DNA of 64,000 nt from Granulicella mallensis MP5ACTX8 (GTDB lineage Bacteria; Acidobacteriota; Terriglobia; Terriglobales; Acidobacteriaceae): contig NC_016631.1 of assembly GCF_000178955.2 (NCBI RefSeq), positions 1,984,001 to 2,048,000 on the forward strand, given 5' to 3'. Below the pieces are notes generated by a model. It did not search any database, was not told the DNA's origin, and saw only the letters and a list, made by a program, of their open reading frames with translations. Shown here in pieces: positions 1 to 64,000 of this stretch (its first letter is position 1; each line of letters begins with the position of its first letter). The position numbers and the translations under genes were made by a program.

Positions 1-928
1 CAGCGGCGAGATCGGTTTGCAGGTTCGGGAGCTTGTCGTTGACCGTTTGCGCGATCTCGAAGTTCCGGCGTGCGGCGATGCCGTCCTGCTGGAGAAGATT
101 GATCTCGCCTATGATCTGGTGCCAGTAGGGACTGTTGGGGGTTTGGTCGAGATGCTGCTGGGCGCGAAGGCGGAGTTCGAGGAGTTCGCTGGGTTCTGGG
201 AGGCCGTGATTCGGGCCCGTGGCTTCACCGCGTGTGATGGAGGCCATGGCGACAGGGTCGCCGCCCGGGATACGCAGCTCGAGGCTGCGCTGTTTGTTGT
301 AGGCGAGCGCGAGCAATTTTGCGTCGGAGGGATACGCCGTGTGCCAGATCATAACGCCGGTGAGGACAGCCGCACAGAAGATGGTCGCGGTTAGGGGAAG
401 CATGATCCAGATAGGCTTGAGGCGAAGCCATTCGAGGAAGGTGCGCCTTGGATGTGGCTTCAGATTCGGAACATCGGTGGGCGCGGTTTCGGGCTTGCCG
501 GCAGCCGACATCATCTGAGCCGCTACGCGCCGTTGCCAGAGGGGGGTAGCACTGGCAAGACCCTCAAGAGGCTCTGCTGTGTCGAGTTGGTCGGGTTGCA
601 TCAGTTGCATGGCTTCCTGCAAGGCATCGGCACAACTGCGGCAACCGGCTGCGTGGGACAGTAAAGCGGACGACTGCTCTGGTCGCAGTCCTGCGGCAAA
701 TTCCAGCCAGGCGTCCCGTTCGGGACAGAGTTCATCCGGAGCAGAAGCTGCATTTGCACGCAGACTGCGTAGGCTCCAGTGAGTATGCGCAAGTATGGCG
801 CAGTCCTCGCATCTCTGGAGGTGTTGGGATAGCTGCTGCTGGTCGGGCCCGGCGGAGGCAAGCGCCTCCGGTGATTCCGGAAGACTAGCCAGCTCCTGCG
901 GGCTTAGGTGATCTTCCAGCGATCTCAT
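1..928 (-). CDS. Anti-sigma-like membrane protein with two zinc-type motifs (3' end beyond window)
   Basis: Likely regulator of the adjacent sigma factor. The frame opens at an ATG at 926-928 behind a strong AGGAGG site and runs off the left edge after about 309 codons. The cytoplasmic part carries two H-x3-C-x2-C clusters (H36/C40/C43 and H92/C96/C99), as in zinc anti-sigma (zf-HC2/ZAS) domains. One hydrophobic helix spans about residues 173-196. The rest, predicted periplasmic, is helical and contains a TPR-like stretch around LLELRLRAQQHL. Its start overlaps the stop of the sigma gene (ATGA, 925-928), so translation is probably coupled. Family knowledge supports a sigma/anti-sigma pair; binding itself is inferred. 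The doubled zinc motif and long extracytoplasmic part are larger than a minimal anti-sigma factor. Confidence 0.8.
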   Translation of the reverse strand, partial: MRSLEDHLSPQELASLPESPEALASAGPDQQQLSQHLQRCEDCAILAHTHWSLRSLRANAASAPDELCPERDAWLEFAAGLRPEQSSALLSHAAGCRSCADALQEAMQLMQPDQLDTAEPLEGLASATPLWQRRVAAQMMSAAGKPETAPTDVPNLKPHPRRTFLEWLRLKPIWIMLPLTATIFCAAVLTGVMIWHTAYPSDAKLLALAYNKQRSLELRIPGGDPVAMASITRGEATGPNHGLPEPSELLELRLRAQQHLDQTPNSPYWHQIIGEINLLQQDGIAARRNFEIAQTVNDKLPNLQTDLAA

Positions 929-1575
929 TTCAAACCTCCTAACGCGCTTTGAGGCGAATCTCCTTTTGAGAGCCCTGCGGACGGGGCAGAGACGTTGCCT
1001 ACGGCACTGCGCAGGGCCTGGGTGAGGCGGTAGATACAGCTCTCGACGCCTTTGTGTGTGAGGCCAAGATTCGGCATGGCGGCGATGTCTTTGGCGGTGT
1101 ATCCCTGCCGATAGTAGAGCCAGAAGATGGTGCGGTCGCGCTGGCTCTCGGTGGAGGCCAGGTGACGGTCGAGTTCCTTAAGGAGAGTGGTCTGCTCGAT
1201 GGTGGAAGAAGGGGTGCTGGCTTCGAGGTTCGTACCGTCGTCCTCGACTTCGCTGCGACGCTTATAGGTTGCGCGGGCGCGGTAGTGGTCAAGCGCGACG
1301 GAGGTGGCGATGACCTTGATGTAGCCGAAGATGGCCTCGTCGTGTTGGGCGCTGAATTCACGGAGGGCTCGGCAATTGTCCTTGCAGAGACGGAGATAGG
1401 TTTCCTGGACCAGGTCGTCGATGAGCGCGGGACTGGGTGCGTTATAACGGCGCACGACACGAGCGACGCTGGAGGCAATAAGCGGTTGGAAGCGCTGGAC
1501 GAACGCCATCCAGGCATCTTCATTTCCGGACTTTAAGCATGCGTTGAGGATCTCTGCAGCAGCCAAAGGTAGCAC
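925..1575 (-). CDS. ECF-type RNA polymerase sigma factor
   Basis: An extracytoplasmic-function sigma factor of 216 residues that would redirect RNA polymerase to a stress or envelope regulon. Region 2 is visible at about residues 20-105 with the core-binding motif DDLVQETYLRL (53-63). Region 4 follows near residues 145-190 (QRDRTIFWLYYRQGYTAKDI) with a helix-turn-helix. The used start is probably the GTG at 1573-1575, without a strong ribosome site, so the start is uncertain by a few codons. The stop overlaps the start of the anti-sigma-like gene by four bases. The C-terminal tail of about 25 residues beyond region 4 is unconserved-looking. The target promoter cannot be deduced from this window. 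Confidence 0.88.
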   Translation of the reverse strand: MLPLAAAEILNACLKSGNEDAWMAFVQRFQPLIASSVARVVRRYNAPSPALIDDLVQETYLRLCKDNCRALREFSAQHDEAIFGYIKVIATSVALDHYRARATYKRRSEVEDDGTNLEASTPSSTIEQTTLLKELDRHLASTESQRDRTIFWLYYRQGYTAKDIAAMPNLGLTHKGVESCIYRLTQALRSAVGNVSAPSAGLSKGDSPQSALGGLK

Positions 1576-1886
1576 CGTTCAGTTGTGAGTCGATTGACGA
1601 ATTCATTCTAGGGCCAGCGGTGTGTTTATGTCGTTAATTTTTGTTGCTGCAGTGAAAGTGCGAGGGAACGGGACGAAGTTGAAAGCAACGGTCAAGAAAT
1701 AAATGACATCGGGAAAAGGGTTTTACAGAGGGCTTTCGTTAGAGCAGATACACGGACGTTTGCAGGGTGAGGGCGGAGCGATTACGGCGCCTAACTCCAT
1801 CGTGCCCTTCTGTGTCTGCTGCGCTGCAACAAGAATCCGGTGAGGATACTGTGTTGCACAGCTAATGCCCGAACTGGAGATATCCC
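1576..1886. other. Intergenic region between divergent sigma factor and metalloprotease genes
   Basis: A 311-base divergent spacer that should hold promoters for both flanking genes. I see no convincing -35/-10 pair, no strong hairpin and no RNA gene. A GGAAC at 1665-1669 followed by CGGTC at 1689-1693 resembles ECF promoter elements, but the 19-base spacing is too long to call. Confidence 0.4.
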
Positions 1887-2942
1887 ATGCAGAAGTGGCT
1901 AGCAATACTATTGATCGCCGGAACTGCCGGTGTTCGAGCTCAAGAGCCGAATGCCCCAGGACAGAAGCTGTATCGCATTCAAGAGGGATACCCCGTAGAT
2001 GCGATTCAACGGTTGCAAAGCCGCACGACCACACTGCAATTTCGTCTTGGCAATGCACAAGCGATGGTTGCGCAATCGGTTATCAAAAGAGTTCAGGTTT
2101 GGCATCCGACTGAGATGCCGCTGAAGGTAGCGTTTCTGGGCGGATCCAATGAGCTTCGAACGCAGATTGCATCGACGATCCGTGCATGGTCGGCTAATTC
2201 AGGAGTCAGTTTCGACTTTGGGCAGCCTGGAGCGTTTCACGAATGGAGCCGCCTTGATCAAACCTATCAAGCGCAAATCCGCATTTCATTCGACGAGGCT
2301 GGTTATTGGTCATGGGTAGGAGCTGAGAGCATCGATCAGTCGATTGCAGCACCGAACCAACCTTCGATGAACTTCGGGCAATTTACCGAAGGGCTGCCCG
2401 ACGATTGGCAAGGAACGGTTTTGCATGAGTTTGGCCATGCAATCGGATTTGAACACGAACACCAGAGCCCAGCGGGTGACTGCGATCATGAGTTTCGTTG
2501 GGATGATGATCCAGGATATGTCCGAACGACCGATATCTATGGGCAATTCGTCCCTGATGGAGCGGGCAAGAGGCCAGGGATCTATTCCGTGCTGGAAGGG
2601 CCTCCGAATAACTGGAGCAAAGATCAGATCGATTTCAATTTGAAAAGTCTTCCGGCCACGATTGACCTGCGTTTCAGTGTCTTCGATCCAGCCTCGATCA
2701 TGATGTATAGCTTTGCGGATTGGATGTTTGTGAATGGAGCACAAAGCTCCTGCTACACGAAAGAGAACTTGACGCTGTCTGCCCTGGACCTGAAAGCAGC
2801 GGCTGAGACCTATCCACCAGAGCCGTCGCTGGGAACGGTCGCGCAACAAGACGTAGCAGCGGCCCGCAAGTTACTGCTACAGAAAAAGCTACCTGCAGAG
2901 GTGAAGGCTCACTTGCAGGAGAGGCTAGCAGCTTTTCAATAA
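1887..2942 (+). CDS. Secreted astacin-like zinc metalloprotease
   Basis: Predicted exported zinc endopeptidase of 351 residues. The first 18 residues (MQKWLAILLIAGTAGVRA) form a signal peptide. The metzincin zinc site HEFGHAIGFEHE lies at 180-191 (zinc ligands H180, H184, H190; general base E181), and a Met-turn follows at SIMMY (270-274), which is diagnostic for metzincins. The F-x-H-E ending of the zinc motif is typical of astacins (M12A). No long propeptide is obvious, and about 60 residues after the catalytic domain have no recognised fold. A GGAGA site precedes the ATG. It starts a run of three secreted-protein genes on the plus strand, but the gaps are large enough for separate promoters. 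The substrate is unknown. Confidence 0.85.
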   Translation: MQKWLAILLIAGTAGVRAQEPNAPGQKLYRIQEGYPVDAIQRLQSRTTTLQFRLGNAQAMVAQSVIKRVQVWHPTEMPLKVAFLGGSNELRTQIASTIRAWSANSGVSFDFGQPGAFHEWSRLDQTYQAQIRISFDEAGYWSWVGAESIDQSIAAPNQPSMNFGQFTEGLPDDWQGTVLHEFGHAIGFEHEHQSPAGDCDHEFRWDDDPGYVRTTDIYGQFVPDGAGKRPGIYSVLEGPPNNWSKDQIDFNLKSLPATIDLRFSVFDPASIMMYSFADWMFVNGAQSSCYTKENLTLSALDLKAAAETYPPEPSLGTVAQQDVAAARKLLLQKKLPAEVKAHLQERLAAFQ

Positions 2943-3012
2943 AAGCTAAGTTCTAACCCATTTTTTTGGGCGCTATTTCGAAAAAAACAAAAAAGGTCAA
3001 CAGGAGCATTCC

Positions 3013-4533
3013 ATGAAAACACGGTTTCCGATGTCCTTGCTTGGTGCAATCTTCTGCCTCGTTTCTCTTTGCCCTGTGGTTCATGCGGATACATCTGCTG
3101 ATTGCAATGCCTTGGCCCAGGGGCGTTCGCTTCCTGTGGACAGGATGCTTATCAGCAGCGATCATCTTCCGCCCTCGGCAACTACCAATATGAAGAGCGT
3201 CACCGTTTGTCGTATGAATATCTTTCGCTACAGTATGCAGGTGCAGACGCAGGCTGTGATCAATAATCCTCCGTCACCACCTGCCAATCTTTTCTCTGCT
3301 GTAAGTGGATCGGGGGTGAGTAGTAACATTATGTCTGTTACAACCGCTTCTCCAACGTCAGCCGCAGAACTCGTGCAGCCACAGAGTGGTTTGCCAGCAA
3401 GCCCATCTTCCGATCCGGTTTCGGGGTTTCAACAGCAGATGACCAACGCTCAGAATGCAGCGGAACAGATGGCGAATGACTTTGCAGCGAATCAGATTGA
3501 AGCTGGAAAGAAGGTAGCGTGCTATAGTGACCTGGCCAATCTCTATCCAGCCGTGCTATTGACCCAGACACAGGAGCAAGGTCTGATAGCTAGACTGAAA
3601 GCTTCAGATGCGTGCTCTGTTATAGCGACTGCGATCTGGGATGACAGTAAAATAGCTGCCGTAGAAGCCGAAGTGTCTCTTGTGATTGCTCTTAATGGGG
3701 TATTAGCTACCTTCGAGACAACTTCAGCGTACCAAGACTATCTAACTGCGGCGGGTACAAATGCGGACGCGCGAAAAGCTGCCTTTGCGGCTTTTTTCAC
3801 GACAAATGCCGCGACGATTGCGCAGCTCGAAGGGCTAATCAACCCAACGAATATTGCTACTTATAATGCAACCGTGCGCACTGGTACAGATTGGGATGCG
3901 CGCGCCAAAGCGGCGCTCGATATAGGCGATCCATGGGATCAGACGCTTGATTTGACCTGCCGCGTTCAGTGGTTTGGGAAGATACAGAGTGATACGGTAA
4001 CACTGCCTTATATCGATTATGCTCAGGCAACTCCAACGCCTGGTGTTTCACCAGCCTTCAGCTTTACGAATGCCTGTTTATCAAGCCTTACGGTATCTAC
4101 GGGGCTTGGTATATCGACGGTACGTAGCAGTACATATGGTTTCGTTCCGCAGACCAATTATGCTTTGATGCCGCCGATAACCACGCAAGTCATTGGATAT
4201 GCGACAGATTCCCGTATTACTCCTTTTTATGTGGGGCAAATGAACTACTCCTATCTCCATCCAGAGCGGAGTATCGGTTTGCATGTTGCAGGAGGTGCTG
4301 GTGTGGGGACGTCGTCTTCTGGAACGACGGGGGATTTCTTCATCGGAAATGCTTTCTCGTTTTTTCACCGGGAAATCTTCGTCACGCCATCCGTTCATTT
4401 CACGCAGCGGCAGCAGCTTCTGAATGGTTACCAGATTGGTGATGTTATGGGCTCTCTGAGCAGTGTTCCTACAATCAACAACTGGAAAACCGGCTTCGCG
4501 ATAACCATCACATTGCCTGTCCTACAACAATAA
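3013..4533 (+). CDS. Secreted protein of unknown function, possible outer-membrane C-terminus
   Basis: A 506-residue protein that I do not recognise. It has a clear signal peptide (residues 1-25, ending VVHA) and an AGGAG site 6 bases before the ATG. After cleavage there is an alanine/glutamine-rich helical stretch (about 135-175), a mixed middle part, and a C-terminal third rich in glycine, serine and aromatic residues with alternating hydrophobic positions (about 400-506, ending in ITLPVLQQ). The last third could form beta-hairpins like an outer-membrane anchor, but this is inference. Four or more cysteines (C36, C63 and later) suggest periplasmic or extracellular disulfides. A strong hairpin just downstream probably ends the transcript. 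Confidence 0.6.
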   Translation: MKTRFPMSLLGAIFCLVSLCPVVHADTSADCNALAQGRSLPVDRMLISSDHLPPSATTNMKSVTVCRMNIFRYSMQVQTQAVINNPPSPPANLFSAVSGSGVSSNIMSVTTASPTSAAELVQPQSGLPASPSSDPVSGFQQQMTNAQNAAEQMANDFAANQIEAGKKVACYSDLANLYPAVLLTQTQEQGLIARLKASDACSVIATAIWDDSKIAAVEAEVSLVIALNGVLATFETTSAYQDYLTAAGTNADARKAAFAAFFTTNAATIAQLEGLINPTNIATYNATVRTGTDWDARAKAALDIGDPWDQTLDLTCRVQWFGKIQSDTVTLPYIDYAQATPTPGVSPAFSFTNACLSSLTVSTGLGISTVRSSTYGFVPQTNYALMPPITTQVIGYATDSRITPFYVGQMNYSYLHPERSIGLHVAGGAGVGTSSSGTTGDFFIGNAFSFFHREIFVTPSVHFTQRQQLLNGYQIGDVMGSLSSVPTINNWKTGFAITITLPVLQQ

Positions 4534-4547
4534 GATTCAGCAATCAG

Positions 4548-4578
4548 GAGCGATTGCAAATGCTATTAGCAATCGCTC
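4548..4578 (+). terminator. Hairpin after the unknown secreted protein gene
   Basis: A perfect 10-base inverted repeat (GAGCGATTGC at 4548-4557 and GCAATCGCTC at 4569-4578) with an 11-base loop begins 15 bases after the stop codon. No clear U tract follows, so it may be an mRNA 3'-end stabiliser or a weak terminator. Confidence 0.55.
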
Positions 4579-4692
4579 TGGAAGTTGTTGTCTAGTCGAA
4601 GTCCTCATCCTCCAAGTCTGTCATTGCTGAACCGCACAGGTGGCTCCTCCAGCAAGTTACCCGGCAACGACCAGTTCTTGACGAGTGGCAAG

Positions 4693-4724
4693 GACACCAC
4701 TATTGGTGTCGCGAATCAATAGTG
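4693..4724 (+). promoter_or_regulatory. Two mutually exclusive hairpins upstream of the glycine-rich protein gene
   Basis: Stem A pairs GACACCA (4693-4699) with TGGTGTC (4704-4710). Stem B pairs CACTATTG (4698-4705) with CAATAGTG (4717-4724). They share bases and cannot form together, about 90 bases before the start codon. This could be a leader switch or a pair of protein-binding palindromes. No known riboswitch core was recognised. Confidence 0.35.
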
Positions 4725-4812
4725 CCAAATGCTCAACCGTGATCAATGTGTCGTATTTATTCCACTAGCTTGTTTTCACTTGCGTTGCCCTAATATCACT
4801 TCGGAGGTTCTT

Positions 4813-5685
4813 ATGTTGAAACATATATGTTGTGTGGTCTTGCTAGTCGCTGCAAATTTTGCTTCATTCGCTCAAGCTCCAGATGGAGCTCGAAAAAAGA
4901 TGCATGCCTCTCTTCCTGAAAACTGCAAACTAGAACTCGACGATGGATCGATCCTGTTTAAGGAACTCGAAATCGATGATGGGTGTGTCGTCAACTTTGG
5001 CGCGTCGGTTACGAGTGCCGATGTAGTAGTGCAAAAGCTCATCTTGCATGGCAATTCCACCATCGATCTATCTCCTCGAAATGTTTCACTTCCTGTCCCT
5101 GGCAAGCCAGGCACTCCTCAACAGGCCAGAAATAATCCGCCTACCCAACGTGGCCAAGTTGGAACGCGCGGAGGGAATGGTGCTAATGGTCCGTCGGGTA
5201 CTAACTTGAAGTTGACGGTCGAAGCTCTCGACGCTACCGATGGCGCGTTGTGGATTAGAACTGACGGATCTGCAGGAGGAGCCGGAGGCCCTGGAGGAGA
5301 TGGAGCAAAGGGTTCTGCTGGACCTTTTACGGGCACCCACTGCTATGACGGAGGTCCAGGCGGAGATGGTGGGGCTGGTGGTACGGGGGGACTTGGTGGT
5401 AATACAGCCAAAGTGGTTGTGATCGTTGGAGCGAAATCTATTACCGCCAATCGAACACCTGGCTTTGCACCTAGTGGCCGCCCTGCCGATGCAACAATTC
5501 CCGGGGCGGTTGTCGCTGCTGGTTCACCAGGAGCTGGAGGAAATTCTGGAGGCGCAGGGGGCAACGGAGGGGCGGGAGGTGAGGGACGTTCATGTCACTT
5601 TCCTGCAACCGACGCTCGTGGTGGTCCTGGAGGACATGTGGGTCCTAGCGGTTCGCCGGGACAGCCGGGTACGTTTATACCGTGA
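4813..5685 (+). CDS. Secreted glycine-rich, collagen-like low-complexity protein
   Basis: A 290-residue exported protein. I chose the ATG at 4813, not the in-frame ATG at 4729, because GGAGG sits 7 bases before it and it yields a clean signal peptide (MLKHICCVVLLVAANFASFA). Residues 22-95 form a modest globular region with two cysteines. From about residue 105 the protein is dominated by GG-x and G-x-G repeats (for example GGPGGDGGAGGTGGLGG), interrupted by a beta-rich stretch near 125-150. Such glycine-rich repeats occur in surface and adhesion proteins that form flexible or collagen-like fibres; no enzymatic motif is visible. Cysteines at the edges of the repeats (HCYDGG and SCHF) may form disulfides. 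Confidence 0.65.
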   Translation: MLKHICCVVLLVAANFASFAQAPDGARKKMHASLPENCKLELDDGSILFKELEIDDGCVVNFGASVTSADVVVQKLILHGNSTIDLSPRNVSLPVPGKPGTPQQARNNPPTQRGQVGTRGGNGANGPSGTNLKLTVEALDATDGALWIRTDGSAGGAGGPGGDGAKGSAGPFTGTHCYDGGPGGDGGAGGTGGLGGNTAKVVVIVGAKSITANRTPGFAPSGRPADATIPGAVVAAGSPGAGGNSGGAGGNGGAGGEGRSCHFPATDARGGPGGHVGPSGSPGQPGTFIP

Positions 5686-5792
5686 TGACCCGAGGTGCCG
5701 ATCTGTGTGTCAATTCCATTTCGGTGCGTCGAAGCTGAAGCTTTCTAGTGTTATAGAGAGCGCTTCGTATATCCGAATCTCGAGAATCGAGG

Positions 5793-5824
5793 ACAGGGGC
5801 GGAGTTCGATCTCTCCGCCCCTGT
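5793..5824. terminator. Bidirectional terminator hairpin between convergent genes
   Basis: A perfect 12-base inverted repeat (ACAGGGGCGGAG at 5793-5804, CTCCGCCCCTGT at 5813-5824) with an 8-base loop lies between the glycine-rich gene (plus) and the chitinase gene (minus), positioned to end both transcripts. Confidence 0.75.
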
Positions 5825-5849
5825 TACTGGTGAGCTAGTGCCTGATGGG

Positions 5850-7274
5850 CTATAGGTTGTTCTGAACCACAGTCAACAGGGAATGGGGAGCTGGGGCGTC
5901 TCCTGTGAGTTCCCAGATCATCACGCCGCCGTATTGTGCGCCTAGTTGCGTCTCCTGTGCCATTGTTGATTCACCGACGTAGAAGAGGGCCTCTCCGCCA
6001 TCGAGTGAGCCGCCGCTGACCTCGTCCGACTGCCAGGCGTTGGGATAAGCCGCCAGGATGGTGTTGTATTCCTCTTCCGTATTGCCGTCGGAGCTTTGGC
6101 CGAAGAAGGGTACTCCGAGCGTGATCTGATTCTTGGGTACGGACTTTGTTACCGCGTAGTACTGCAAGCCGGCCTGGGCGTCGGAGAGGTTCGAATAGAC
6201 CATGACGTTGACGAAATCAAACTGATGCAGCGCCGAGTCCGGCATCGCGCTCTGGAGATACTCTGCCACTGCGGCGGAGATCACTTTGCCTTGCGGGCGG
6301 AACTTGGAGACGAGTGCGCTTACAAAGGTGCCGTAGGGCGTGCCCATGTTGTTGGGGTCTTCGATGTCTACGTCTACGCCGTCCAGGTTATGGGCAGTGA
6401 GATAGGTCGCGAGCGAGTTCACCAGTTGTGTCGAGAGACCCACGTTGTAGAACTGAATAATCTGCTGGTCGCCACCACCGCCGCCGATGGAGAGCAGCAC
6501 CTTGACTCCGGCTGCGTGGGCCGCGTTGACGAGCGCGGCGATAGCAGAGTCACTCTGCCCGAGTGAAAAACTCATGTTGCTGCTGGCGGTGCATCCACCG
6601 CTGCAGGTGGGAGGATTACCAAACGCCAGGTTCAGGTGCGTCATCTTGGAGAAGTTGATGCTCGTTGCGTAGGTAGAATAGCTTCCGTTGTAGTCAGGCA
6701 CATAGCCGATCAACAATGGAGAACTGGTGGTGCCGCCACCGCCGCCGCTGGTGGTGCTGCTTACTACGATGTGATCGACATCGGGGGCTGAGCCTGTCGC
6801 ATTGAAGAATCCTACGGAGTTACCGCTGCCGGCGGTGAAGTTCGCCTGGAAGGTGACCGGTGCGGCAGGAGTTGTCCAACTGCTGCCTGTCAGGTTGCTC
6901 AGAGTTGGCCCTGCGCCATTATTGATTTGGATGGTGAAGGAGCGGGCTCCGCCGTCGCTGCCTTCCGTGTAGTACAGCGTAACCGTGTAGGTGCCAGTAG
7001 TAGGAACACTGATGTTCTTGATCCGGAGATAGTTGGCATTGCCGTTTCCGATATTGCCGATACGCGTGCCGTTCAGACATCCGGAACAGGCTTCCGATAC
7101 GGCTGTGCCCTCAATCGCGTTGGCGCTGGCGTTGCCTTCGTAAGTGGTTTGCGCGTGCAACAGGGTGAGGGGAGCCAATAAGGCCATTGCGAGTAAGAGA
7201 ACGAACCGGGAGATGAAGCAGCGTTGACCGAGCAACTCAACAAAGGAACCTGCGGCCATGCGGATGCGTGACAT
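5850..7274 (-). CDS. Secreted GH18 chitinase with N-terminal carbohydrate-binding module
   Basis: Extracellular endo-acting glycoside hydrolase, predicted to cleave chitin or related beta-1,4-GlcNAc polymers. A signal sequence covers about residues 20-41. A beta-sandwich module of CBM6/CBM35 type spans about 43-172 (YEGNASANAIEGTA through VDHIVVSS). A GGGGG linker follows, then the GH18 TIM barrel (about 186-474). The catalytic motif DGVDVDIE is intact at 298-305 (acid E305) and the SxGG strand is present (SIGGGG, 262-267). An AGGAGG-type site precedes the ATG. The long upstream region may hold a structured leader. The GH18 family also contains endo-N-acetylglucosaminidases, so chitin is likely but not proven. 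Confidence 0.9.
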   Translation of the reverse strand: MSRIRMAAGSFVELLGQRCFISRFVLLLAMALLAPLTLLHAQTTYEGNASANAIEGTAVSEACSGCLNGTRIGNIGNGNANYLRIKNISVPTTGTYTVTLYYTEGSDGGARSFTIQINNGAGPTLSNLTGSSWTTPAAPVTFQANFTAGSGNSVGFFNATGSAPDVDHIVVSSTTSGGGGGTTSSPLLIGYVPDYNGSYSTYATSINFSKMTHLNLAFGNPPTCSGGCTASSNMSFSLGQSDSAIAALVNAAHAAGVKVLLSIGGGGGDQQIIQFYNVGLSTQLVNSLATYLTAHNLDGVDVDIEDPNNMGTPYGTFVSALVSKFRPQGKVISAAVAEYLQSAMPDSALHQFDFVNVMVYSNLSDAQAGLQYYAVTKSVPKNQITLGVPFFGQSSDGNTEEEYNTILAAYPNAWQSDEVSGGSLDGGEALFYVGESTMAQETQLGAQYGGVMIWELTGDAPAPHSLLTVVQNNL

Positions 7275-7757
7275 ATTGCCTCCTTCTTGCTGTTGGTAGA
7301 GAGGGTTGTTATGCCATAAGAAGAGAACGGTCCTTGAGCAAAGGACTCCCTATGGCCCGACGAGAAGAGAGCTCGGGGTCTGGCATCTTCGGAATGAAAC
7401 GGAATCATCTGCTCTGGTGGAGCGAGAGGATGATCTAACTACCGATATTTCGATTTCGTTTTCTGGGAACGGGTAAAGCCTGCATCTTTGCTGCTCCTTC
7501 GAAAGGTGGAGCCAGAGTTGCTAAAGGAAGATTAAAAACTTTTCTTAAGCGGGAACACTATCAGGTAGGGAATCGCCGTGTCAATAGAATTTCTTCAGGA
7601 CTAACGCTTGTCTGACAGCGTTTTAAATAAACGATGCCGCGCACGCACGCGAATAGGTGTTCAGCCCTTTGTACGTCTTGGCTGAGAATGCACTCGATGG
7701 GTTTCAATCAGCTAAGAGCGATGAGGGCGTTGAGCAGAGAGTTCAACCTATTGCCGG
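7275..7757 (-). promoter_or_regulatory. Long chitinase upstream region with a candidate structured RNA leader
   Basis: A 483-base gap without a convincing gene. On the minus strand at about 7522-7441 a segment contains a short stem (GCTCC / GGAGC), a core AGCAAAGATGCAGG, and a second possible stem (TACC-CG / CGGTA). The arrangement loosely recalls cyclic-di-GMP-I (GEMM) riboswitches, whose core reads GCAAAG after a first stem and which control chitinases in some bacteria. The conserved GCAAACC half is not convincing, so this is only a candidate. The rest (about 7530-7757) holds nothing that I can name. Confidence 0.25.
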
Positions 7758-8447
7758 TCAGACGGTAAGCAGCTCTTCGAAGAAGCCGCCGATCTGGCGT
7801 TCCCTATCCACAAAATGAATCTCCAGAATCCAGTGCCGCTGCCGGCCTTCTTCGTCCTGGGAGCGCATGGACAGGTTGCTTTGGGGATGAACGTAGAGCG
7901 TTACCTTGTCGTCGGCGATGCGCTCGTGAGGGAACTGGCCGATCAGGTGTCCGGCGATCGGGCCGCCGAACTCCCAGCCGAACTTTGCCGCCAGAGAGTG
8001 GGCGTAGTGGAAGAGCTCGCTACTGGTGATGTCCGACGTCTGCTGGAAGTGCTTCTTGCCTTCTGCAAAGGCCTGGGCGACGTCGTGCTGCATCTTGAGC
8101 TTTACGGGATCGGAGCCGAGCACGAAGGTGCGGCCAAAGTCCGCCTCCCACTGCTCGAAGACGGGGCCCAGATCGAGGAAGAGGATATCGTCTTCGCCGA
8201 GGGTAAGATCGGGAGGATTTTCAGCGTAAGGGAGCAGGGTGTTTTTGCCGGCGCGAACGATGCGCTTATGCCAGTACGTCGAGATGCCTAAGAGTTCTTT
8301 CGCCAGGGTGTAGATTTCTTCGTTCAGACGGCTCTCAGTGATGCCGGGACGGACCAGTCCTCGGGCTTCCACTTCATGGAAGAGATTTGCTGCCTTGGTC
8401 TGTGCTTCGAGAAGCTCTGCGGCTCGCTGTTCTTCCGTTATGGTCAT
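7758..8447 (-). CDS. M24 family metallopeptidase (aminopeptidase P-like)
   Basis: A 229-residue cytoplasmic protein of the pita-bread fold that includes methionine aminopeptidase and Xaa-Pro aminopeptidase. The expected metal ligands are present: D92 (FLDLGP), D103 (ADFGRT), H167 (GHLIGQ), E209 (ILEIHF) and a glutamate near the end (FFEE, 224-225). There is no N-terminal creatinase-like domain, so it is a minimal M24 protein. The region between the second aspartate and the histidine is compact. Some M24 homologues have lost peptidase activity; with all ligands retained, activity is plausible. It is transcribed alone; the CHY gene starts 50 bases away in the opposite direction. Confidence 0.85.
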   Translation of the reverse strand: MTITEEQRAAELLEAQTKAANLFHEVEARGLVRPGITESRLNEEIYTLAKELLGISTYWHKRIVRAGKNTLLPYAENPPDLTLGEDDILFLDLGPVFEQWEADFGRTFVLGSDPVKLKMQHDVAQAFAEGKKHFQQTSDITSSELFHYAHSLAAKFGWEFGGPIAGHLIGQFPHERIADDKVTLYVHPQSNLSMRSQDEEGRQRHWILEIHFVDRERQIGGFFEELLTV

Positions 8448-8497
8448 CCTGGGGCTCCGGGGTAGAGAAATAGGTCTTCAGGTTCTACTCTAAAAGC

Positions 8498-8830
8498 ATG
8501 CCCGATTCTCGGCCTCAAGTACACGGAATCGATCTGGACGCGCAGACCCGTTGTGCGCATTACAACAGTTCGATCGACATTGTCGCGATCAAGATGAAGT
8601 GCTGCGGCATCTTCTACGCGTGCAAGGACTGCCACGGCGCTCTGGCCGATCATGAGATCGAGGTATGGCCTCGCAGCGAGTGGGACGAGCCTGCGGTGTT
8701 GTGCGGGGCGTGCGGGGAGGTGCTCAGCGTGCGGGAGTATATGGATTGCGGTAATGTTTGTCCGAAGTGTGGCGCGGGGTTTAATCCGGGGTGCCGCCAT
8801 CATTATCGTGATTATTTTGAGGCGGAGTGA
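8498..8830 (+). CDS. CHY-type zinc-finger protein
   Basis: A 110-residue protein matching the CHY zinc-finger family (related to yeast Hot13). Histidine and cysteine ligands occur in order: VHGID, TRCAHY, MKCCGIFYACKDCH, LCGACGEVLS, DCGNVCPKCGAGFNPGCRHHY. The ordered CxxC pairs suggest several bound zinc ions. In bacteria the role is not established; proposed roles involve zinc or redox handling. It is divergent from the M24 gene and convergent with msrB, and a 24-base perfect inverted repeat separates it from msrB. Confidence 0.8.
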   Translation: MPDSRPQVHGIDLDAQTRCAHYNSSIDIVAIKMKCCGIFYACKDCHGALADHEIEVWPRSEWDEPAVLCGACGEVLSVREYMDCGNVCPKCGAGFNPGCRHHYRDYFEAE

Positions 8831-8872
8831 GTTTAGTGCGAGGGAATGGCTGCGGAGGTAGGGGACTGTTGA

Positions 8873-8942
8873 GCAAAGAGCTACGAGGGAATCAGCGTTG
8901 AGGAGTGAATGTCTCGATGCTGATTCCCTCGTAGCTCTTTGC
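8873..8942. terminator. Long perfect inverted repeat between convergent CHY and msrB genes
   Basis: Arms of 24 identical complementary bases (8873-8896 and 8919-8942; the left arm starts GCAAAGAGCTACGAGGG) enclose a 22-base loop. The position between convergent stops fits a bidirectional terminator, yet the arms are longer than usual and could be a small mobile or repeat element. Confidence 0.6.
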
Positions 8943-8953
8943 CAATAAGGGGC

Positions 8954-9583
8954 CTAAGCGAATTTTACGAAGCGCATGGCGGCTGAGTTCATGCAGTAGC
9001 GCAGGCCGGTGGGACGGGGGCCGTCGTCGAAGACGTGGCCCAGGTGGGCGTCGCACTGGCGGCAGGAGACGGCTGTCCGGTCCATGCCGAAGGTGCTGTC
9101 CGTGTTCTCGACGATGTTCTCCTTGGCGATGGGCATCCAGAAGCTGGGCCAGCCGGTGCCGGAGTCGAACTTGGTGTCGGAGCTGAAGATTGCGTTGTCG
9201 CAGCAGATGCAGCGGAAGAGGCCCTTGTCGTGAAGGTCCCAGGTGTTGCCGGTATACGCGCGTTCGGTGCCTGCGTGGCGCGTCACGTCATAGGAGATCG
9301 GCGAAAGCTGCTGCTTCCACTCGGCGTCCGTTTTTACGACGCGGGGGACAGTGACTTTGCCGATCTTCTTCCCGGCATCCGAGAACTGAATGAGGGTGAC
9401 GGGGCCGGTGTTGCTTTCTCCCTTGGCTTCTACGGCGAGGGGAGATGACTTGTGGAGCGACCAGAGTGCGGCGGCTCCGCAGGCTCCTGCTGCCGTGGCG
9501 AGGAAGGCGCGACGACTGGGGCGCTGTGTGTGCGTCGCTCCGGTCATCTGAAGATCTGACTGCTCTTGCCGATGGTCTGTCAT
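8954..9583 (-). CDS. msrB: Tat-exported peptide-methionine (R)-S-oxide reductase
   Basis: Reduces methionine-R-sulfoxide in proteins. A twin-arginine signal (SRRAFLATAAG, 23-33) targets it to the periplasm. The MsrB domain spans about 82-209: zinc cysteines C125/C128 (CICC) and C174/C177 (CRQC), the conserved GTGWPSFW stretch (142-149), and the catalytic cysteine C197 in RYCMNSAAMRF. A GAGGA site precedes the ATG. It lies 67 bases downstream of dipZ on the same strand, so the two are probably one operon in which DipZ supplies electrons to the exported MsrB. The usual MsrA partner is not in this window. Confidence 0.93.
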   Translation of the reverse strand: MTDHRQEQSDLQMTGATHTQRPSRRAFLATAAGACGAAALWSLHKSSPLAVEAKGESNTGPVTLIQFSDAGKKIGKVTVPRVVKTDAEWKQQLSPISYDVTRHAGTERAYTGNTWDLHDKGLFRCICCDNAIFSSDTKFDSGTGWPSFWMPIAKENIVENTDSTFGMDRTAVSCRQCDAHLGHVFDDGPRPTGLRYCMNSAAMRFVKFA

Positions 9584-9616
9584 GATTGAGTCCTCTTTAT
9601 CTTTTAGAGACGAATT

Positions 9617-9633
9617 GTCTATTTTCTATAGAC
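9617..9633. promoter_or_regulatory. Short palindrome between dipZ and msrB
   Basis: GTCTAT and ATAGAC (9617-9622, 9628-9633) form a 6-base dyad with a 5-base spacer, embedded in three GACGAA direct repeats. It might be an operator or an mRNA hairpin inside the operon; no regulator is known. Confidence 0.3.
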
Positions 9634-9650
9634 GAAATGAGACGAATTTT

Positions 9651-11390
9651 CTAGCCGAAGGTGAAGGCGTACGCCTGAACGCCGGGAACGAGAAACTCGA
9701 TGCGGAAGGTGCGGTCCTGGATGGCGCCCTGCTGGCGGATCAACTGGTAGAGACGATTGTCCGTCACCGTGCCGTAGCCTTCTGCGTCTGTGTCTACACC
9801 GTGGTCTGCGCCCGGGGCTTTGCCGTCCAGCGTGACGCGGAAGCGGATGGGTTTGCCGTCCTTTGCAGGCCCCAGAACGAGGTGCAGGTCACGCGCGTGG
9901 AAGCGGTAGAGAATGCTGCCTGCCGGGGCGAGAGACGTGGCGATCTGGCCTTCGTCGAGCCAGTTGCCCTCGAGCGCCCACTGATTTTTCTGGAGTTTGG
10001 CCGGGACTCGATAGAGCTGCACGTCGTCCTGATTAAACCCGTCGGGGGAGGCGAAGTTCTGCGCTCTCTCGTACCCGATGTAGGTCTCCGGAGACTGCGT
10101 GTCGTCTGAGGCTGCGGCCTCGGCTCCGGTGGCCGCTACCTGGGTGGCAGCGTCGGGAAGCGGCTTGTGGTTGGCCTCTTCGAGCAGGCCGCGAATCCAC
10201 TTCTCCGACTCGTCGTAGTTGCCCTCGCCGAAGTGGTGATAGCGGACGTGGCCGGTGGCGTCGATGAAGTAGTGCGCGGGCCAGTATTGGTTGTTGAAGT
10301 TGCGCCAGATGCGATAGTCGTTATCCATCGCAACGGGGTAGAGGACGCCGAGGTCGCGAACAGCTTTCTGGACGTTGGCCTCGTCCTTCTCGAACGGGAA
10401 CTCGGGGGTGTGGACGCCGATGACGACGAGGCCGTCGTCCTTGTACTTGGCGTACCAGGCCTTGATGTAGGGCAGGCTGCGGATGCAGTTGATGCAGGAG
10501 TAGGTCCAGAAGTCGACGAGAACGACCTTGCCGCGCAGGGACTCCGGCGTCAGCGGGGGAGAGTTGATCCACGCCGTCGCGCCGTTGATCTGGGAGAGGG
10601 CATCGCCGGTCATCTCGCTTGAGACGGGCGTGCCCTGCGGGTTGCGGGCCATCATCTGGTCGTTCTGGGGGTGAAAGCGGTCGACGAGCCGCTGCTCCAG
10701 GCCGGAGGTGCTGGCGAGCGAGAGGCGGGTGAGGACTCCGCGGTCGAGGCCGAAGGCCACGGCAACGACGCCGGCGAGGACGGCAACGCCGAGGATACGG
10801 CGAATCCACTCTTCCGCTCCCAGCGAGCGCTTCATCGCAGAGAAGACGCGACCGCCGGCGAGCAGCGCGAGGGTCAGGGAGGTGGCGGCTCCTGCGGCGT
10901 AGGCGAGGAGCAGAACGGTGGTGTGGGCGCTGGCTCCGCCGAGGGCAGCGCCGGTCAGGATCAGTCCGAGGATGGGACCGGCGCAGGGCGCCCAGAGCAG
11001 GCCCGTGCCGATGCCGAGCAGAAACGAGTTGGCGACACTGGGGCCTTCGCCGGAGGTCTGCGAGAGGCTGTTGCCGAGGCGAACGAAGGGGCGCGAGAGG
11101 CGCTCGGCGAGCGAGGAGAAGAGCAGCGTCAGGCCGAAGATTCCGAAGAGAACCAGGGCTGCCGCGCGGCCGAACTGGTTAGCGCGGATGGCCCAACCGC
11201 CTCCGACGGTGGCGAGGCTGGCGATCAGCGCAAAGGTGACGACCATGCCCGCCAGCAACGGAAGTCCGCTCTTACGAAAGGGCTGGTCGGAGCGCGCGAA
11301 TACGAATGGAAGCACCGGCAGAATGCACGGGCTGAGAATGGTGAGAATGCCACCAAAGTACGCCAGTAGAAGTAAGAGCATGGGTTTCAC
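9651..11390 (-). CDS. dipZ: DipZ-type fusion of CcdA membrane domain, thioredoxin domain and C-terminal beta domain
   Basis: Transmembrane thiol-disulfide carrier that moves reducing power from cytoplasmic thioredoxin to periplasmic targets. Residues 1-220 form a CcdA/DsbD-like domain with the two paired cysteines at C22 (SPCILPV) and C136 (APCAGP). A TlpA-like thioredoxin domain follows (about 280-405) with active site C299-INC-C302 in WTYSCINC. The last 150 residues resemble the C-terminal domain of Mycobacterium DipZ. The length (579) agrees with that family. It is upstream of msrB on the same strand, suggesting that it feeds the exported reductase. No other cytochrome c maturation gene is near, so a cytochrome role is less supported by context. 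Confidence 0.85.
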   Translation of the reverse strand: MKPMLLLLLAYFGGILTILSPCILPVLPFVFARSDQPFRKSGLPLLAGMVVTFALIASLATVGGGWAIRANQFGRAAALVLFGIFGLTLLFSSLAERLSRPFVRLGNSLSQTSGEGPSVANSFLLGIGTGLLWAPCAGPILGLILTGAALGGASAHTTVLLLAYAAGAATSLTLALLAGGRVFSAMKRSLGAEEWIRRILGVAVLAGVVAVAFGLDRGVLTRLSLASTSGLEQRLVDRFHPQNDQMMARNPQGTPVSSEMTGDALSQINGATAWINSPPLTPESLRGKVVLVDFWTYSCINCIRSLPYIKAWYAKYKDDGLVVIGVHTPEFPFEKDEANVQKAVRDLGVLYPVAMDNDYRIWRNFNNQYWPAHYFIDATGHVRYHHFGEGNYDESEKWIRGLLEEANHKPLPDAATQVAATGAEAAASDDTQSPETYIGYERAQNFASPDGFNQDDVQLYRVPAKLQKNQWALEGNWLDEGQIATSLAPAGSILYRFHARDLHLVLGPAKDGKPIRFRVTLDGKAPGADHGVDTDAEGYGTVTDNRLYQLIRQQGAIQDRTFRIEFLVPGVQAYAFTFG

Positions 11391-11518
11391 CCATTCCTTT
11401 TGACCCTTCGCAAAGGAGAACTGCGGGGGGAGGGTCTTTCCTGTCCGCGGATATCTGACGCACCAACGCCCTCTTTGGTTACGGATCTGGGGGCGATTTG
11501 GTTTTCAGGAGGGGATCG

Positions 11519-12010
11519 CTAGGCGGGATGCTGCTCGATATAAGCTCCGACGATCTGTGCCGCTTCTTCAAGAAAATCGCGGTCCGCGTTGGTGAAGGCG
11601 GCGGAGTCATGGCTGTCGATGTCGATCTCGCCGATGACTTTCCCCTGGACGTAGATGGGGACGACGATCTCGGACTTAGTGTCGATGGAACAGGACAGAT
11701 AGCGGGGGTCGGAGTGTACGTCATCGACGATGACGGTCTCGCCGGAGGCCACGGCTGCGCCGCAGATGCCCTCCGTTACGGGGATGCGTACGTGGGTCGT
11801 TGGCGCGCCTACGAACGGGCCGAGCACGAGGGTCTCGGGATCGTGGGGATCGAGCATGTAGAATCCGGTCCAGTTGTAGTAGGGGAGCCGTTGCGCGATG
11901 GCCGTGACGATGCCTTGCTGGAGGGGTTCGAGCGTTGGTGCGGTGGCAGCTAGCTGCCGGATATCGGAGAGGAGGTCGAGCATTTCCGTGGTGAGGCCGG
12001 AGGTGGACAT
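11519..12010 (-). CDS. msrC: GAF-domain free methionine-(R)-sulfoxide reductase (fRMsr-like)
   Basis: Predicted cytosolic enzyme that reduces free Met-R-sulfoxide. The 163 residues form one GAF domain. The segments NWTGFYML (46-53), LVLGPFVGAP (61-70), RIPVTEGICGAAVA (75-88) and KSEIVVP (112-118) match the E. coli YebR family closely as I recall it. Two of the three functional cysteines are present, C83 (GICG) and the catalytic-position C107 (LSCSID). The third is replaced by H73 before RIP. It is transcribed in the direction of dipZ-msrB but 128 bases upstream, so it may be separate or part of one oxidative-damage repair group. Confidence 0.75.
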   Translation of the reverse strand: MSTSGLTTEMLDLLSDIRQLAATAPTLEPLQQGIVTAIAQRLPYYNWTGFYMLDPHDPETLVLGPFVGAPTTHVRIPVTEGICGAAVASGETVIVDDVHSDPRYLSCSIDTKSEIVVPIYVQGKVIGEIDIDSHDSAAFTNADRDFLEEAAQIVGAYIEQHPA

Positions 12011-12087
12011 ATCTGATTTCTATCACCGATTCTGTCCGGCAGATACGGCTCGGCCACCCCTGGAGACTCAAGGAGCGGCCGACTGGT

Positions 12088-12591
12088 TTATGCGAGCGAG
12101 ATGCCGATCGCTGCGTTTTCGGCGGGGGAGGCGAGCCAGAACTTATACTTCGCCGCGAGTTGAAAGAAGTGCTGCATCTCCTCGGGAGCTGGCGGTGCGG
12201 GAGGCACGGAGGGATCGAAGGGCCGGGCGAGTTCACGGAAGAAGTTGTAGAGATCCTGCTTGCTCACCGTGATCGAGGTCGTTGGAGCAGAAGAGGTGTT
12301 GCGGAGGGCGTGCCGGATGTTGCCGGGGATCGTAGCGACCTCGCCAGCCGTTACGGTTTGCCAGCCTGCGGTCGGGCCTTCGGCCTGGAAGACTTCGAGA
12401 ACGCCGTCCAGCACGTAGAAGACTTCGGGATCGGCGTGGCTGTGGAGCGGAATGATGACTCCCGGGGGAACGGTGCCGCGCATGAGAGTGATCGGGTCGT
12501 TGATCTGCTCGGGCGTGGCGAGGAACTGAAGCAGGACTCCGAGAACGTTGTAGGTGGGTTGTTCGGCGGTGGGGGTGGGGAGGGTGTTCAT
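12088..12591 (-). CDS. Single-domain cupin protein
   Basis: A 167-residue cupin. The ATG at 12591 is preferred over the ATG at 12684 because an AGGAAA site precedes it and the upstream codons look non-coding. Metal ligands typical of the fold are visible: H50, H52 and E56 in HSHADPE and H94 in NIRHAL. The C-terminal part after the barrel (about 110-167) is proline-rich then helical. Such proteins range from dioxygenases to sensory proteins; no substrate can be named. It is divergent from an AraC-type regulator with 127 bases between them, a usual regulator-target arrangement. Confidence 0.75.
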   Translation of the reverse strand: MNTLPTPTAEQPTYNVLGVLLQFLATPEQINDPITLMRGTVPPGVIIPLHSHADPEVFYVLDGVLEVFQAEGPTAGWQTVTAGEVATIPGNIRHALRNTSSAPTTSITVSKQDLYNFFRELARPFDPSVPPAPPAPEEMQHFFQLAAKYKFWLASPAENAAIGISLA

Positions 12592-12718
12592 GAAAAGGGT
12601 TTCCTTTGGGGATCTGGAACTACAGATCCATGACACCGCAGATGAGAGCGGGAGATTTGTCTGATTCTTCGCTTCTGTGTCCAATCGTTGGGTTCTTTGC
12701 GGCGTCTAAGATTGAGAT

Positions 12719-13522
12719 ATGGGCTCCGCACTCCTCTTACAGCGCATCGCCGGTGAGATCTCCCCCGAGCCGGTTTGTCAGCTCTTTAAAAGCCAGGTGC
12801 TGGCGAAGGTTCTGACTCCGGCTGAGTTTGAGTTCGGGCTGGGGACGTACGACCTCTCGCGATGCCGCTATGTGCCCGGAGAGATGATTCTGTGCCGGAG
12901 AAACACCGAAGAGTGGGTGCGCTGGCGCAGCTCGATCCAGATGCTGTTGATTACGGTACCGGATGACACGATGCTCTCCGTCGCCGAAGAGATGGGGAAC
13001 GGCTCGCGGGAGCTGCATGAGACACCGCGCTTAGAGGATGAACGAATTCGCGCGCTGGTGGCGGCTGCCGAAGCCGAACAGGCGGCGGGATCTCCGGCGG
13101 GGAGAGTCTATGCGGACTCCCTTGGGCGTGCGCTGGCAGCGGCGTTGCTGCAATCGCGAGGAACGCTGCGCAGACCGATGTGTACCTATCGCGGAGGCTT
13201 GAGCCCGGTGCAGCTTCGCCGGGTGACTGGATTTGTCTACGAACATCTGCATGAAGACCTGAGCCTGCTGCAAATGGCAGAGGAGGCCGGACTCAGCCCG
13301 TCGTACTTCTCGCAGATGTTTCGGCAGTCGACGGGACTGGCTCCGCATCAGTTTGTCCTGAGGGCGCGGGTGGAGCGGGCCAAGGAGTTGTTGGTGTGTC
13401 CGGACGCGAGTGTTCTCGATGTGGCGCTTGCCTGTGGTTTCCAGACGCAGCAGCACTTCGCGAGAGTGTTTCGGGCGCTTTGTAAGGCGAGCCCTACGGA
13501 GTTTCGGCGACGGTTGGTCTAG
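12719..13522 (+). CDS. AraC-family transcriptional regulator
   Basis: A 267-residue regulator. The C-terminal 100 residues hold the double helix-turn-helix: first HTH around LSLLQMAEEAGLSPSYFSQ, and the second with the signature VLDVALACGFQTQQHFARVF followed by SPTEFRRR. The N-terminal 160 residues are the probable ligand-binding or dimer part and lack a clear cupin signature. The shared divergent region with the cupin gene suggests control of that gene and of itself; this is inference. Confidence 0.88.
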   Translation: MGSALLLQRIAGEISPEPVCQLFKSQVLAKVLTPAEFEFGLGTYDLSRCRYVPGEMILCRRNTEEWVRWRSSIQMLLITVPDDTMLSVAEEMGNGSRELHETPRLEDERIRALVAAAEAEQAAGSPAGRVYADSLGRALAAALLQSRGTLRRPMCTYRGGLSPVQLRRVTGFVYEHLHEDLSLLQMAEEAGLSPSYFSQMFRQSTGLAPHQFVLRARVERAKELLVCPDASVLDVALACGFQTQQHFARVFRALCKASPTEFRRRLV

Positions 13523-13557
13523 TTCTTATGCTGAGGCATCACGGTTGACGCTTCGCG

Positions 13558-14400
13558 CTAAAACCCCCGCCCGCTGCCGCGCATCTGGTACGCGATAGAC
13601 TCCAGTATCCGCTCAGGGTTGCCCTCTGGCAGGGGCTGGCCCATCTTCGTGGCCATCTGTCCGGCGATGCGGTAGGCCATGGTTGCCCTGGTCTCCATCG
13701 GTAGATCGAGCATGCGCGCGAAGAAGGTGTCGATGATCAGCAGGTCCTGGGTGTTCAGGCGTGCAATAGCATCGGCAGGGAAGAGCGATGGCACGCTCTG
13801 CTGCCACGGGGTTTGCATGGGCAGGGCCGTGGGAGCCAGGATCGTCGTGCTGGTCTGGTAGAGCAGGGGCTGCTCGTCCATGCGCTCGTGCACGACCAGC
13901 GTGCCGGCTGCGAAGTCACCCAGCCGCTTGTTGCGTTTGTTGCAGACCATGGTGATCACGCCGACCAGGTAGAGCGCGGGCATGTAGTCGACGATGCGCA
14001 GTAGATTGCGTGCGAGTGCCTCGAAGAAGGTGATCTGCCGTCCGGAGTCTTTGATGACGCGCAGCTTCATGACGCGCTTGCCCAGCGTCTGTCCCTGCCA
14101 GAAGGCCTCAAACAGCGCGAAGTAGCCCCAGTACAGCAGGAACTGGAAAAAGATGAACAGGGCAAGAACCCACTTGCCCGCCGTATCCAGATTGGTGTGC
14201 CCGCTAACGTGCGGAACCGTGGAGGCGAATGCCAGAATGCCAAAGAATTCGATCAGATAGACGGCGGAGATTGCCAGCATATCCAATAGGAGCGCCACGA
14301 AACGGCTGCCAATGCCAGCCACATTGAAACGCAGGTCCACCTGTTCCGGTGTGTCAATGTTAAGCTGATCCTCGAAGCCGATTCTCTCGAAAGTCGACAT
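13558..14400 (-). CDS. RDD-family membrane protein
   Basis: An integral membrane protein of 280 residues. The RDD domain covers about 20-170: GIGSRFVALLLDMLAISAVY carries the R and D positions, then hydrophobic helices, TLGKRVMKLRVI in the loop, and GDFAAGTLVVHER closing it. The last 100 residues are soluble and helical. The function is unsettled; some RDD proteins transport ions. It is divergent from the SpoIIM-family gene, and the two start codons share a CATG palindrome (14398-14401). An AGAGG lies 10 bases before the ATG, inside the SpoIIM gene. In other genomes this pair normally sits next to MoxR/DUF58 genes, which lie 4 kb away here. Confidence 0.85.
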   Translation of the reverse strand: MSTFERIGFEDQLNIDTPEQVDLRFNVAGIGSRFVALLLDMLAISAVYLIEFFGILAFASTVPHVSGHTNLDTAGKWVLALFIFFQFLLYWGYFALFEAFWQGQTLGKRVMKLRVIKDSGRQITFFEALARNLLRIVDYMPALYLVGVITMVCNKRNKRLGDFAAGTLVVHERMDEQPLLYQTSTTILAPTALPMQTPWQQSVPSLFPADAIARLNTQDLLIIDTFFARMLDLPMETRATMAYRIAGQMATKMGQPLPEGNPERILESIAYQMRGSGRGF

Positions 14401-15364
14401 GATCTCAAACCTCTGGATAGATCTTCGTAAGAATAACTGGAACCGGCTCGACGTGCTCGTCCGACAGGTCGAGAGCCATGGCGTGAAGTCGCTCGACCCT
14501 GCTGAGCTGCGCGAGCTGGGCCTGCTCTATCGCCAGGGCGCGGCGGACCTGAGCTCGGCGCGCGCCGACCGTAGCTCGCGGGCGCTGGAGCAGTATCTCA
14601 ACCGGCTGGTGGGGCGTGCGCATAATTATGTCTACTCGGGGCAGCGCATCTCTGCTGCGAGCGTATGGCGGTTCTTTGCCTATGGCTATCCCCGGTTGCT
14701 GCGACGGCTGTCGGGCTATGTGACGGCGGCGACCGCTGTCTTTCTGCTGGCGGGGCTGCTGGGAACGCTGATTACGATCCTCCGTCCCGACTTCGCGACG
14801 ATGATGCTCGGCCCGCAGATGATGGACACGATTCAGCAGCATAAAATGTGGACCGACAGCGTGCTGAGCGCGAAGCCACAGGCGTCGTCGGCGATTATGA
14901 CGAACAATATCGGCGTCTGCTTCATAACGTTTGCCGGGGGGATTCTGGCGGGCCTCGGCACGCTGTTTCTGCTCTTCAACAATGGCCTGGAGATTGCGGT
15001 GGTGCTGACCTGCTGCGCTCAACACCATATGGCGCTCAACCTGGTGAGCTTCATGGCCGCGCACGGTGCGCTGGAGATTCCGAGCATCATGATCGCCGGG
15101 GCCGCCGGTCTGCGGCTCGGTGCGGGGATTCTGTTTCCGGGAATGCTGCGGCGGCGTGAGGCGCTGGCTTTGGCGGGTAACGAGGCGGTACAACTGATCT
15201 CGGGGACGATTCCTTTGCTGATCGTTGCGGGTACGCTCGAAGCCTTTCTCTCTCCGACTCATGCTCCCATGGCGCTTAAATTCGCGGTCTGCGCTGTGCT
15301 CTTTACGGGGCTGGTGGTGTGGTTGAGCGAAGGGGGAAGAAGGCAGACAGAAGCTAAAGTGTAG
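14399..15364 (+). CDS. Stage II sporulation protein M (SpoIIM) family membrane protein
   Basis: A 321-residue membrane protein of the SpoIIM/DUF95 family. An N-terminal soluble helical part (1-100) includes the family-like RGAADLSSARAD-type segment (about 47-58) and YLNRLVGRAHNYVY, followed by five or six hydrophobic helices (about 105-310) with GLEIPSIMIAGAAG-like glycine-rich turns. Despite the name, most members come from non-sporulating bacteria and are linked to RDD, DUF58 and MoxR genes. No good ribosome site precedes the ATG at 14399, which overlaps the RDD start codon; the message may be leaderless. The MoxR-DUF58 partners are at 18.6-24.6 kb. Confidence 0.85.
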   Translation: MISNLWIDLRKNNWNRLDVLVRQVESHGVKSLDPAELRELGLLYRQGAADLSSARADRSSRALEQYLNRLVGRAHNYVYSGQRISAASVWRFFAYGYPRLLRRLSGYVTAATAVFLLAGLLGTLITILRPDFATMMLGPQMMDTIQQHKMWTDSVLSAKPQASSAIMTNNIGVCFITFAGGILAGLGTLFLLFNNGLEIAVVLTCCAQHHMALNLVSFMAAHGALEIPSIMIAGAAGLRLGAGILFPGMLRRREALALAGNEAVQLISGTIPLLIVAGTLEAFLSPTHAPMALKFAVCAVLFTGLVVWLSEGGRRQTEAKV

Positions 15365-15422
15365 GCCTCTCGCGCTCTTGTTGAGACATCCAACCCTGCA
15401 CGGCCTGGGTGCGGAGGGATCA

Positions 15423-16307
15423 ATGTATTTCGAACAGACGGAACGATTGAACATTGCCTTTGAGCGGGAAGGCGCTTCATCTGGAAAGACAGTATTCCTG
15501 CTCCATGGATGGCCTGACGCGCCGGTAGGCTGGAAGCAGGTCGCTGTGACGTTGCAGGAGCGTGGATTCGGGACGGTAGCGCCTTATTTGCGCGGATCGT
15601 ATCCAACCGAGTTCAGATCGGAAGAGACGCCTCGATTTGCGGGAGCCGTTGCAATGGCTCAGGATGTGATTGATCTGGCGGACAAGCTGGGAATCGAGCG
15701 CTTTTCTGTCGTCGGACATGACTGGGGTGCGCGGATTGCTTACACCCTTGCAGCGCTCTTTCCAGAGCGTGTTCAGGCCATTGCCACACTTGCGCTGGCC
15801 TATCAACCGCGTGGTGAATTCCATTTAGGCAGCTTCGTTCAATCGAAGCAGTTCTGGTATCAATTCTTCCAATGCACAGACGCCGGGGCGGAAGCGGTTC
15901 GCCGCGATCCGGTGGGATTTGCCCGGATTCAATGGGACACCTGGAGTCCGGCGGGATGGTTTGCCGAGGAAGACTTCAAGAGTGCAAGCAGGTACTTCGA
16001 CAGGCCGGACTGGGCAGAGATCACCCTGAATGCCTATCGGTCTCGATACCTTCAGGGTGAGGCCGTTGATCCTCGATACGATGAACTACAGGCAAGGTTG
16101 AGGAATATCGTGGAGCTCACCGTTCCGACCCTGATGATTCAGGGTGGCTCAGACTTTTGTGATCTACCTTTAGCTTCGGAAGGTCAGGAGAAATACTTTC
16201 TGAATGGCTATGAGCGAATTGTTTTAAACGGCGTTGGCCACTTTCCACATCGCGAAGCTCCCGCAGAGGTAGGCGATGCCATTCTTCGATGGCTGAGTTT
16301 TATTTGA
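15423..16307 (+). CDS. Alpha/beta hydrolase, epoxide-hydrolase-like
   Basis: A 294-residue soluble hydrolase. The ATG at 15423 follows GGAGGG and is preferred over the ATG at 15378. Motifs fit epoxide hydrolases rather than esterases: HGWPD at 28-32 forms the oxyanion hole and the nucleophile elbow GHDWGA (98-103) has aspartate D100. The acid is likely in GGSDFCD and the base histidine in GVGHFPH near the C-terminus. A cap domain lies around 130-215. Haloalkane dehalogenases share the aspartate nucleophile, so substrate class is not certain. It sits in the gap that separates the SpoIIM/RDD genes from the MoxR/DUF58 operon and looks unrelated to them. Confidence 0.82.
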   Translation: MYFEQTERLNIAFEREGASSGKTVFLLHGWPDAPVGWKQVAVTLQERGFGTVAPYLRGSYPTEFRSEETPRFAGAVAMAQDVIDLADKLGIERFSVVGHDWGARIAYTLAALFPERVQAIATLALAYQPRGEFHLGSFVQSKQFWYQFFQCTDAGAEAVRRDPVGFARIQWDTWSPAGWFAEEDFKSASRYFDRPDWAEITLNAYRSRYLQGEAVDPRYDELQARLRNIVELTVPTLMIQGGSDFCDLPLASEGQEKYFLNGYERIVLNGVGHFPHREAPAEVGDAILRWLSFI

Positions 16308-16328
16308 GCACAAGCTGTTATGCGTGCT

Positions 16329-18398
16329 TTAGTGGGTGATCTCGCTCGAACCCCAGATAGGAGAGTCCTGTGGAATCTCCTTTTTCCAGAGGTAGTGATT
16401 GAACCAGTCAAGATTCGTTTGAATGGCTGCCCGCATCTCCTTTGGGTTGTTGAATCCATGTCCGAATCCGCTATACACGATGAGACGACTATCAACACCG
16501 ACATCCTGAAGAGAGCGGTACAACTCAAAGGCGTTTGCTGGTGGCACGCGCCTATCGTCTCTCCCTTCCTGCAATAGCATCGGAGTTCGCGCGTCCGTAA
16601 CGGTCGAGATGGGAGAGTTCTTCCGGTAAATATCACCTTTGACCCAAGGCGTTCCGTGAAAGAACTGTCGGAAAAGGGCGGGATTGTCCGTCACAGAATA
16701 GTCTGTGGTGAGATCGGTGATGCCGGAACTTTCCGATGCAGCTATGAATCGGCTTGTGTGGGTAGCCAAAAATGCAGTCAAATAGCCTCCCCACGATGAC
16801 CCAACCACTGCAATGCGCTTAGGATCGATATGGCCCTTGGCCAGGAGATCTTCAACTCCGCTGAGGACATCAGCTGACTCACTAGCGCCGATGTTCTCCA
16901 GGCTGCTGCTCCGAAAGGCTGCACCGTAACCGGAGCTATCGCGGTAATTGGGCTGGAGGACAAAGGCGCCCTGAGCCACAAAGACCTGCGTGGCATAGAT
17001 GGGCTCCGCCGGCGATAGTATTGCCCGGGACACATCCGCGGGACCGCCGTGAAGGTCCACAATCAATGGATACATCTGGTTGGGATCAACGGTAGGGGGA
17101 CTATAAAGTACACCTTCGATGGGCGTGCCATCGGCACTTTTCCATGTCACGATCGTCGGCGTCCCCAGCCGCCAACCTCGCACCTGATCTGTGAAATGTG
17201 TGACCTGCCGCAATGCCAGCGGTGCGAGGTCGGACACGTATAACTCCGGCATGTGGAAGGCGTCTTCAGCTACTAATGCTACCGCCGTGAAGTTGTGAGA
17301 GAACGAGGCGCTATCAAGTACAAAGTTGTCACCCGAAGTGATTCGCGTCAGATGGTTTCCGTCACTATCAATCCGAAAAAGATGTGTACTCGTCTTTTGC
17401 TCCGCGCTGAAATACAGGCTATTTCCACTCCATCCGAGCAGTGAGGGGTTTTCGTCGAACCGGGCCGTGACATCTCGTACAGCCGCGGCCGCGGTAACTG
17501 GACGTTGCCATGCATCTTCGACATCAACCGTGACAATGTGCACGTTTGAGTAAAAGAAATCACGCTGTCCAAGCCATGTGAGAAAGGCAATCTTCTTGCC
17601 GTCTGGCGAGAAGATTGGTGAGAAGTCTGGACTCGGCAAACCGACAATCTTTCTGACTTCATTTCCCTTCGTCCTGTCGAGCAGGTAGATATCCTGGGAG
17701 GAATATGCCGTGAGCAGAGGTGTGCCGGCGGCTGTGAACGCAATCATTGTTGAATCAGGCGACCACGAGAAATCAGCAATGCTGAATGCTGGCGAACTGA
17801 CGAGGACCCTAGGAACCTGAGCCGCAATGTGGCCTGAAGCTGCTTCAAGATCGACCGACCATAGTTGCGTCTGTTGATAGTCTTTCCCCACGACCTCGAA
17901 GGAGCCAAACCTCTCTGCACGTCCGTTTACAGCATGGTCACGCTGCGTTGTGAGGAAGGCGATGTGTTTCGAATCGGCTGACCAATGAAACAGTCCGACG
18001 TCTGTCGCCGATTTAGAGACTTGCCATGCCACACTGCCTTCAGCGGGCACGATCCATATCTGGCCAACACCCTGCTTTGGATGTTCGACGAAGGCAAGCC
18101 AGCGTCCATCGGGAGACCATTCCGGGCTGCCAGGCACACCTTCCAATGAAGGAACTGGCGCTCTCTTCCCGGTTTTTAAGTTCTCTACGACGAGCTCCTG
18201 AGCGTAGTTGTCGGACTGCCAGTCGGGATGCTCGATCTCGTAAGCCACGTACTGCCCATCCGGAGAAAGCGCAGGCGAACCGACATAACGAAGGTTCAAC
18301 AATTCATCAACCGTAGGAATATGGGATTCCTGAGCATTCGCGATGGGAAGAAGTGAAATGACAAATGCTGCGGCGATGAATTTATAAACGCGCTCCAT
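16329..18398 (-). CDS. Secreted S9 family serine peptidase (acylaminoacyl/dipeptidyl peptidase-like)
   Basis: A 689-residue exported peptidase. The signal peptide covers residues 1-22 (ending ANA). A seven-bladed beta-propeller with recurring SPDG-type turns fills about 35-400. The catalytic alpha/beta-hydrolase domain spans about 410-689, with nucleophile S535 in GSSWGGY, acid D615 in GRDDRRVP and H647 in GFGHGF. The layout matches S9C acylaminoacyl peptidases. It would trim peptides outside the cytoplasmic membrane. It is a single gene convergent with the epoxide-hydrolase gene; the 5' side is followed by a repeat-containing spacer. Confidence 0.9.
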   Translation of the reverse strand: MERVYKFIAAAFVISLLPIANAQESHIPTVDELLNLRYVGSPALSPDGQYVAYEIEHPDWQSDNYAQELVVENLKTGKRAPVPSLEGVPGSPEWSPDGRWLAFVEHPKQGVGQIWIVPAEGSVAWQVSKSATDVGLFHWSADSKHIAFLTTQRDHAVNGRAERFGSFEVVGKDYQQTQLWSVDLEAASGHIAAQVPRVLVSSPAFSIADFSWSPDSTMIAFTAAGTPLLTAYSSQDIYLLDRTKGNEVRKIVGLPSPDFSPIFSPDGKKIAFLTWLGQRDFFYSNVHIVTVDVEDAWQRPVTAAAAVRDVTARFDENPSLLGWSGNSLYFSAEQKTSTHLFRIDSDGNHLTRITSGDNFVLDSASFSHNFTAVALVAEDAFHMPELYVSDLAPLALRQVTHFTDQVRGWRLGTPTIVTWKSADGTPIEGVLYSPPTVDPNQMYPLIVDLHGGPADVSRAILSPAEPIYATQVFVAQGAFVLQPNYRDSSGYGAAFRSSSLENIGASESADVLSGVEDLLAKGHIDPKRIAVVGSSWGGYLTAFLATHTSRFIAASESSGITDLTTDYSVTDNPALFRQFFHGTPWVKGDIYRKNSPISTVTDARTPMLLQEGRDDRRVPPANAFELYRSLQDVGVDSRLIVYSGFGHGFNNPKEMRAAIQTNLDWFNHYLWKKEIPQDSPIWGSSEITH

Positions 18399-18473
18399 TA
18401 GAAGGCTCTCTAGATAAGGCTTTTTAAATTTAAAGAAGATACGTCAGCGAGGACCGAAAGTTCCTTTGTGCTC

Positions 18474-18618
18474 GCACCGGCGGACAGCAGATTCCCTGCG
18501 GGAATGACAAGCAAGAAAGGCAACGACAACAGCAAAAGCAACAACAGCAAAGACCGAGGAGGTGGGTTTGCTGTTGTCTTTGCCGTCTACACTCTATCCT
18601 CTACTCTCTACACTCTGT
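18474..18618. repeat. Dispersed repeat, copy A (downstream of the DUF58 gene)
   Basis: Two blocks recur at 20.2 kb. Block 1 (18474-18523, 50 bases, core ATTCCCTGCGGGAATGAC) matches 20177-20226 with one difference. Block 2 (18585-18618, 34 bases, starting GTCTACACTCTATCC) is identical to 20253-20286. Between them is an A/C-rich stretch with an inverted pair ACAACAGCAAA / TTTGCTGTTGT. The block ends five bases from the DUF58 stop codon. Confidence 0.85.
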
Positions 18619-18623
18619 CTTTC

Positions 18624-20111
18624 CTACAGCAGGCCTGATGCCTTGACCTCGAGGTACTTGCTTACGGCGCGCATACCGACTTCGGCTGCGGTAGTTTCGA
18701 CGATCAGTACCCCTTGCCGTTCCAGTTGCGCGATGGTCTCGCGGCGGCGTTCGAGCATCTCCTGAGCGGCGGCTGTGTGGAACATCTCGCTAGTCGTTTT
18801 GGGAGTGCGGGCAGCGAGTTCGTCCAGCTCGGGGTGTTTGAGTAGTACCAGAACTACCAGATGCCGCCGCACTAACTCCGAGGCGGCGGTTACGAGTTCA
18901 GGACGGCCGGCGCTGTCGACCAGTTCGGTGATCCAGACGATCAGGCCGCGTCTGCGTTGCGCGGTCTTCAGACGGGCCACGGCGTTCAGATGGTCGGCCT
19001 CTGAGGTTTCACTGCGCGTCTGGCTTAGCAGGTCGATCATCAGCCGCACGTGCGACGCGCCCGCACCCGGAGGCAGGAGCTGTTGCACGTCCCGGCCATA
19101 GGCCATCAGGCCGAACTTGTCGCCCGAGCCGTTGATGACCTGGGCGAGCATCGTTGCTGCTGTCGCGGCCTGGTCGAGCTGCGTGACGGTCAGGAGATGC
19201 GCCGCTTCGCGTTCGGCGGTGGTTTCGGCGAAGACTTCTGTGGAATCTCGTTTGACTTCAAACGCTGTGCGGGAGAGGCGTCCGGCATCGAGTACCATCC
19301 AGACCTGTTGTGACCGTTCCACTGTGAACTGGCGTGTGACGAGCTTGCCGCGGCGGGCGGTGGCCGTCCACGAGACGTTGCGCAGCTCGTCGCCCTGCTG
19401 ATAGTCGCGCATACTCTCAAACTCGCGGCCTCCGCCGCGCAGACGCAGTTTGCGCTTCTGCATCTCGATCTGGCGGGCGCGCAGCAGGTAAAACTGCGTG
19501 CGCTCGCGACTGTCTTCGTGTGCGGGAAAAACGCGTACTCGCTGCGGCTTGTGCGGATCGTCGCCACCGAGCGTTTTGACGACAGGTTCCGCGGCTGCCC
19601 AGCGCTCAACCAGACGGAAGGCTCCGCGATAGCGCAGGAAGACGCGCCCGAGGGCGAAGTCACCGCGCTGGCTGGGATAGATCGTTGCCGCGCTGACGAC
19701 CTCTTCGCGTGGAAAGACTTCGAGGCGCTGTTCTGTGGGAGCGGCTACGAGTGCGGAGTGCAGGTCGTCCACCAGGCGCACGTCGAGTACGGCGTCGGAC
19801 TCCATCCGGACCGCGAGCTCGATGCGGGTGGGCTGTCCAAGCTGCGGCGAGTCGATGAAGCTGCGGGTGATGGTGAAGTCTTCGGGGCGGGGAAGCCGCA
19901 GGGCGTCGATCAAGATGAGCAGGGCCAGCAGCGCGTCCCACCCGAGCATGAACCCGATCCGGCGGATGTGGAAGAACGCGGGGATAGCCATGAGCAGCCC
20001 CGCCGCGATCAAGAGCAGCGCGAGCGGAGTGAGACCGAAGCCGAGCACGCGGCCTGTCTTGCCCAGTGGCTTGGCCGGTGCGGTCGCGGGTTGTGGGATC
20101 AGTGTCTGCAT
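18624..20111 (-). CDS. DUF58 domain protein
   Basis: A 495-residue protein with two N-terminal membrane helices (about 20-65) and a von Willebrand A-like DUF58 region. The hallmark GGGREFESMRDYQQGD followed by RNVSWTATARRGKLVTRQF is at about 235-275, then a VWA-like domain beginning VWMVLDAGR. The ATG at 20111 is chosen because sequence upstream belongs to a repeat. DUF58 proteins work with MoxR ATPases in membrane-protein or metal-centre maturation and envelope stress; the exact client is unknown. It is the last gene of the five-gene operon and is bounded on both sides by copies of the same repeat. Confidence 0.88.
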   Translation of the reverse strand: MQTLIPQPATAPAKPLGKTGRVLGFGLTPLALLLIAAGLLMAIPAFFHIRRIGFMLGWDALLALLILIDALRLPRPEDFTITRSFIDSPQLGQPTRIELAVRMESDAVLDVRLVDDLHSALVAAPTEQRLEVFPREEVVSAATIYPSQRGDFALGRVFLRYRGAFRLVERWAAAEPVVKTLGGDDPHKPQRVRVFPAHEDSRERTQFYLLRARQIEMQKRKLRLRGGGREFESMRDYQQGDELRNVSWTATARRGKLVTRQFTVERSQQVWMVLDAGRLSRTAFEVKRDSTEVFAETTAEREAAHLLTVTQLDQAATAATMLAQVINGSGDKFGLMAYGRDVQQLLPPGAGASHVRLMIDLLSQTRSETSEADHLNAVARLKTAQRRRGLIVWITELVDSAGRPELVTAASELVRRHLVVLVLLKHPELDELAARTPKTTSEMFHTAAAQEMLERRRETIAQLERQGVLIVETTAAEVGMRAVSKYLEVKASGLL

Positions 20112-20118
20112 AAGGGCG

Positions 20119-20286
20119 AGAGTGTAGAGAGTAGAGAAAACGTGGGCATGCGTTCGTGGAGAGGGGCATTTTGCCTGCACCGGCGAACAGCAGATTCCCT
20201 GCGGGAATGACAAGCAAGAAAGGCAAAGGCAACAGCAACAGCGACAGCGTCCGTCTACACTCTATCCTCTACTCTCTACACTCTGT
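20119..20286. repeat. Dispersed repeat, copy B (between MoxR and DUF58 genes) with terminal inversion
   Basis: Contains block 1 (20177-20226) and block 2 (20253-20286) of the repeat also found at 18.5 kb, and in addition an 18-base perfect inverted pair (20119-20136 with 20267-20284; AGAGTGTAGAGAGTAGAG). It lies two bases beyond the MoxR stop codon and would fold into a long hairpin in the operon mRNA. Confidence 0.85.
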
Positions 20287-20288
20287 TT

Positions 20289-21257
20289 CTACTTCGGAAC
20301 CTGGGTTGCGGCTAGCACGTCTCTTACGACGCGGTCGGTGTCGAAGCCTTCCAGTTCGGCTTCGGGCCTTAGTGTAAGGCGGTGGCGCAGGACGGGGATG
20401 GCGGCTTCTTTTACGTCGTCGGGGATGACGAAGTCGCGGCCTTCGCGGGCTGCGAAAGCTTTGGCTACCAGCAGCAGGCTGGCGCTGGCACGGGGGCTTG
20501 CGCCCAGGGCGAGGGACGGCCACTCGCGGGTGCGCCGTACCAGGGCGAGGAGATAGTCGAAGATCGCTCCCTCCACCTGCACGGAGCGGATCTCCCGCCG
20601 CGCGGCGGCTAGCAGCTCGAAGGGGATCGGCTCGATGGCGATGTCGGAGAGTCCTGTGCCGGTGTGTGCCGCGTGGTGCCGTTCGAGGACGGTGCGTTCG
20701 TCGGCCAGTTCCGGGTACTCGACTTTGATCTTCAGCAGGAAGCGATCGAGCTGTGCCTCAGGTAGGGGATAGGTGCCTTCGAACTCGACGGGATTCTGGG
20801 TGGCGAAGACGGTGAAGCACTCGTCCAACTGGTGCCGCTCGCCGTCGGCGGTGACCTGACGCTCTTCCATGGACTCCAGCAGCGCAGCCTGCGTGCGAGG
20901 CGGCATGCGGTTGATCTCGTCGGTCAACAGGAACTGCGTGAAGACGGGGCCCTTGTGGAAGCCGAAGTCGCCGGTCTTGGGAGAGAAGACGTTGGTGCCC
21001 AGAATGTCGGCGGGCATCATGTCGGGCGTTCCCTGCACGCGCCGGAATTCGAGACCGAGGAAGCGCGCCAGCGTCTTTACGGCCAGCGTCTTGGCTACGC
21101 CGGGGACGCCTTCGATCAGTGCATGGCCTCCGCACAGCATCGTCAACAGCGCCTGTGCGACGGCCTCCTGCTGGCCGGCGATCACGCGCCCGATCTGCTC
21201 CTGCCCTCGTGTGAACAACTCTGTGGTTGCCGCTACGCCCATGCCGTTTCCGCTCAT
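20289..21257 (-). CDS. MoxR-family AAA+ ATPase
   Basis: A 322-residue AAA+ ATPase of the MoxR group. The Walker A motif GVPGVAKT is at 50-57, Walker B TDEIN near 111-115, the MoxR-typical RTQAALLESMEE follows, sensor 1 is TQNPVEFEGTYPLPEAQLDRF, and a C-terminal lid ends the protein. MoxR proteins act as chaperones that activate partner VWA/DUF58 proteins and their substrates. It lies in an operon between DUF4350 (46 bases upstream) and DUF58 (177 bases downstream, with a repeat in the gap). A nearby in-frame ATG six residues downstream of the first could also be the start. Confidence 0.92.
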   Translation of the reverse strand: MSGNGMGVAATTELFTRGQEQIGRVIAGQQEAVAQALLTMLCGGHALIEGVPGVAKTLAVKTLARFLGLEFRRVQGTPDMMPADILGTNVFSPKTGDFGFHKGPVFTQFLLTDEINRMPPRTQAALLESMEERQVTADGERHQLDECFTVFATQNPVEFEGTYPLPEAQLDRFLLKIKVEYPELADERTVLERHHAAHTGTGLSDIAIEPIPFELLAAARREIRSVQVEGAIFDYLLALVRRTREWPSLALGASPRASASLLLVAKAFAAREGRDFVIPDDVKEAAIPVLRHRLTLRPEAELEGFDTDRVVRDVLAATQVPK

Positions 21258-21303
21258 TCCGGTCTCCGTGTACGAAATTCTTTAAATTGCATCTTGATTC
21301 TGT

Positions 21304-22521
21304 TCATGCGATCGCCCGCTCTCCGACTCGGAGCTTCGCCCGTACGGCTTCGGCGTCTCCGTTTAGAGCCTGAACCAGTGTCAGGGCGCTGTGGGCCGAG
21401 ATGGATGTTCGCCGCACGTCTTCGGCATCGCGCAGATGTGCGGCAATCGTCGCCGCTAAAGTTTTGACCTCGTTTCCGAGGCGCGTCTGCAATGCCTCGG
21501 CGATGGCCTCCGGGCCTTGCTGTACCGCAGCCTGTGAGACTCCGGCCTCACGCGTCAGTAAGCGCAGCAGTCTGCGGCGAGCGGCTTCGGTTGCCGCACT
21601 GGTGGCCCGGCCTTTTTCGTAGAGATCGCCCATGGACTCGGCGAACTCCACCGGCGAACTGCGCGGGAGAGTTACCGGCATCCGCAGTGGACCGCGCCTG
21701 CGGCTGAAACTCAACACCAGCAGGACGAACAGGGCTATCGCCTGTAAGGAAAGCCAGCCCAAGGGAAGGCCCTTGGCCGTGTCCCACAGGGAGGGAATGA
21801 TCTCTTCGTGCAGCGATTCGTCGAAGACCATATCGCGCCCCTCACCGACGCTGGCCAGCAGCAGCCGCAGATTGGCATCGTGCTTGAGCCCGCTGTTGCT
21901 CAGCGGCGAGGCGGAGGTCCACCATAGGGCCTCGCCTTTGCCGACGGCGTAGCTCACGACGACGGCGTCAGCGCCGCAGCGTTGCTGCACGCGATACTGC
22001 GGTCCTTCGCCGTCCCATTGATCGTGCTCGTCGAACTCTACCTGACCGCTGCGGGCAAGCGCTCCGGGGCCTTCGGGAGTACTTTCGCACAATCCTCCAC
22101 GCAACATGCCGCGAGGCTTGACGGCACCGCCCGGCAGCAGCAGAGCACCGGCGGAGTCGGTGGTGAGAACGCGCCCGCCGTGCTCCAGAAAGCTTTTGAT
22201 ATCCGCAGCAAACGTATTTCTATCGGTCGCGGCATAGCGCGGCTCCGCCAGGATCAGTGTTGTGCGGTCGGCCTGCAGATTGGACAGCTCATGCAGGGGC
22301 TGCTTCCAGCGCGAGATGGAACGTCCCTGGGAGTGCGCGAGATCTTCGAGGATCAGGTAGGCTGCTTTGGCTCCGCCAGGAGCGGCGTTGTAGCTGGTCG
22401 GACGCGGGTCTTTGTCCGCGGCGGTGGGCGACAGGATGCTGACTCCCGCGATCAGCACCACCATGATTCCGGTGAGGATCAGCAGCAGCTTGCGGTCGCT
22501 CTTGCCTTCGCCCAGGTTCAT
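21304..22521 (-). CDS. DUF4350 membrane-anchored protein
   Basis: A 405-residue protein with an N-terminal membrane helix (LLLILTGIMVVLIAGVSIL, about 11-29), an extracytoplasmic DUF4350-like part (SYNAAPGGAKAAYLILEDL, then a GATase-like fold with FLEHGGRVLTTD), a second membrane helix near 255-275, and a basic cytoplasmic tail. The ATG at 22521 is used: it forms an ATGA overlap with the DUF4129 stop, and sequence upstream in this frame is clearly the other gene. DUF4350 proteins accompany MoxR and DUF58; the biochemical role is not known. Confidence 0.82.
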   Translation of the reverse strand: MNLGEGKSDRKLLLILTGIMVVLIAGVSILSPTAADKDPRPTSYNAAPGGAKAAYLILEDLAHSQGRSISRWKQPLHELSNLQADRTTLILAEPRYAATDRNTFAADIKSFLEHGGRVLTTDSAGALLLPGGAVKPRGMLRGGLCESTPEGPGALARSGQVEFDEHDQWDGEGPQYRVQQRCGADAVVVSYAVGKGEALWWTSASPLSNSGLKHDANLRLLLASVGEGRDMVFDESLHEEIIPSLWDTAKGLPLGWLSLQAIALFVLLVLSFSRRRGPLRMPVTLPRSSPVEFAESMGDLYEKGRATSAATEAARRRLLRLLTREAGVSQAAVQQGPEAIAEALQTRLGNEVKTLAATIAAHLRDAEDVRRTSISAHSALTLVQALNGDAEAVRAKLRVGERAIA

Positions 22522-23561
22522 GCGGCCTCCCCGGGAGTTGCGGCGGAGGGACCGATCTCGTTGGCGGCAAGGTTGTCGTAGAGCGCGCGGACGCGGCTGT
22601 ATTCTTCGCCGTCGGCCTCGCGAAGGCCGTACCAGACGCGTTCGAAGATCTGGGTCAGCCCGCGAAGTCCCTGCTGCTGTGGGGACCCCGGCTTCAGCAG
22701 ACGAACGTACTCTCTGGGAGTGCGCGTGGGGTTGTGCGTCCAGGCGCGGCGCGATTCCAGCGACACGATCGCGGCCCAGTAGAGGCAGTGCACGGCCTCG
22801 CGCCACTCGTGTTTGGCGGCGTGGGCTTCGGCCATCTTTGCCCAGTCGGTGGCTTCGCGGTCCCAGGCTGTGGCTTTTGTCGCGCCCTCGCCCAGGGCGA
22901 CGCGCAGCCTCTGCCGCGCCAGACCTCGGAGCACGAAGAAGAGCAGCAGGCCTGCTGCTGAGGTAAACAGCAGCCACTCCAGCAGCGTGCCGAGCCAGGG
23001 GGCGGCGGAGCCGATGCGGGAGACGCCTTCAAAGATGCGTTCCAGCCCGTAGAGCAGCTTGGTCTTCTGGCGCTCCCACCAGGTAGGCCCGTCGTCTCCC
23101 TGGAACTCCGGCCTGGAAAGTATGTTGTTGGCCTGCGTGCGGGCTTTGTCGAACTCGTTTGTAGCGGTGCCGTTCGGGGAGGTTTCGTCCTGTGCCAGCT
23201 CGTCGAGTTGAGCGGCGGCATCGTGCAGTAGAACTTTACGGCTTTCCGGCTTGGCGGTCTTTGCGTCGTTGAGGGCGGTTCGCAGCCAGTCCCAATGCAT
23301 CTCAAAGCCGCCGGGATGGGCAGGATCGCCGATCTGTTCGTCGCTCACGACCTTGGCGTTGTCGCACGAGGCTGACTGCGACGCGCAGGCGGAGACCAGG
23401 CTCTGAAGCTGCGAGATATCGGTACGAAGCTGTGCCGGAGAGACGCTTCTGAGCGCAGGGGCGGCAAGCGCTGTGGTCGCGCAAAGTGCCAGCGTTACTG
23501 CGAAAGCCGCGTTCCTGGTTAGATTTCTAGAGTTTCGTTGCATCGCCAGTTTGGCCCGCAT
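22518..23561 (-). CDS. DUF4129 domain protein
   Basis: A 347-residue protein with a signal peptide (about 15-34), a helical extracytoplasmic region, a membrane helix (about 190-212), and a C-terminal cytoplasmic DUF4129 domain (about 240-335) with AVHCLYWAAIVSLESRR and TPREYVRLL. The start overlaps the upstream membrane-protein gene by 35 bases if the first ATG is used, or 17 bases with the ATG seven codons later; neither has a clear ribosome site. The domain is mostly found with MoxR, DUF58 and transglutaminase genes. The stop overlaps DUF4350 by four bases, arguing for coupled translation. Confidence 0.82.
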   Translation of the reverse strand: MRAKLAMQRNSRNLTRNAAFAVTLALCATTALAAPALRSVSPAQLRTDISQLQSLVSACASQSASCDNAKVVSDEQIGDPAHPGGFEMHWDWLRTALNDAKTAKPESRKVLLHDAAAQLDELAQDETSPNGTATNEFDKARTQANNILSRPEFQGDDGPTWWERQKTKLLYGLERIFEGVSRIGSAAPWLGTLLEWLLFTSAAGLLLFFVLRGLARQRLRVALGEGATKATAWDREATDWAKMAEAHAAKHEWREAVHCLYWAAIVSLESRRAWTHNPTRTPREYVRLLKPGSPQQQGLRGLTQIFERVWYGLREADGEEYSRVRALYDNLAANEIGPSAATPGEAA

Positions 23562-24624
23562 CCTCTTCGCTTATGACTGTTGCCGGAGGGGCCGGCGCAA
23601 CGTTATCTGTTACGGACATTGTTTGAGGATAGGCCACTTCTGCCTGAGGAGACGCGACCACTGGATAGACTGCCTCCGTCACGACGGCCTGCTGCGGCGC
23701 GGTCTCCGGTCCCAGGAGCATCAGCAGGTCGAAGGCTTCCTTGCGCACCCGTTGATCGAAGTAGACCAGAGACAGCCCGATCATTGCCACGGGAGAGACC
23801 AGGGTGTGGGCGAAGAAGCTCACCAGAAGGATCGCGCCCTGTGCCAGTACATGTTCTTCCAGCGGGGAGCGCCCGATAAGGATCAGGAAGGGAAACTGAA
23901 TCATGCCTGCTACCCAGAACAATCCTGCTGCAATCAGCAGGACAAGAAAGACGCGGCCCTTGGCGCCGGTGGAAAGAAATTTGCTCCTGCGCATTGACGA
24001 CCGTACCGTCGCCTGCTCGATCACAGCGATCTGCACACCCAGCGAGTTCCGAAGGTAGGCATAGATGCCATAGGCCAGACCGCCGAGGCCTGCCAGGAAC
24101 GCCAGCAGGAAGGCCAACCAGTAGAAGGAACTCAGCTTCATCGCGAAGAGTACGATCGCGGGTATCGCCAGCAGCAAGCCGACCCAGATCATGCTTCCCG
24201 TCTGCCACAGGGCGATTCCCAGGTATCTATACCACTGTCCAATTGTGCCCTTGAGCGATAGGCCGACGGTCGCGATTCGTCCCAGGTAGACCTCGCTGAG
24301 AGCATAGACTGTGGCTGCCTGCGTTACCGCTGTCGCTAGAAGGAAGATGAAGATCGACACGATGTTGACGATCTGGGTCCCAACCAGCGCCACGCTGCGG
24401 CCATACCGGACCAATAACAGATGATGGATGAGTAATCCCAGTCCCTGGGTGATCAATTCCACTGATCCCGACAGGGCGGAGATTCCGGCGAATAACCAGA
24501 ACCTTGACCGGTAGATCGAAAAGGTGCGGTCCAGGACTTCTCCGACCGAGAGCGGACGAAGTTCATAAGCTGAGATAGAAGCCCGGGCTGCTGTTTCCGG
24601 TATATGCCAATCCTGTGACGCCAT
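23527..24624 (-). CDS. Multi-spanning membrane protein, first gene of the MoxR operon
   Basis: A 365-residue protein with about six to seven hydrophobic segments between residues 40 and 300 and a proline/alanine-rich cytoplasmic tail. The N-terminal phrase ELRPLSVGEVLDRTFSIYR is typical of the membrane domain found beside DUF4129 genes and in glycerophosphodiester phosphodiesterase membrane anchors. No catalytic motif is visible. It probably forms the membrane partner of the downstream MoxR/DUF58 system. The gene faces a 637-base divergent spacer filled by nested inverted repeats. Confidence 0.75.
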   Translation of the reverse strand: MASQDWHIPETAARASISAYELRPLSVGEVLDRTFSIYRSRFWLFAGISALSGSVELITQGLGLLIHHLLLVRYGRSVALVGTQIVNIVSIFIFLLATAVTQAATVYALSEVYLGRIATVGLSLKGTIGQWYRYLGIALWQTGSMIWVGLLLAIPAIVLFAMKLSSFYWLAFLLAFLAGLGGLAYGIYAYLRNSLGVQIAVIEQATVRSSMRRSKFLSTGAKGRVFLVLLIAAGLFWVAGMIQFPFLILIGRSPLEEHVLAQGAILLVSFFAHTLVSPVAMIGLSLVYFDQRVRKEAFDLLMLLGPETAPQQAVVTEAVYPVVASPQAEVAYPQTMSVTDNVAPAPPATVISEEDAGQTGDATKL

Positions 24625-24739
24625 CCAACCTCACCTCTTGGAACGAAAAACCCTCAGACACTGTTTCCGGGAAGAATAGCATCTATAGGCGCAAAATCCT
24701 GTGAAAGTGGGGAGAGGTTTGCGGCAGGGGGTAGCTATT

Positions 24740-25026
24740 TGATCCTTAGGGCCAAGGGCCCGTTTCATACCAGCCTGGGGTGGAGCGCAGCAGCGAGCGG
24801 TTTTTCGCTCGCCGCAAGCGTAGCCCCAGGTACAGGCCATACGGAAAGCAGAGGGCTGTAGGCCCGATTCATAGTGCCTGCACGATGAGTCGGGCTTACA
24901 GCCCTCAACTTCTTCTCCTGCGCCTAACCTGGGGCGACGCGCCCCGAACCAACACGCTATCGCGTGCTCGTTCGGGTTTGCTTTGCCCCAGGCTGGTATG
25001 AAACGGGCCGTTGGCCCTAAAGATCA
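24740..25026. repeat. Nested inverted-repeat element in a divergent spacer
   Basis: Outer arms of 41 bases (24740-24780 and about 24986-25026, beginning TGATC[C/T]TTAGGGCCAA) match with two differences. Inside lies a second pair (24851-24872 and 24885-24906, GAGGGCTGTA...) and further palindromes around 24945-24975. It carries no gene and occupies much of the gap 24625-25261. It looks like a REP/BIME-like element of a family different from the one around the transposase at 49 kb. Confidence 0.75.
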
Positions 25027-25261
25027 AGACTCTCGTTGCATTCAGGCACTTCCTTTTCATCTTCCCCACGATGCTGAAGCATCGCGGGTTGAGTGATGCG
25101 ACCTGTTTGGGGGGACCGGCGACTCGCCGCTTTGCAGGAGCGCTTACAAACCAATGACATTTAGATGACAGTGCCCTGACACTCCCCTCTGTGCGGATTG
25201 TTAGCTTGAGGTTGCAAGCCCAGTTTGTACCTAAGCGACCCAACACAGGAGAGAGCAACTC

Positions 25262-25627
25262 ATGAAATTCAAGGCCTTAACGTCATCGTTTGTCCTTGCC
25301 ATACTCGCCACCGTCCTCTTCTTTGCGCATCGTTCCAATGCGCAGGAAGCTCCCCGCCGCATCGAGATCGTTGCCAAGCGCTTTGACTTCACCCCCGGGG
25401 ATATCACCCTCAAGAAGGGTGTTCCGGTTGTCATTGCCTTCACCAGCCAGGATGTATCGCACGGCGTCAAGTTCAAGGAACTCGACCTCGTGGTCGCTTC
25501 CAAGAAGGGTGAGACCAAAGAGATCAACTTCACCCCGACGCAGGTGGGCACGTTTGTCGGGCAGTGCTCTGTGTTCTGCGGATCGGGCCACGGCGGCATG
25601 AAGATGACGCTGCACGTGACGGAGTAA
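25262..25627 (+). CDS. Stand-alone CuA-domain cupredoxin (cytochrome oxidase subunit II-like)
   Basis: A 121-residue exported copper protein. A signal peptide (1-27, ending SNA) precedes a single cupredoxin domain. The ligand set of a binuclear CuA centre is complete: H67, then C102-x3-C106-x3-H110-x2-M113. There is no N-terminal membrane hairpin typical of oxidase subunit II, so it is soluble or signal-anchored. It is followed two bases later by a lipoprotein cytochrome c, suggesting a two-component electron-transfer unit. No oxidase subunit I or III is in the window. A GGAGAG site precedes the ATG. Confidence 0.85.
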   Translation: MKFKALTSSFVLAILATVLFFAHRSNAQEAPRRIEIVAKRFDFTPGDITLKKGVPVVIAFTSQDVSHGVKFKELDLVVASKKGETKEINFTPTQVGTFVGQCSVFCGSGHGGMKMTLHVTE

Positions 25628-25629
25628 TC

Positions 25630-26115
25630 ATGCGGCGACTTCTCTCTATCGCTTTGTCGGGCACAGCGCTTCTGGGCGCTGTGTCCCTGGTTGGCGGCTG
25701 CAAGGTTGGTACGCCGTCGAAGCTGGAAAAGAACATCGTTGTGGCCACCAAGCATCACGTGACGGTGGGCAATAAGTCCGAGAAGAACCCCATTCCTTAC
25801 ACGGCCGACAATCTTGCGACCGGCAAGGAAGCCTTTGGGCACTATTGCGTTGCCTGCCACGGAATGGATGGACAAAACACCGGTGTTCCATTCGCGGACA
25901 GAATGTCGCCTCCGCTTCCTCCACTGACTGCGCCTGAGGTCCAGAGCTACACCGACGGGCAGTTGAAGTGGGTCATCGACAACGGTCTCTCTCCCTCTGG
26001 CATGCCTGCTTCCAAGGGCACGCTCAGCGACGACGAGATCTGGTCCATCGTCCTCTTTCTTCGCCATCTGCCGCCTGCCGGAAGTGCCGGCGAGCCTGAG
26101 ATGTATTCGCACTAA
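25630..26115 (+). CDS. Lipoprotein cytochrome c, class I
   Basis: A 161-residue monohaem cytochrome c. The start ATG at 25630 overlaps the end of the CuA operon partner (GGAG inside its last codons). The signal ends in a lipobox with C24 (SLVGGC), predicting a lipid-anchored periplasmic protein. Haem binds through C73-VA-C76-H77, and M125 (SGMPAS) is the likely distal ligand. The helix IWSIVLFLRHL near the C-terminus is typical of this fold. With the preceding CuA protein it probably passes electrons between membrane complexes. Confidence 0.88.
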   Translation: MRRLLSIALSGTALLGAVSLVGGCKVGTPSKLEKNIVVATKHHVTVGNKSEKNPIPYTADNLATGKEAFGHYCVACHGMDGQNTGVPFADRMSPPLPPLTAPEVQSYTDGQLKWVIDNGLSPSGMPASKGTLSDDEIWSIVLFLRHLPPAGSAGEPEMYSH

Positions 26116-26124
26116 CCAACAAAG

Positions 26125-26156
26125 GCGGGGATGGCTGCTGTAGCAGCCATCCCCGC
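26125..26156 (+). terminator. Terminator hairpin after the cytochrome c gene
   Basis: A perfect 15-base inverted repeat (GCGGGGATGGCTGCT at 26125-26139, complement 26142-26156) with a two-base centre lies 9 bases beyond the stop. The tail is only moderately T-rich. Confidence 0.7.
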
Positions 26157-26200
26157 GGGTTCTGATTCTCGATCGCATCCTGATCTCAAAAGTTGATCCT

Positions 26201-29200
26201 ATGACGAAGCAAACGACAGTTCGATGGGTACGCCGCAGCCGCAACCTGATGCTGTGCCTAACCGTGTTTGCCGCAATGTGCGGCTTGCTGCAGGCTCAAC
26301 AGCAGCCCTCCACACCGACCGGCGCGCCACCCACGGAGGGTACGGCGGGATCGTCCTCTTCCTCTTCTTCGACGGGTGCGGGTTTGGGATTGGGTCTGGG
26401 TCTGGGATCTTCTGCCTCCGCTTCTTCTTCGGACTCTACGGACTCCGACTCTATCGATACCCAGAGCACGATGGGAGCTTCGAACACGGATCTCAGTGCA
26501 GGCCTGGGCTCCAGCAGCAGTCTTACTTCGCATGACTCTCTGACGGCTGCCGAGATCGACGACATTCTTCAGCAGCGGCCGGAGCTGGTTCCGGAGCTGA
26601 AGCAGTTGATCGCCGATCAACTGCAGCTGCAGGGAACCGCGGTTCAGGCCGATTCGATCACGGACGATATGCTGTACCGGCAGATTGCCACCAGCGCCAG
26701 TCTGCGCGCGAGCATTACGCAGTGGATGCTTTCGCGCGGCTATATCTCGCAGGACGATCTGCATCGTTCGCTGGCGGGCGCGGATGTCGATCAGCGCTCC
26801 ACTCCTGGGCTCGACTCGCTTGCCACGTTGCCCGGAGCAGGTCTTGGGAGTGGCGCCTTCCCAACGAGCCCGACGACGGACAGTACTTCTTCTTTCCCCA
26901 GCAGTACAAGCTCTGCGCCTACGATGGCGCAAAGGACCAGCCCACTCGACAGGCGTCGCAATATTACCGATGCGCCGGCGGTTCTTCGCGTTCCCGCACC
27001 CTACAACCTTCTCGCCATGCGCGATCTTTACACGCAGATCCCGCAGGATGATACGAAGCTCAGGCGCTTCGGCTCCGATGTGTTTCTCAACCGCGCCAAT
27101 TCGACTGCCATGCGTGCGAGCGGCGGCCAGACCACGGTGCCGCTCGACCTTCCCGTAGGTCCTGACTATGTGCTCGGCCCGGGCGATGGGCTCACGATCA
27201 ATCTCTGGGGCGGTCTCTCGCAGAGCCTTACGCGCGTTGTCGATCGCGAAGGCAAGATCATCCTGCCGGAAGCCGGAGCGCTTGTCGTCGCCGGCATGAC
27301 ACTGGAGCACGCGCAGGCCACGATTCAGAGCGCGTTGAAGAGTCAGTTCCGCGACGCGCGCATCGATGTGACTGTTGCGCGTCTGCGCACGCTGAGGGTC
27401 TATGTTGTCGGCGATGTACAGCGGCCTGGCGCTTATGACCTGAGTTCGCTCTCGACGCCTCTGAATGCTTTGTATGCAGCGGGTGGGCCGACCTCTGTAG
27501 GCTCTCTGCGTACGGTGCGCCACTACCGTGGTGGGAAGCTGGTCAATGACGTCGACCTCTATGACTTCCTGCTGCATGGCGTGCGAATCGATGGTGAGCG
27601 GCTGGAGTCAGGCGATACGCTGCTGATCCCTCCTGCAGGAGCCGAGGTCGCTATCTACGGCATGGTGAAGCGCCCTGCGATCTACGAAATGAAGATCGCC
27701 GCTGATGGCGCGAAGCCTGATTCCACGCTGGCGGAGATGCTGGACGACGCAGGCGGCGCTACCGTGGCGGCGGCTCTCGACCACATCACGGTTGAACGCA
27801 TCAAGCCAAACCAGGAGCGCGAGACCATCACGCTCGACCCGGCCGCTGCGGGTACTTCGAATACACCCGAAGCTTCGCGCCAGGGCATCACTGATTTTCA
27901 CGTCAAGGATGGAGATCGCATTCACGTTGGCGCGATTCTTCCGTACAGCGAACACGCGATCTATGTAGAGGGACATGTCGTTCGTCCTGGGAAGTATCCC
28001 TATCGCGACGGCATGAAGCTCGGCGACGTGATCCACAGCTATCAGGACTTGCTGCCGGAGCCCGCGGCGAAGGGTGATGTCATTCGCCTGGTTCCGCCGG
28101 ATCTCCATGCGGAGACGATCGAGTTCGATGTAGCCGATGCCATGATCGGGAACTCCACCCTGACGCTGCAGCCCTTCGATACGATTCGGATCTTCGGACG
28201 ATATGAGGTTGACTCTCCCCAGGTGGTGATTCGCGGCGAGGTTCTGCGCCCCGGTCAATATGCCCTCTCCGAGGGCATGACGGCGGCCCAACTGGTGAAG
28301 ATGGCCGGTGGATTCAAGCGTGATGCTCTGCTTGAGTCGGCCGATCTTACGAGCTACACCATTCAGGGTGGCAAGAAGGTCGTCAGCGATCGTACGGCCA
28401 TCGGCATTGGGGCAGCGGTGCAGGGCAATGACCGCAGTGCGGATGTTTCCTTGAAGCCTGGCGACATTCTGACCATTCATCAGATCTCCGGATGGAGTGA
28501 CATCGGCTCTTCCATCAAGCTCGGGGGAGAGGTCACCTATCCCGGAAGCTATGGTCTGCAGGAGGGCGAACGACTGAGCTCTGTTCTGCGTCGCGCAGGC
28601 GGCTTCCGCACTACGGCTTATCCGGATGGTGCGGTGCTCATACGCACAGGGGTCAAGGAGCTGGAGGAGAAGAGCAGAGATGAGCTCATCCGCCAGATCG
28701 AGTCGCAGTCGGTCGCGGCGCGTGTTCCTACCAGCCTCAATCCGCAGAACCAGGGACCGCTCCTGCAGGCTGCTCAAGCGCAGCAGGCAGAGATCCTGAA
28801 GCAGTTGCGCACGCAGCCTGTGATCGGCCGCATGGTCATCCATGTCAGCGCCGATATCGATAGCTGGGCTAATACTCCGGACGATATCGAGATGCGCCGC
28901 GGCGATGTGCTGAGTGTGCCCAAGCGGCCCGGCTTCGTGCTGGTCACCGGCCAGGTCTACAACGGCTCAGCGATTACCTTCGTTCCCGGCAAGGAAGCCA
29001 GTTGGTATCTCCGTCGGGCTGGTGGTGTGAACGGAGTTGCCAACAAGAGCGAGATCTTCATCATTCGCGCGAATGGAATCGTCATCGGCAAGCACTCGGG
29101 TGAGTGGTACTCCGGCAACGTTCTTTCCACGCACCTCAATCCCGGCGACATCATCGTTGTCCCGCAGAAGGTCATTGGCAGCTCCATCTTCTGGCAGAAC

Positions 29201-29266
29201 TTACTCACGGTCGCTCAACTTAGTTCCTCCATTGCCATTACGGCGGCGGTTGCAGGGCTTCTCTAA
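26201..29266 (+). CDS. Polysaccharide export outer-membrane protein with many SLBB domains
   Basis: Wza-like exporter, 1021 residues, against about 380 for E. coli Wza. A signal sequence (about 15-32) is followed by a serine/glycine-rich, low-complexity stretch (about 35-110) and a helical region. The poly-export domain starts near residue 321 (YVLGPGDGLTINLW). At least five SLBB beta-grasp units follow, each recognisable by a V-x-G-x-V-x-RPG pattern (for example VVGDVQRPGAYDL, YVEGHVVRPGKYPY, VIRGEVLRPGQYAL). The C-terminal end is hydrophobic (SSSIAITAAVAGLL), suggesting an outer-membrane helix or anchor. It is the first gene of an operon that runs to 36.8 kb and whose products build and export an extracellular polysaccharide. 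Confidence 0.9.
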   Translation: MTKQTTVRWVRRSRNLMLCLTVFAAMCGLLQAQQQPSTPTGAPPTEGTAGSSSSSSSTGAGLGLGLGLGSSASASSSDSTDSDSIDTQSTMGASNTDLSAGLGSSSSLTSHDSLTAAEIDDILQQRPELVPELKQLIADQLQLQGTAVQADSITDDMLYRQIATSASLRASITQWMLSRGYISQDDLHRSLAGADVDQRSTPGLDSLATLPGAGLGSGAFPTSPTTDSTSSFPSSTSSAPTMAQRTSPLDRRRNITDAPAVLRVPAPYNLLAMRDLYTQIPQDDTKLRRFGSDVFLNRANSTAMRASGGQTTVPLDLPVGPDYVLGPGDGLTINLWGGLSQSLTRVVDREGKIILPEAGALVVAGMTLEHAQATIQSALKSQFRDARIDVTVARLRTLRVYVVGDVQRPGAYDLSSLSTPLNALYAAGGPTSVGSLRTVRHYRGGKLVNDVDLYDFLLHGVRIDGERLESGDTLLIPPAGAEVAIYGMVKRPAIYEMKIAADGAKPDSTLAEMLDDAGGATVAAALDHITVERIKPNQERETITLDPAAAGTSNTPEASRQGITDFHVKDGDRIHVGAILPYSEHAIYVEGHVVRPGKYPYRDGMKLGDVIHSYQDLLPEPAAKGDVIRLVPPDLHAETIEFDVADAMIGNSTLTLQPFDTIRIFGRYEVDSPQVVIRGEVLRPGQYALSEGMTAAQLVKMAGGFKRDALLESADLTSYTIQGGKKVVSDRTAIGIGAAVQGNDRSADVSLKPGDILTIHQISGWSDIGSSIKLGGEVTYPGSYGLQEGERLSSVLRRAGGFRTTAYPDGAVLIRTGVKELEEKSRDELIRQIESQSVAARVPTSLNPQNQGPLLQAAQAQQAEILKQLRTQPVIGRMVIHVSADIDSWANTPDDIEMRRGDVLSVPKRPGFVLVTGQVYNGSAITFVPGKEASWYLRRAGGVNGVANKSEIFIIRANGIVIGKHSGEWYSGNVLSTHLNPGDIIVVPQKVIGSSIFWQNLLTVAQLSSSIAITAAVAGLL

Positions 29267-29269
29267 CTC

Positions 29270-30982
29270 ATGATGCGCAGGCTTACGATGCTTCTACTCA
29301 CTCTCATCCCGTTGCTGCAAGGCCAGGCGCAAACCCGCGTCCAGCCCGCTGCGCCTTCAGGTGGAGAGATGGAGGCGTCGGGCATGGCGTCCACCTACAT
29401 GCCGATCGAGAGCTGGGTTTACTCGGCTGTCGATCGGCTGGCGGCCGCGGGATATATTCAGACCGCGTTTGTGGGATTGCGTCCCTGGACGCGTATGGAC
29501 TTTGCACGGCTGATCGTCGAAGCCCAGGAACAGCGCTCCGATGCAGGATTTGAAGAGCAGATCGATCCGCAGATCCTCGGTCTGATGAAGGACCTGTCTC
29601 TGGAGTTCGCGCCCGAACTTCGGCGGCAGGACGGTGAGCGCAATAGGGAAGCTCGCATCGAGTCCATCGACTTTCGCAGTACGACGATTCACGGCACGCC
29701 GTTGACGGACGGTTTTCATACCGCACAGACCATCGTGAACGACTATGGACGCGCTTACGGCAAGGGCGAAAACTCCTACTCCGGTCTTACGGCGCGTGCG
29801 ACCTACGGGCCTTTCGCCGCGTACATTCGGGCTGAGGTGCAACAGAGTGCGCTGGCGCCGCAGGCCCCGGCGACGGCGGATGCAGCGATTGCCGCGGCCG
29901 ACTTTACTCCTACGGCTGCGCTTGGACCGCACACCGGCTTTACGGGCGGCAGGGTGATCGAGGCGTATGTCTCCTATACGTTGCACAACAATCAATTCAC
30001 CTTCGGCAAGCAGAGTCTCTGGTGGGGCCCGGGCAACGGCGGTCCGCTATTGATGAGCAACAATGCCGCGCCGCTGACGATGCTGCGCTACGACCGTGTG
30101 CGGCCCTTTGAGATTCCAGGTCCTGGCCGGCTCCTCGGCCCGATTCGCTTCCAGGCATTTGTGGGACGGCTTACAGGCCAACAGTTTATCGATGTCGACG
30201 GAGTGTCTGTCGGGCAGTCTGGTGTGTCCTTCAGGGATCAGCCTTATATCCATGGAGAGAAGGTCTCGTTCAAGCCCACGCCGGACTTTGAGTTCAGCGT
30301 CTCGCGAACTACGATCTTCGCGGGGATGGGTGCTCCATTTACGACGCACAGTTTCCTGAGCAGCCTCTTCTCCGGCAGTACGGCCAATGGCCAGACCGAT
30401 CCGGGTGACAGGCGCGTCGCGATCGACGCACAGTACCGCCTTCCCGGATTGCGCAACTGGCTGACGGGTTATATCGATGCCTTTAGCGACGATGAACCGT
30501 TTCCTCTCGTCTACCCGTCGAAGAGCGCCTGGTCGCCCGGACTCTATCTTTCGCATGTGCCGCATCTCTCGCACCTGGACGTTCGGGTTGAGGGATTTCT
30601 CACGCCGCGCCGAATTTATTTTCCGGGCTTCTATTACTTCAATGTTCACTATCTCAGCGGCTATACGAATAACCGCGAGCTGATGGGGAGCTGGATCGGG
30701 CGCGAGTCCGATGGATTCCAGCTCTGGAGCACCTGGTGGCTTTCATCGCGTTCGTCGCTCCAGGCCAGCGTTCGCCATGCCACCCAAAGCGCTCAATTTC
30801 TCCACGGAGGAAACCTCCTCGATCTCAGTCTCTCCGCCGATATTGCGCTCAAGAGGGACTGGCAACTGCGTGCTACCGCGCAGGAGGAACGCTGGTGGTT
30901 TCCTCTTCTTTCAAATACGCCCACTCATAACCTGGCGGCAACCATACAACTCTCATACCGGCCTGCGCCGAGGAGCTTCTAG
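29270..30982 (+). CDS. Capsule assembly Wzi-like outer-membrane protein
   Basis: A 570-residue exported protein that probably tethers or helps assemble the polysaccharide at the outer membrane. The signal peptide covers 1-21. The beginning SWVYSAVDRLAAAGYI...GLRPWTRMDFARL matches the N-terminal helix bundle of Wzi-family proteins. The remainder is beta-rich with alternating aromatic residues and ends in LSYRPAPRSF, consistent with a barrel. It begins three bases after the exporter stop; its own stop overlaps the next start by one base. Its position between export channel and chain-length regulator supports the role. Confidence 0.82.
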   Translation: MMRRLTMLLLTLIPLLQGQAQTRVQPAAPSGGEMEASGMASTYMPIESWVYSAVDRLAAAGYIQTAFVGLRPWTRMDFARLIVEAQEQRSDAGFEEQIDPQILGLMKDLSLEFAPELRRQDGERNREARIESIDFRSTTIHGTPLTDGFHTAQTIVNDYGRAYGKGENSYSGLTARATYGPFAAYIRAEVQQSALAPQAPATADAAIAAADFTPTAALGPHTGFTGGRVIEAYVSYTLHNNQFTFGKQSLWWGPGNGGPLLMSNNAAPLTMLRYDRVRPFEIPGPGRLLGPIRFQAFVGRLTGQQFIDVDGVSVGQSGVSFRDQPYIHGEKVSFKPTPDFEFSVSRTTIFAGMGAPFTTHSFLSSLFSGSTANGQTDPGDRRVAIDAQYRLPGLRNWLTGYIDAFSDDEPFPLVYPSKSAWSPGLYLSHVPHLSHLDVRVEGFLTPRRIYFPGFYYFNVHYLSGYTNNRELMGSWIGRESDGFQLWSTWWLSSRSSLQASVRHATQSAQFLHGGNLLDLSLSADIALKRDWQLRATAQEERWWFPLLSNTPTHNLAATIQLSYRPAPRSF

Positions 30983-32271
30983 TGTCCAGCACGGATCACA
31001 TCTCGACCCCTGTGGCGACCAAGCCTACGGCCAATTGGGTTACCAACGCCACGTTCCTGTGGACCCGCCGCCGCACGCTCTTTCGCGTGGGGGTAGTCTC
31101 GCTTGTCCTGAGCGGAATTATCGCCTTCACCATCCCAAAGCAATATCAGTCCACGGCGCGGCTTATGCCTCCTGAGCAGGGCAGTTCGGGTGCGGCGATG
31201 CTGGCCGCGCTTGCGGGCCGTTCGCTTGGGGGACTGGGCGGTCTGGGCAGTCTCGCCGGCAGTCTGCTGGGCGCGAAGTCCTCGAGCGCTCTCTACATCG
31301 ACCTGTTGCATAGCCGCGCGATCAACGATCGTATTATCGACCGCTTCAACCTGCAGCACGTGTACCACAAGCGCTATCGCATCGATACGGTGAAGTACCT
31401 TGTGCGTCACACGAAGGTGGAAGAGGACAAGAAGAGCGGTGTGGTGACTCTTACCTTCACCGACACCAACGCGGAGCGCGCCCGCGCAATCGCAGCCGCG
31501 TATATCGAAGAGCTGAACAACCTGCTTACGCATACAAGTGTTTCTTCCGCGCGGCAAGAGCGGGAGTTTATCGAGAAGCGGCTGGTTACGGTACAGGATT
31601 CGCTGCTGACAGCGGAAAAGGCGATGAGCGATTTTTCCAGCGTCAACACTACGCTCGACATCAAGGAGCAGACCCGTGCCATGGTCGATGCAGGCTCCAA
31701 GCTACAGGCCGAGATGATCGTCGGCCAGTCTGAACTGGCCTCCCTGAAGCAGATCTATGGAGATGACAATGTGCGCGTACGGGCCGCACGAGCGCGTATT
31801 GCCGATCTGCAGGGTGAACTCCAGAAGATGAGCGGCAGCAGCGCGGAAGTTCCTGCGCGGGACGCGAAGGGCGATCCGAACACCTCGAGCCTGTATCCCT
31901 CGCTGCGGCAGATTCCGCGCCTTGCCGTTCCTTATGCCAATCTCTATCGCGATGTCCGTATTCAGGAGACTGTGTTTGAGCTGCTCTCGCAGCAGTATGA
32001 ACTGGCGAGGATTGAAGAGGCGAAAGACACACCGGTCGTCAGCGTGTTCGAACAGCCGCTGCTGGCGGAGAAGAAGTCGTTTCCTCCTCGCGTGCCGATG
32101 ATGCTTCTGCTGACGATATTTTTTGTAGGGATCGCGGCGACCATTCTTATTCTTCAGAACTCCTGGGAGCAGGTAGCTGCCGACGATCCGCGCAAGGTGC
32201 TTGTCCAGCAGATTGCTGCCAGCATCCGCGCTCGCACGCCGGGTTTCATCCCAGAGCGGAGGAACCCGTAG
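30982..32271 (+). CDS. Wzz-type polysaccharide chain-length/co-polymerase protein
   Basis: A 429-residue inner-membrane protein with helices near 32-52 (LFRVGVVSLVLSGIIAFTIP) and 370-393, and a long periplasmic coiled coil between them. The Wzz signature is visible at the start (YQSTARLMPP) and the GNVR-like region in the C-terminal half (LPRLAVPYANLYRDVRIQE). There is no C-terminal tyrosine-kinase domain, so it is of the Wzz rather than Wzc kind. The start is a GTG overlapping the previous stop (TAGTG). It governs polymer length or couples synthesis to the export channel. Confidence 0.85.
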   Translation: MSSTDHISTPVATKPTANWVTNATFLWTRRRTLFRVGVVSLVLSGIIAFTIPKQYQSTARLMPPEQGSSGAAMLAALAGRSLGGLGGLGSLAGSLLGAKSSSALYIDLLHSRAINDRIIDRFNLQHVYHKRYRIDTVKYLVRHTKVEEDKKSGVVTLTFTDTNAERARAIAAAYIEELNNLLTHTSVSSARQEREFIEKRLVTVQDSLLTAEKAMSDFSSVNTTLDIKEQTRAMVDAGSKLQAEMIVGQSELASLKQIYGDDNVRVRAARARIADLQGELQKMSGSSAEVPARDAKGDPNTSSLYPSLRQIPRLAVPYANLYRDVRIQETVFELLSQQYELARIEEAKDTPVVSVFEQPLLAEKKSFPPRVPMMLLLTIFFVGIAATILILQNSWEQVAADDPRKVLVQQIAASIRARTPGFIPERRNP

Positions 32272-33596
32272 TGAGGGCTCATCTCTCCAATGCCGCTTAT
32301 GGTGTGCTGGACTATGCAGCATACCCCGTCGCCATGCTGGCGGCGGCGCCGGCATTGCTACACCATCTCGGTGTGGCGCAGTACGGAGTGTGGGTCGTTT
32401 GCACGGCGGCGGTAAGTACAGGAGCCATTATTGCGGCGGGCTTCGGCGACGCCAATATTCAGTACGTCGCCAGCATGAACAGCCTCGGCAACAAGGACGC
32501 GACCCTGCACGCGGTACGCAGCATGCTCGGCATCAACCTTCTGCTGGGCTGTGTCTTCGCCCTGATCTCGCTGGCCTTCGTGCCCCTGATCTCGCATCAT
32601 GTGGCAGCGCTGAGCGGAAGCCTGTACCAGGCGTGTCTCTGGTCGCTCCGCATCGCGAGTGTGCTGATGCTCGTGCGCGCTATTGAGAGCGTTTGTGTCA
32701 GCACGCAGCGCGCCTTCGAGCGTTACGGCGAGGCCGTGCGCATCAGCATCCTGGTACGAGTAGTTACGATCGCGGCTGCGGTCGTCATCACACGCTATGG
32801 CTATGGCGTGATCAGCATCATGGTCTTCACCTTTGTGCTCATGACGCTGGGAACGCTGGCGCAGCTTGTCCAACTGAAGCGGCGGCTCGGAGCTTCGTCG
32901 TTGTGGCCCGCCTTCGACAAGCAAGCTACCTCAGCTTTATTTGAATTCGGAATCTTTAGCTGGTTCATGGCTGTATCAGCCGTGCTCTTCAACCAGGCAG
33001 ACCGGTTGATCCTGGGGGTTTCTCTGGGCGCAGCCACCGTTACTTCCTATGCGCTCTGCGTGCAACTGGCACAGCCTATCTACGGTATCGCCGCCGCCGG
33101 ATTGCATTTTCTATTTCCGTATCTGGCTGCGCGGCAGGCTATCTCACAGCCGGGTGCGCTGAGGAAAAATGTTCTGATCGCCTTTGCTGCAAACCTGGCC
33201 TTCATCGTTGCCAGTACGGCTGCCGTTCTTTTCTTCGGACGTCCGTTGCTCAACGCCTGGGTAGGTCCGGCGATTGCCCAGAGCGCGTCCGTGGTGCTGG
33301 CTCCTATCGTGTGGAGCTTTGCGCTGCTGGGGCTCGGAGTTACCGGCTACTACTCGTTGCTGGCGCTGGGCCATGTGCGCTCCGTTACCTGGCTCAACCT
33401 GCTGGGCGGCGCTGCCATGCTGGCTTTGATGGCCTGGCTGCTGCCGCGCACGGGCATTCGCGGCGTTGCGATCGCACGGCTGGTCTATGGCCTGATCACC
33501 CTGCTGATGTATTTTCCGCTTATTCGCATTCTGTTCAGAGCTTCGAAGACCTCTCTTCCTGCAACGGGCCTCCACCCAGTCTGTGAGGACCTATGA
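32271..33596 (+). CDS. Polysaccharide flippase (Wzx/MATE-like)
   Basis: A 441-residue membrane protein with about 12-14 hydrophobic helices, of the MOP exporter superfamily. It probably flips lipid-linked repeat units to the periplasmic face. The first helix region (AAYGVLDYAAYPVAMLAAAP) and the middle part GIFSWFMAVSAVLFNQADRLILGVSLGA resemble Wzx proteins. It begins with GTG overlapping the upstream stop, and its stop overlaps the next start by four bases. No polymerase (Wzy) gene is evident in the window, so polymerisation must use a gene elsewhere or an unrecognised protein. Confidence 0.83.
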   Translation: MRAHLSNAAYGVLDYAAYPVAMLAAAPALLHHLGVAQYGVWVVCTAAVSTGAIIAAGFGDANIQYVASMNSLGNKDATLHAVRSMLGINLLLGCVFALISLAFVPLISHHVAALSGSLYQACLWSLRIASVLMLVRAIESVCVSTQRAFERYGEAVRISILVRVVTIAAAVVITRYGYGVISIMVFTFVLMTLGTLAQLVQLKRRLGASSLWPAFDKQATSALFEFGIFSWFMAVSAVLFNQADRLILGVSLGAATVTSYALCVQLAQPIYGIAAAGLHFLFPYLAARQAISQPGALRKNVLIAFAANLAFIVASTAAVLFFGRPLLNAWVGPAIAQSASVVLAPIVWSFALLGLGVTGYYSLLALGHVRSVTWLNLLGGAAMLALMAWLLPRTGIRGVAIARLVYGLITLLMYFPLIRILFRASKTSLPATGLHPVCEDL

Positions 33597-34771
33597 AAGT
33601 TCTGATCGCTGCTGTCATCGCGTCCGAGCATATCTCCGGGGTCTCGCGGCATGCCGTGAATATGGTTCGTTGCCAGCTCACACGCTCTGAGATCTCCGAG
33701 ATTCATCTTGTAGTTGGCTCGTGGCAGTATGACGCGTTCCGCGCCATGCTGCCGCTTGCCGATGGAAGGCTAAAGATCCATCAGGTCGAGGTCCGCCGCA
33801 AGGCATTCAACCTCAACCGCTGGTACTACAACGAGCTTCCTGGACTGGCGAATCAGTTTGCCGTGGACATCGTTCACCTGTCCTGCCCCATGGTGTTGAA
33901 GCGGTCGGCCTTTCGTTGCAAGGTCGCCGTAACGTTGCACGATCTCTATCCTTACGACTTTCCGGACAACTTCGGATTTCTGAAGATGATGTTCAATCGC
34001 ATCCTGCTGAAGCAGTGTCTGCATGCGGTGGATGCTGTTGCCTGCGTCTCGGAGAGCACGCTCCGGCGGCTCGATATGCATATGCCGGACGTCGCAAGGC
34101 TGAAGGCGGCAACGATCTATAACTGCGTCGATCCCGGCCCCGCCATGGCGAGCCAGAGCCCTATTCCTGGGTGGAAGGACGAGCCATTCTTCCTCTGCGT
34201 TGCCCAGCATCGCCGCAGCAAGAACATCGTTCTCGGCATGCAGGTATTTCAGCAACTGCTGCAACATGGCGACATAAAACCCAACACCCTCCTGGTCATT
34301 ATCGGCATTGAAGGACCGGAGACGGCTTTCATCCGGCGTTTTATTCATGACAACGATCTTGGGCGTCACGTTGTTTTATTGCACGGGATTGAAGATGCGG
34401 AGATGGAGTGGTGCTATGCGCACTGCGAACTTCTGCTCGCGCTTTCGAGCATTGAGGGCTTCGGGCTTCCGGTCATAGAGGCGATGCTGCATCACTGCCG
34501 GGTCGTCTGCTCCGATATCCCTGCCTTTCGCGAAGTAGGGGGTGCGTATTGCCATTACGCCTCTCTGCAGCCTTATCCGGAAGCTGCTTTTATCGCTGCG
34601 GTTCGCAACGCTCTCAAAGATGTGAAGTTTCGTGTCGGCTCGGCGGAACGTTTTTCGAGTTCCCGGATTGTTGAAGCCTACCTCCAGCTCTATACCCATC
34701 TCCTTCACGGCACGTCCGTGGTCGAGAACCGTAACCACCTGGTCCCATCCCTGGAAAGAGGTCGCTTGTGA
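33593..34771 (+). CDS. Family 4 glycosyltransferase
   Basis: A 392-residue GT-B enzyme. The C-terminal Rossmann half holds a recognisable glycosyltransferase group 1 motif, ALSSIEGFGLPVIEAMLHHCRVVCSDIPAFREVGG, including the E-x7-E pattern for the nucleotide-sugar donor. The N-terminal half includes HLSCPMV and VTLHDLYPYDFP. It should add a sugar to the lipid-linked repeat unit of the exopolysaccharide. Four-base ATGA overlaps link it to both neighbours. The donor sugar cannot be assigned. Confidence 0.88.
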   Translation: MKVLIAAVIASEHISGVSRHAVNMVRCQLTRSEISEIHLVVGSWQYDAFRAMLPLADGRLKIHQVEVRRKAFNLNRWYYNELPGLANQFAVDIVHLSCPMVLKRSAFRCKVAVTLHDLYPYDFPDNFGFLKMMFNRILLKQCLHAVDAVACVSESTLRRLDMHMPDVARLKAATIYNCVDPGPAMASQSPIPGWKDEPFFLCVAQHRRSKNIVLGMQVFQQLLQHGDIKPNTLLVIIGIEGPETAFIRRFIHDNDLGRHVVLLHGIEDAEMEWCYAHCELLLALSSIEGFGLPVIEAMLHHCRVVCSDIPAFREVGGAYCHYASLQPYPEAAFIAAVRNALKDVKFRVGSAERFSSSRIVEAYLQLYTHLLHGTSVVENRNHLVPSLERGRL

Positions 34772-35607
34772 GTGCCCAGCCACACAGAAGAAAAGCAAAT
34801 GTATTGGGCATCGGAGTCGATGCAGTTAATATGCAGCAGGCCCTCGCACGGGTGGCAGAGGAGCTGGAAGCGCGGCGCAAGGGCTATGTGTGCCTCACGG
34901 GGGTGCATGGGGTGATGGAGGCGCAGCGCAATCCTGAGATGGCAAGGGTGCTGGCGAACTCTGCGCTGACGGTTCCTGACGGCATGCCTACCGTGTGGGT
35001 CGGACACTATCAGGGTTATCTGCAGATGGAGCGCGTTACCGGACCCGATCTGATGCTGGAGATCATTCAGCGCAAGGAGTTCCGCGATTACACCCACTTT
35101 TTCTGCGGAGGAAAAGAAGGCATTGCCGGGGAGCTGCGCGATCAGCTTGTCGCTCGCTTTCCCCATGTAAAGATCGTCGGCACCTATACGCCTCCCTTCG
35201 GTCCTCTCTCTGAGGAACAGGAACGAGAGCTTATCGAGCAGGTAGATCGTTTGAAGCCGGATATGATCTGGGTCGGCATCAGCACGCCCAAGCAGGAGCT
35301 CTTTATGGAGCGGTATCTTCCCCTGCTCAACACCACACTGATGTTTGGAGTCGGCGCAGCCTTTGATTTCCATACGGGCCGTATCGCCGACTGCGCGGAG
35401 TGGATCAAGCGTTGCGGACTGCAGTGGTTCCACCGGCTGCTCCAGGACCCCAAGCATCTTTGGAGGCGTTATCTGCGCAACAATCCTTCATTCCTGTTTT
35501 CGATCACACTGCAACTGCTGGGCCTGAGGTCTTATCCACCGCAGACCCATCCGAGGCCGCATGAGGTTCCGCAGCCTGCCTGGGTCAAGTCTCCGCCGGC
35601 ACGTTGA
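34768..35607 (+). CDS. WecG/TagA/CpsF-family glycosyltransferase (GT26)
   Basis: A 279-residue membrane-associated transferase. The family pattern is clear: TGVHGVMEAQ near residue 45, PDGMPTVWVG, GPDLMLEII, FFCGGKEGIAGEL, and the conserved stretch DMIWVGISTPKQELFMERY with GVGAAFDFHTG. Members transfer ManNAc, ManNAcA or related sugars to undecaprenyl-linked acceptors, usually as the second sugar. It begins with a GTG overlapping the previous stop. It supports an undecaprenyl-based, Wzx-dependent polysaccharide route. Confidence 0.9.
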   Translation: MSAQPHRRKANVLGIGVDAVNMQQALARVAEELEARRKGYVCLTGVHGVMEAQRNPEMARVLANSALTVPDGMPTVWVGHYQGYLQMERVTGPDLMLEIIQRKEFRDYTHFFCGGKEGIAGELRDQLVARFPHVKIVGTYTPPFGPLSEEQERELIEQVDRLKPDMIWVGISTPKQELFMERYLPLLNTTLMFGVGAAFDFHTGRIADCAEWIKRCGLQWFHRLLQDPKHLWRRYLRNNPSFLFSITLQLLGLRSYPPQTHPRPHEVPQPAWVKSPPAR

Positions 35608-35610
35608 GTT

Positions 35611-36840
35611 GTGCAGCCGGGCTATGAATTCTTTCGGATGGCGGTTTCTGTAGCAGGGTTTCGTACAAGCAGTTTTGGAGAGTCACCTTTGCTGCAATAT
35701 TCTCAGCGGAAAGTTATCGCTTCACGGGTGCTGGAACGTATCCTCGCACTTCTCAAGCCGGTATTGCTTCGCACATCTTCGAAAGACTCGCACGCTATTA
35801 CGTCGCCTACGGTGGTCCTCGTAGAGCCTTTTCAGATGGGCGATGTTCTATCGCTGGCGGTGATGATTGCTCCTCTGCGGGAGCGCTTTCCAGGCGCGAA
35901 GATTGTCGTCTGGTGCCATAGCAGGAACGCGCACCTCTACCAGGACGACCTGCGTATTCACAGAATTGTGCACGGCCCTTTTCCGTGGTCCAGCCGAAGC
36001 AGCAAACGCGGAACTCTCTCTCAATGGCTGACAGTGCTGCGCAGTTGCCGCGAGATGCGCGCTTATCGTCCCGACATTGCCATCGATACTCGTGGCGACA
36101 TTCGCAGCCAGGCGCTGATGCTGCTGGCGGGTTGCACACAGAGGATCGGCTACACCACCTATGTAGGTTCCAATATTCATCTGAGAGGATTGTTGCTCAG
36201 TGAACCTCTGGATGATCCCGAGGTTCAGCATCGCTACCTCAGAAATCTGAATGCCCTCAAGCCACTCCTGGGCTTTATGCCTGAGCTGCATCTGCCTGCT
36301 CTTTCGAGACACAGGGTACAGCCGCCGGCGAAGGGAGAGTCAACGATCGTGCTTCATCCCGGGGCCGGCTGGGTCTATCGGCGGTGGGATGAGGCGCGAT
36401 GGGCCGCTCTGATCGGTGAGCTGCAACAACTGCCTGGTGTGCGAACAGTGCTGATTGCAGGGCCGGGAGAGAGGGAGTTATGCCATCAACTTTCGAAACG
36501 GCTTGACCAGCCCATTGAAATTGTGGCGACGAACTTTCAAGGGCTACTGGACACGGTGGCAACGGCCAGTCTCTTCATCGGATTGGACTCCGGGCCCATG
36601 CACGCGGCTGCTCTTATGAATGTGCCGGTACTGGCATTGTTTGGGCCGGGTGAATCGAATGTCTGGCGTCCTTTGAGCGAGAAGAGCGAAACCTTCCACC
36701 ACATTGGAGACTACCCTTGTCATCCCTGCACACAAAGGGCGTGTGTGCGGCCATCCGATTCGTGCATGACGAGGATTGAGGTGGAGGAGGTCTTTCGGGC
36801 AGCGGTTCGGGTATTGGGCATTGAAAGGGCCAGGGCATAG
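35611..36840 (+). CDS. Family 9 glycosyltransferase (heptosyltransferase-like)
   Basis: A 409-residue GT9 enzyme. Typical parts are visible: VLVEPFQMGDVLSL near residue 70, DTRGDIRSQAL, VLHPGAGWVYRRW, and the donor-site stretch LFIGLDSGPMHAAALMNVPVLALFGPG. Four cysteines cluster near the C-terminus (YPCHPCTQRAC and SCM), which is seen in some GT9 proteins and might bind metal. The start is probably the GTG at 35611, four bases after the previous stop; an ATG at 35638 is an alternative. It is the last gene of the exopolysaccharide operon and is followed by a strong hairpin. Confidence 0.87.
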   Translation: MQPGYEFFRMAVSVAGFRTSSFGESPLLQYSQRKVIASRVLERILALLKPVLLRTSSKDSHAITSPTVVLVEPFQMGDVLSLAVMIAPLRERFPGAKIVVWCHSRNAHLYQDDLRIHRIVHGPFPWSSRSSKRGTLSQWLTVLRSCREMRAYRPDIAIDTRGDIRSQALMLLAGCTQRIGYTTYVGSNIHLRGLLLSEPLDDPEVQHRYLRNLNALKPLLGFMPELHLPALSRHRVQPPAKGESTIVLHPGAGWVYRRWDEARWAALIGELQQLPGVRTVLIAGPGERELCHQLSKRLDQPIEIVATNFQGLLDTVATASLFIGLDSGPMHAAALMNVPVLALFGPGESNVWRPLSEKSETFHHIGDYPCHPCTQRACVRPSDSCMTRIEVEEVFRAAVRVLGIERARA

Positions 36841-36890
36841 GGTTCAGGGCCCAGAAGGCTTTGTGTTCTGAACCCTGGGCCCTATGCCCT
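36832..36890 (+). terminator. Operon-end hairpin after the GT9 gene
   Basis: Arms of 25 bases (36832-36856 and 36866-36890) pair with four G-T or mismatch positions and enclose a 9-base loop; the arm begins within the last codons of the gene. It probably ends the exopolysaccharide operon. Confidence 0.6.
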
Positions 36891-36936
36891 GAGCCCTTCT
36901 GAAAATACTGTTCAGTCGTATCGACTGCGGAGCAAG

Positions 36937-37947
36937 GTGATGATGACGATTCAAGAGATCGAAGCGGCGTGTGAGGCGTCGCAGACCCTGGACTTTTCCA
37001 GGCATGACATAGAGGCTCCCGAGCTTTCTCTGAAGAAGATGTTTTATCCGTTTGGCTTTCCTGTCGAGGTGAGCACCAACTCCGCCGAGGTGTTGGAGAT
37101 TATGGAAGATCTCTGGGGGAAGTTCGAGAAACAGCACGACACAGAGCCGATTCTTGCGGACGTTCATGTCGTGGAGGGCAGTTCCACCGAGTGCCCTCCG
37201 GCCCCGACATTCCGGTTCATGCAGCCGCTGCTCCTGGGGGTTGCGGACGGGGACAACTACTGTATCAGCGACCTCCAGCGAACCAAGTCGCAGATTACGA
37301 TCTCTCGTGCGGCGCTCCAACGCAAACTGTACGCGGGCTACTTTTTGCTGGGAACGCCGATAACCCACGTTGCCACACGATTCACGACACCGGTACATGC
37401 GGGGTGCGTCGCACTGGAGGGAAAGGGAGTACTGCTGTGCGGCGACTCGGGCGCGGGCAAGTCGACGCTCTCCTATGCGTGCGCCCGGGCGGGATGGACG
37501 TACATTGCGGATGACGGCAGCTACCTGATCAACGATCGCGAAGACCGCATGGTGACAGGTGATTGCCATCGAGTGCGCTTCCGCCCGGAAACGTCGGAAC
37601 TGTTTCCAGAGCTGATTGGGCTGGAGATTACGCCGCGGGCTGCCGGGAAACCTTCGATTGAGCTGCCCACAGCGCCGATGCCGCATATGTCCTGCGCGCA
37701 GACGGCACAGGTCGATTACATCGTGTTTGTGAACAGGCACACGGGAGGTTCCCCGGAGCTCAGACCCTATCGCAAGGACGTAGCCCGGTATGCCATGCAG
37801 CAGATGTTTTATGGGCTGCCGGAGATGCGCAAGAAGCACCATAAGACGATCGAACGTTTGCTCGAAGCTGAGATCTTTGAGCTTCGTTATACCGATCTGG
37901 ACTGGGGCATAGAGCGTTTGCAACGGCTGGTCCGGGAGGGACGATAG
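36937..37947 (+). CDS. HprK-like P-loop kinase family protein
   Basis: A 336-residue soluble protein. The C-terminal two thirds resemble the HPr kinase/phosphorylase catalytic domain: P-loop GDSGAGKST at 169-177, preceded by HAGCVALEGKGVLL, and ADD at 191-193 in the position of the Walker B-like catalytic aspartates. The HPr-binding K/R loop and capsid-like N-domain of true HprK are not evident; the N-terminus (1-140) is unique. Such HprK-related kinases occur in exosortase, PqqD and peptide-modification loci; the substrate is not HPr in most cases. Here it is followed without a gap by an MFS gene (TAGTG overlap) and starts a five-gene group. Confidence 0.75.
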   Translation: MMMTIQEIEAACEASQTLDFSRHDIEAPELSLKKMFYPFGFPVEVSTNSAEVLEIMEDLWGKFEKQHDTEPILADVHVVEGSSTECPPAPTFRFMQPLLLGVADGDNYCISDLQRTKSQITISRAALQRKLYAGYFLLGTPITHVATRFTTPVHAGCVALEGKGVLLCGDSGAGKSTLSYACARAGWTYIADDGSYLINDREDRMVTGDCHRVRFRPETSELFPELIGLEITPRAAGKPSIELPTAPMPHMSCAQTAQVDYIVFVNRHTGGSPELRPYRKDVARYAMQQMFYGLPEMRKKHHKTIERLLEAEIFELRYTDLDWGIERLQRLVREGR

Positions 37948-39269
37948 TGGAACTGTTGCTGAGCCAGGCTGGAGCCAGGAAGGGAACTCCTTTCTGGAAG
38001 AGCCCTGCCGCGTGGCTGCGGGAGAAGAAACTAAGCCGGGGCTTCTGGATCTTTTTTACGGCCGCGTTCTTTTTTGATTTTGGATTTTCGGTCTACGTCT
38101 TTCTCTTCAATCTCTACCTGCTGGACGTTCACTTTAACGAGCGGGCGATGGGATTGATCGGCGGGGCCGCGACGCTGGGTTCGGTGGTGGGGACTCTGCC
38201 TGCGGGTGTGCTGGCGCGGAAGATCGGGATTCGTCCGCTGATGATCATTTGTTTTATCGCCTCCTCGGTGCTTTGCGCTTTGCGTGTGGTGATCGTGTGG
38301 GAGAGCGCACAGCTGGTCCTGGGTTTTCTGAGCGGGTTGGCGATGTGCCTGTGGGGCGTGTGCTTTTTGCCCGCAGTGGCACGGCTTACGACAGAGGACA
38401 ATCGCGCCTCGGCTTTCAGCCTGATCTTTTCGGTGAGCATCGGTACGGCTGCCCTGGGCGGTATTGTGTGCGGCTACCTGCAGCAGTGGCTGAAGATGGC
38501 CGGGCTCGTGTTGCAGCCTGTCGAGGTGAAACGGATCATCCTGCTGTCTTCCTGTGCCATCGTCGCGGTGGGGTTGGCTGCGGTGCTGCGTCTGGAGATG
38601 CCCGCGATTCTGCGGGAGGAGGAACCTCAGGGGCGTCAACGCAAGCGATGGATGCCGCACCCCTTCCTGCTGCGGTATCTGCCGGCGATGGCTTTATGGA
38701 CGGTGGTGCTGGTGGCGTTCACGCCGTTTGCCAATGTGTATCTGTCCAAGAACCTGCATGTTCCGATGTCGCGCATTGGGCTGATCTTTTCCGTGGCCCA
38801 GATTGTGCAACTTTTTGTTGGGCTGCTGACACCTATGCTGTTTCAACGTTTGGGGATGGTTCCCGGGATCGTTGTGACCCAGATTGCTACAGCCGTGACG
38901 CTGTTATGTCTGGCAGCAACACACAATAGCCAGGCGGCGGTGGGGTTCTATCTCGGCTTCTCCGCGTTGCAATGGATGAGCTCTCCAGGCCTGTACAACC
39001 TGCTGATGAGCAAGGTGCCAGACAAAGAACGCAGCACGGCGGCTTCGGGGGCATTGTTCTGCAACGCGGTGGTTGCATCGGGAACGACAGCAGGAGCGGG
39101 AATTTTATTCGTTCGATTTGGATATCCGCATGTGTTGATGGGGATTGCGGCATTGGCTTTTGCGGTGGCGATGCTGTTCTGGTTACTGATCGGGCCTATG
39201 GATCGCCGCGTGCCGACACAATCGCAGACTGAAGCTGGTTCGCTTGAAGGGATCGAGGTAGAGGGATGA
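37947..39269 (+). CDS. MFS transporter, first tandem copy
   Basis: A 440-residue major-facilitator protein with 12 predicted helices. The motif-A region between helices 2 and 3 reads GTLPAGVLARKIGIRPLM, and the opening of the first half, SRGFWIFFTAAFFFDFGFSVYVFLFNLYLL, suits the exporter-like MFS groups. The cytoplasmic loop around 215-225 (ILREEEPQGRQRKRW) is basic. The GTG start overlaps the kinase stop. The second copy at 39.3 kb shares about 87% of residues by hand count, so the two arose by recent tandem duplication. The substrate is unknown. Confidence 0.85.
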   Translation: MELLLSQAGARKGTPFWKSPAAWLREKKLSRGFWIFFTAAFFFDFGFSVYVFLFNLYLLDVHFNERAMGLIGGAATLGSVVGTLPAGVLARKIGIRPLMIICFIASSVLCALRVVIVWESAQLVLGFLSGLAMCLWGVCFLPAVARLTTEDNRASAFSLIFSVSIGTAALGGIVCGYLQQWLKMAGLVLQPVEVKRIILLSSCAIVAVGLAAVLRLEMPAILREEEPQGRQRKRWMPHPFLLRYLPAMALWTVVLVAFTPFANVYLSKNLHVPMSRIGLIFSVAQIVQLFVGLLTPMLFQRLGMVPGIVVTQIATAVTLLCLAATHNSQAAVGFYLGFSALQWMSSPGLYNLLMSKVPDKERSTAASGALFCNAVVASGTTAGAGILFVRFGYPHVLMGIAALAFAVAMLFWLLIGPMDRRVPTQSQTEAGSLEGIEVEG

Positions 39270-39340
39270 AACGAGTCTGTGCCGTGCTTCTTGTGATGCA
39301 GCGGCTGGTCCGGGGGGGACGATTGTGGAACTGTTACTGA
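39266..39340 (+). pseudogene. Duplication scar: chimeric remnant of the phosphodiesterase 5' end and kinase 3' end
   Basis: The spacer between the two MFS genes is a fossil of the duplication. Bases 39266-39298 repeat the first 33 bases of the phosphodiesterase gene (40638-40670) with one difference. From about 39297 the sequence repeats the last codons of the kinase gene (37919 onward), but the kinase stop TAG has become TTG. Together they form an open frame of 24 codons (MKRVCAVLLVM then QRLVRGGRLWNCY) that overlaps both neighbours. The offset between copies is 1378 bases. Confidence 0.85.
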
Positions 39341-40641
39341 GCCAGGCTGGAGCCGGGAAGGGAACTCCTTTCTGGAGGAGCCCTGCCGCGTGGTTGCGGG
39401 AGAAGAAGCTGAGCCGGGGCTTCTGGATCTTTTTTGCGGCCGCCTTCTTCTTTGATTTTGGATTTTCGATCTACATCTTCCTCTTCAATCTTTACCTGCT
39501 GGACTTTCACTTTAACGAGCGGGCGATGGGATTGATCGGCGGCGCCGCGACGCTTGGCCATGTGATGGGAACGCTGCCCGCGGGAGTGTTGGCGCGGAAG
39601 ATCGGGATTCGACCGCTGATGATCGTCTGCTTTATTGCTTCCACCGTGCTTTGCGCTTTGCGTGTGGTGATTGTGCAGGAGCACGCGCAGCTTGTCCTGG
39701 CCTTTCTGAGCGGGGTGGCGATGTGCCTGTGGGGCGTGTGCTTTTTGCCGGCGGTGGCACGGCTTACGACAGAGGACAATCGCGCCTCGGCTTTCAGCTT
39801 CTTTTCCGTAAACACCGGTGTGGTTATGTTGGGCGGTATCGTGTGCGGATACTTGCAGCAGTGGCTGAAGATGGCCGGGCTGGTGTTGCAGCCGGTCGAG
39901 GTGAAACGGATCATCCTGCTGGCCTCTTGTGCTATTGCCGCGATCGGGTTGGTGGCGGTGCTGCGCCTGGAGATGCCTGCGATTCTGCAGGAGGAGTCTC
40001 AGGGCCAGAAACCGAAGCGCTGGATGCCGCATCCTTTTCTGCTGCGCTACCTGCCGGCGTTGGCTTTATGGACGGCGGTGCTGGTGGCGTTCACGCCGTT
40101 TGCCAACGTGTATTTATCGAAGAATCTACATGTCCCGATGTCGCGTATAGGGCTGATCTTTTCCGTAGCGCAGGTGTTGCAGCTTGTTGTTGGACTGTTG
40201 ACGCCCGTGTTGTATCGCCGGTTGGGGATGGTTCCCGGAATCGTTGTGACCCAGATGGCTACAGCCGTGACGCTGGCATGCCTGGCGGCCACCCACGATA
40301 GTCAGGCAGCGATGGGTCTTTATCTTGGCTTCTCCGCGTTGCAGTGTATGAGTGCTCCGGGGCTGTACAACCTGTTGATGAGCAAGTTGCCGGACGAAGA
40401 ACGCAGCACGGCGTCTTCGGGGGCATTGTTCTGCAACGCCGTGGTCTCCTCGGGAACGATGGCAGGAGCGGGAATTTTATTCGTTCGATTTGGATATCCG
40501 CATGTGTTGATGGGGATCGCGGGATTGGCCTTTGCGGTGGCGATGCTGTTCTGGTTACTGATCGGGCCTATGGATCGCCGCGTGCCGACGCAACCGCAGA
40601 TTGAAGCTGGTTCGTTTGAAGGGATCGGGGTAGAGGGATGA
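39325..40641 (+). CDS. MFS transporter, second tandem copy
   Basis: A 438-residue paralogue of the preceding transporter. Two single-residue deletions (near residues 159 and 218) explain the shorter length. Differences cluster in helices 5-6 (FFSVNTGVVMLGG against LIFSVSIGTAALGG) and in helices 8-9 (VLQLVVGLLTPVLYRRL), while the last 60 residues are nearly identical. Such clustering could mean altered substrate range with gene conversion at the 3' end; this is inference. It begins with GTG and its stop overlaps the phosphodiesterase start (ATGA). Confidence 0.85.
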   Translation: MELLLSQAGAGKGTPFWRSPAAWLREKKLSRGFWIFFAAAFFFDFGFSIYIFLFNLYLLDFHFNERAMGLIGGAATLGHVMGTLPAGVLARKIGIRPLMIVCFIASTVLCALRVVIVQEHAQLVLAFLSGVAMCLWGVCFLPAVARLTTEDNRASAFSFFSVNTGVVMLGGIVCGYLQQWLKMAGLVLQPVEVKRIILLASCAIAAIGLVAVLRLEMPAILQEESQGQKPKRWMPHPFLLRYLPALALWTAVLVAFTPFANVYLSKNLHVPMSRIGLIFSVAQVLQLVVGLLTPVLYRRLGMVPGIVVTQMATAVTLACLAATHDSQAAMGLYLGFSALQCMSAPGLYNLLMSKLPDEERSTASSGALFCNAVVSSGTMAGAGILFVRFGYPHVLMGIAGLAFAVAMLFWLLIGPMDRRVPTQPQIEAGSFEGIGVEG

Positions 40642-42401
40642 AACGAGTCTGTGCCGTGTTTCTTGTGATGATGTGCGCGGCTGCTGTAAGGGCCAATGCC
40701 TTGCAGCCGGGTGTGCAGCTTCTGTGCCATCGCACGGCGAACCAGGATGTGCCGGAGAACACGCTGGAGTCGCTGGAACAGGCGGCACTGCTGGGCTGCA
40801 ACGTAGTGGAGCTCGATGTGCGGCGCACGCTGGATGGAGAGCTGGTGTTGAACCACGATGGCATTCTGGAGCGGCTGACGGATGGCATCGGCGAAACGGA
40901 GCAGACTTATTCCGGCGATCTGCAGCTGCGCGATCTCGGCGGATGGATGGGCGACCGGTTTACCGGATTGCGAATCGCCAGGTTTGAGGATGCGCTGAAC
41001 CTGGCGCGCAAGATGGACATTCGTCTGATCGTGGATATGAAGACGAAGGGCATGGGCGCGGATGTCCTGGAGTTGCTGCAGCGCGAAGGCATGCTGGAGC
41101 GTGTGCAGTTCAACGGCGAGTGGTCGGATGTAAAGCAGCTCTATCCGGCGGCGACGGACGCAGGCGCAGGGACGACGTGGGTGCAGCCTGGAGTGACGGT
41201 GGAGCAGGTGAAGGCGGCTCATCGCGAGGGTAAAGCCGTTGTAGTGAACTTCTCTGAGAACGATCATCAACTGGATCTGGCGGCCATGAAAGCTGCCGTG
41301 GCCGCGGGCGTGGACGGCATCAACGTGGACTACCCACGGTTGGGCGCGGACGCAGTGGGGCGTCCGGTGGAGCGGAAGATCAGTGCGCTGGAGGTCCAGG
41401 CGAACTCCGGTGAGAGCCTGTCGCGAGCGAAGGCCATTCTGGCGCTGTCGAAGTATCGCGGCTTTCCTCTCCAGGAGAAGTTTGCGCACTGGCTGCTAGA
41501 TGCCGATGACCCTGTTTCGCGGGCGGCGGCGCTGGCGCTGGTGACGGCACGACCGCAGGCGATGGTGTCGGTGTTTGCTGAAGCGCTGCGGTCGGAGCAT
41601 TCGGATGTCCGGGCGAATGCCGTATGGGCCCTGGGAATACTCCACGCGCCCGCGAGCGCATTGATCCCGCTGTTGCAGGACAAAGACCCGCGTGTGCTGC
41701 AGGAGACGTTGATGGCTCTGGCACGTGCTCCCGGCGATGTAAGCGCAGCGGCACTGCTGCCGCTGCTGTCGAATGAGACTCCGGCCGTGCGTGGAGCGGC
41801 GGCCCTGGCGCTGGCACAGCATCAGCCCGAGGTGGCGCTCAAGGCCATTCCGGCGCAGATGCAGGTGGAGATGAAGGCCTCTCTGAAGCTGGGAGAGGAC
41901 TATGAACGGCGCGGCCACCCGCAGCTGACACCGGCGGAGACCGAGGACATTACGGGCCATTTCCGCAGCCAGATGAAGATGGTGCAGGCGATCTCCCTGC
42001 TGAAGATGCCAGGAGGCCTCCAGGCCCTGGAGGCGCTGGCCTTCCAGCCGGGAGAGGGTTCTACGCAGTTTGACGGCATGGTGGCCGGGTTCAAGCTGTG
42101 GGACAGGATCGGAGCGGACGCGCAACCGGCTATTGAGGCTTTGGGGTCGAGCGATAGCCAGATGGCGGATCGCACGGAGTGGATGCTGGTGCAGGCCGGA
42201 CAAGCCGTGTTGCCGGACGTGCGGAAGGCCCTTGGCAGCGAGAAGCCGGTGGTCCGTGAGCGGGCGATCCGGATCGTGGCCTGGCAAGGGGATACAGAGT
42301 CGCTGGAGACGCTGCGGACGATGCAGAAGACGGATGCGGCCAATGCGGCGCTGGTGGCGTGGGCGATCGAGAAGATCGAGAGCCTGCATCCGAAGGTATA
42401 G
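40638..42401 (+). CDS. Exported glycerophosphodiester phosphodiesterase domain fused to HEAT-like repeats
   Basis: A 587-residue protein with a signal peptide (1-19). The GDPD TIM barrel spans about 24-245: H31-R32, PENT (39-42), E58/D60 in VVELDVR, HDG (73-75) with H73, and D-x-K (DMK) later. The usual HRG is HRT here. From about 260 to 587 there are alpha-helical HEAT or PBS-lyase-like repeats (for example DVRANAVWALGILH, VRGAAALALAQH, VRERAIRIVAWQG). The enzyme would split glycerophosphodiesters in the periplasm, with the repeats as a protein-binding arm. Translation is coupled to the second MFS gene. The original partner order was kinase, MFS, phosphodiesterase before the duplication. Confidence 0.83.
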   Translation: MKRVCAVFLVMMCAAAVRANALQPGVQLLCHRTANQDVPENTLESLEQAALLGCNVVELDVRRTLDGELVLNHDGILERLTDGIGETEQTYSGDLQLRDLGGWMGDRFTGLRIARFEDALNLARKMDIRLIVDMKTKGMGADVLELLQREGMLERVQFNGEWSDVKQLYPAATDAGAGTTWVQPGVTVEQVKAAHREGKAVVVNFSENDHQLDLAAMKAAVAAGVDGINVDYPRLGADAVGRPVERKISALEVQANSGESLSRAKAILALSKYRGFPLQEKFAHWLLDADDPVSRAAALALVTARPQAMVSVFAEALRSEHSDVRANAVWALGILHAPASALIPLLQDKDPRVLQETLMALARAPGDVSAAALLPLLSNETPAVRGAAALALAQHQPEVALKAIPAQMQVEMKASLKLGEDYERRGHPQLTPAETEDITGHFRSQMKMVQAISLLKMPGGLQALEALAFQPGEGSTQFDGMVAGFKLWDRIGADAQPAIEALGSSDSQMADRTEWMLVQAGQAVLPDVRKALGSEKPVVRERAIRIVAWQGDTESLETLRTMQKTDAANAALVAWAIEKIESLHPKV

Positions 42402-42493
42402 GGGGAGCTTCGCCCCGCGACAAAGTGGTGACAATCGCCTTACAGCGTTATGACAACCCCGAGCCAAAGGCTGCATAGGATCGGATTGAGTCT

Positions 42494-43762
42494 ATGCAGC
42501 GCTTGCACACAAATTCTGAAGGCTATCCCCTTAGCCGGGCACAGCAACTGCGCGAAGCCGTTCTGCTGACCTTCTGTGACCCCATGCCTGCGGAGTGCGA
42601 GCGGCTGCAGAAGCTTTCCGGCCGAGAGTGGCGGTCTCTGCTGACATGGCTGGATACCAGCGGAACGGCCCTGTACTTTCTCGATCGCCTCACGGAATTG
42701 GGGCGGTGCGAGATGCTTCCCCCGGAGGTGCTGGCGCGGTTGCAGCAGAATCTGCTGGACAATACGGAGCGCACCGGCGGCATGATCGCCGAATCGAACG
42801 CGATCCATCTCAGCTTCCAGAACGCCGGTCTTTCCTATGCGGCGCTGAAGGGGTTTTCCTTGTGGCCGGTCTCCGTGCCCAAGCCGGAGCTGCGCTCGCA
42901 GCTGGATCTGGACTTCCTGATCTCCGCACGGTGCGCCGCTGAGGCGCGGCGGATTCTTGAAGCCAGAGGGTTTCGTCTGAAAGCCATCAGTGGCAGGAGC
43001 TGGGAGTTCAAAACGAGTGATCCCGGCGAGATCTCGCTGGAGAGCCTCTACAAGTCCACGCCGCATCGCTCCGTGGAGCTGCATCTGGAGGCGGATGACC
43101 TTGGGCCGGATTCTCTCTTGGCCCGCACGGAGAAGCTCTGCTTTCACGATGTCTGTATGCCGGTCCTCCATCCGGTCGACCTCTTCCTGGGACAGGGGCT
43201 GCATCTGTACAAGCATGTTTGCGAAGAGTTCTGGCGCTCTGCCCACCTGATTGAGTTTCGGCGGCACGTTCAGGCGCGGTATCACGATGCGGCCTTCTGG
43301 CAGGAGCTACGGAAGCTCGCCGAAGGCAATCTGCGGGCCTCTGTCGGATTGGGCATCATTACGCTGCTGACCTCGCACATGATGGGTGACTTTGCGCCGG
43401 ACGAGCTTACCTCATGGACGGTCGACCGGCTGCCGGTCCGGATACGGTTGTGGGTCGAAAGATATGGTCGTCACTCCGCCGTTGCCAGCCGTCCAGGAAA
43501 GCTCTATCTGCTGCTGCAAAAGGAACTGGAGCGCGCAGGCCTGACGGCCAAGCGGACGCTGCGCCAGGCGCTGCTACCCAGTCGGTTGCCGCCGGCCAAA
43601 GAGCTTGGCTCGGCGAATGAGACTCTGCTGGCGCGCCTCGTGCGGTATCGCAGGCAAGCGTTATTCACCTTGGTTCGGCTGCGCTTTCATCTTGTGGAGG
43701 GACTGCGCTATCTGCGGGAGTCCATCCGCTGGCAGCAATATGTAGACGGATTTGGTCGATAG
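42494..43762 (+). CDS. Nucleotidyltransferase-fold protein (NTP_transf_5-like)
   Basis: A 422-residue soluble protein. It resembles the uncharacterised nucleotidyltransferase family PF14907: ALKG at 117-120, R-x-x-x-D-L-D at 134-140 (acidic pair D138, D140) and a third acidic position in VELHLE (near 199). The flanking halves are helical. Family members accompany HprK-like kinases in exosortase, lasso-peptide and other peptide-modification loci. Here the kinase is 5 kb upstream in the same orientation. The substrate is unknown. Only 92 bases with a weak GC hairpin separate it from the phosphodiesterase gene. Confidence 0.7.
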   Translation: MQRLHTNSEGYPLSRAQQLREAVLLTFCDPMPAECERLQKLSGREWRSLLTWLDTSGTALYFLDRLTELGRCEMLPPEVLARLQQNLLDNTERTGGMIAESNAIHLSFQNAGLSYAALKGFSLWPVSVPKPELRSQLDLDFLISARCAAEARRILEARGFRLKAISGRSWEFKTSDPGEISLESLYKSTPHRSVELHLEADDLGPDSLLARTEKLCFHDVCMPVLHPVDLFLGQGLHLYKHVCEEFWRSAHLIEFRRHVQARYHDAAFWQELRKLAEGNLRASVGLGIITLLTSHMMGDFAPDELTSWTVDRLPVRIRLWVERYGRHSAVASRPGKLYLLLQKELERAGLTAKRTLRQALLPSRLPPAKELGSANETLLARLVRYRRQALFTLVRLRFHLVEGLRYLRESIRWQQYVDGFGR

Positions 43763-43906
43763 ATGCTGTTGTTTCTGCTTGTTAGCCTCAATGTCGTCTC
43801 TTTGTGTTTGAGTGAAATCTTTTTGAAGAAAGCCCTATGATGGTGAACACTAGGAGAAGAAGTTGTCACACGCTCCTTGTGTTCACGGGAATAACTGAGG
43901 AAGTGT

Positions 43907-44590
43907 ATGAGTCTGATTCTTGTCATCGAAGATGATCCGCGTATCCAGCGAGCCCTGAAAAGACAGTTCACCGCAGAAGGTTACGAAGTCCACATCGAGG
44001 GCGAAGGGCCCGCCGGTCTTACCGCGTGCAAGAACATGCGGCCTGCGACCGTCGTGCTCGACCTGATGTTGCCGGGCCTCTCCGGCCGCGAGGTCTGCAA
44101 GGAGATCAAGGCCTGGTCACCGGACACTCCAGTCATCATCCTGAGCGCGATCAGTGAAGTCGCCGACAAGGTGCTTTTGCTGGAAACCGGCGCCGATGAC
44201 TACGTAACCAAGCCTTTCAGTCCGCGAGAGCTGCTCGCCCGTGTGCAGGCCGCGATGCGGCGCACACGCAGGACAGTCCAGGAACCGCCGCTCAACTTTG
44301 GGAATGTCACGGTCGACTTTCTCAAGATGGAGGTCTACAAGGCTGGCTCCCTGGTGCCGCTCACTGCCCACGAGTTCAAGCTGCTGCGCTTCTTCCTCGA
44401 CAACCCCGGACGTGCGATCGCCCGCGATGAACTGTTGAGCGGTGTCTGGGGTTTGAACTTCCACCTTACGACGCGCACTGTAGACAACCAGATCTTGAAG
44501 CTGCGCCAGAAGCTTGAAGCAGATCCGGCGAATCCGGTTCACTTTCGGACCGTGCACGGGTTCGGCTATAAGTTTGTGCCGCAGGCGTAG
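43907..44590 (+). CDS. OmpR-family response regulator
   Basis: A 227-residue response regulator. The receiver domain holds the acidic pair E8/D9-D10, phosphoacceptor D52 (VVLDLMLPG) and K102 (TKPFSPREL). The C-terminal winged helix is of OmpR/PhoB type, with VPLTAHEFKLLRFFLDNPGR and TVDNQILKLRQKLE. A GAGGAAG site precedes the ATG. The histidine kinase gene begins 36 bases downstream, and the operon continues with a barrel and a cupredoxin, which are its probable targets. Confidence 0.93.
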   Translation: MSLILVIEDDPRIQRALKRQFTAEGYEVHIEGEGPAGLTACKNMRPATVVLDLMLPGLSGREVCKEIKAWSPDTPVIILSAISEVADKVLLLETGADDYVTKPFSPRELLARVQAAMRRTRRTVQEPPLNFGNVTVDFLKMEVYKAGSLVPLTAHEFKLLRFFLDNPGRAIARDELLSGVWGLNFHLTTRTVDNQILKLRQKLEADPANPVHFRTVHGFGYKFVPQA

Positions 44591-44626
44591 GGTGGTTCCG
44601 GAGATGCTCGAAGAGATCGTGAAGGA

Positions 44627-46468
44627 ATGAAACAGTGGCGCATGCGTACGACCTTGATGGTCTCGCTCCTGGCGGTCTCCCTCGGGCTTACGGCGACGTG
44701 TCTGCTGATCATCCGGGTCAGTGTGGAGCAGGAGATCCGCAGGGGCCTGGATTCGGATCTCGACCACTCTCTCAGTACGTTTCGCAATACCGCCAGCCAG
44801 CGCAATGAGATGCTAACGCGCGAAGCGGCCCTGCTTGCCGACCTGCCTTATCTCAAGTCGACGATGTCGACCCAGGATGCGCGCACCATCCAGGACGGCA
44901 GCGGCGAGTTCTGGACCACCAGCGGCAGCGATTTCTTCGCACTTGCCTCACCAGCGGGCAAGCTCTTTACCCATTTGAACCGTGGTGCCGCGCTTGACGA
45001 CATGCTGGTCGAGAGCGGTGTGCAGTCCTGCATGGTGGACGCCGAAGAGACCTGCATGGTCGCCTTCGGGCAGAGCCTCTATGAGCTTTCCATCCAGCCG
45101 GTTTATTTTGGGCCTCCGGCAAACGGCTCCCAACTGGGTTACGTCATCATCGGCTATGCCATCGATCATGCGGTAGCCCGCCAGGTGAGCGAGGTCGCCT
45201 CAGCCGATGTTGCCTTTATCGTCGACGGCAATGTCCTGGCGACGACGCTGCCTGCTGACCGGCTATCCGATCTTCAACTGCGCAGCCAGACGCTCGATGC
45301 AACAAACGCGACTCCGCAAAAGATCCAACTGCAACGCGAGGCCTATGTGGCGTCGGCGTCGGCGCTCACGGTAGCTGGGAGCATCCATGCCCAGCTCGTG
45401 GTGCTCAAGTCCTACGACCGCGCCAGCATGTATCTTCGCCGCGTCAACCAGTGGATTTTGGTGCTGGGCCTCTCTGCGCTGCCGATCGGCGTGCTGCTGG
45501 CCATGGCCATCTCGCGCACGGTGACTCGTCCGCTGGAGACGCTCGTGGCCGGCGCTCGCGCGCTGGGACAGGGCGACTTCAACTATGGCCTCAGTACAGA
45601 GGGCGCCGTCGAGGTGCGCGAGTTGGGGCTGGCCTTCGATCGTATGCGCGGGGAGTTGAAGCGCACGCAGCGAGAGCTGCTCGAGTCGGATCGCCTTGCC
45701 ACGATCGGCAGAATGGCCAGTTCGGTCTCGCACGATCTGCGCCATCATCTCTCCGCGATCTATGCGAACGCCGAGTTCATGAGCCTGGACGGCACCGGGA
45801 ACGAAGAGCGTCTTGAACTGCTCCTTGAGGTGAAAGAGGCGGTGCAGGGGATGACCGACCTTGTCGAATCGTTGCTGCTCTTCGGTCGAACCGGACAGGT
45901 GCTCCATGTGCAGTATGAGTCGATCGCTCACCTGGTGGAGCGCACGGTCCACTCCGTACGTCAGAATCCGGAGTGCCGGACGGTTCAGGTGACGATTGCG
46001 GAGCTCGAATCTGTTGATGCGTGGGTGGATAGTGTCAAGCTGGGACGTGCTCTCTACAATCTTGTCCTGAACGCCTGTCAGGCCACGAAGACTGGAACGG
46101 TGCCTCCGACCGTCACCATCACGCTCTCTGAGGACGCGGAGAAGATTCGCATTGCGATCTGCGACACTGGGAAGGGAGTTCCTGCAGCCATTCGCGGCAC
46201 GCTCTTCCAGCCTTTCGTAAGCTCCGGTAAAGTGAATGGTACCGGTCTAGGGCTCACGGTGGCGCAGCACGTCGCTCAGGAACATGGTGGAGAGGTTCGG
46301 CTAGAAAAATCGGAGCCGGGGAAGACGATCTTCAGCATTCTCTTGTTCAAAAAAGCGCTCCAGGCCCTGGGGCAAAATCAGTCGGAATCGTATCTGGGTG
46401 AGCGCACCGCGGAGCAGGAAGGTGCGGAAGCAAAGACTGGACACGAACTTGAACGGGAGCGTCTATGA
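44627..46468 (+). CDS. Membrane sensor histidine kinase
   Basis: A 613-residue kinase, partner of the preceding regulator. Membrane helices lie near 10-30 and 276-296 and enclose a 245-residue periplasmic sensor region with a pair of cysteines C135 and C143 (QSCMVDAEETCM). HAMP follows (about 297-350), then the phosphoacceptor H369 in SSVSHDLRHHLSAI and the HATPase part with N box LVLNACQAT, DTGKGVP and GTGLGL. The sensor is of CACHE/CHASE-like size; metal or redox sensing by the cysteine pair is only a possibility. The stop overlaps the barrel gene by four bases, which is unusual for a sensor gene. Confidence 0.9.
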   Translation: MKQWRMRTTLMVSLLAVSLGLTATCLLIIRVSVEQEIRRGLDSDLDHSLSTFRNTASQRNEMLTREAALLADLPYLKSTMSTQDARTIQDGSGEFWTTSGSDFFALASPAGKLFTHLNRGAALDDMLVESGVQSCMVDAEETCMVAFGQSLYELSIQPVYFGPPANGSQLGYVIIGYAIDHAVARQVSEVASADVAFIVDGNVLATTLPADRLSDLQLRSQTLDATNATPQKIQLQREAYVASASALTVAGSIHAQLVVLKSYDRASMYLRRVNQWILVLGLSALPIGVLLAMAISRTVTRPLETLVAGARALGQGDFNYGLSTEGAVEVRELGLAFDRMRGELKRTQRELLESDRLATIGRMASSVSHDLRHHLSAIYANAEFMSLDGTGNEERLELLLEVKEAVQGMTDLVESLLLFGRTGQVLHVQYESIAHLVERTVHSVRQNPECRTVQVTIAELESVDAWVDSVKLGRALYNLVLNACQATKTGTVPPTVTITLSEDAEKIRIAICDTGKGVPAAIRGTLFQPFVSSGKVNGTGLGLTVAQHVAQEHGGEVRLEKSEPGKTIFSILLFKKALQALGQNQSESYLGERTAEQEGAEAKTGHELERERL

Positions 46469-48183
46469 ACCGAACATCGGAGACCCGAACGACAGGGGGC
46501 CAAGCTGCGACCTGTTGCGTCTCCCGTTCGCGACGTCGCGCTCCCTATGTTTTGACAGGTCTGTTCTTCGCCAGCTTACTCTTGCCCGCTTTTAGCGGCC
46601 GGCTTTTTGCCCAGACGACAACGCCTCCAGTTGCTTCCAGCAATACGCCGGCAGCAGAGAACGCCCAGCATCTGGCCGATATGGAGAAGCGCCTCAACGA
46701 GGTGACCGATGCACTTACGCAGACGCAGCAAACCCTGCAGCAATCCCTGCTTGAGATTCAGCGGCTCCGTGCACAACTGGATGCTTTACGCGCGGAGCAG
46801 ACGAAGCTGCATGGCACGGCTCCAGAAGGCACCGTTGCTGGAAGTGTTCCAGAAAGTGTTCCTGGAAATGTTCAAGGAAGCATAGAAAAGACCCCGGAAT
46901 CGGTCGTTGCCACCGGGCAGCCGCAGCCAGCTGTCAGCAGCAGCGGATCGACGAGTGAAGATATTGATGCTCTCCGGGAGCAGGTAGGGATCCTGCAGGC
47001 CGAGGTCAAGCAGCACGATCAGATCAAGGTCGAGACGGCTTCTAAATATCGTTTGCGGGTCACGGGACTGGCCCTCTTCAATGCCTTTTCGAATGCTGGC
47101 GTCGTCGACAACGTCCAGCTGCCGACGCTTGCCATGCCTCGCATTGCGGGGGCCTCTCATGGAAGCCTGGGCGGTACTGTGCGGCAGTCGCTGATTGGGG
47201 TAGAGGCAACCGGACCCACGATTAACGGCGCACGCAGCTATGCCGCACTCAGTGTCGACTTCTTTGGCGGCTCCTCTTCCAATACCTATGGCTACAACTC
47301 GACCACTGGCGTGGTGCGCCTGCGCTATGCGCAGATGGGCCTCGACTGGGACAAGACTACCGTTCAGGTCGGATATACAGAGCCGCTGATCTCACCCCTT
47401 TCGCCGACATCCTATGCGACAGTCGCCCAGCCTGCACTATCGGGTTCGGGCAATCTTTGGGAGTGGTCTCCCCAGCTTCGTGTCGAGCAGCGGGTACCGA
47501 TCTCGGGCCAGCGCGGCCTTGCTTTGGAAGCGGGGCTGATCTCTCCGCAATCGATCGGGTATACGGCGACTCAGCTAGACACCCCAAGCGAAGCGTCTCG
47601 CCGTCCTGGCGTCGAAGGGCGTGTGTCCTATCGCTCGAACCTGGGGGGCAGCGACAGACCCTTTGCGATTGGCGTGGGAGCCTACACGGCCAGCCAGTTC
47701 TATGACGGGGACATCCATGTCCACTCCTGGGCGGTTACAGGGGATTGGCAGATTCCGCTATACAAATGGTTCGACCTGACCGGAGAGGCTTATCGGGGAA
47801 GGGCGCTTGGTGGTCTTGGCGGAGGCGGCTATAAAGACATGCTTTCTGGCACAGACCCTGTTACCGGTCTGCCGAAGAGCGAGGGCGTGGAGACCGCCGG
47901 CGGCTGGAGTCAGTTGAAGATTCACTTTCTCCCGACGCTCGAGGCCAATGCGGCTTATGGTCTTGACGATACCTTCACCAGCAACTTCGACAACCTGATT
48001 CTCATGAACCCAACCAATGCCCAGGTGGGTGCGCGCAACAGTTCCGTTATCGGCAATCTTGTCTTTCGGCCTAAGAGCTCCCTGATCTTCTCGCCTGAAT
48101 ATCGGCGTCTCCAGAGCTGGCGTTATATGGGACCTGCGAATATTGCCAATATCTTCACCCTCAGCGTGGGGTATCAATTTTGA
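46465..48183 (+). CDS. Outer-membrane beta-barrel protein with N-terminal coiled coil
   Basis: A 572-residue exported porin-like protein. The signal region spans about 26-50 (ending LFAQ). A coiled coil with heptads follows (about 70-110, LADMEKRLNEVTDALTQTQQTL), which is typical of trimeric porins or S-layer-homology-like periplasmic stalks. After a proline/serine linker the last 370 residues have alternating aromatic strands and end in a terminal phenylalanine (LSVGYQF), the usual barrel signature. Some DcaP-like trimeric porins share this layout. It is translationally coupled to the kinase upstream and the cupredoxin downstream. Confidence 0.8.
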   Translation: MNRTSETRTTGGQAATCCVSRSRRRAPYVLTGLFFASLLLPAFSGRLFAQTTTPPVASSNTPAAENAQHLADMEKRLNEVTDALTQTQQTLQQSLLEIQRLRAQLDALRAEQTKLHGTAPEGTVAGSVPESVPGNVQGSIEKTPESVVATGQPQPAVSSSGSTSEDIDALREQVGILQAEVKQHDQIKVETASKYRLRVTGLALFNAFSNAGVVDNVQLPTLAMPRIAGASHGSLGGTVRQSLIGVEATGPTINGARSYAALSVDFFGGSSSNTYGYNSTTGVVRLRYAQMGLDWDKTTVQVGYTEPLISPLSPTSYATVAQPALSGSGNLWEWSPQLRVEQRVPISGQRGLALEAGLISPQSIGYTATQLDTPSEASRRPGVEGRVSYRSNLGGSDRPFAIGVGAYTASQFYDGDIHVHSWAVTGDWQIPLYKWFDLTGEAYRGRALGGLGGGGYKDMLSGTDPVTGLPKSEGVETAGGWSQLKIHFLPTLEANAAYGLDDTFTSNFDNLILMNPTNAQVGARNSSVIGNLVFRPKSSLIFSPEYRRLQSWRYMGPANIANIFTLSVGYQF

Positions 48184-48917
48184 ACTTTTGTGCGGCGAAA
48201 ATCCATGTCCGTTGGTTGAGCGCTTCTGTATTATGCGCGATGGCGGCAGTCTCGATCGGGATGGCGCAGGAAGTTGTGGAGGTCACGGCCCTCGTCGAAG
48301 TGACGCATCAGCATCGGCATGAGAGTCCGATGCATGCTGCCTCGGGCGATGTGGTCGTATGGCTTACGCCGCTGCAGAAGCTGCAGCATCTTCCCGAGCC
48401 GCATAAGCAGGTGTACACGCTGGCGCAGAAGAACAAGCAGTTTACGCCGCACATCCTGGTGGTCCCCACGGGAAGCAGTATCAACTTTCCCAATCTCGAC
48501 CCGTTCTTCCATAATGTGTTTTCGCTGTTCGACGGCAAGCGATTCGATCTCGGCCTCTACGAAGCTCACACGCGCCGCGTCGTGCAGTTCGACAAGGAAG
48601 GCGTCTCCTACATCTTCTGCAACATCCACCCTGAGATGGGCGCTGTGGTGGTTTCTCTCAGCACTCCCTTCTATGGGGTATCGACGCCCGATGGGGCTGT
48701 GGTGCTGCATGATGTTCCCCCGGGCAGCTATCGTCTGAACGTCTGGGCGGAAAATGTCAGTCGCGATCTTTTGAATGGGTTGAGCCGTACTGTTGAAATT
48801 ACAGATCACGATAACGAGCTGGGAACGCTTCGCCTGCAGACCAGCGGCGACATTATGGGACACCACGAGAATAAGTTTGGCGAGAGCTATGCGCCGGTGG
48901 CGAAGGATCCGTATTAG
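48180..48917 (+). CDS. Exported cupredoxin with C-terminal carboxypeptidase-regulatory-like domain
   Basis: A 245-residue periplasmic copper protein. The probable start is the TTG at 48180, overlapping the porin stop (TTGA); it produces a signal peptide ending GMAQ (residue 30). The type 1 copper set is present: H111 (FFHNVFSLF), C147, H150 and M153 in FCNIHPEM. After the cupredoxin (about 30-162), a small beta domain (about 165-220) resembles a carboxypeptidase-regulatory fold (DGAVVLHDVPPGSYRLNVW). The histidine cluster HQHRHESPMH near the N-terminus could bind metal. The operon with the barrel and two-component genes points to metal-linked signalling or uptake. Confidence 0.78.
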   Translation: MNFCAAKIHVRWLSASVLCAMAAVSIGMAQEVVEVTALVEVTHQHRHESPMHAASGDVVVWLTPLQKLQHLPEPHKQVYTLAQKNKQFTPHILVVPTGSSINFPNLDPFFHNVFSLFDGKRFDLGLYEAHTRRVVQFDKEGVSYIFCNIHPEMGAVVVSLSTPFYGVSTPDGAVVLHDVPPGSYRLNVWAENVSRDLLNGLSRTVEITDHDNELGTLRLQTSGDIMGHHENKFGESYAPVAKDPY

Positions 48918-48937
48918 CGAACGATTCATGCGTTAAC

Positions 48938-49046
48938 ACAGCGCGAAGCGCCATCCGCGACGCTTAGCGTCGCGGAGACGGAGGGAGCAGGGGCCTTCAG
49001 GCCCCTGAATTTGGCCTGGGCAAGAACGTGGCCTTTAGGCCCGGAG
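48938..49046. repeat. REP sequence, left flank of the RAYT
   Basis: A GC-rich stretch of consecutive palindromes (GCGCGAAGCGC, CGACGCTTAGCGTCG, GGGGCCTTCAGGCCCC, GGCCTTTAGGCC). It matches in inverted orientation the right flank at 49501-49616. Its right end overlaps the 3' end of the transposase gene and provides the stop codon. Confidence 0.85.
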
Positions 49047-49484
49047 GTGGAGCGGCATGGGGTCCAGCGGGCCACACCCTGCGGATGTGTAAGGATAAGC
49101 CTCCGGTGTCTGCGCGAGCCTCTCGTGAACAGGATTGTCTTCGATATACCTCACGCAGGTCAGGAACTTTTCTTCGTTCACAATCTGGCTCTCGTTAAAA
49201 CTTCGCATCCAGACATCGAATTTGCTCTTCAAACGAAAAGAGAATCCGCCCTTGATGAACTGCACGGCCTTCTCTAGCGAAATGTCGTGGGCAGGCGTGA
49301 TCAAAATGTGAAAGTGGTCGGGCATGATGACGAACGCATGAAGCAGGAATTTGCCCTGAGTGCGATAGTCAAAGATCGTTTGTTGTAATAGTTCAGCCGT
49401 GGCTGTGACCTGAAAGAGGCTTCGGCGTTGAGCTGTAACAGCGGTGACGTGGTAAGTTCGGGTTTCCTGTGGAGCACGATTCAT
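49035..49484 (-). CDS. REP-associated tyrosine transposase (RAYT, IS200-like)
   Basis: A 149-residue single-strand DNA nuclease of the Y1/HUH class. The HUH motif is H57-F58-H59 in MPDHFHILITP, and the presumed catalytic tyrosine is Y113 in VRYIEDNPV, both as in RAYTs. There is no second accessory gene. Inverted REP sequences lie on both sides; the TAA stop lies within a REP palindrome (GGGCCTAAAGGCC). This is the expected organisation of a RAYT that acts on REP elements of its own family. The gene appears intact. Confidence 0.88.
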   Translation of the reverse strand: MNRAPQETRTYHVTAVTAQRRSLFQVTATAELLQQTIFDYRTQGKFLLHAFVIMPDHFHILITPAHDISLEKAVQFIKGGFSFRLKSKFDVWMRSFNESQIVNEEKFLTCVRYIEDNPVHERLAQTPEAYPYTSAGCGPLDPMPLHLRA

Positions 49485-49500
49485 GTGGGCAGCATAAACG

Positions 49501-49616
49501 AAAGGCCCGGGCCTAAAGGCCGCATTCTCGCTAGCTCTGAATTCAGGGGCCTGAAGGCCCCTGCTCCCTCCGCACCGCGACGCTAAAGCGTCACGGATGG
49601 CGCTTCGCGCTGTACT
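49501..49616. repeat. REP sequence, right flank of the RAYT
   Basis: Inverted partner of 48938-49046. The order of palindromes is mirrored and most bases match. It lies just upstream of the transposase start and 20 bases from the stop of the flavoprotein gene. Confidence 0.85.
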
Positions 49617-49635
49617 GTGAAGCCGTTCGATTGCC

Positions 49636-51012
49636 TCAATCCAACGGTTTCAAGCTCCCCAGCAAGGTTGGAATCAGCTCCGACACCGTGGGATGAATAT
49701 GTACCGCGCGTTGGACGGTCGAGTAGGGAGCGCCCGCGTACATGGTGTCCAGCAGACAGTGGATGGCTTCGTCGCAACCGACACCCAGCAGCGACGCGCC
49801 GAGGACCTTCTTGCTCTCGGCGTCGACCAGCACCTTCATGAAGCCGAGGCTCTCGCCCTTCTCGACGGCGCGATTGACGCGGGTCATCGGCCGTGTGCCG
49901 ATGAGAGCGCGCTTGCCGCTCTTGCGAACCTCCGTCTCGTTCATGCCGATGCGTGCCAGTGGCGGGTCCATGTACATCGCGTAGCAGGGGATACGGTCGC
50001 TGACGCGACGGGGATCGTTGTCGAGCAGGTTGGCGGCGACGATCTCGAAGTCGTTGTAGGCCGTGTGGGTGAAGGCCCCCTTGCCGTTGCAGTCGCCCAT
50101 GGCATAGATGCCTTCGACGTTGGTGCGAAGCTGATCGTCGACGAGGACGTAGCCGCGCTCGTCGGTGGCTACGCCGGCGCGGTCCAGTCCGAGGTCCTGC
50201 GTATTGGGTGTCCGTCCAACAGCAAGCAGCACATGCGATCCAATGGATGGCGGCTCGTCGCTATTGCATTGCACGCCTACGCTGACTCCTTCGGCGTGCG
50301 GGACGAGGCTGATGCACTCGGCGTCGAGCCGGACATGGATGCCTTCACCCTGCAGGATGTCGAGCACGGCGGCGGAGACGTCTTCGTCTTCGTGCTGTAC
50401 GAGCCGCGAGGCCTTCTCTATGATCGTCACTTCGCTGCCGAAGCGGCGATACATCTGGCCGAATTCGATGCCGATGTAGCTGCCGCCCACGATGATGAGG
50501 TGCTTGGGCAGAGTCTCCAGAGCGAGCAGGCTGGTGTTGGTGAGGAAGGGAACTTCGTGGATGCCGGGGAAGTCGGGGATTGTGGCACGTCCGCCGACGT
50601 TGAGGAAGATCTGTTTGGCTTCGAGACGGTCGTCTCCGACCTTGACTGTGTGCCGAGATTCAAAGCTGGCGGTGCCGGTAAAGACGGTGCAGCGAGGATT
50701 CTTGCGCAAGGAGTTCTCGACGCCGTTTCGTGACTTCGCGACGATCGCTTCGCGGCGCGCGATGACGGCCTTCATATCGATTTCGACGGGGCCGTTGAGC
50801 TTGACACCATACTCCGCCGCGCGGCGGGCGGTGTGGGCTGCGTAGGCGCTGGCGACCATGGCCTTCGTCGGGGTGCAGCCTGTATTGACGCAGGTTCCGC
50901 CGAAGAGTTTGCGCTCCACAAAGGCGACGGTCATGCCTGCTTCTGTAAGGCGGCTGGCGAGCGAGGGGCCGGCTTGACCGGCCCCAATGATGATGGCGTC
51001 GAACGTCTGCAT
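49636..51012 (-). CDS. FAD-dependent pyridine nucleotide-disulfide oxidoreductase (mercuric reductase/RclA-like)
   Basis: A 458-residue flavoprotein. The FAD site GAGQAG lies at 10-15 and the redox pair C41-x4-C46 in GGTCVNTGCTPTK; the NAD(P) site GGSYIG and second FAD motif YAMGDC follow. The dimer domain ends with H-x4-E in HIHPTVSE, the base of the active site. There is no N-terminal heavy-metal domain and no C-terminal vicinal cysteine pair, so mercury reduction is unlikely despite common naming. RclA-like copper or hypochlorite-response reductases and soluble transhydrogenase-like enzymes are alternatives. The substrate is uncertain. Confidence 0.85.
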   Translation of the reverse strand: MQTFDAIIIGAGQAGPSLASRLTEAGMTVAFVERKLFGGTCVNTGCTPTKAMVASAYAAHTARRAAEYGVKLNGPVEIDMKAVIARREAIVAKSRNGVENSLRKNPRCTVFTGTASFESRHTVKVGDDRLEAKQIFLNVGGRATIPDFPGIHEVPFLTNTSLLALETLPKHLIIVGGSYIGIEFGQMYRRFGSEVTIIEKASRLVQHEDEDVSAAVLDILQGEGIHVRLDAECISLVPHAEGVSVGVQCNSDEPPSIGSHVLLAVGRTPNTQDLGLDRAGVATDERGYVLVDDQLRTNVEGIYAMGDCNGKGAFTHTAYNDFEIVAANLLDNDPRRVSDRIPCYAMYMDPPLARIGMNETEVRKSGKRALIGTRPMTRVNRAVEKGESLGFMKVLVDAESKKVLGASLLGVGCDEAIHCLLDTMYAGAPYSTVQRAVHIHPTVSELIPTLLGSLKPLD

Positions 51013-51057
51013 CGTTTCCTGCTTCCTGCGGTTGGTCGTTTTGCTTCTTCAGTTTCG

Positions 51058-51519
51058 TTAGATGTGCGTCACGATGAGATAGCTGCCAACAATGGCGACG
51101 GCGTCTTCCAGCAGCGCCGCTGGGAGATCCTTGCCGAAGGCCGCGGCCAGTGCGCCGCGAACGGCGGCACCGCCCAGGGTTCCGATGACCGCTCCGATGG
51201 CGCCGCAGACCATGCCGGTCCAGACGGAACCAACGCCCAGACCGATGGCCGCACCGGAGAAGGCTCCGAAGACAATACGCGCGATGAACGAAGGAGGAGC
51301 CTTGCGGCTGGGAGTCTTGGGCAGCTTGTCATTGACCAGCTCAAACAAGGCAAGGAGCGTGAGAATGCAGACCGTGATGAGGTTGCCAAGGAAAGCCAGG
51401 TGCGTGCCTGCGAGGGGAAGCAGACCGCAGCGTGCAGCCCAGCTTACGGCGGTAGGAGCGGTAAAGGCGCGGAGTCCGGCGATAACGCCGATCAGGAGTG
51501 CGAGGATGATCACGTGCAT
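51058..51519 (-). CDS. DUF4126 family membrane protein
   Basis: A 153-residue protein with four to five hydrophobic segments. Family-like features are the opening LLIGVIAGLRAFTAPTAVSW and the glycine-rich GAIGAVIGTLGGAAVRG. The function is unknown. It lies 45 bases upstream of the flavoprotein gene on the same strand, so they may share a transcript. An AGGAGAC site precedes the ATG. Confidence 0.75.
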   Translation of the reverse strand: MHVIILALLIGVIAGLRAFTAPTAVSWAARCGLLPLAGTHLAFLGNLITVCILTLLALFELVNDKLPKTPSRKAPPSFIARIVFGAFSGAAIGLGVGSVWTGMVCGAIGAVIGTLGGAAVRGALAAAFGKDLPAALLEDAVAIVGSYLIVTHI

Positions 51520-51673
51520 GGGAGTCTCCTTCGAGGTGGAGTTCTTATTCAGCCTGACTGCCTGCAGTGGATGTAGTTTAAGGCTGACCCATCCTACAGC
51601 GAGTTGACGGAGAGAGCCAGAAGGTTTTTAGCTTGCTGGCTAGTCGAGCCTGAGGTTGTTGTTTGTTTTTCGT

Positions 51674-51899
51674 CGTTGCTTGTTTTTCGTCGTCATCCTG
51701 AGCCGTAGGCGAAGGACCCCCGCATTTTGTGGTGGCACGTATGCAAAGCGCACCACAAGCGCTGAGGCGTTTCGCTTTGCGCCCGTGGCTGCACAGACGA
51801 GAAGCGCACTAACATTAACGGGTTTCGCCTGGCGTTCGTGGTGGCATCAATGCGGGGGCCTTCGCCTACGGCTCAGGATGACGAAAAACAAGCAACAAC
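51674..51899. repeat. Inverted pair of dispersed repeats downstream of the fusion gene
   Basis: Left arm 51674-51727 and right arm 51850-51899 are near-complementary (core GTCATCCTGAGCCGTAGGCG). The enclosed 120 bases hold no gene. The core resembles the GTCATTCC repeats at 18.5, 20.2 and 54.7 kb. The pair occupies most of the gap 51520-51924; nothing else is apparent there. Confidence 0.75.
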
Positions 51900-51924
51900 A
51901 AAAGCAAATGGCTGAAGGCTCGAT

Positions 51925-54900
51925 CTATTGATAGAGCAGATAAGCCGCACGCCGGTCCATGAAGTCATGGAGCGAGGGCTGCCACGATGCGGCGATCGTG
52001 CGTGGATCATCGCCACGTTCGAGCGAGTCCATGGTGGCGCGATTCACGATGAGGCGCATCGCCTTCTCCACTTGAAACTGCTCCGGATAGAGGCGATGCA
52101 GCACGCTGAGAATCTCGATGCCCATTGCGGGAGCATCGAGCACTTTGCGATCGGTGAGAGTCGCGCGCACGGCTTCGATCGTCTGGCCGTGGAAAGGGTA
52201 GTGGTTGGTGTCTTCGGAGATCGCGGTCGTCGTTGCGGCGAATGTCACGCCGGGGATATTCCGGGCATTGAGAGCTGCAGCTACATCGGCGGCCTTGAAC
52301 CATGCAGGCTTCTGTGCACCAGTCTTCGAGTCTTTGGCAGGCACACCCGCGCCGAAGAGCTCGAAGGGGATTGCCGTGCCGCGTCCTACGGAGACGTTGG
52401 TCGTCTCCAGAAGCCCCATCCCCGGATAGAGTGTCGCGGCGGTGACGCTGCGTAGGTTGGGGCTGGGATTGACCCACGGCAGGCCGGTGTTGTCGAAGAA
52501 TTCAGCGCGTGACCAGTGCTGCATCGGAATCACGGTAAGGTGTGCGCCGAGTCCTTTGCTGGATGGCGCTTGCGTGGCACGTGTGCGGTTGGCGGGGTCA
52601 GCCTCCGCGAAGAGTGCATCGCCGTGTGCGAGCGTCGAGGTCGCTTCGCCGTTGATGTATTGCGCGAGCTCTCCCAGCGTAAGGCCATTGCGCACGGGGA
52701 GCGGCATGTAATCAGTGTAGGACTCAAGACCCGCATCAGAGATCGGCCCCTGCACCTGTTCGCCGCCGATGAGGTTCGGGCGGTCGAGCACGAGGATCTC
52801 CAGGTCGTGATGGAACTCGTTCTTCTCCCGCGCGGCGGCTTCGAGGAAGTATCCGGTGACCGCTTCGTAGGTGTAGAAACGAACGCCCGCATCCTGCAGG
52901 TCAATCACGACCGCGTCGAGGTCTTTCAACTGCTCGTGCGAGGGGCGGCGGTCTGCGTCCTTCGCGCCATAGAGGCTGGTGACATGCAGGCCGGTGGCGG
53001 GATCAACTTCGGCGGCGATGGAGGTGGTGTCCTGTTTGCCGAAGATGCCATGTTCGGGAGAGAAGAGCGTGACGAGGTGGATCTTGTCTTCGCTGAGGTC
53101 AGGGCTGTGGAGGATATCTACCGTTCTCCGTCCCTGACTGTCGAGGCCTGTCTGGTTGGTGAGGAGCCCAAGACGGGCCTGCCCGTGATGTCTGCTCGCG
53201 AGTTCGTGCAGCGCGGCGTTGTGGGGTAGCTCGAGAACGTCGATGCCGGTGAGAGTGCGAGAGGATGAGATGCTCGAGCTGGTTCCTGACTCGTAGAGGT
53301 GCAGTGCCTGAGCCGCAGCGGAGGCGAACTCGCCGCGAAGATTCGAGATCGGCGGATTCCCGTGTGGATGGATCGCGTTTGCCAGCAAAATGACGTAGGT
53401 GTTGGAGCCGGGATCCATCCAGAGAGTGGTGCCGGTGAAGCCGGTGTGGCCGAAGCTGCCGATGGGGAAGACCGCGCCGCGTGGTTTGGAGAAGGCTGTG
53501 TCGATATCCCAGCCGTAGCCGCGCAGATCCTGCTCTTTGATGGCTGGATACATCGGTGCCAGTAGCGGAGCCGCTGGCTTCATTCCTGCGGCGATAGCTG
53601 CACGCTCAGCCGCATTGGCTTTCGTGAGCTGCTGGGCGTTGTGCCCGGGCTGCTCGGGAGTGGTCATCAGCTCGAGCGTCGATTGCTTCAGCGGGAAGTT
53701 GCTGGGACGGCCCGCGAGACGATCCAGTAAGCCCTGGGCGAAGAGCGAGACGTCGGCGGCGGTGGAGAAGACGCCAGCGTGGCCAGCGACACCCCCCATG
53801 CGGCGGGTGCTGGGATCATGTACCGAGCCGCGCAGCAGACGGTCGAAGTCAGGGTTGGTAGCAGGATCAGATTTGCCTTCATCATCGTGCGCGGTGGGGG
53901 CGATGCGCGGTAGGAGCGAGGTGCTCCAGTCTCCCTGGGGGCAGGCAAACAGCATATGCCCCGGCGGTGTGCGCTGCCATGCGATAGCCGAGCCGATGAC
54001 CTGGTGCGGGCCGCAGGCCTTTGCGAGAGGGAGGTAGCGGGTCTCCGTCATCTCCAGCGGTTTGTAGATGTGCTCCTGGGCATAGACATCGAGCGATTCG
54101 CCACTGAGGGTCTCGACGAGGTCGCCGAGCAGGATGAAGTTGATGTCCGAGTAGCGAAAGACCGCGCCCGGTGCGGACTGTAGTGGCGTCGTAAGCGCGC
54201 GGTGGAAGCCTTCGGCTTTGTCCGGTGCTGCCAGTCCCCAGGCGTCCTTCTGGTTGACGTCGGGAGCCTCGCCGGAGGTGTGAGTGAGCAGCATGCGGAT
54301 CGTTACCTGCGCGCGCTGGGCGTCGTTCGTGACGTTGAACGCGGGCAGGTACTTCTGGATGGGATCGTCGAACTGCAGCTTGCCCTGCTCGTAGAGCTGC
54401 ATCACGGCTGTGGCAGTGGAGAGGCACTTGGTGAGTGAGGCCATGTCGAAGATCGTGTCTTCGGTCATGGGTTCGGCGGGGGAGGGGGTGCCGTCGAGGC
54501 CGGGCTCTCCGGCGAGTTTGCGGAGGCCATAGGCCTGCTTGAAGACAATGTGGCCGCCGTGGCCGACCACGACGACGGCACCGGGGAGTTTATGCGCGGC
54601 GATGGCATCGTTGAGGAGCGTGGAGAGGGGGGTGAAGTCGGCGGTGGCGGTCGGCATGGGCGCTGGTCCCTGACGGACAGCAGGTTCCTCGGCTACGCCT
54701 CGGAATGACAACAAGAAAAGCAACGGCAAGAACAGGAGCGGCAGTGCGTTGGCTAGAGCCGTGCGGCTCTGCTGCGATTGCTTGCGGAAGATGAGGCTGG
54801 CGAGGGAGCCGATGGCGAAGGTCGCGAGGGCGCCAATGAGGACGTACCACGTGAAGGCGACGTGTGGGATAGTGATGGAGCCGAGGTGCACAGGGAACAC

Positions 54901-56301
54901 TCCTTGCCAGAGCCAAAGATTCAGCGCGAAGCCGCAGACCATGCCGATGATCGCTCCGACCTCTGTGGCGAAGCGGGTGAGTGTGCCGAGCAGGAAGACT
55001 CCTAGCAGACAGCCGTAGGCGACCGAAGCGATGGAGAGGCCGATCTCGACGACATGTCCCTTGCCTCCGACGCCAACCGAATAGACAGCAATGGCGAAGA
55101 GCACCAGTGCCCACAGCACTGTCGAAGACTTCGAAATGATCGCTCGTTCGCGATCGTCGGCCTGCGGGCGCAGGTGCATATAGAAATCGACGACGGTCGT
55201 TGACGACAGAGAGTTGAGTGCGGCGGAGAGGTTCGACATTGCCGCTGCGAGGATCGCCGCGACGAGCAGACCGGCGATGCCGATCGGCATCTCGCGAACG
55301 ATGAAGGTTGGGAAGATGCGATCGGAGCTGGTGAAGGTCGCGGGATGCTGGCCGTAGAAGACATACAGCCCCACGCCGATTAGCAGAAAGAATGCGAACT
55401 GCGCAAAGATCACAACGCCGGAGCTGAGAATGGCCAGGCGTGACTCGCGCAGGTTGCGCGCGGCCAGCATGCGCTGCACCATCAATTGGTCTGTGCCGTG
55501 CGAGGCCATCGTCAGGAACGTTCCGCCGAGCACACCGGCCCAGAAGGTGTAATTCTTCGTAAGGTTCATGCTGAAGTCGAGCATGTGGAATTTGCCTGCG
55601 GCTGAGGCCACGGCATGGATATGAGCCCATCCTCCATTGACGTGCGAGCCCAGTGTGAGGAGCGCGACGAGCGTGCCGCCGACGTAGATCGCCATCTGCA
55701 CGACGTCGGTCCAGATGACCGCTGCCATGCCGCCTTCGAAGGTGTAGAGCAGCGTCAGCGCGGAGATGATGGCGATGCTCAGGATGTCGCGGGTGCCGAT
55801 GGCGATGCCGACGACGATGGACACTGCGAAGACACGCACGCCTTCGGCTGCGGCGCGTGTCAGCAGGAAGAGCGCCGCCGTTACCTTGTGCAGCACGGGA
55901 CCGAAGCGCTGGTCGATGAGCTGATAGGCGGTGAGCATCTCGCCCGCGAAGTAGCGCGGCAGGAACAGCGCGGCCACGACGATGCGTCCCAGCATGTAGC
56001 CGATCACGACCTGCAGGAATCCGAAGTCCCCGGCGAAGGCGACGCCGGGGATGGAGATGATGGTCAGGGTCGAGGTCTCGGCCGACACGATGGAGAGCGC
56101 GATGGCCCACCAGGGAATCGTGTTGTTGGCGAGGAAGTAGCTCTTGAGCGAACGGTCGGACTTCGCGCCGCCGGACTTGCCGCGGAAGCGCAGGCCGAAG
56201 AGCGTGATGCCTATGAGGTAGATCGCCACCAGCGTTAGATCGAAGGCACTGAGCCGTGTTGAAGGAATGCCAAGCGCAAGTGCGGCGATCGTGTTCGGCA
56301 A
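51925..56301 (-). CDS. Three-part fusion: sodium/solute symporter, serine beta-lactamase-fold hydrolase and NamZ-type exo-N-acetylmuramidase
   Basis: A continuous 1458-residue frame. Residues 20-505 are an SSS symporter with about 13-14 helices and the sodium-site signature AAAMSNLSAALNSLSSTTVV (352-371). Residues 516-533 add a hydrophobic stretch that could turn the C-terminus outward. Residues 555-1005 are a class C-type serine hydrolase with S622-LT-K625, Y717-S-D and H952-TG. Residues 1016-1458 are a DUF1343/GH171 (NamZ) domain with LLTNQTG, SPEHG (1081-1085) and DLQDAGVRFYTY. In Bacillus subtilis, NamZ frees terminal MurNAc, AmiE (same fold as the middle part) removes the peptide and MurP imports MurNAc. 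The same three roles are suggested here. The start is probably TTG at 56301 behind GGGAGA; nagA ends 21 bases upstream. The linker is encoded by a dispersed repeat. Confidence 0.88.
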   Translation of the reverse strand: MPNTIAALALGIPSTRLSAFDLTLVAIYLIGITLFGLRFRGKSGGAKSDRSLKSYFLANNTIPWWAIALSIVSAETSTLTIISIPGVAFAGDFGFLQVVIGYMLGRIVVAALFLPRYFAGEMLTAYQLIDQRFGPVLHKVTAALFLLTRAAAEGVRVFAVSIVVGIAIGTRDILSIAIISALTLLYTFEGGMAAVIWTDVVQMAIYVGGTLVALLTLGSHVNGGWAHIHAVASAAGKFHMLDFSMNLTKNYTFWAGVLGGTFLTMASHGTDQLMVQRMLAARNLRESRLAILSSGVVIFAQFAFFLLIGVGLYVFYGQHPATFTSSDRIFPTFIVREMPIGIAGLLVAAILAAAMSNLSAALNSLSSTTVVDFYMHLRPQADDRERAIISKSSTVLWALVLFAIAVYSVGVGGKGHVVEIGLSIASVAYGCLLGVFLLGTLTRFATEVGAIIGMVCGFALNLWLWQGVFPVHLGSITIPHVAFTWYVLIGALATFAIGSLASLIFRKQSQQSRTALANALPLLFLPLLFLLSFRGVAEEPAVRQGPAPMPTATADFTPLSTLLNDAIAAHKLPGAVVVVGHGGHIVFKQAYGLRKLAGEPGLDGTPSPAEPMTEDTIFDMASLTKCLSTATAVMQLYEQGKLQFDDPIQKYLPAFNVTNDAQRAQVTIRMLLTHTSGEAPDVNQKDAWGLAAPDKAEGFHRALTTPLQSAPGAVFRYSDINFILLGDLVETLSGESLDVYAQEHIYKPLEMTETRYLPLAKACGPHQVIGSAIAWQRTPPGHMLFACPQGDWSTSLLPRIAPTAHDDEGKSDPATNPDFDRLLRGSVHDPSTRRMGGVAGHAGVFSTAADVSLFAQGLLDRLAGRPSNFPLKQSTLELMTTPEQPGHNAQQLTKANAAERAAIAAGMKPAAPLLAPMYPAIKEQDLRGYGWDIDTAFSKPRGAVFPIGSFGHTGFTGTTLWMDPGSNTYVILLANAIHPHGNPPISNLRGEFASAAAQALHLYESGTSSSISSSRTLTGIDVLELPHNAALHELASRHHGQARLGLLTNQTGLDSQGRRTVDILHSPDLSEDKIHLVTLFSPEHGIFGKQDTTSIAAEVDPATGLHVTSLYGAKDADRRPSHEQLKDLDAVVIDLQDAGVRFYTYEAVTGYFLEAAAREKNEFHHDLEILVLDRPNLIGGEQVQGPISDAGLESYTDYMPLPVRNGLTLGELAQYINGEATSTLAHGDALFAEADPANRTRATQAPSSKGLGAHLTVIPMQHWSRAEFFDNTGLPWVNPSPNLRSVTAATLYPGMGLLETTNVSVGRGTAIPFELFGAGVPAKDSKTGAQKPAWFKAADVAAALNARNIPGVTFAATTTAISEDTNHYPFHGQTIEAVRATLTDRKVLDAPAMGIEILSVLHRLYPEQFQVEKAMRLIVNRATMDSLERGDDPRTIAASWQPSLHDFMDRRAAYLLYQ
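54672..54736. repeat. Dispersed repeat lying inside the fusion gene (linker-encoding)
   Basis: On the plus strand it reads GACGGACAGCAGGTTCC, then GGCTACGCC, then GGAATGACAACAAGAAAAGC. It aligns with block 1 of the repeats at 18474 and 20177 (GGACAGCAG, then GGAATGACAAGCAAGAAAGGC) apart from the centre. It encodes residues about 523-543 (LFLPLLFLLSFRGVAEEPAV) between symporter and hydrolase. Confidence 0.75.
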
Positions 56302-56322
56302 ATGGGTTCTCCCTGGGTTGGA

Positions 56323-57489
56323 CTAGATCGCTCGTCCGCGAATATAGGTGGCGACGAGGTTGTTCTTCGCGTCGAAGCGATTGAGGTTGGCGAACGATCC
56401 CGGAGCGAGCCGTGTGAGCTCCGGCCTGCCCAGCATGGCTGCGGGGTTGTGGGATGCAAGCCGAACCGCATCGCCTACCGAGGCATTGGTGAACCGCTGC
56501 AGGTTGGCGACAGCTCGGTCCAGCGTCAGCACTGAGCCGGCCAGCGTCTCTTTTCCGGCGGCCATGTCCTCGACCAACTGGGCACGGCCATGCGCCACGC
56601 GGACGGCCAGGCCACCGAGGGTGTAGTCCCCATCGGGCATACCCGCTGCGGACATCGCATCGGTGACGAGGATGGCATGGTCAAGCCCCTTGGCCTGCAA
56701 CCAGAGCCGCACCAGGGGGGGCGCGACGTGGATGCCGTCGCAGATAAGCTCGGCAAAGATCTCGGGATGATCGGGATGGGGATCGAGCACGGTGCCGAGC
56801 ACACCGGGCTCGCGGTGGTCGAGCGCGCGCATGGCGTTGAAGGTGTGGGTCGCACTGTTGGCTCCGGCTCCGATGCCTGCGATGGCTTCGGCGGCGGTCG
56901 CATTGGTATGGCCCAGCGAGAGCTTTACGCCCTGCCGATGAGCGTGCGCGATCAGACCGATGGCACCGGGAAGCTCCGGCGCGATTGTCATCAGCACGAT
57001 GTGCCCGCGTGCCGCGGCCTGGAAGCGGTCGAAGAGCTCGATGCTTGGGGTCTGCAGCTCCTGCGTCGGATGCACGCCGCGCTTGGCGCTCGAAAGAAAC
57101 GGGCCTTCGAGATGGATGCCGACGGGTTTCGCTTCGCCGTCGTGCGGCGCGGATTCAATGGCCTGGGCCAGGGCTTCGAGCGCGCGGAGCGTGGCATCCT
57201 CCGCGGCGGTCACGGTCGTCGGCAGATAGTGCGCGACGCCGCGCTTGGCGAGAAAGCGCTGGACCTCGCTGAGGTCCGAGGGCGAGGAGTACATCACGTC
57301 ATGCCCCATGGCGCCGTGGATGTGCACGTCGAAGAAGCCCGAGGTCAGCGTGTCCTGCTCGTTCGCCAGGGCGCGAGGGTCGGAGCTGATATCGGTGATG
57401 GTGCCGTCATCGGAGACGGTGATCACGGGGAATTCGACCGAACCAATGTCGGTTACAAGACGGCGGGCAGTAAGCGTAGTGGTAGTCAT
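56323..57489 (-). CDS. nagA: N-acetylglucosamine-6-phosphate deacetylase
   Basis: Converts GlcNAc-6-phosphate to glucosamine-6-phosphate in the cytoplasm, 388 residues. The ATG at 57489 is used, one base after the GH20 stop (TGACATG); codons upstream belong to the GH20 frame region. The amidohydrolase barrel shows H56-x-H58 (DVHIHGAMGHD), the metal glutamate in GIHLEGPF, LGHTNA, THTFNAM and the catalytic aspartate in TDAMSAAG. The closing LNRFDAKNNLVATYIRGR is usual. It connects extracytoplasmic release of amino sugars to central metabolism, but a GlcNAc kinase and NagB are not in the window. Confidence 0.92.
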   Translation of the reverse strand: MTTTTLTARRLVTDIGSVEFPVITVSDDGTITDISSDPRALANEQDTLTSGFFDVHIHGAMGHDVMYSSPSDLSEVQRFLAKRGVAHYLPTTVTAAEDATLRALEALAQAIESAPHDGEAKPVGIHLEGPFLSSAKRGVHPTQELQTPSIELFDRFQAAARGHIVLMTIAPELPGAIGLIAHAHRQGVKLSLGHTNATAAEAIAGIGAGANSATHTFNAMRALDHREPGVLGTVLDPHPDHPEIFAELICDGIHVAPPLVRLWLQAKGLDHAILVTDAMSAAGMPDGDYTLGGLAVRVAHGRAQLVEDMAAGKETLAGSVLTLDRAVANLQRFTNASVGDAVRLASHNPAAMLGRPELTRLAPGSFANLNRFDAKNNLVATYIRGRAI

Positions 57490-57490
57490 G

Positions 57491-59629
57491 TCAGTTTGTC
57501 GATGCCGGGGGTGGTGCGGGAATGCCTGTTTCAGTTGCGCTGGGAAGTACTTTATTGTCCGACCATTGGCGTTGCGCGGTGCGGACCTTGTCCATACGCG
57601 AGAGCCAGAGGGCGATGGTGTAGTCGTAGTGTTCGAGCACTGGACGTAGCGCGTACGGACGATTCGTCCGCAGCCAGCTTTGTGCATACAGATCGCGCAG
57701 CAGCGAGTAGCCGTCCTTGATGTCCTGAATGCGGCCGTTGACGCCGTTGATATCCGATAGCAGCGCGTTGACGGAGGGCTTGATCGTCCTGTCGCTGGAG
57801 TTCGAGGTCATCTGAGCGCGTGCGTAGTCGCGTGCGATCTCGTCGGCGAGTTGAAACTTGAGCCCGATGAAGTCCATGCGCCGAGCGCCGAGTTCCAGCG
57901 CGTCGATGGCGTCGGTTTCACGGAGATTGGTCGGGTTCGACGGAAGCTGGTTCGTCGGGGTGTAGACGACGGGCGAAGCCGCCGCCGGGGCTGCGGCGCG
58001 GGCCTGGGCGATCAGCTCGAGGGTCTTCTCCGCGTGCAGACGAAGCTCGTGCACATAGGGACGGATCTTGGCCGCATTCTGCTGCTGATCTTTGGCCCAG
58101 GGGTCGCTCCAGAAGAGCAGATCGGAGGCGTCGCTTACCTTGGCGTCTGTCTTCAGCAACTCATGGGCGGCCATCAGCTCAAGCTGCGCCTGGTTGAGCT
58201 TGCCGGTCATGTCGCCGTGGAAGACCTGCGCGTAGGTCTGCTCGAACTGAGGAATGGAGCTCTCGCCCTGCTGCCAGGCGGCAGCTGCACCGAAGAGGAT
58301 GCCGTACCAGTTGTTGGAGGCCAGGGCCTCGCCATCGTCGTACCAGATGGTGTTGAGCTGGCCGGTAGCGCCCATGCGCTGGCCGTCGCGTGTGAACTGC
58401 TGAATGTTATCGAGGCCGAGGTTGTAGTTCGGGTAGACGCGCGACCAGTTGTTGATGCCGGGAGCGACCCAGGTCTCGATGCCCGCGTCGGTGTAGGGCT
58501 TCAGGTACTTGGCGAAGCCGTGCGGGTTGGGGTTGTACTGCCAGCCGATGGCGATGGTGTCGCGCTTGAAGCTCTCAGGCATGGTCTTGAGCAGGTCAGG
58601 CGAGTCCTGGGCGATATCGCCCCAGAAGAGCAGCCGGCGATTGAGCGGGCGCAGGGTGATGTCGATCTGCTGCATGAAGTCGAGATACACCTTGCCGAGG
58701 CCGTCGCGGTCCACTGCCGCCTTGGTCTGGCCGAGGCCGAGGTCCTGTGTCTCATCAGCACCGACGTGCAGGAAGGGCGAGGGGTAGAGCTGTGCGAGTT
58801 CGCTGAACTCCTGAGAGATCAGCTTGAGCGAGCCGGGCTGTGCCGGGGCGAGCACCGCGCCGTGGGGCGTCTCTGCAAGCTGCTGGTACACCTCCGAGGT
58901 CAAGGCATGGTGCAGGTGTCCGAAGGCCTCCTGCTCGGGCACGACCATCACGTGATACTGCTTCGCGTAGGCGACGAGCTCACGCGCGTCGTCGGCGGTG
59001 ATGCTGCCTCCAGGAGGCGCGGGCAGGGGATTGGAGGCGTACTGCTGGGTGTGCTCGAAGTAGGGCGAGTAGAGATTCTCTTTGTAGGCCGCGATCGTGC
59101 GAACGATCTTCTTCTGGAACTCCAGGGTATCGACCGGGCCGCGGGAGAGGTCATCGTCCAGGCCGCGATACTTCATGGCAGGCCAGTCGCGGATGTTGGC
59201 AGCGCGGAGGACGAACTGGCGGTTTCCGGCGGACTCGATCATCTGCTTGACCGTCTGCGCGGCGTAGAAGACGCCCTCGGCGGTCGCTCCGGTGAGGGTC
59301 AGCATGCCGGAGGTGGAGACGATGGTGTAGCCCTCGGGCTTCATGGCGTCGGTAAAGGACGCGTCCGGGTGCTGGGCGAGGCGCTGCAGCACAATGCGCA
59401 GGCCGGAGCCTGTCTCCGGGATGCCGCGCTCGGCGAGAGTGATGCGCAGATCGGAGAGGGTGAACTGGTCCTCGGCGGTGCACGCTGTGCAGACGAGGGT
59501 GACACCGTTGTTCAGCGGTTGGTCCGGCCTGGGGGTGACCACTCGCGGCATCGGGATAAGGTGCGGCGTGGACTGTGCGGCTGCCGGCAGAGCAAGGGCC
59601 AGGAGTGCGGCGAGAGAACAAAGGCGCAT
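57491..59629 (-). CDS. Secreted GH20 beta-N-acetylhexosaminidase
   Basis: An exported exo-hexosaminidase of 712 residues that removes terminal GlcNAc (or GalNAc). The signal peptide is MRLCSLAALLALALPAAAQ, so the ATG at 59629 is preferred to the GTG at 59644; neither has a strong ribosome site. An N-terminal GH20b domain is followed by the TIM barrel, with the catalytic pair D292-E293 in FLHVGADET. The C-terminal 230 residues are helical and of unknown role. It is the first gene of the GH20-nagA-fusion operon and could replace NagZ by trimming GlcNAc from muropeptide chains so that NamZ can act; chitin-derived sugars from the GH18 chitinase would be substrates too. Confidence 0.9.
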   Translation of the reverse strand: MRLCSLAALLALALPAAAQSTPHLIPMPRVVTPRPDQPLNNGVTLVCTACTAEDQFTLSDLRITLAERGIPETGSGLRIVLQRLAQHPDASFTDAMKPEGYTIVSTSGMLTLTGATAEGVFYAAQTVKQMIESAGNRQFVLRAANIRDWPAMKYRGLDDDLSRGPVDTLEFQKKIVRTIAAYKENLYSPYFEHTQQYASNPLPAPPGGSITADDARELVAYAKQYHVMVVPEQEAFGHLHHALTSEVYQQLAETPHGAVLAPAQPGSLKLISQEFSELAQLYPSPFLHVGADETQDLGLGQTKAAVDRDGLGKVYLDFMQQIDITLRPLNRRLLFWGDIAQDSPDLLKTMPESFKRDTIAIGWQYNPNPHGFAKYLKPYTDAGIETWVAPGINNWSRVYPNYNLGLDNIQQFTRDGQRMGATGQLNTIWYDDGEALASNNWYGILFGAAAAWQQGESSIPQFEQTYAQVFHGDMTGKLNQAQLELMAAHELLKTDAKVSDASDLLFWSDPWAKDQQQNAAKIRPYVHELRLHAEKTLELIAQARAAAPAAASPVVYTPTNQLPSNPTNLRETDAIDALELGARRMDFIGLKFQLADEIARDYARAQMTSNSSDRTIKPSVNALLSDINGVNGRIQDIKDGYSLLRDLYAQSWLRTNRPYALRPVLEHYDYTIALWLSRMDKVRTAQRQWSDNKVLPSATETGIPAPPPASTN

Positions 59630-59662
59630 GAAAGTACGGTACACGGAGAAGCAGGTAACAGT

Positions 59663-59697
59663 GAACAGGAAACAGGAAATAGCGAACAGGAAACAGG
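59663..59697. repeat. Short tandem direct repeats between GH20 and LolA genes
   Basis: GAACAGGAAACAGG occurs at 59663-59676 and again at 59684-59697, 21 bases apart, in an A/G-rich spacer. No function is evident. Confidence 0.6.
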
Positions 59698-59718
59698 GAA
59701 GACAAATACCGGTGCTGC

Positions 59719-60351
59719 CTAAATCGGTGCGGCACCGTTGATGATCGCGACGCCCTGAGGCGGCGTGAAGATGAAATCGCTGTCTTTTGTAGGGATGTTC
59801 TCGTGCATGTCCGTAAACGTAAAGGTCGTCGTAGCCCCGTCGGTCTCTTCGATGCGCATCGTGTGGATGGTCCCGGTCGAATCTACCGTGAGCGCGAGCG
59901 AGCGGACGCGTTGCTGCATGCCTTTGGGCGTGCCGGAGAGCGTATAGCCACCATTCACGGCAGTCAGGCTCAGTCCGTCGAGTTCCTTGGCCAGTTCGGT
60001 GTGGCCGAGCAGAAAGCGCAGCGGCGAGCGCAGGTCGTCGAGCTGTTTTTCCGGGATGCGCTGTGCCTGGGCGTCGCCGGGCGTGTAGGAGATGGCGTTC
60101 TTGCCGTCCAGGATAAAGAGCTTGCCGGCGGGCGAGTCGTAGGACCAGCGCATGCGTCCGGGTTTGCGGAGCGTCAGGCTGCCGGTCTCGGTGCGATCCA
60201 GTCCCATGCCCTGGTAACGCTCGGTATAGCGGGCCTGGAGCGATTGCAGGTGGTTGTAGTGGGCGTCCACCTGGTGGGCGAGAGAAGCGGCCGTAGGCGA
60301 CTGGGCTGCGAGGGGAGAGGCAAGTACAAAGAGGAGCAGAAGGTTTTTCAT
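59719..60351 (-). CDS. lolA: Outer-membrane lipoprotein carrier LolA-like protein
   Basis: A 210-residue periplasmic protein. The ATG at 60351 begins a good signal peptide (MKNLLLLFVLASPLAAQ) and is preferred over upstream starts. LolA features are visible: the N-terminal helix LAHQVDAHYNHLQSLQARYTERY, the strand GSLTLRKPGRMRWSYDSPAGKLFILDGKNAISYTP and the C-terminal FTFTDMHENIPTKDSDFIFTPPQGV. It carries lipoproteins from the inner to the outer membrane. No LolB or LolCDE is nearby. The gene is isolated on its strand between the GH20 gene and a terminator. Confidence 0.85.
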   Translation of the reverse strand: MKNLLLLFVLASPLAAQSPTAASLAHQVDAHYNHLQSLQARYTERYQGMGLDRTETGSLTLRKPGRMRWSYDSPAGKLFILDGKNAISYTPGDAQAQRIPEKQLDDLRSPLRFLLGHTELAKELDGLSLTAVNGGYTLSGTPKGMQQRVRSLALTVDSTGTIHTMRIEETDGATTTFTFTDMHENIPTKDSDFIFTPPQGVAIINGAAPI

Positions 60352-60412
60352 GCGAAGTCCTGACACCTGCCTTGGCTCCGGAGAGAGTCTTGGCAGGCTG
60401 CTGGAAAAGACA

Positions 60413-60434
60413 AAGGCCGCCCGAAGACGGCCTT
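60413..60434 (-). terminator. Rho-independent terminator after the prepilin gene
   Basis: On the minus strand AAGGCCG pairs with CGGCCTT around the loop TCTTCGGG, followed by TTGTCTTTT. It lies 20 bases beyond the prepilin stop. Confidence 0.8.
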
Positions 60435-60454
60435 CGTTGTGAATCGGCAAAGGA

Positions 60455-60961
60455 CTACTGCAGAAGATCGGTGCAGTTGGTGCCGCCCTTGGGGTCGTAG
60501 TGGATCTCGTTGCCGTCGGTGCAGAAGCCACGGTCGCCGGTCTTGCCGACGGTGTTGGGAACAGCCGTGATCTGGTATCCGGTGTACTGGTCCTGATTGT
60601 TGACCGTTACCTTGGTGCAGTTGGTGATGGCGAAGGTGTAGCCCGCCTTGTTGCCGGTGGCCAGATCTTCAGGGATCAACTGGGCCGCCTCAGCCGTGGG
60701 CGCTCCGGCGTCCGCCTTGCCGCCCATCGCGGCCAGGGTGCACGAGAACCCGTGGGTCGGGTAGGTCGAGCTGTAGGTGCCTTCCTGGGCGTTGAGGTCG
60801 CGCAGCGAGGAGATGGCCGAGGTTTCGTTGGCCTTCTTGACGGTCTTCTGCATGGCTGGAATCGCGAGCGTCGCCAGGATGAGGATGATAGACATGACGA
60901 TCAGGAGTTCGATCAGGGTAAAACCGGATTCTTCGTGATTGCGGCGGATCTGCATGTTCAT
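60455..60961 (-). CDS. Type IV prepilin-like protein
   Basis: A 168-residue pseudopilin or major pilin. The ATG at 60961 has GAGGA just upstream. Prepilin peptidase would cleave after G13 in ESG-FTLIELLIVM, leaving F14 and the conserved E18 of the mature protein; a 20-residue hydrophobic helix follows. The remaining domain has four cysteines (FSC, NCTK, GFC, NCTD) in a conserved-looking order that could form two disulfides, and a YHYDPKGG-like end. No assembly genes are adjacent, as is common for dispersed pilin genes. It may serve a type IV pilus or type II secretion. Confidence 0.88.
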   Translation of the reverse strand: MNMQIRRNHEESGFTLIELLIVMSIILILATLAIPAMQKTVKKANETSAISSLRDLNAQEGTYSSTYPTHGFSCTLAAMGGKADAGAPTAEAAQLIPEDLATGNKAGYTFAITNCTKVTVNNQDQYTGYQITAVPNTVGKTGDRGFCTDGNEIHYDPKGGTNCTDLLQ

Positions 60962-61075
60962 GGCTTCCTCGAAAATGGCGCAGTCGTTCAGCGCACAGTT
61001 TGTCCGTTTCAGAGTATAGACGTTTGGGGTGGGGGAAGGGTTTAGCCAGCGTGTATCTTTGGTGTCGCAGGTGGC

Positions 61076-61115
61076 TTTCTTTCTGCCATTCCCACAGGAG
61101 AATGGCAGAAAGAAA
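61076..61115 (-). terminator. Hairpin after the M16 peptidase gene
   Basis: A perfect 16-base inverted repeat (61076-61091 and 61100-61115, TTTCTTTCTGCCATTC) with an 8-base loop lies 15 bases beyond the M16 stop, with pyrimidine-rich flanks on the minus strand. Confidence 0.65.
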
Positions 61116-61130
61116 AGCAGGAACAATGGT

Positions 61131-62462
61131 TTAGCAGGTCAGGTCGGCGCGCTCGATCTTCAGGCCGCCTAGGTTGCCGAGCAATGTCAGCGCGAAGTTT
61201 TCGGGCTGGAAGAGCTGCTGCGCCAGCCGCTGGATGTCTTCGCGCGAGACCCGGTCGACCTCTGCGGTGAGGTCTTCGACCGAAAAGAACTCGCCATAGT
61301 ACATCTGCTGGCGTGCCAGGTTCGACATGCGGCTCGACGAGCTTTCCAGCCCCAGCACCATGTTGCCCTTGGACTGGTCCTTGACGCGCTTGAGTTCTTC
61401 TTCGCTGACCAGCTCGTGCTTCATGCGGGAGAACTCCGCCAGCGTCAGGTCGAGAACCTCGCGGGTCTTGTCGATGGCGCATCCTGCGTAGACGGCCAGG
61501 GAGCCCGTGTCGCGGAAGGGGTTGGTCTCCGAGTAGATCGAGTAGGCCAGGCCGCGCTCTTCGCGGATCGACTGGAAGAGCCGCGAGCTCATGCCCCCGC
61601 CGCCGAGGATCGAGTTCAGCAGATGCACAGTGAACCGATCCGGGTGCGAGACCTCAAGCGACGGCATGGCGAGGCAGAACTGTACCTGTTCCAGGGACTT
61701 CTTGTTCTTCAGTGTGATGTGCGGGAAGGCCTGGGGGGCCGCCGGACGGACGAGCTTGGAGCCGGAGCTGGCCGAGAGCGAGCCGAAGGCCTGGGCTACC
61801 TGCGCCACAAAATCATCATGGTCCAGGTTGCCGGCCGCGGAGAAGACCATGTTTGGCGGCGTGAAGAGGCGGGCGTATTCGTTGAAGACGATCTGCTGCG
61901 TAAAGCTGGAGACAGTCTTCGCCGTTCCGAGGATGGGGCGGCCCAGGGCATCGTTCTTCCAGAAATTCTGGGTGAAGAGCTCGTGGACCAGGTAGTCGGG
62001 GTTGTCCTCGTCCATCTTGATCTCTTCGAGGATGACGCCCTGTTCGCGGGCGAGGTCGTCGGGCGCGAAGGTGGGGTGGAGCACGAGGTCGGTCAGCAGA
62101 TCGAGCGCGGCAGGGACGTTCTCGTCGAGCACCTTGATGTTGAAGCAAACAGTCTCTTTGCCGGTAAAGGCGTCAAGGTTGCCCCCGATGGAGTCGACCT
62201 CGCGGGCGAGCTGCTGGGCGGAACGGGTGGTCGTACCCTTGAACACCATGTGCTCGATGAAGTGGGCGATACCGTTGACTTCTGGGGCTTCGTCGCGTGA
62301 GCCGCTATCGATCCAGACTCCCATGGAGACGGAGCGGAAGTGCGGCATACGCTCCGTGAGTACGAGCAGTCCGTTGGGGAGGGTCGTCTTGCGGATATCG
62401 CGAGTATGTGTGGGAGCGGTGGTGAAGGTCGCGTTCTCCGCGACCGGGACAGAAACTGGCAT
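61131..62462 (-). CDS. M16 family zinc peptidase (processing-protease-like)
   Basis: A 443-residue M16B-type peptidase without signal peptide, similar to YmxG/PqqL-like processing enzymes. The inverted zinc site H67-x2-E70-H71 is present (HFIEHMVFKG), with the distal glutamate in EEIKMDE. The second half carries the R/Y motif near GGGMSSRLFQSIREERGLAYSI. I prefer the ATG at 62462, 13 bases after the preceding stop; another ATG at 62498 follows a GAGGAG and would overlap the upstream gene. It probably cleaves peptides or small proteins in the cytoplasm. Confidence 0.87.
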   Translation of the reverse strand: MPVSVPVAENATFTTAPTHTRDIRKTTLPNGLLVLTERMPHFRSVSMGVWIDSGSRDEAPEVNGIAHFIEHMVFKGTTTRSAQQLAREVDSIGGNLDAFTGKETVCFNIKVLDENVPAALDLLTDLVLHPTFAPDDLAREQGVILEEIKMDEDNPDYLVHELFTQNFWKNDALGRPILGTAKTVSSFTQQIVFNEYARLFTPPNMVFSAAGNLDHDDFVAQVAQAFGSLSASSGSKLVRPAAPQAFPHITLKNKKSLEQVQFCLAMPSLEVSHPDRFTVHLLNSILGGGGMSSRLFQSIREERGLAYSIYSETNPFRDTGSLAVYAGCAIDKTREVLDLTLAEFSRMKHELVSEEELKRVKDQSKGNMVLGLESSSSRMSNLARQQMYYGEFFSVEDLTAEVDRVSREDIQRLAQQLFQPENFALTLLGNLGGLKIERADLTC

Positions 62463-62475
62463 CGACTCTATTGTT

Positions 62476-62907
62476 TCACGACTTTGATGGCGCGACATTC
62501 TCCTCTTCGGCGGAAACGATGGTGCCCTGGTGATAGAGGATCTGCCAACCTCCGGGGGATTTTCGCCAAATTGTAGCTCGCCGAGTGAGGCGCTCGCCCT
62601 GCCGCAAGGTGTAGGTGAAGAGGTAGGTGTCCGGGCTGAGGCGGCGGCACTGGTGGTCTGAAGTCTGCCAGCCTGCGGCGTCGGCATCGACGGGTGGGTT
62701 CTGCTCGAGGGTGTGGAGGATGAAGTCGCGGCTGTAGCGGCGGCCGGAGGCTCCGACCTCCCAATAATCTGGCGCCATCATCTGCTCGAATCCGGCACTG
62801 TCCGAAGCGAACTCCGGACGGTGGAAGATGGGTTCGTGGCGGCGAAGTTCTTCCAGCACGGGGAGCAGGTCGGATTCGGTGCGAGTGAAAGCCTCGGAAG
62901 AATGCAT
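62476..62907 (-). CDS. SnoaL/DUF4440-like protein
   Basis: A 143-residue small alpha+beta protein resembling the NTF2-like DUF4440 group: LEELRRHEPIFHRPEF at the start, a central YWEVGASGRRYSRDFIL and strands ending RRATIWRKSPGGWQILYHQGT. Such proteins often have unknown substrates or are small-molecule binding. The ATG at 62907 is a guess among two nearby starts. It is divergent from rlmN with about 40 bases between starts and just upstream of the M16 gene, probably in one transcript with it. Confidence 0.72.
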   Translation of the reverse strand: MHSSEAFTRTESDLLPVLEELRRHEPIFHRPEFASDSAGFEQMMAPDYWEVGASGRRYSRDFILHTLEQNPPVDADAAGWQTSDHQCRRLSPDTYLFTYTLRQGERLTRRATIWRKSPGGWQILYHQGTIVSAEEENVAPSKS

Positions 62908-62946
62908 GGCTTGATTGTAGGGAGCAAGTAAACTGGAAGGATGGAT

Positions 62947-64000
62947 ATGCACGCGCTTTTCGGAAAGACACTGCCGGAGTTGACCGAGCTGATGGCTGGT
63001 TTGGGGCAGAAGCCGTATCGCGCGCGGCAGGTGTTTGAGGCCCTGTACAAGCAGCGGGTCGGGTTGGTGGAGGATGTGACGACGCTGTCACAGGAATTGC
63101 GCGATCGGTTGACCTCCGAGGGCTTTGCGATAGGCCTGCCGGAGATTGCCCAGACGGCGAAGTCGGTCGACGGCACGGAGCGCTACCTGATGCGCATGGC
63201 CGACGGCGAGACGGTAGAGACGGTCTGGATGCCCGATGGCGATGGCGGCGAACGCGGGGACGGGAGCGAGGCCGCAGAGGAAGAGTCGGCGGAGGTGGTT
63301 GTCGCCGAGGAGGCTGTGGACGGTGGTTACTGGTCGCGGCGGGGTAATGGGCGTGACCGGTCGAACTTCGGCACGCTGGCGGAGCAGGGCTTTCGCCGCG
63401 CGACGATCTGTATCTCGAGCCAGGTAGGCTGCGCCGTGAACTGCCAGTTCTGCCTGACGGCGAAGCTGGGGATCAAGCGCAACCTCACCGCAGGGGAGAT
63501 CGCCGGGCAGGTGGCGGCGGTACTCAATCGCCACAGGATTCAAATCGGCAAGGACCGCATCAACCTCGTATTCATGGGGATGGGTGAGCCCTTTCTGAAC
63601 TACGAGCAGTTCATGCAGTCGGTGCGGGTGCTGGTGGAGGGGATCGGGATTCCGGAGTCGCGGATGACGGTATCGACCTCGGGCATTCTGCCGGGGATCG
63701 AGGCCTTCGCGAAGGAGACGATGCGTCCCAAGCTGGCGCTCAGCTTGAATGCGAGTAACGACGTGGTCCGTGAGCGGATAATGCCCATTACGCGCAAGTG
63801 GAACATCGCCGCGCTGCTGGAAGCGGTGCAGAAGATTCCCCTGCGTACACGCGAGTGGGTCACGTTCGAGTACGTGCTGCTGGGAGAGGTGAACGACCAG
63901 CCCGAGCATGCGCGCGAGGTGCTGGAGCTGCTCGACGGTATACGTGCCAAGGTGAACCTGATCGTCTGGAACCCAGGGCCGGGGATTGATTATCACCAGC
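62947..64000 (+). CDS. rlmN: 23S rRNA (adenine2503-C2)-methyltransferase RlmN (3' end beyond window)
   Basis: Radical-SAM enzyme that methylates A2503 of 23S rRNA and A37 of some tRNAs. The frame runs off the right edge after about 351 codons. The [4Fe-4S] motif C162-x3-C166-x2-C169 (GCAVNCQFC) is present, as are GMGEPFLNY and LALSLNASND. GGAAGG lies 6 bases before the ATG at 62947, which is therefore preferred to the ATG at 62941. Residues about 97-140 are an acidic insertion (ERGDGSEAAEEESAEVVV...) between the N-terminal domain and the radical-SAM barrel, longer than in typical RlmN. Membership of the Cfr branch is less likely, since the gene sits in ordinary housekeeping context. Confidence 0.92.
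   Translation, partial: MHALFGKTLPELTELMAGLGQKPYRARQVFEALYKQRVGLVEDVTTLSQELRDRLTSEGFAIGLPEIAQTAKSVDGTERYLMRMADGETVETVWMPDGDGGERGDGSEAAEEESAEVVVAEEAVDGGYWSRRGNGRDRSNFGTLAEQGFRRATICISSQVGCAVNCQFCLTAKLGIKRNLTAGEIAGQVAAVLNRHRIQIGKDRINLVFMGMGEPFLNYEQFMQSVRVLVEGIGIPESRMTVSTSGILPGIEAFAKETMRPKLALSLNASNDVVRERIMPITRKWNIAALLEAVQKIPLRTREWVTFEYVLLGEVNDQPEHAREVLELLDGIRAKVNLIVWNPGPGIDYHQ

Follow-up and report, generated by a model that had tools for sequence, protein, structure and literature searches.

The window, a stretch of 64,000 nucleotides from Granulicella mallensis, carries on its reverse strand one long reading frame that joins a sodium:solute symporter (SSS), a beta-lactamase-fold serine hydrolase and a NamZ domain. 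The earlier note had described one open frame with these three parts, and both the uninterrupted frame and the Pfam domains bear this description out. The TTG start codon is preceded, about 7 nt to its 5′ side, by the sequence AGGGAG. The two genes upstream are closely packed against the fused gene: the stop codon of nagA lies about 21 nt before the TTG, and the stop codon of the GH20-type glycosidase gene lies one base before the nagA ATG. Elsewhere in the window, a frame of 149 aa (49035-49484, reverse strand) with an HxH motif resembles, when read by eye, an IS200-like/REP-associated transposase.

Table 1. Positions in the window of the fused gene, its parts and the two genes upstream.
Feature	Position	Strand	Basis or detail
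Whole fused gene	51925..56301	(-)	1458 aa, TTG start at 56301, stop at 51925
SSS (sodium:solute symporter) part, residues 19-509	54775..56247	(-)	Pfam SSF, TIGR00813, AlphaFold2 model
Joint, internal signal-peptide-like segment, residues 510-537	54691..54774	(-)	Positive n-region, hydrophobic helix 515-533, GVA/E site
Predicted signal peptidase I cut, A537 / E538	54690..54691	(-)	Motif; inferred
Beta-lactamase-fold serine hydrolase domain, residues 564-981, putative MurNAc-L-Ala amidase	53359..54612	(-)	Pfam PF00144, motifs
NamZ (GH171, former DUF1343) domain, residues 1045-1457	51931..53169	(-)	Pfam PF07075, PF20732, fold 4k05
nagA, N-acetylglucosamine-6-phosphate deacetylase, directly upstream	56323..57489	(-)	TIGR00221 over cut-off
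GH20-type glycosidase with signal peptide	57491..59644	(-)	Pfam PF02838/PF00728

Profile searches placed every domain far over its cut-off: SSF at residues 55-457 (E 1e-38), Beta-lactamase at residues 564-981 (E 1e-58), NamZ_N at residues 1045-1286 (E 1e-65) and NamZ_C at residues 1291-1457 (E 2e-35). Membership of the SSS family was indicated both by PF00474 (133 bits against a cut-off of 22.8) and by TIGR00813 (213 bits against 184). The catalytic motifs named in the earlier note were recovered in full; SxxK (S622-K625), YSD (717-719) and HTG (952-954) in the hydrolase and PEHG in NamZ are all intact and essentially invariant among 33 aligned homologues. The hydrolase thus has the fold together with the SxxK, YxD/N-type and HTG/KTG motifs of an AmiE-type amidase. 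Because no subfamily model scored over its cut-off for this domain (the best model was PBP4B, with 146 bits against 385), it is not filed here as AmiE, only as a domain that probably works alike, and the gene context suggests that it is probably an amidase. For the NamZ domain the NamZ/GH171 profile, the PEHG motif and the fold of 4k05 (target TM-score 0.88) all agree, and family and context together point to exo-muramidase activity.

A frameshift or assembly error near the joint, which the earlier note had named as a possible source of the long frame, was looked for and rejected, because the genome is a single contig and many genomes sequenced independently of one another show the same joint. 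In several relatives the fused joint lies within a single contig. The nearest records are from Granulicella, the protein of G. mallensis X5P3 being 97% identical over the aligned length. For this gene we also rejected the idea that the second half is translated on its own from a start within the linker: the window's linker offers no start codon in frame that is backed by a Shine-Dalgarno-like sequence, which makes such translation unlikely here. Candidate start codons were seen in the linkers of some relatives, and many linkers have no internal start backed in this way.

The same architecture, sought in related genomes as the earlier note had proposed, was found in three genera of soil Acidobacteriota, and none of the outcomes that the earlier note said would refute it came up. 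NamZ was detected in 25 of 28 Granulicella genomes, nearly always in frames of about 1330-1675 aa, and the exceptions to the fused frame were mostly contig ends or frame breaks of draft genomes. Inspection of 20 kb loci located all three parts in one frame in Granulicella (g1) and in its two sister genera, g35 and most of g32. The other sampled genera of the family had no three-part frame; there the SSS gene usually adjoins a two-domain hydrolase-NamZ gene, an arrangement present in most of the sampled unfused loci of the family. Across the phylum sample a close relative of the SSS part was present in 163 of 396 genomes, and among the roughly 150 matches listed SSS frames longer than 1250 aa occurred only in g1, g35 and g32, almost all the others measuring about 480-650 aa. 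Hydrolase and NamZ share one frame in all eight loci checked from other families (8/8). Since the SSS gene is separate elsewhere in the phylum, often beside hydrolase-NamZ, the hydrolase-NamZ fusion is the older one and the symporter joint is new.

A tree of 38 loci grouped the fused proteins in one clade that contains two split members (L091 and L092, both g32). Under parsimony two changes suffice, taken here as a single fusion followed by a single fission. That unrelated genes came together by chance was rejected, because unfused relatives carry these genes next to each other. Three records deserve separate mention. L037, titled Verrucomicrobia, has the same linker as G264, and by its fused protein and operon it falls within Granulicella; it is probably a mislabelled metagenome bin. 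A metagenome copy (L038:9865-11250) has a frame break within NamZ, and G188 carries, besides its fused NamZ, a further copy in a short frame of 429 aa (L066).

Unfused hydrolase-NamZ proteins carry a signal peptide at their N-terminus, and fused proteins have the same kind of segment right after the last helix of the symporter. Fused linkers contain 2-6 positive and 0-1 negative residues, with an n-region that is net positive in every case, followed by a hydrophobic core and a site of the type A-x-A before Q or E; in the window this site reads RKQSQQSRTALANALPLLFLPLLFLLSFRGVA, with EEP after the predicted cut. Called by a motif search and not by a trained predictor, such a site was present in 38 of the 44 distinct fused linkers of the wider set, with no clear site in the other six (6/44); the four regions fetched for L141-L144 missed the joint. 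In these 44 linkers position -3 is mostly small and positions -2 and +2 vary freely, while at positions -1 and +1 the motif's own definition limits the residues. As a control, the motif followed the linker helix in 21 of 24 fused proteins, but only 4 of the 244 other transmembrane cores in these proteins were followed by it. The proteins are related, so the Fisher p-value for this contrast does not stand for independent cases. Among unfused genes, a signal-peptide core followed by the motif was found in 11 of 14. The fused protein thus has the layout of a polyprotein with an internal signal, in which a signal-peptide-like segment and a cleavage motif stand ahead of the second part.

This arrangement agrees with the predicted topology. 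In the AlphaFold2 model the symporter part adopts a LeuT-type fold with 13 transmembrane helices, and an extra helix lies at the joint. The N-terminus is modelled outside, as is usual in the SSS family, and the C-terminus of the symporter part inside. An external N-terminus and 13 + 1 helices would place the hydrolases in the periplasm. Judged by its sequence features, the joint is the former signal peptide of the hydrolase, now an internal helix following the 13-helix symporter, and such an origin explains how, in one gene, a membrane protein with its C-terminus inside can be followed by an enzyme that has to be outside. The relative placement of the domains in the model is of low confidence (pTM 0.55), and we therefore claim no contact between enzyme and importer.

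The earlier note had put everything in one chain and had the released sugar or peptide channelled straight into the importer. The single chain holds for translation, but the signal-peptidase-I-like site retained at the former signal peptide means that the mature protein may be two chains, so that channelling need not follow. Going by the joint, the likelier fate of the precursor is that signal peptidase I cleaves it behind the internal signal, and we judge a cut precursor more likely than a true importer-enzyme machine. Were the chain to stay whole, a fourteenth helix would permanently hold both enzymes at the importer's periplasmic face and MurNAc would be handed over locally. Retention of the frame across three genera, the many linkers lacking a Shine-Dalgarno-backed start and the six lacking a clear cleavage site are all in keeping with such a tether, and the hydrophobic stretch in the window's linker, long at 19 residues and modelled as a helix, suffices for a helix and could remain as an anchor. 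We nevertheless regard a lasting tether as unlikely: a cleavage-type site has been kept in most linkers while other positions vary freely and lengths range from 71 to 136 residues, and one lineage has returned to two genes, indicating that covalent linkage is dispensable there.

The cut precursor overlaps with a neutral account, in which a stop codon was lost between neighbours, the products work as they do in relatives and nothing more than co-expression was gained; the two differ only in whether the fusion is selected. In unfused relatives SSS and hydrolase-NamZ mostly occupy directly adjacent or overlapping open frames, and the reverse change has happened once. However, three genera have diverged without losing the fused frame, beyond expectation for a drifting joint, which leaves neutrality a possible but doubtful account.

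Salvage of N-acetylmuramic acid (MurNAc), the role proposed in the earlier note, is the most likely function of the fused gene, and neighbouring murQ, MurNAc-kinase-like, GH3 and nagA genes support it. Every examined locus of the fused clade has GH20 upstream; most also have nagA, and several a BadF-type kinase. Among unfused loci, the order is TonB-type receptor, SSS, murQ, hydrolase-NamZ and GH3 in L105, and hydrolase-NamZ, SSS and murQ with a divergent GH3 in L094. Genes for murQ, a kinase, SSS, GH3 and hydrolase-NamZ also cluster in other families (L150, L151, L155 and L157). Of 20 loci sampled around SSS relatives from outside the family, 12 had one or more of these neighbours; the other 8 had none, which counts against the proposed role. 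In other genera (L101, L104 and L107-L110), hydrolase-NamZ has a divergent neighbour, a second serine hydrolase gene, which is paired with murQ.

The genomic link to murQ and a MurNAc kinase is thus seen in relatives, while the corresponding genes of the G. mallensis genome are present but distant, neither murQ nor the kinase lying beside the fused gene. Two MurQ genes scored over cut-off there (G000:C1:541698-542567 and 2561108-2561980), both away from the fusion, and two copies are found in most Granulicella genomes. The genome also has an AnmK gene and a kinase that, among PDB entries, most resembles a MurNAc/GlcNAc kinase.

From this gene context, the symporter would take up MurNAc coupled to sodium. 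SSS proteins carry many solutes, and among the closest relatives of known structure are carriers of sialic acid, iodide, vitamins and monocarboxylates, the best match being SiaT (5nva/5nv9, target TM-score 0.86). The transported solute could accordingly be another product of the same enzymes, such as the stem peptide, a D-amino acid or GlcNAc, the last of which the adjoining nagA and GH20 genes would fit too. Unfused orthologues, however, adjoin murQ and MurNAc-kinase-like genes, which encode the steps after MurNAc import, and we consider a solute other than MurNAc improbable.

Taken together, the data lead us to favour, with moderate confidence, a MurNAc-salvage precursor in which the symporter and a secreted hydrolase-NamZ protein are joined through a signal peptide, exported and probably cut. 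The symporter gene would have been joined head-to-tail to the downstream gene for the secreted serine hydrolase-NamZ, and the internal signal or anchor helix after the thirteenth helix would pass the hydrolase part into the periplasm. Signal peptidase I would then cut the precursor after the internal signal (GVA/EE), yielding importer and free periplasmic enzyme in equal amounts. Going by family and gene context, NamZ would remove MurNAc from glycan ends in the periplasm, the serine hydrolase would probably strip the stem peptide and the GH20 enzyme encoded upstream would take off GlcNAc. Free MurNAc imported with sodium would be phosphorylated by a MurNAc/GlcNAc-type kinase and turned by MurQ into GlcNAc-6-P, which NagA would deacetylate for entry into central amino-sugar metabolism.

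As a Rosetta-stone fusion, the gene links a sodium symporter with the salvage of peptidoglycan sugars on genetic grounds alone and provides a candidate MurNAc symporter across much of Acidobacteriota. The relatives form a natural series (unfused, fused with a site, fused without a clear site and split again) that allows the fate of a signal peptide inside a membrane protein, cut or kept as an anchor, to be tested. If the tethered reading were true, the protein would be a self-contained importer-amidase-muramidase, with its enzymes held over the mouth of the symporter by a recruited signal peptide. The earlier note knew of no described protein of this type. The fusion is genuine, conserved and previously unreported in the literature searched, which yielded no report of such an SSS-hydrolase-NamZ fusion and nothing on internal signal peptides in bacterial precursors; the hydrolase-NamZ pair is nevertheless old across the phylum, leaving only the symporter joint as special, and the salvage system itself is known.

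In fbcH of Bradyrhizobium (cytochrome b/c1), a membrane protein is fused to an exported protein via a signal peptide and the product is cut into two. To our knowledge this is the nearest known precedent for the joint; such polyproteins serve a respiratory complex, whereas the present one, with its predicted cut, would serve nutrient uptake. SiaT, a sodium-coupled sialic acid symporter, likewise carries an N-acetylated acidic sugar, but it has no fused enzyme and shares about 25% identity with the symporter part, a distance at which its substrate is not transferable.

In Bacillus subtilis, the murQ-murR-murP-amiE-nagZ-ybbC(namZ) cluster encodes a PTS importer, a beta-lactamase-fold amidase and the exo-muramidase NamZ in separate genes (PMC5061867). 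The same tasks recur at the present locus and in its genome, namely amidase, NamZ, a GlcNAc-releasing enzyme, importer and MurQ, but here a sodium symporter is joined to the amidase-like domain and NamZ, GH20 and nagA adjoin instead of nagZ, and murQ is elsewhere. The earlier note's view that a sodium symporter stands in place of the PTS importer is supported; the swap is not new, since the MurT importer of Tannerella forsythia was already known. In the ybbC-murTKQ operon of that species, genes for a kinase, an etherase and a NamZ-type protein accompany an importer that takes up MurNAc independently of a PTS (PMC5388701, PMC5790795, PMC10465942). One passage of PMC5790795 assigns MurT to the sodium symporter superfamily, and another places it among the major facilitators. 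By description, the two systems are alike in having an importer other than a PTS protein and an adjoining NamZ gene; the T. forsythia proteins are separate, whereas here importer and secreted enzyme are joined through a signal peptide.
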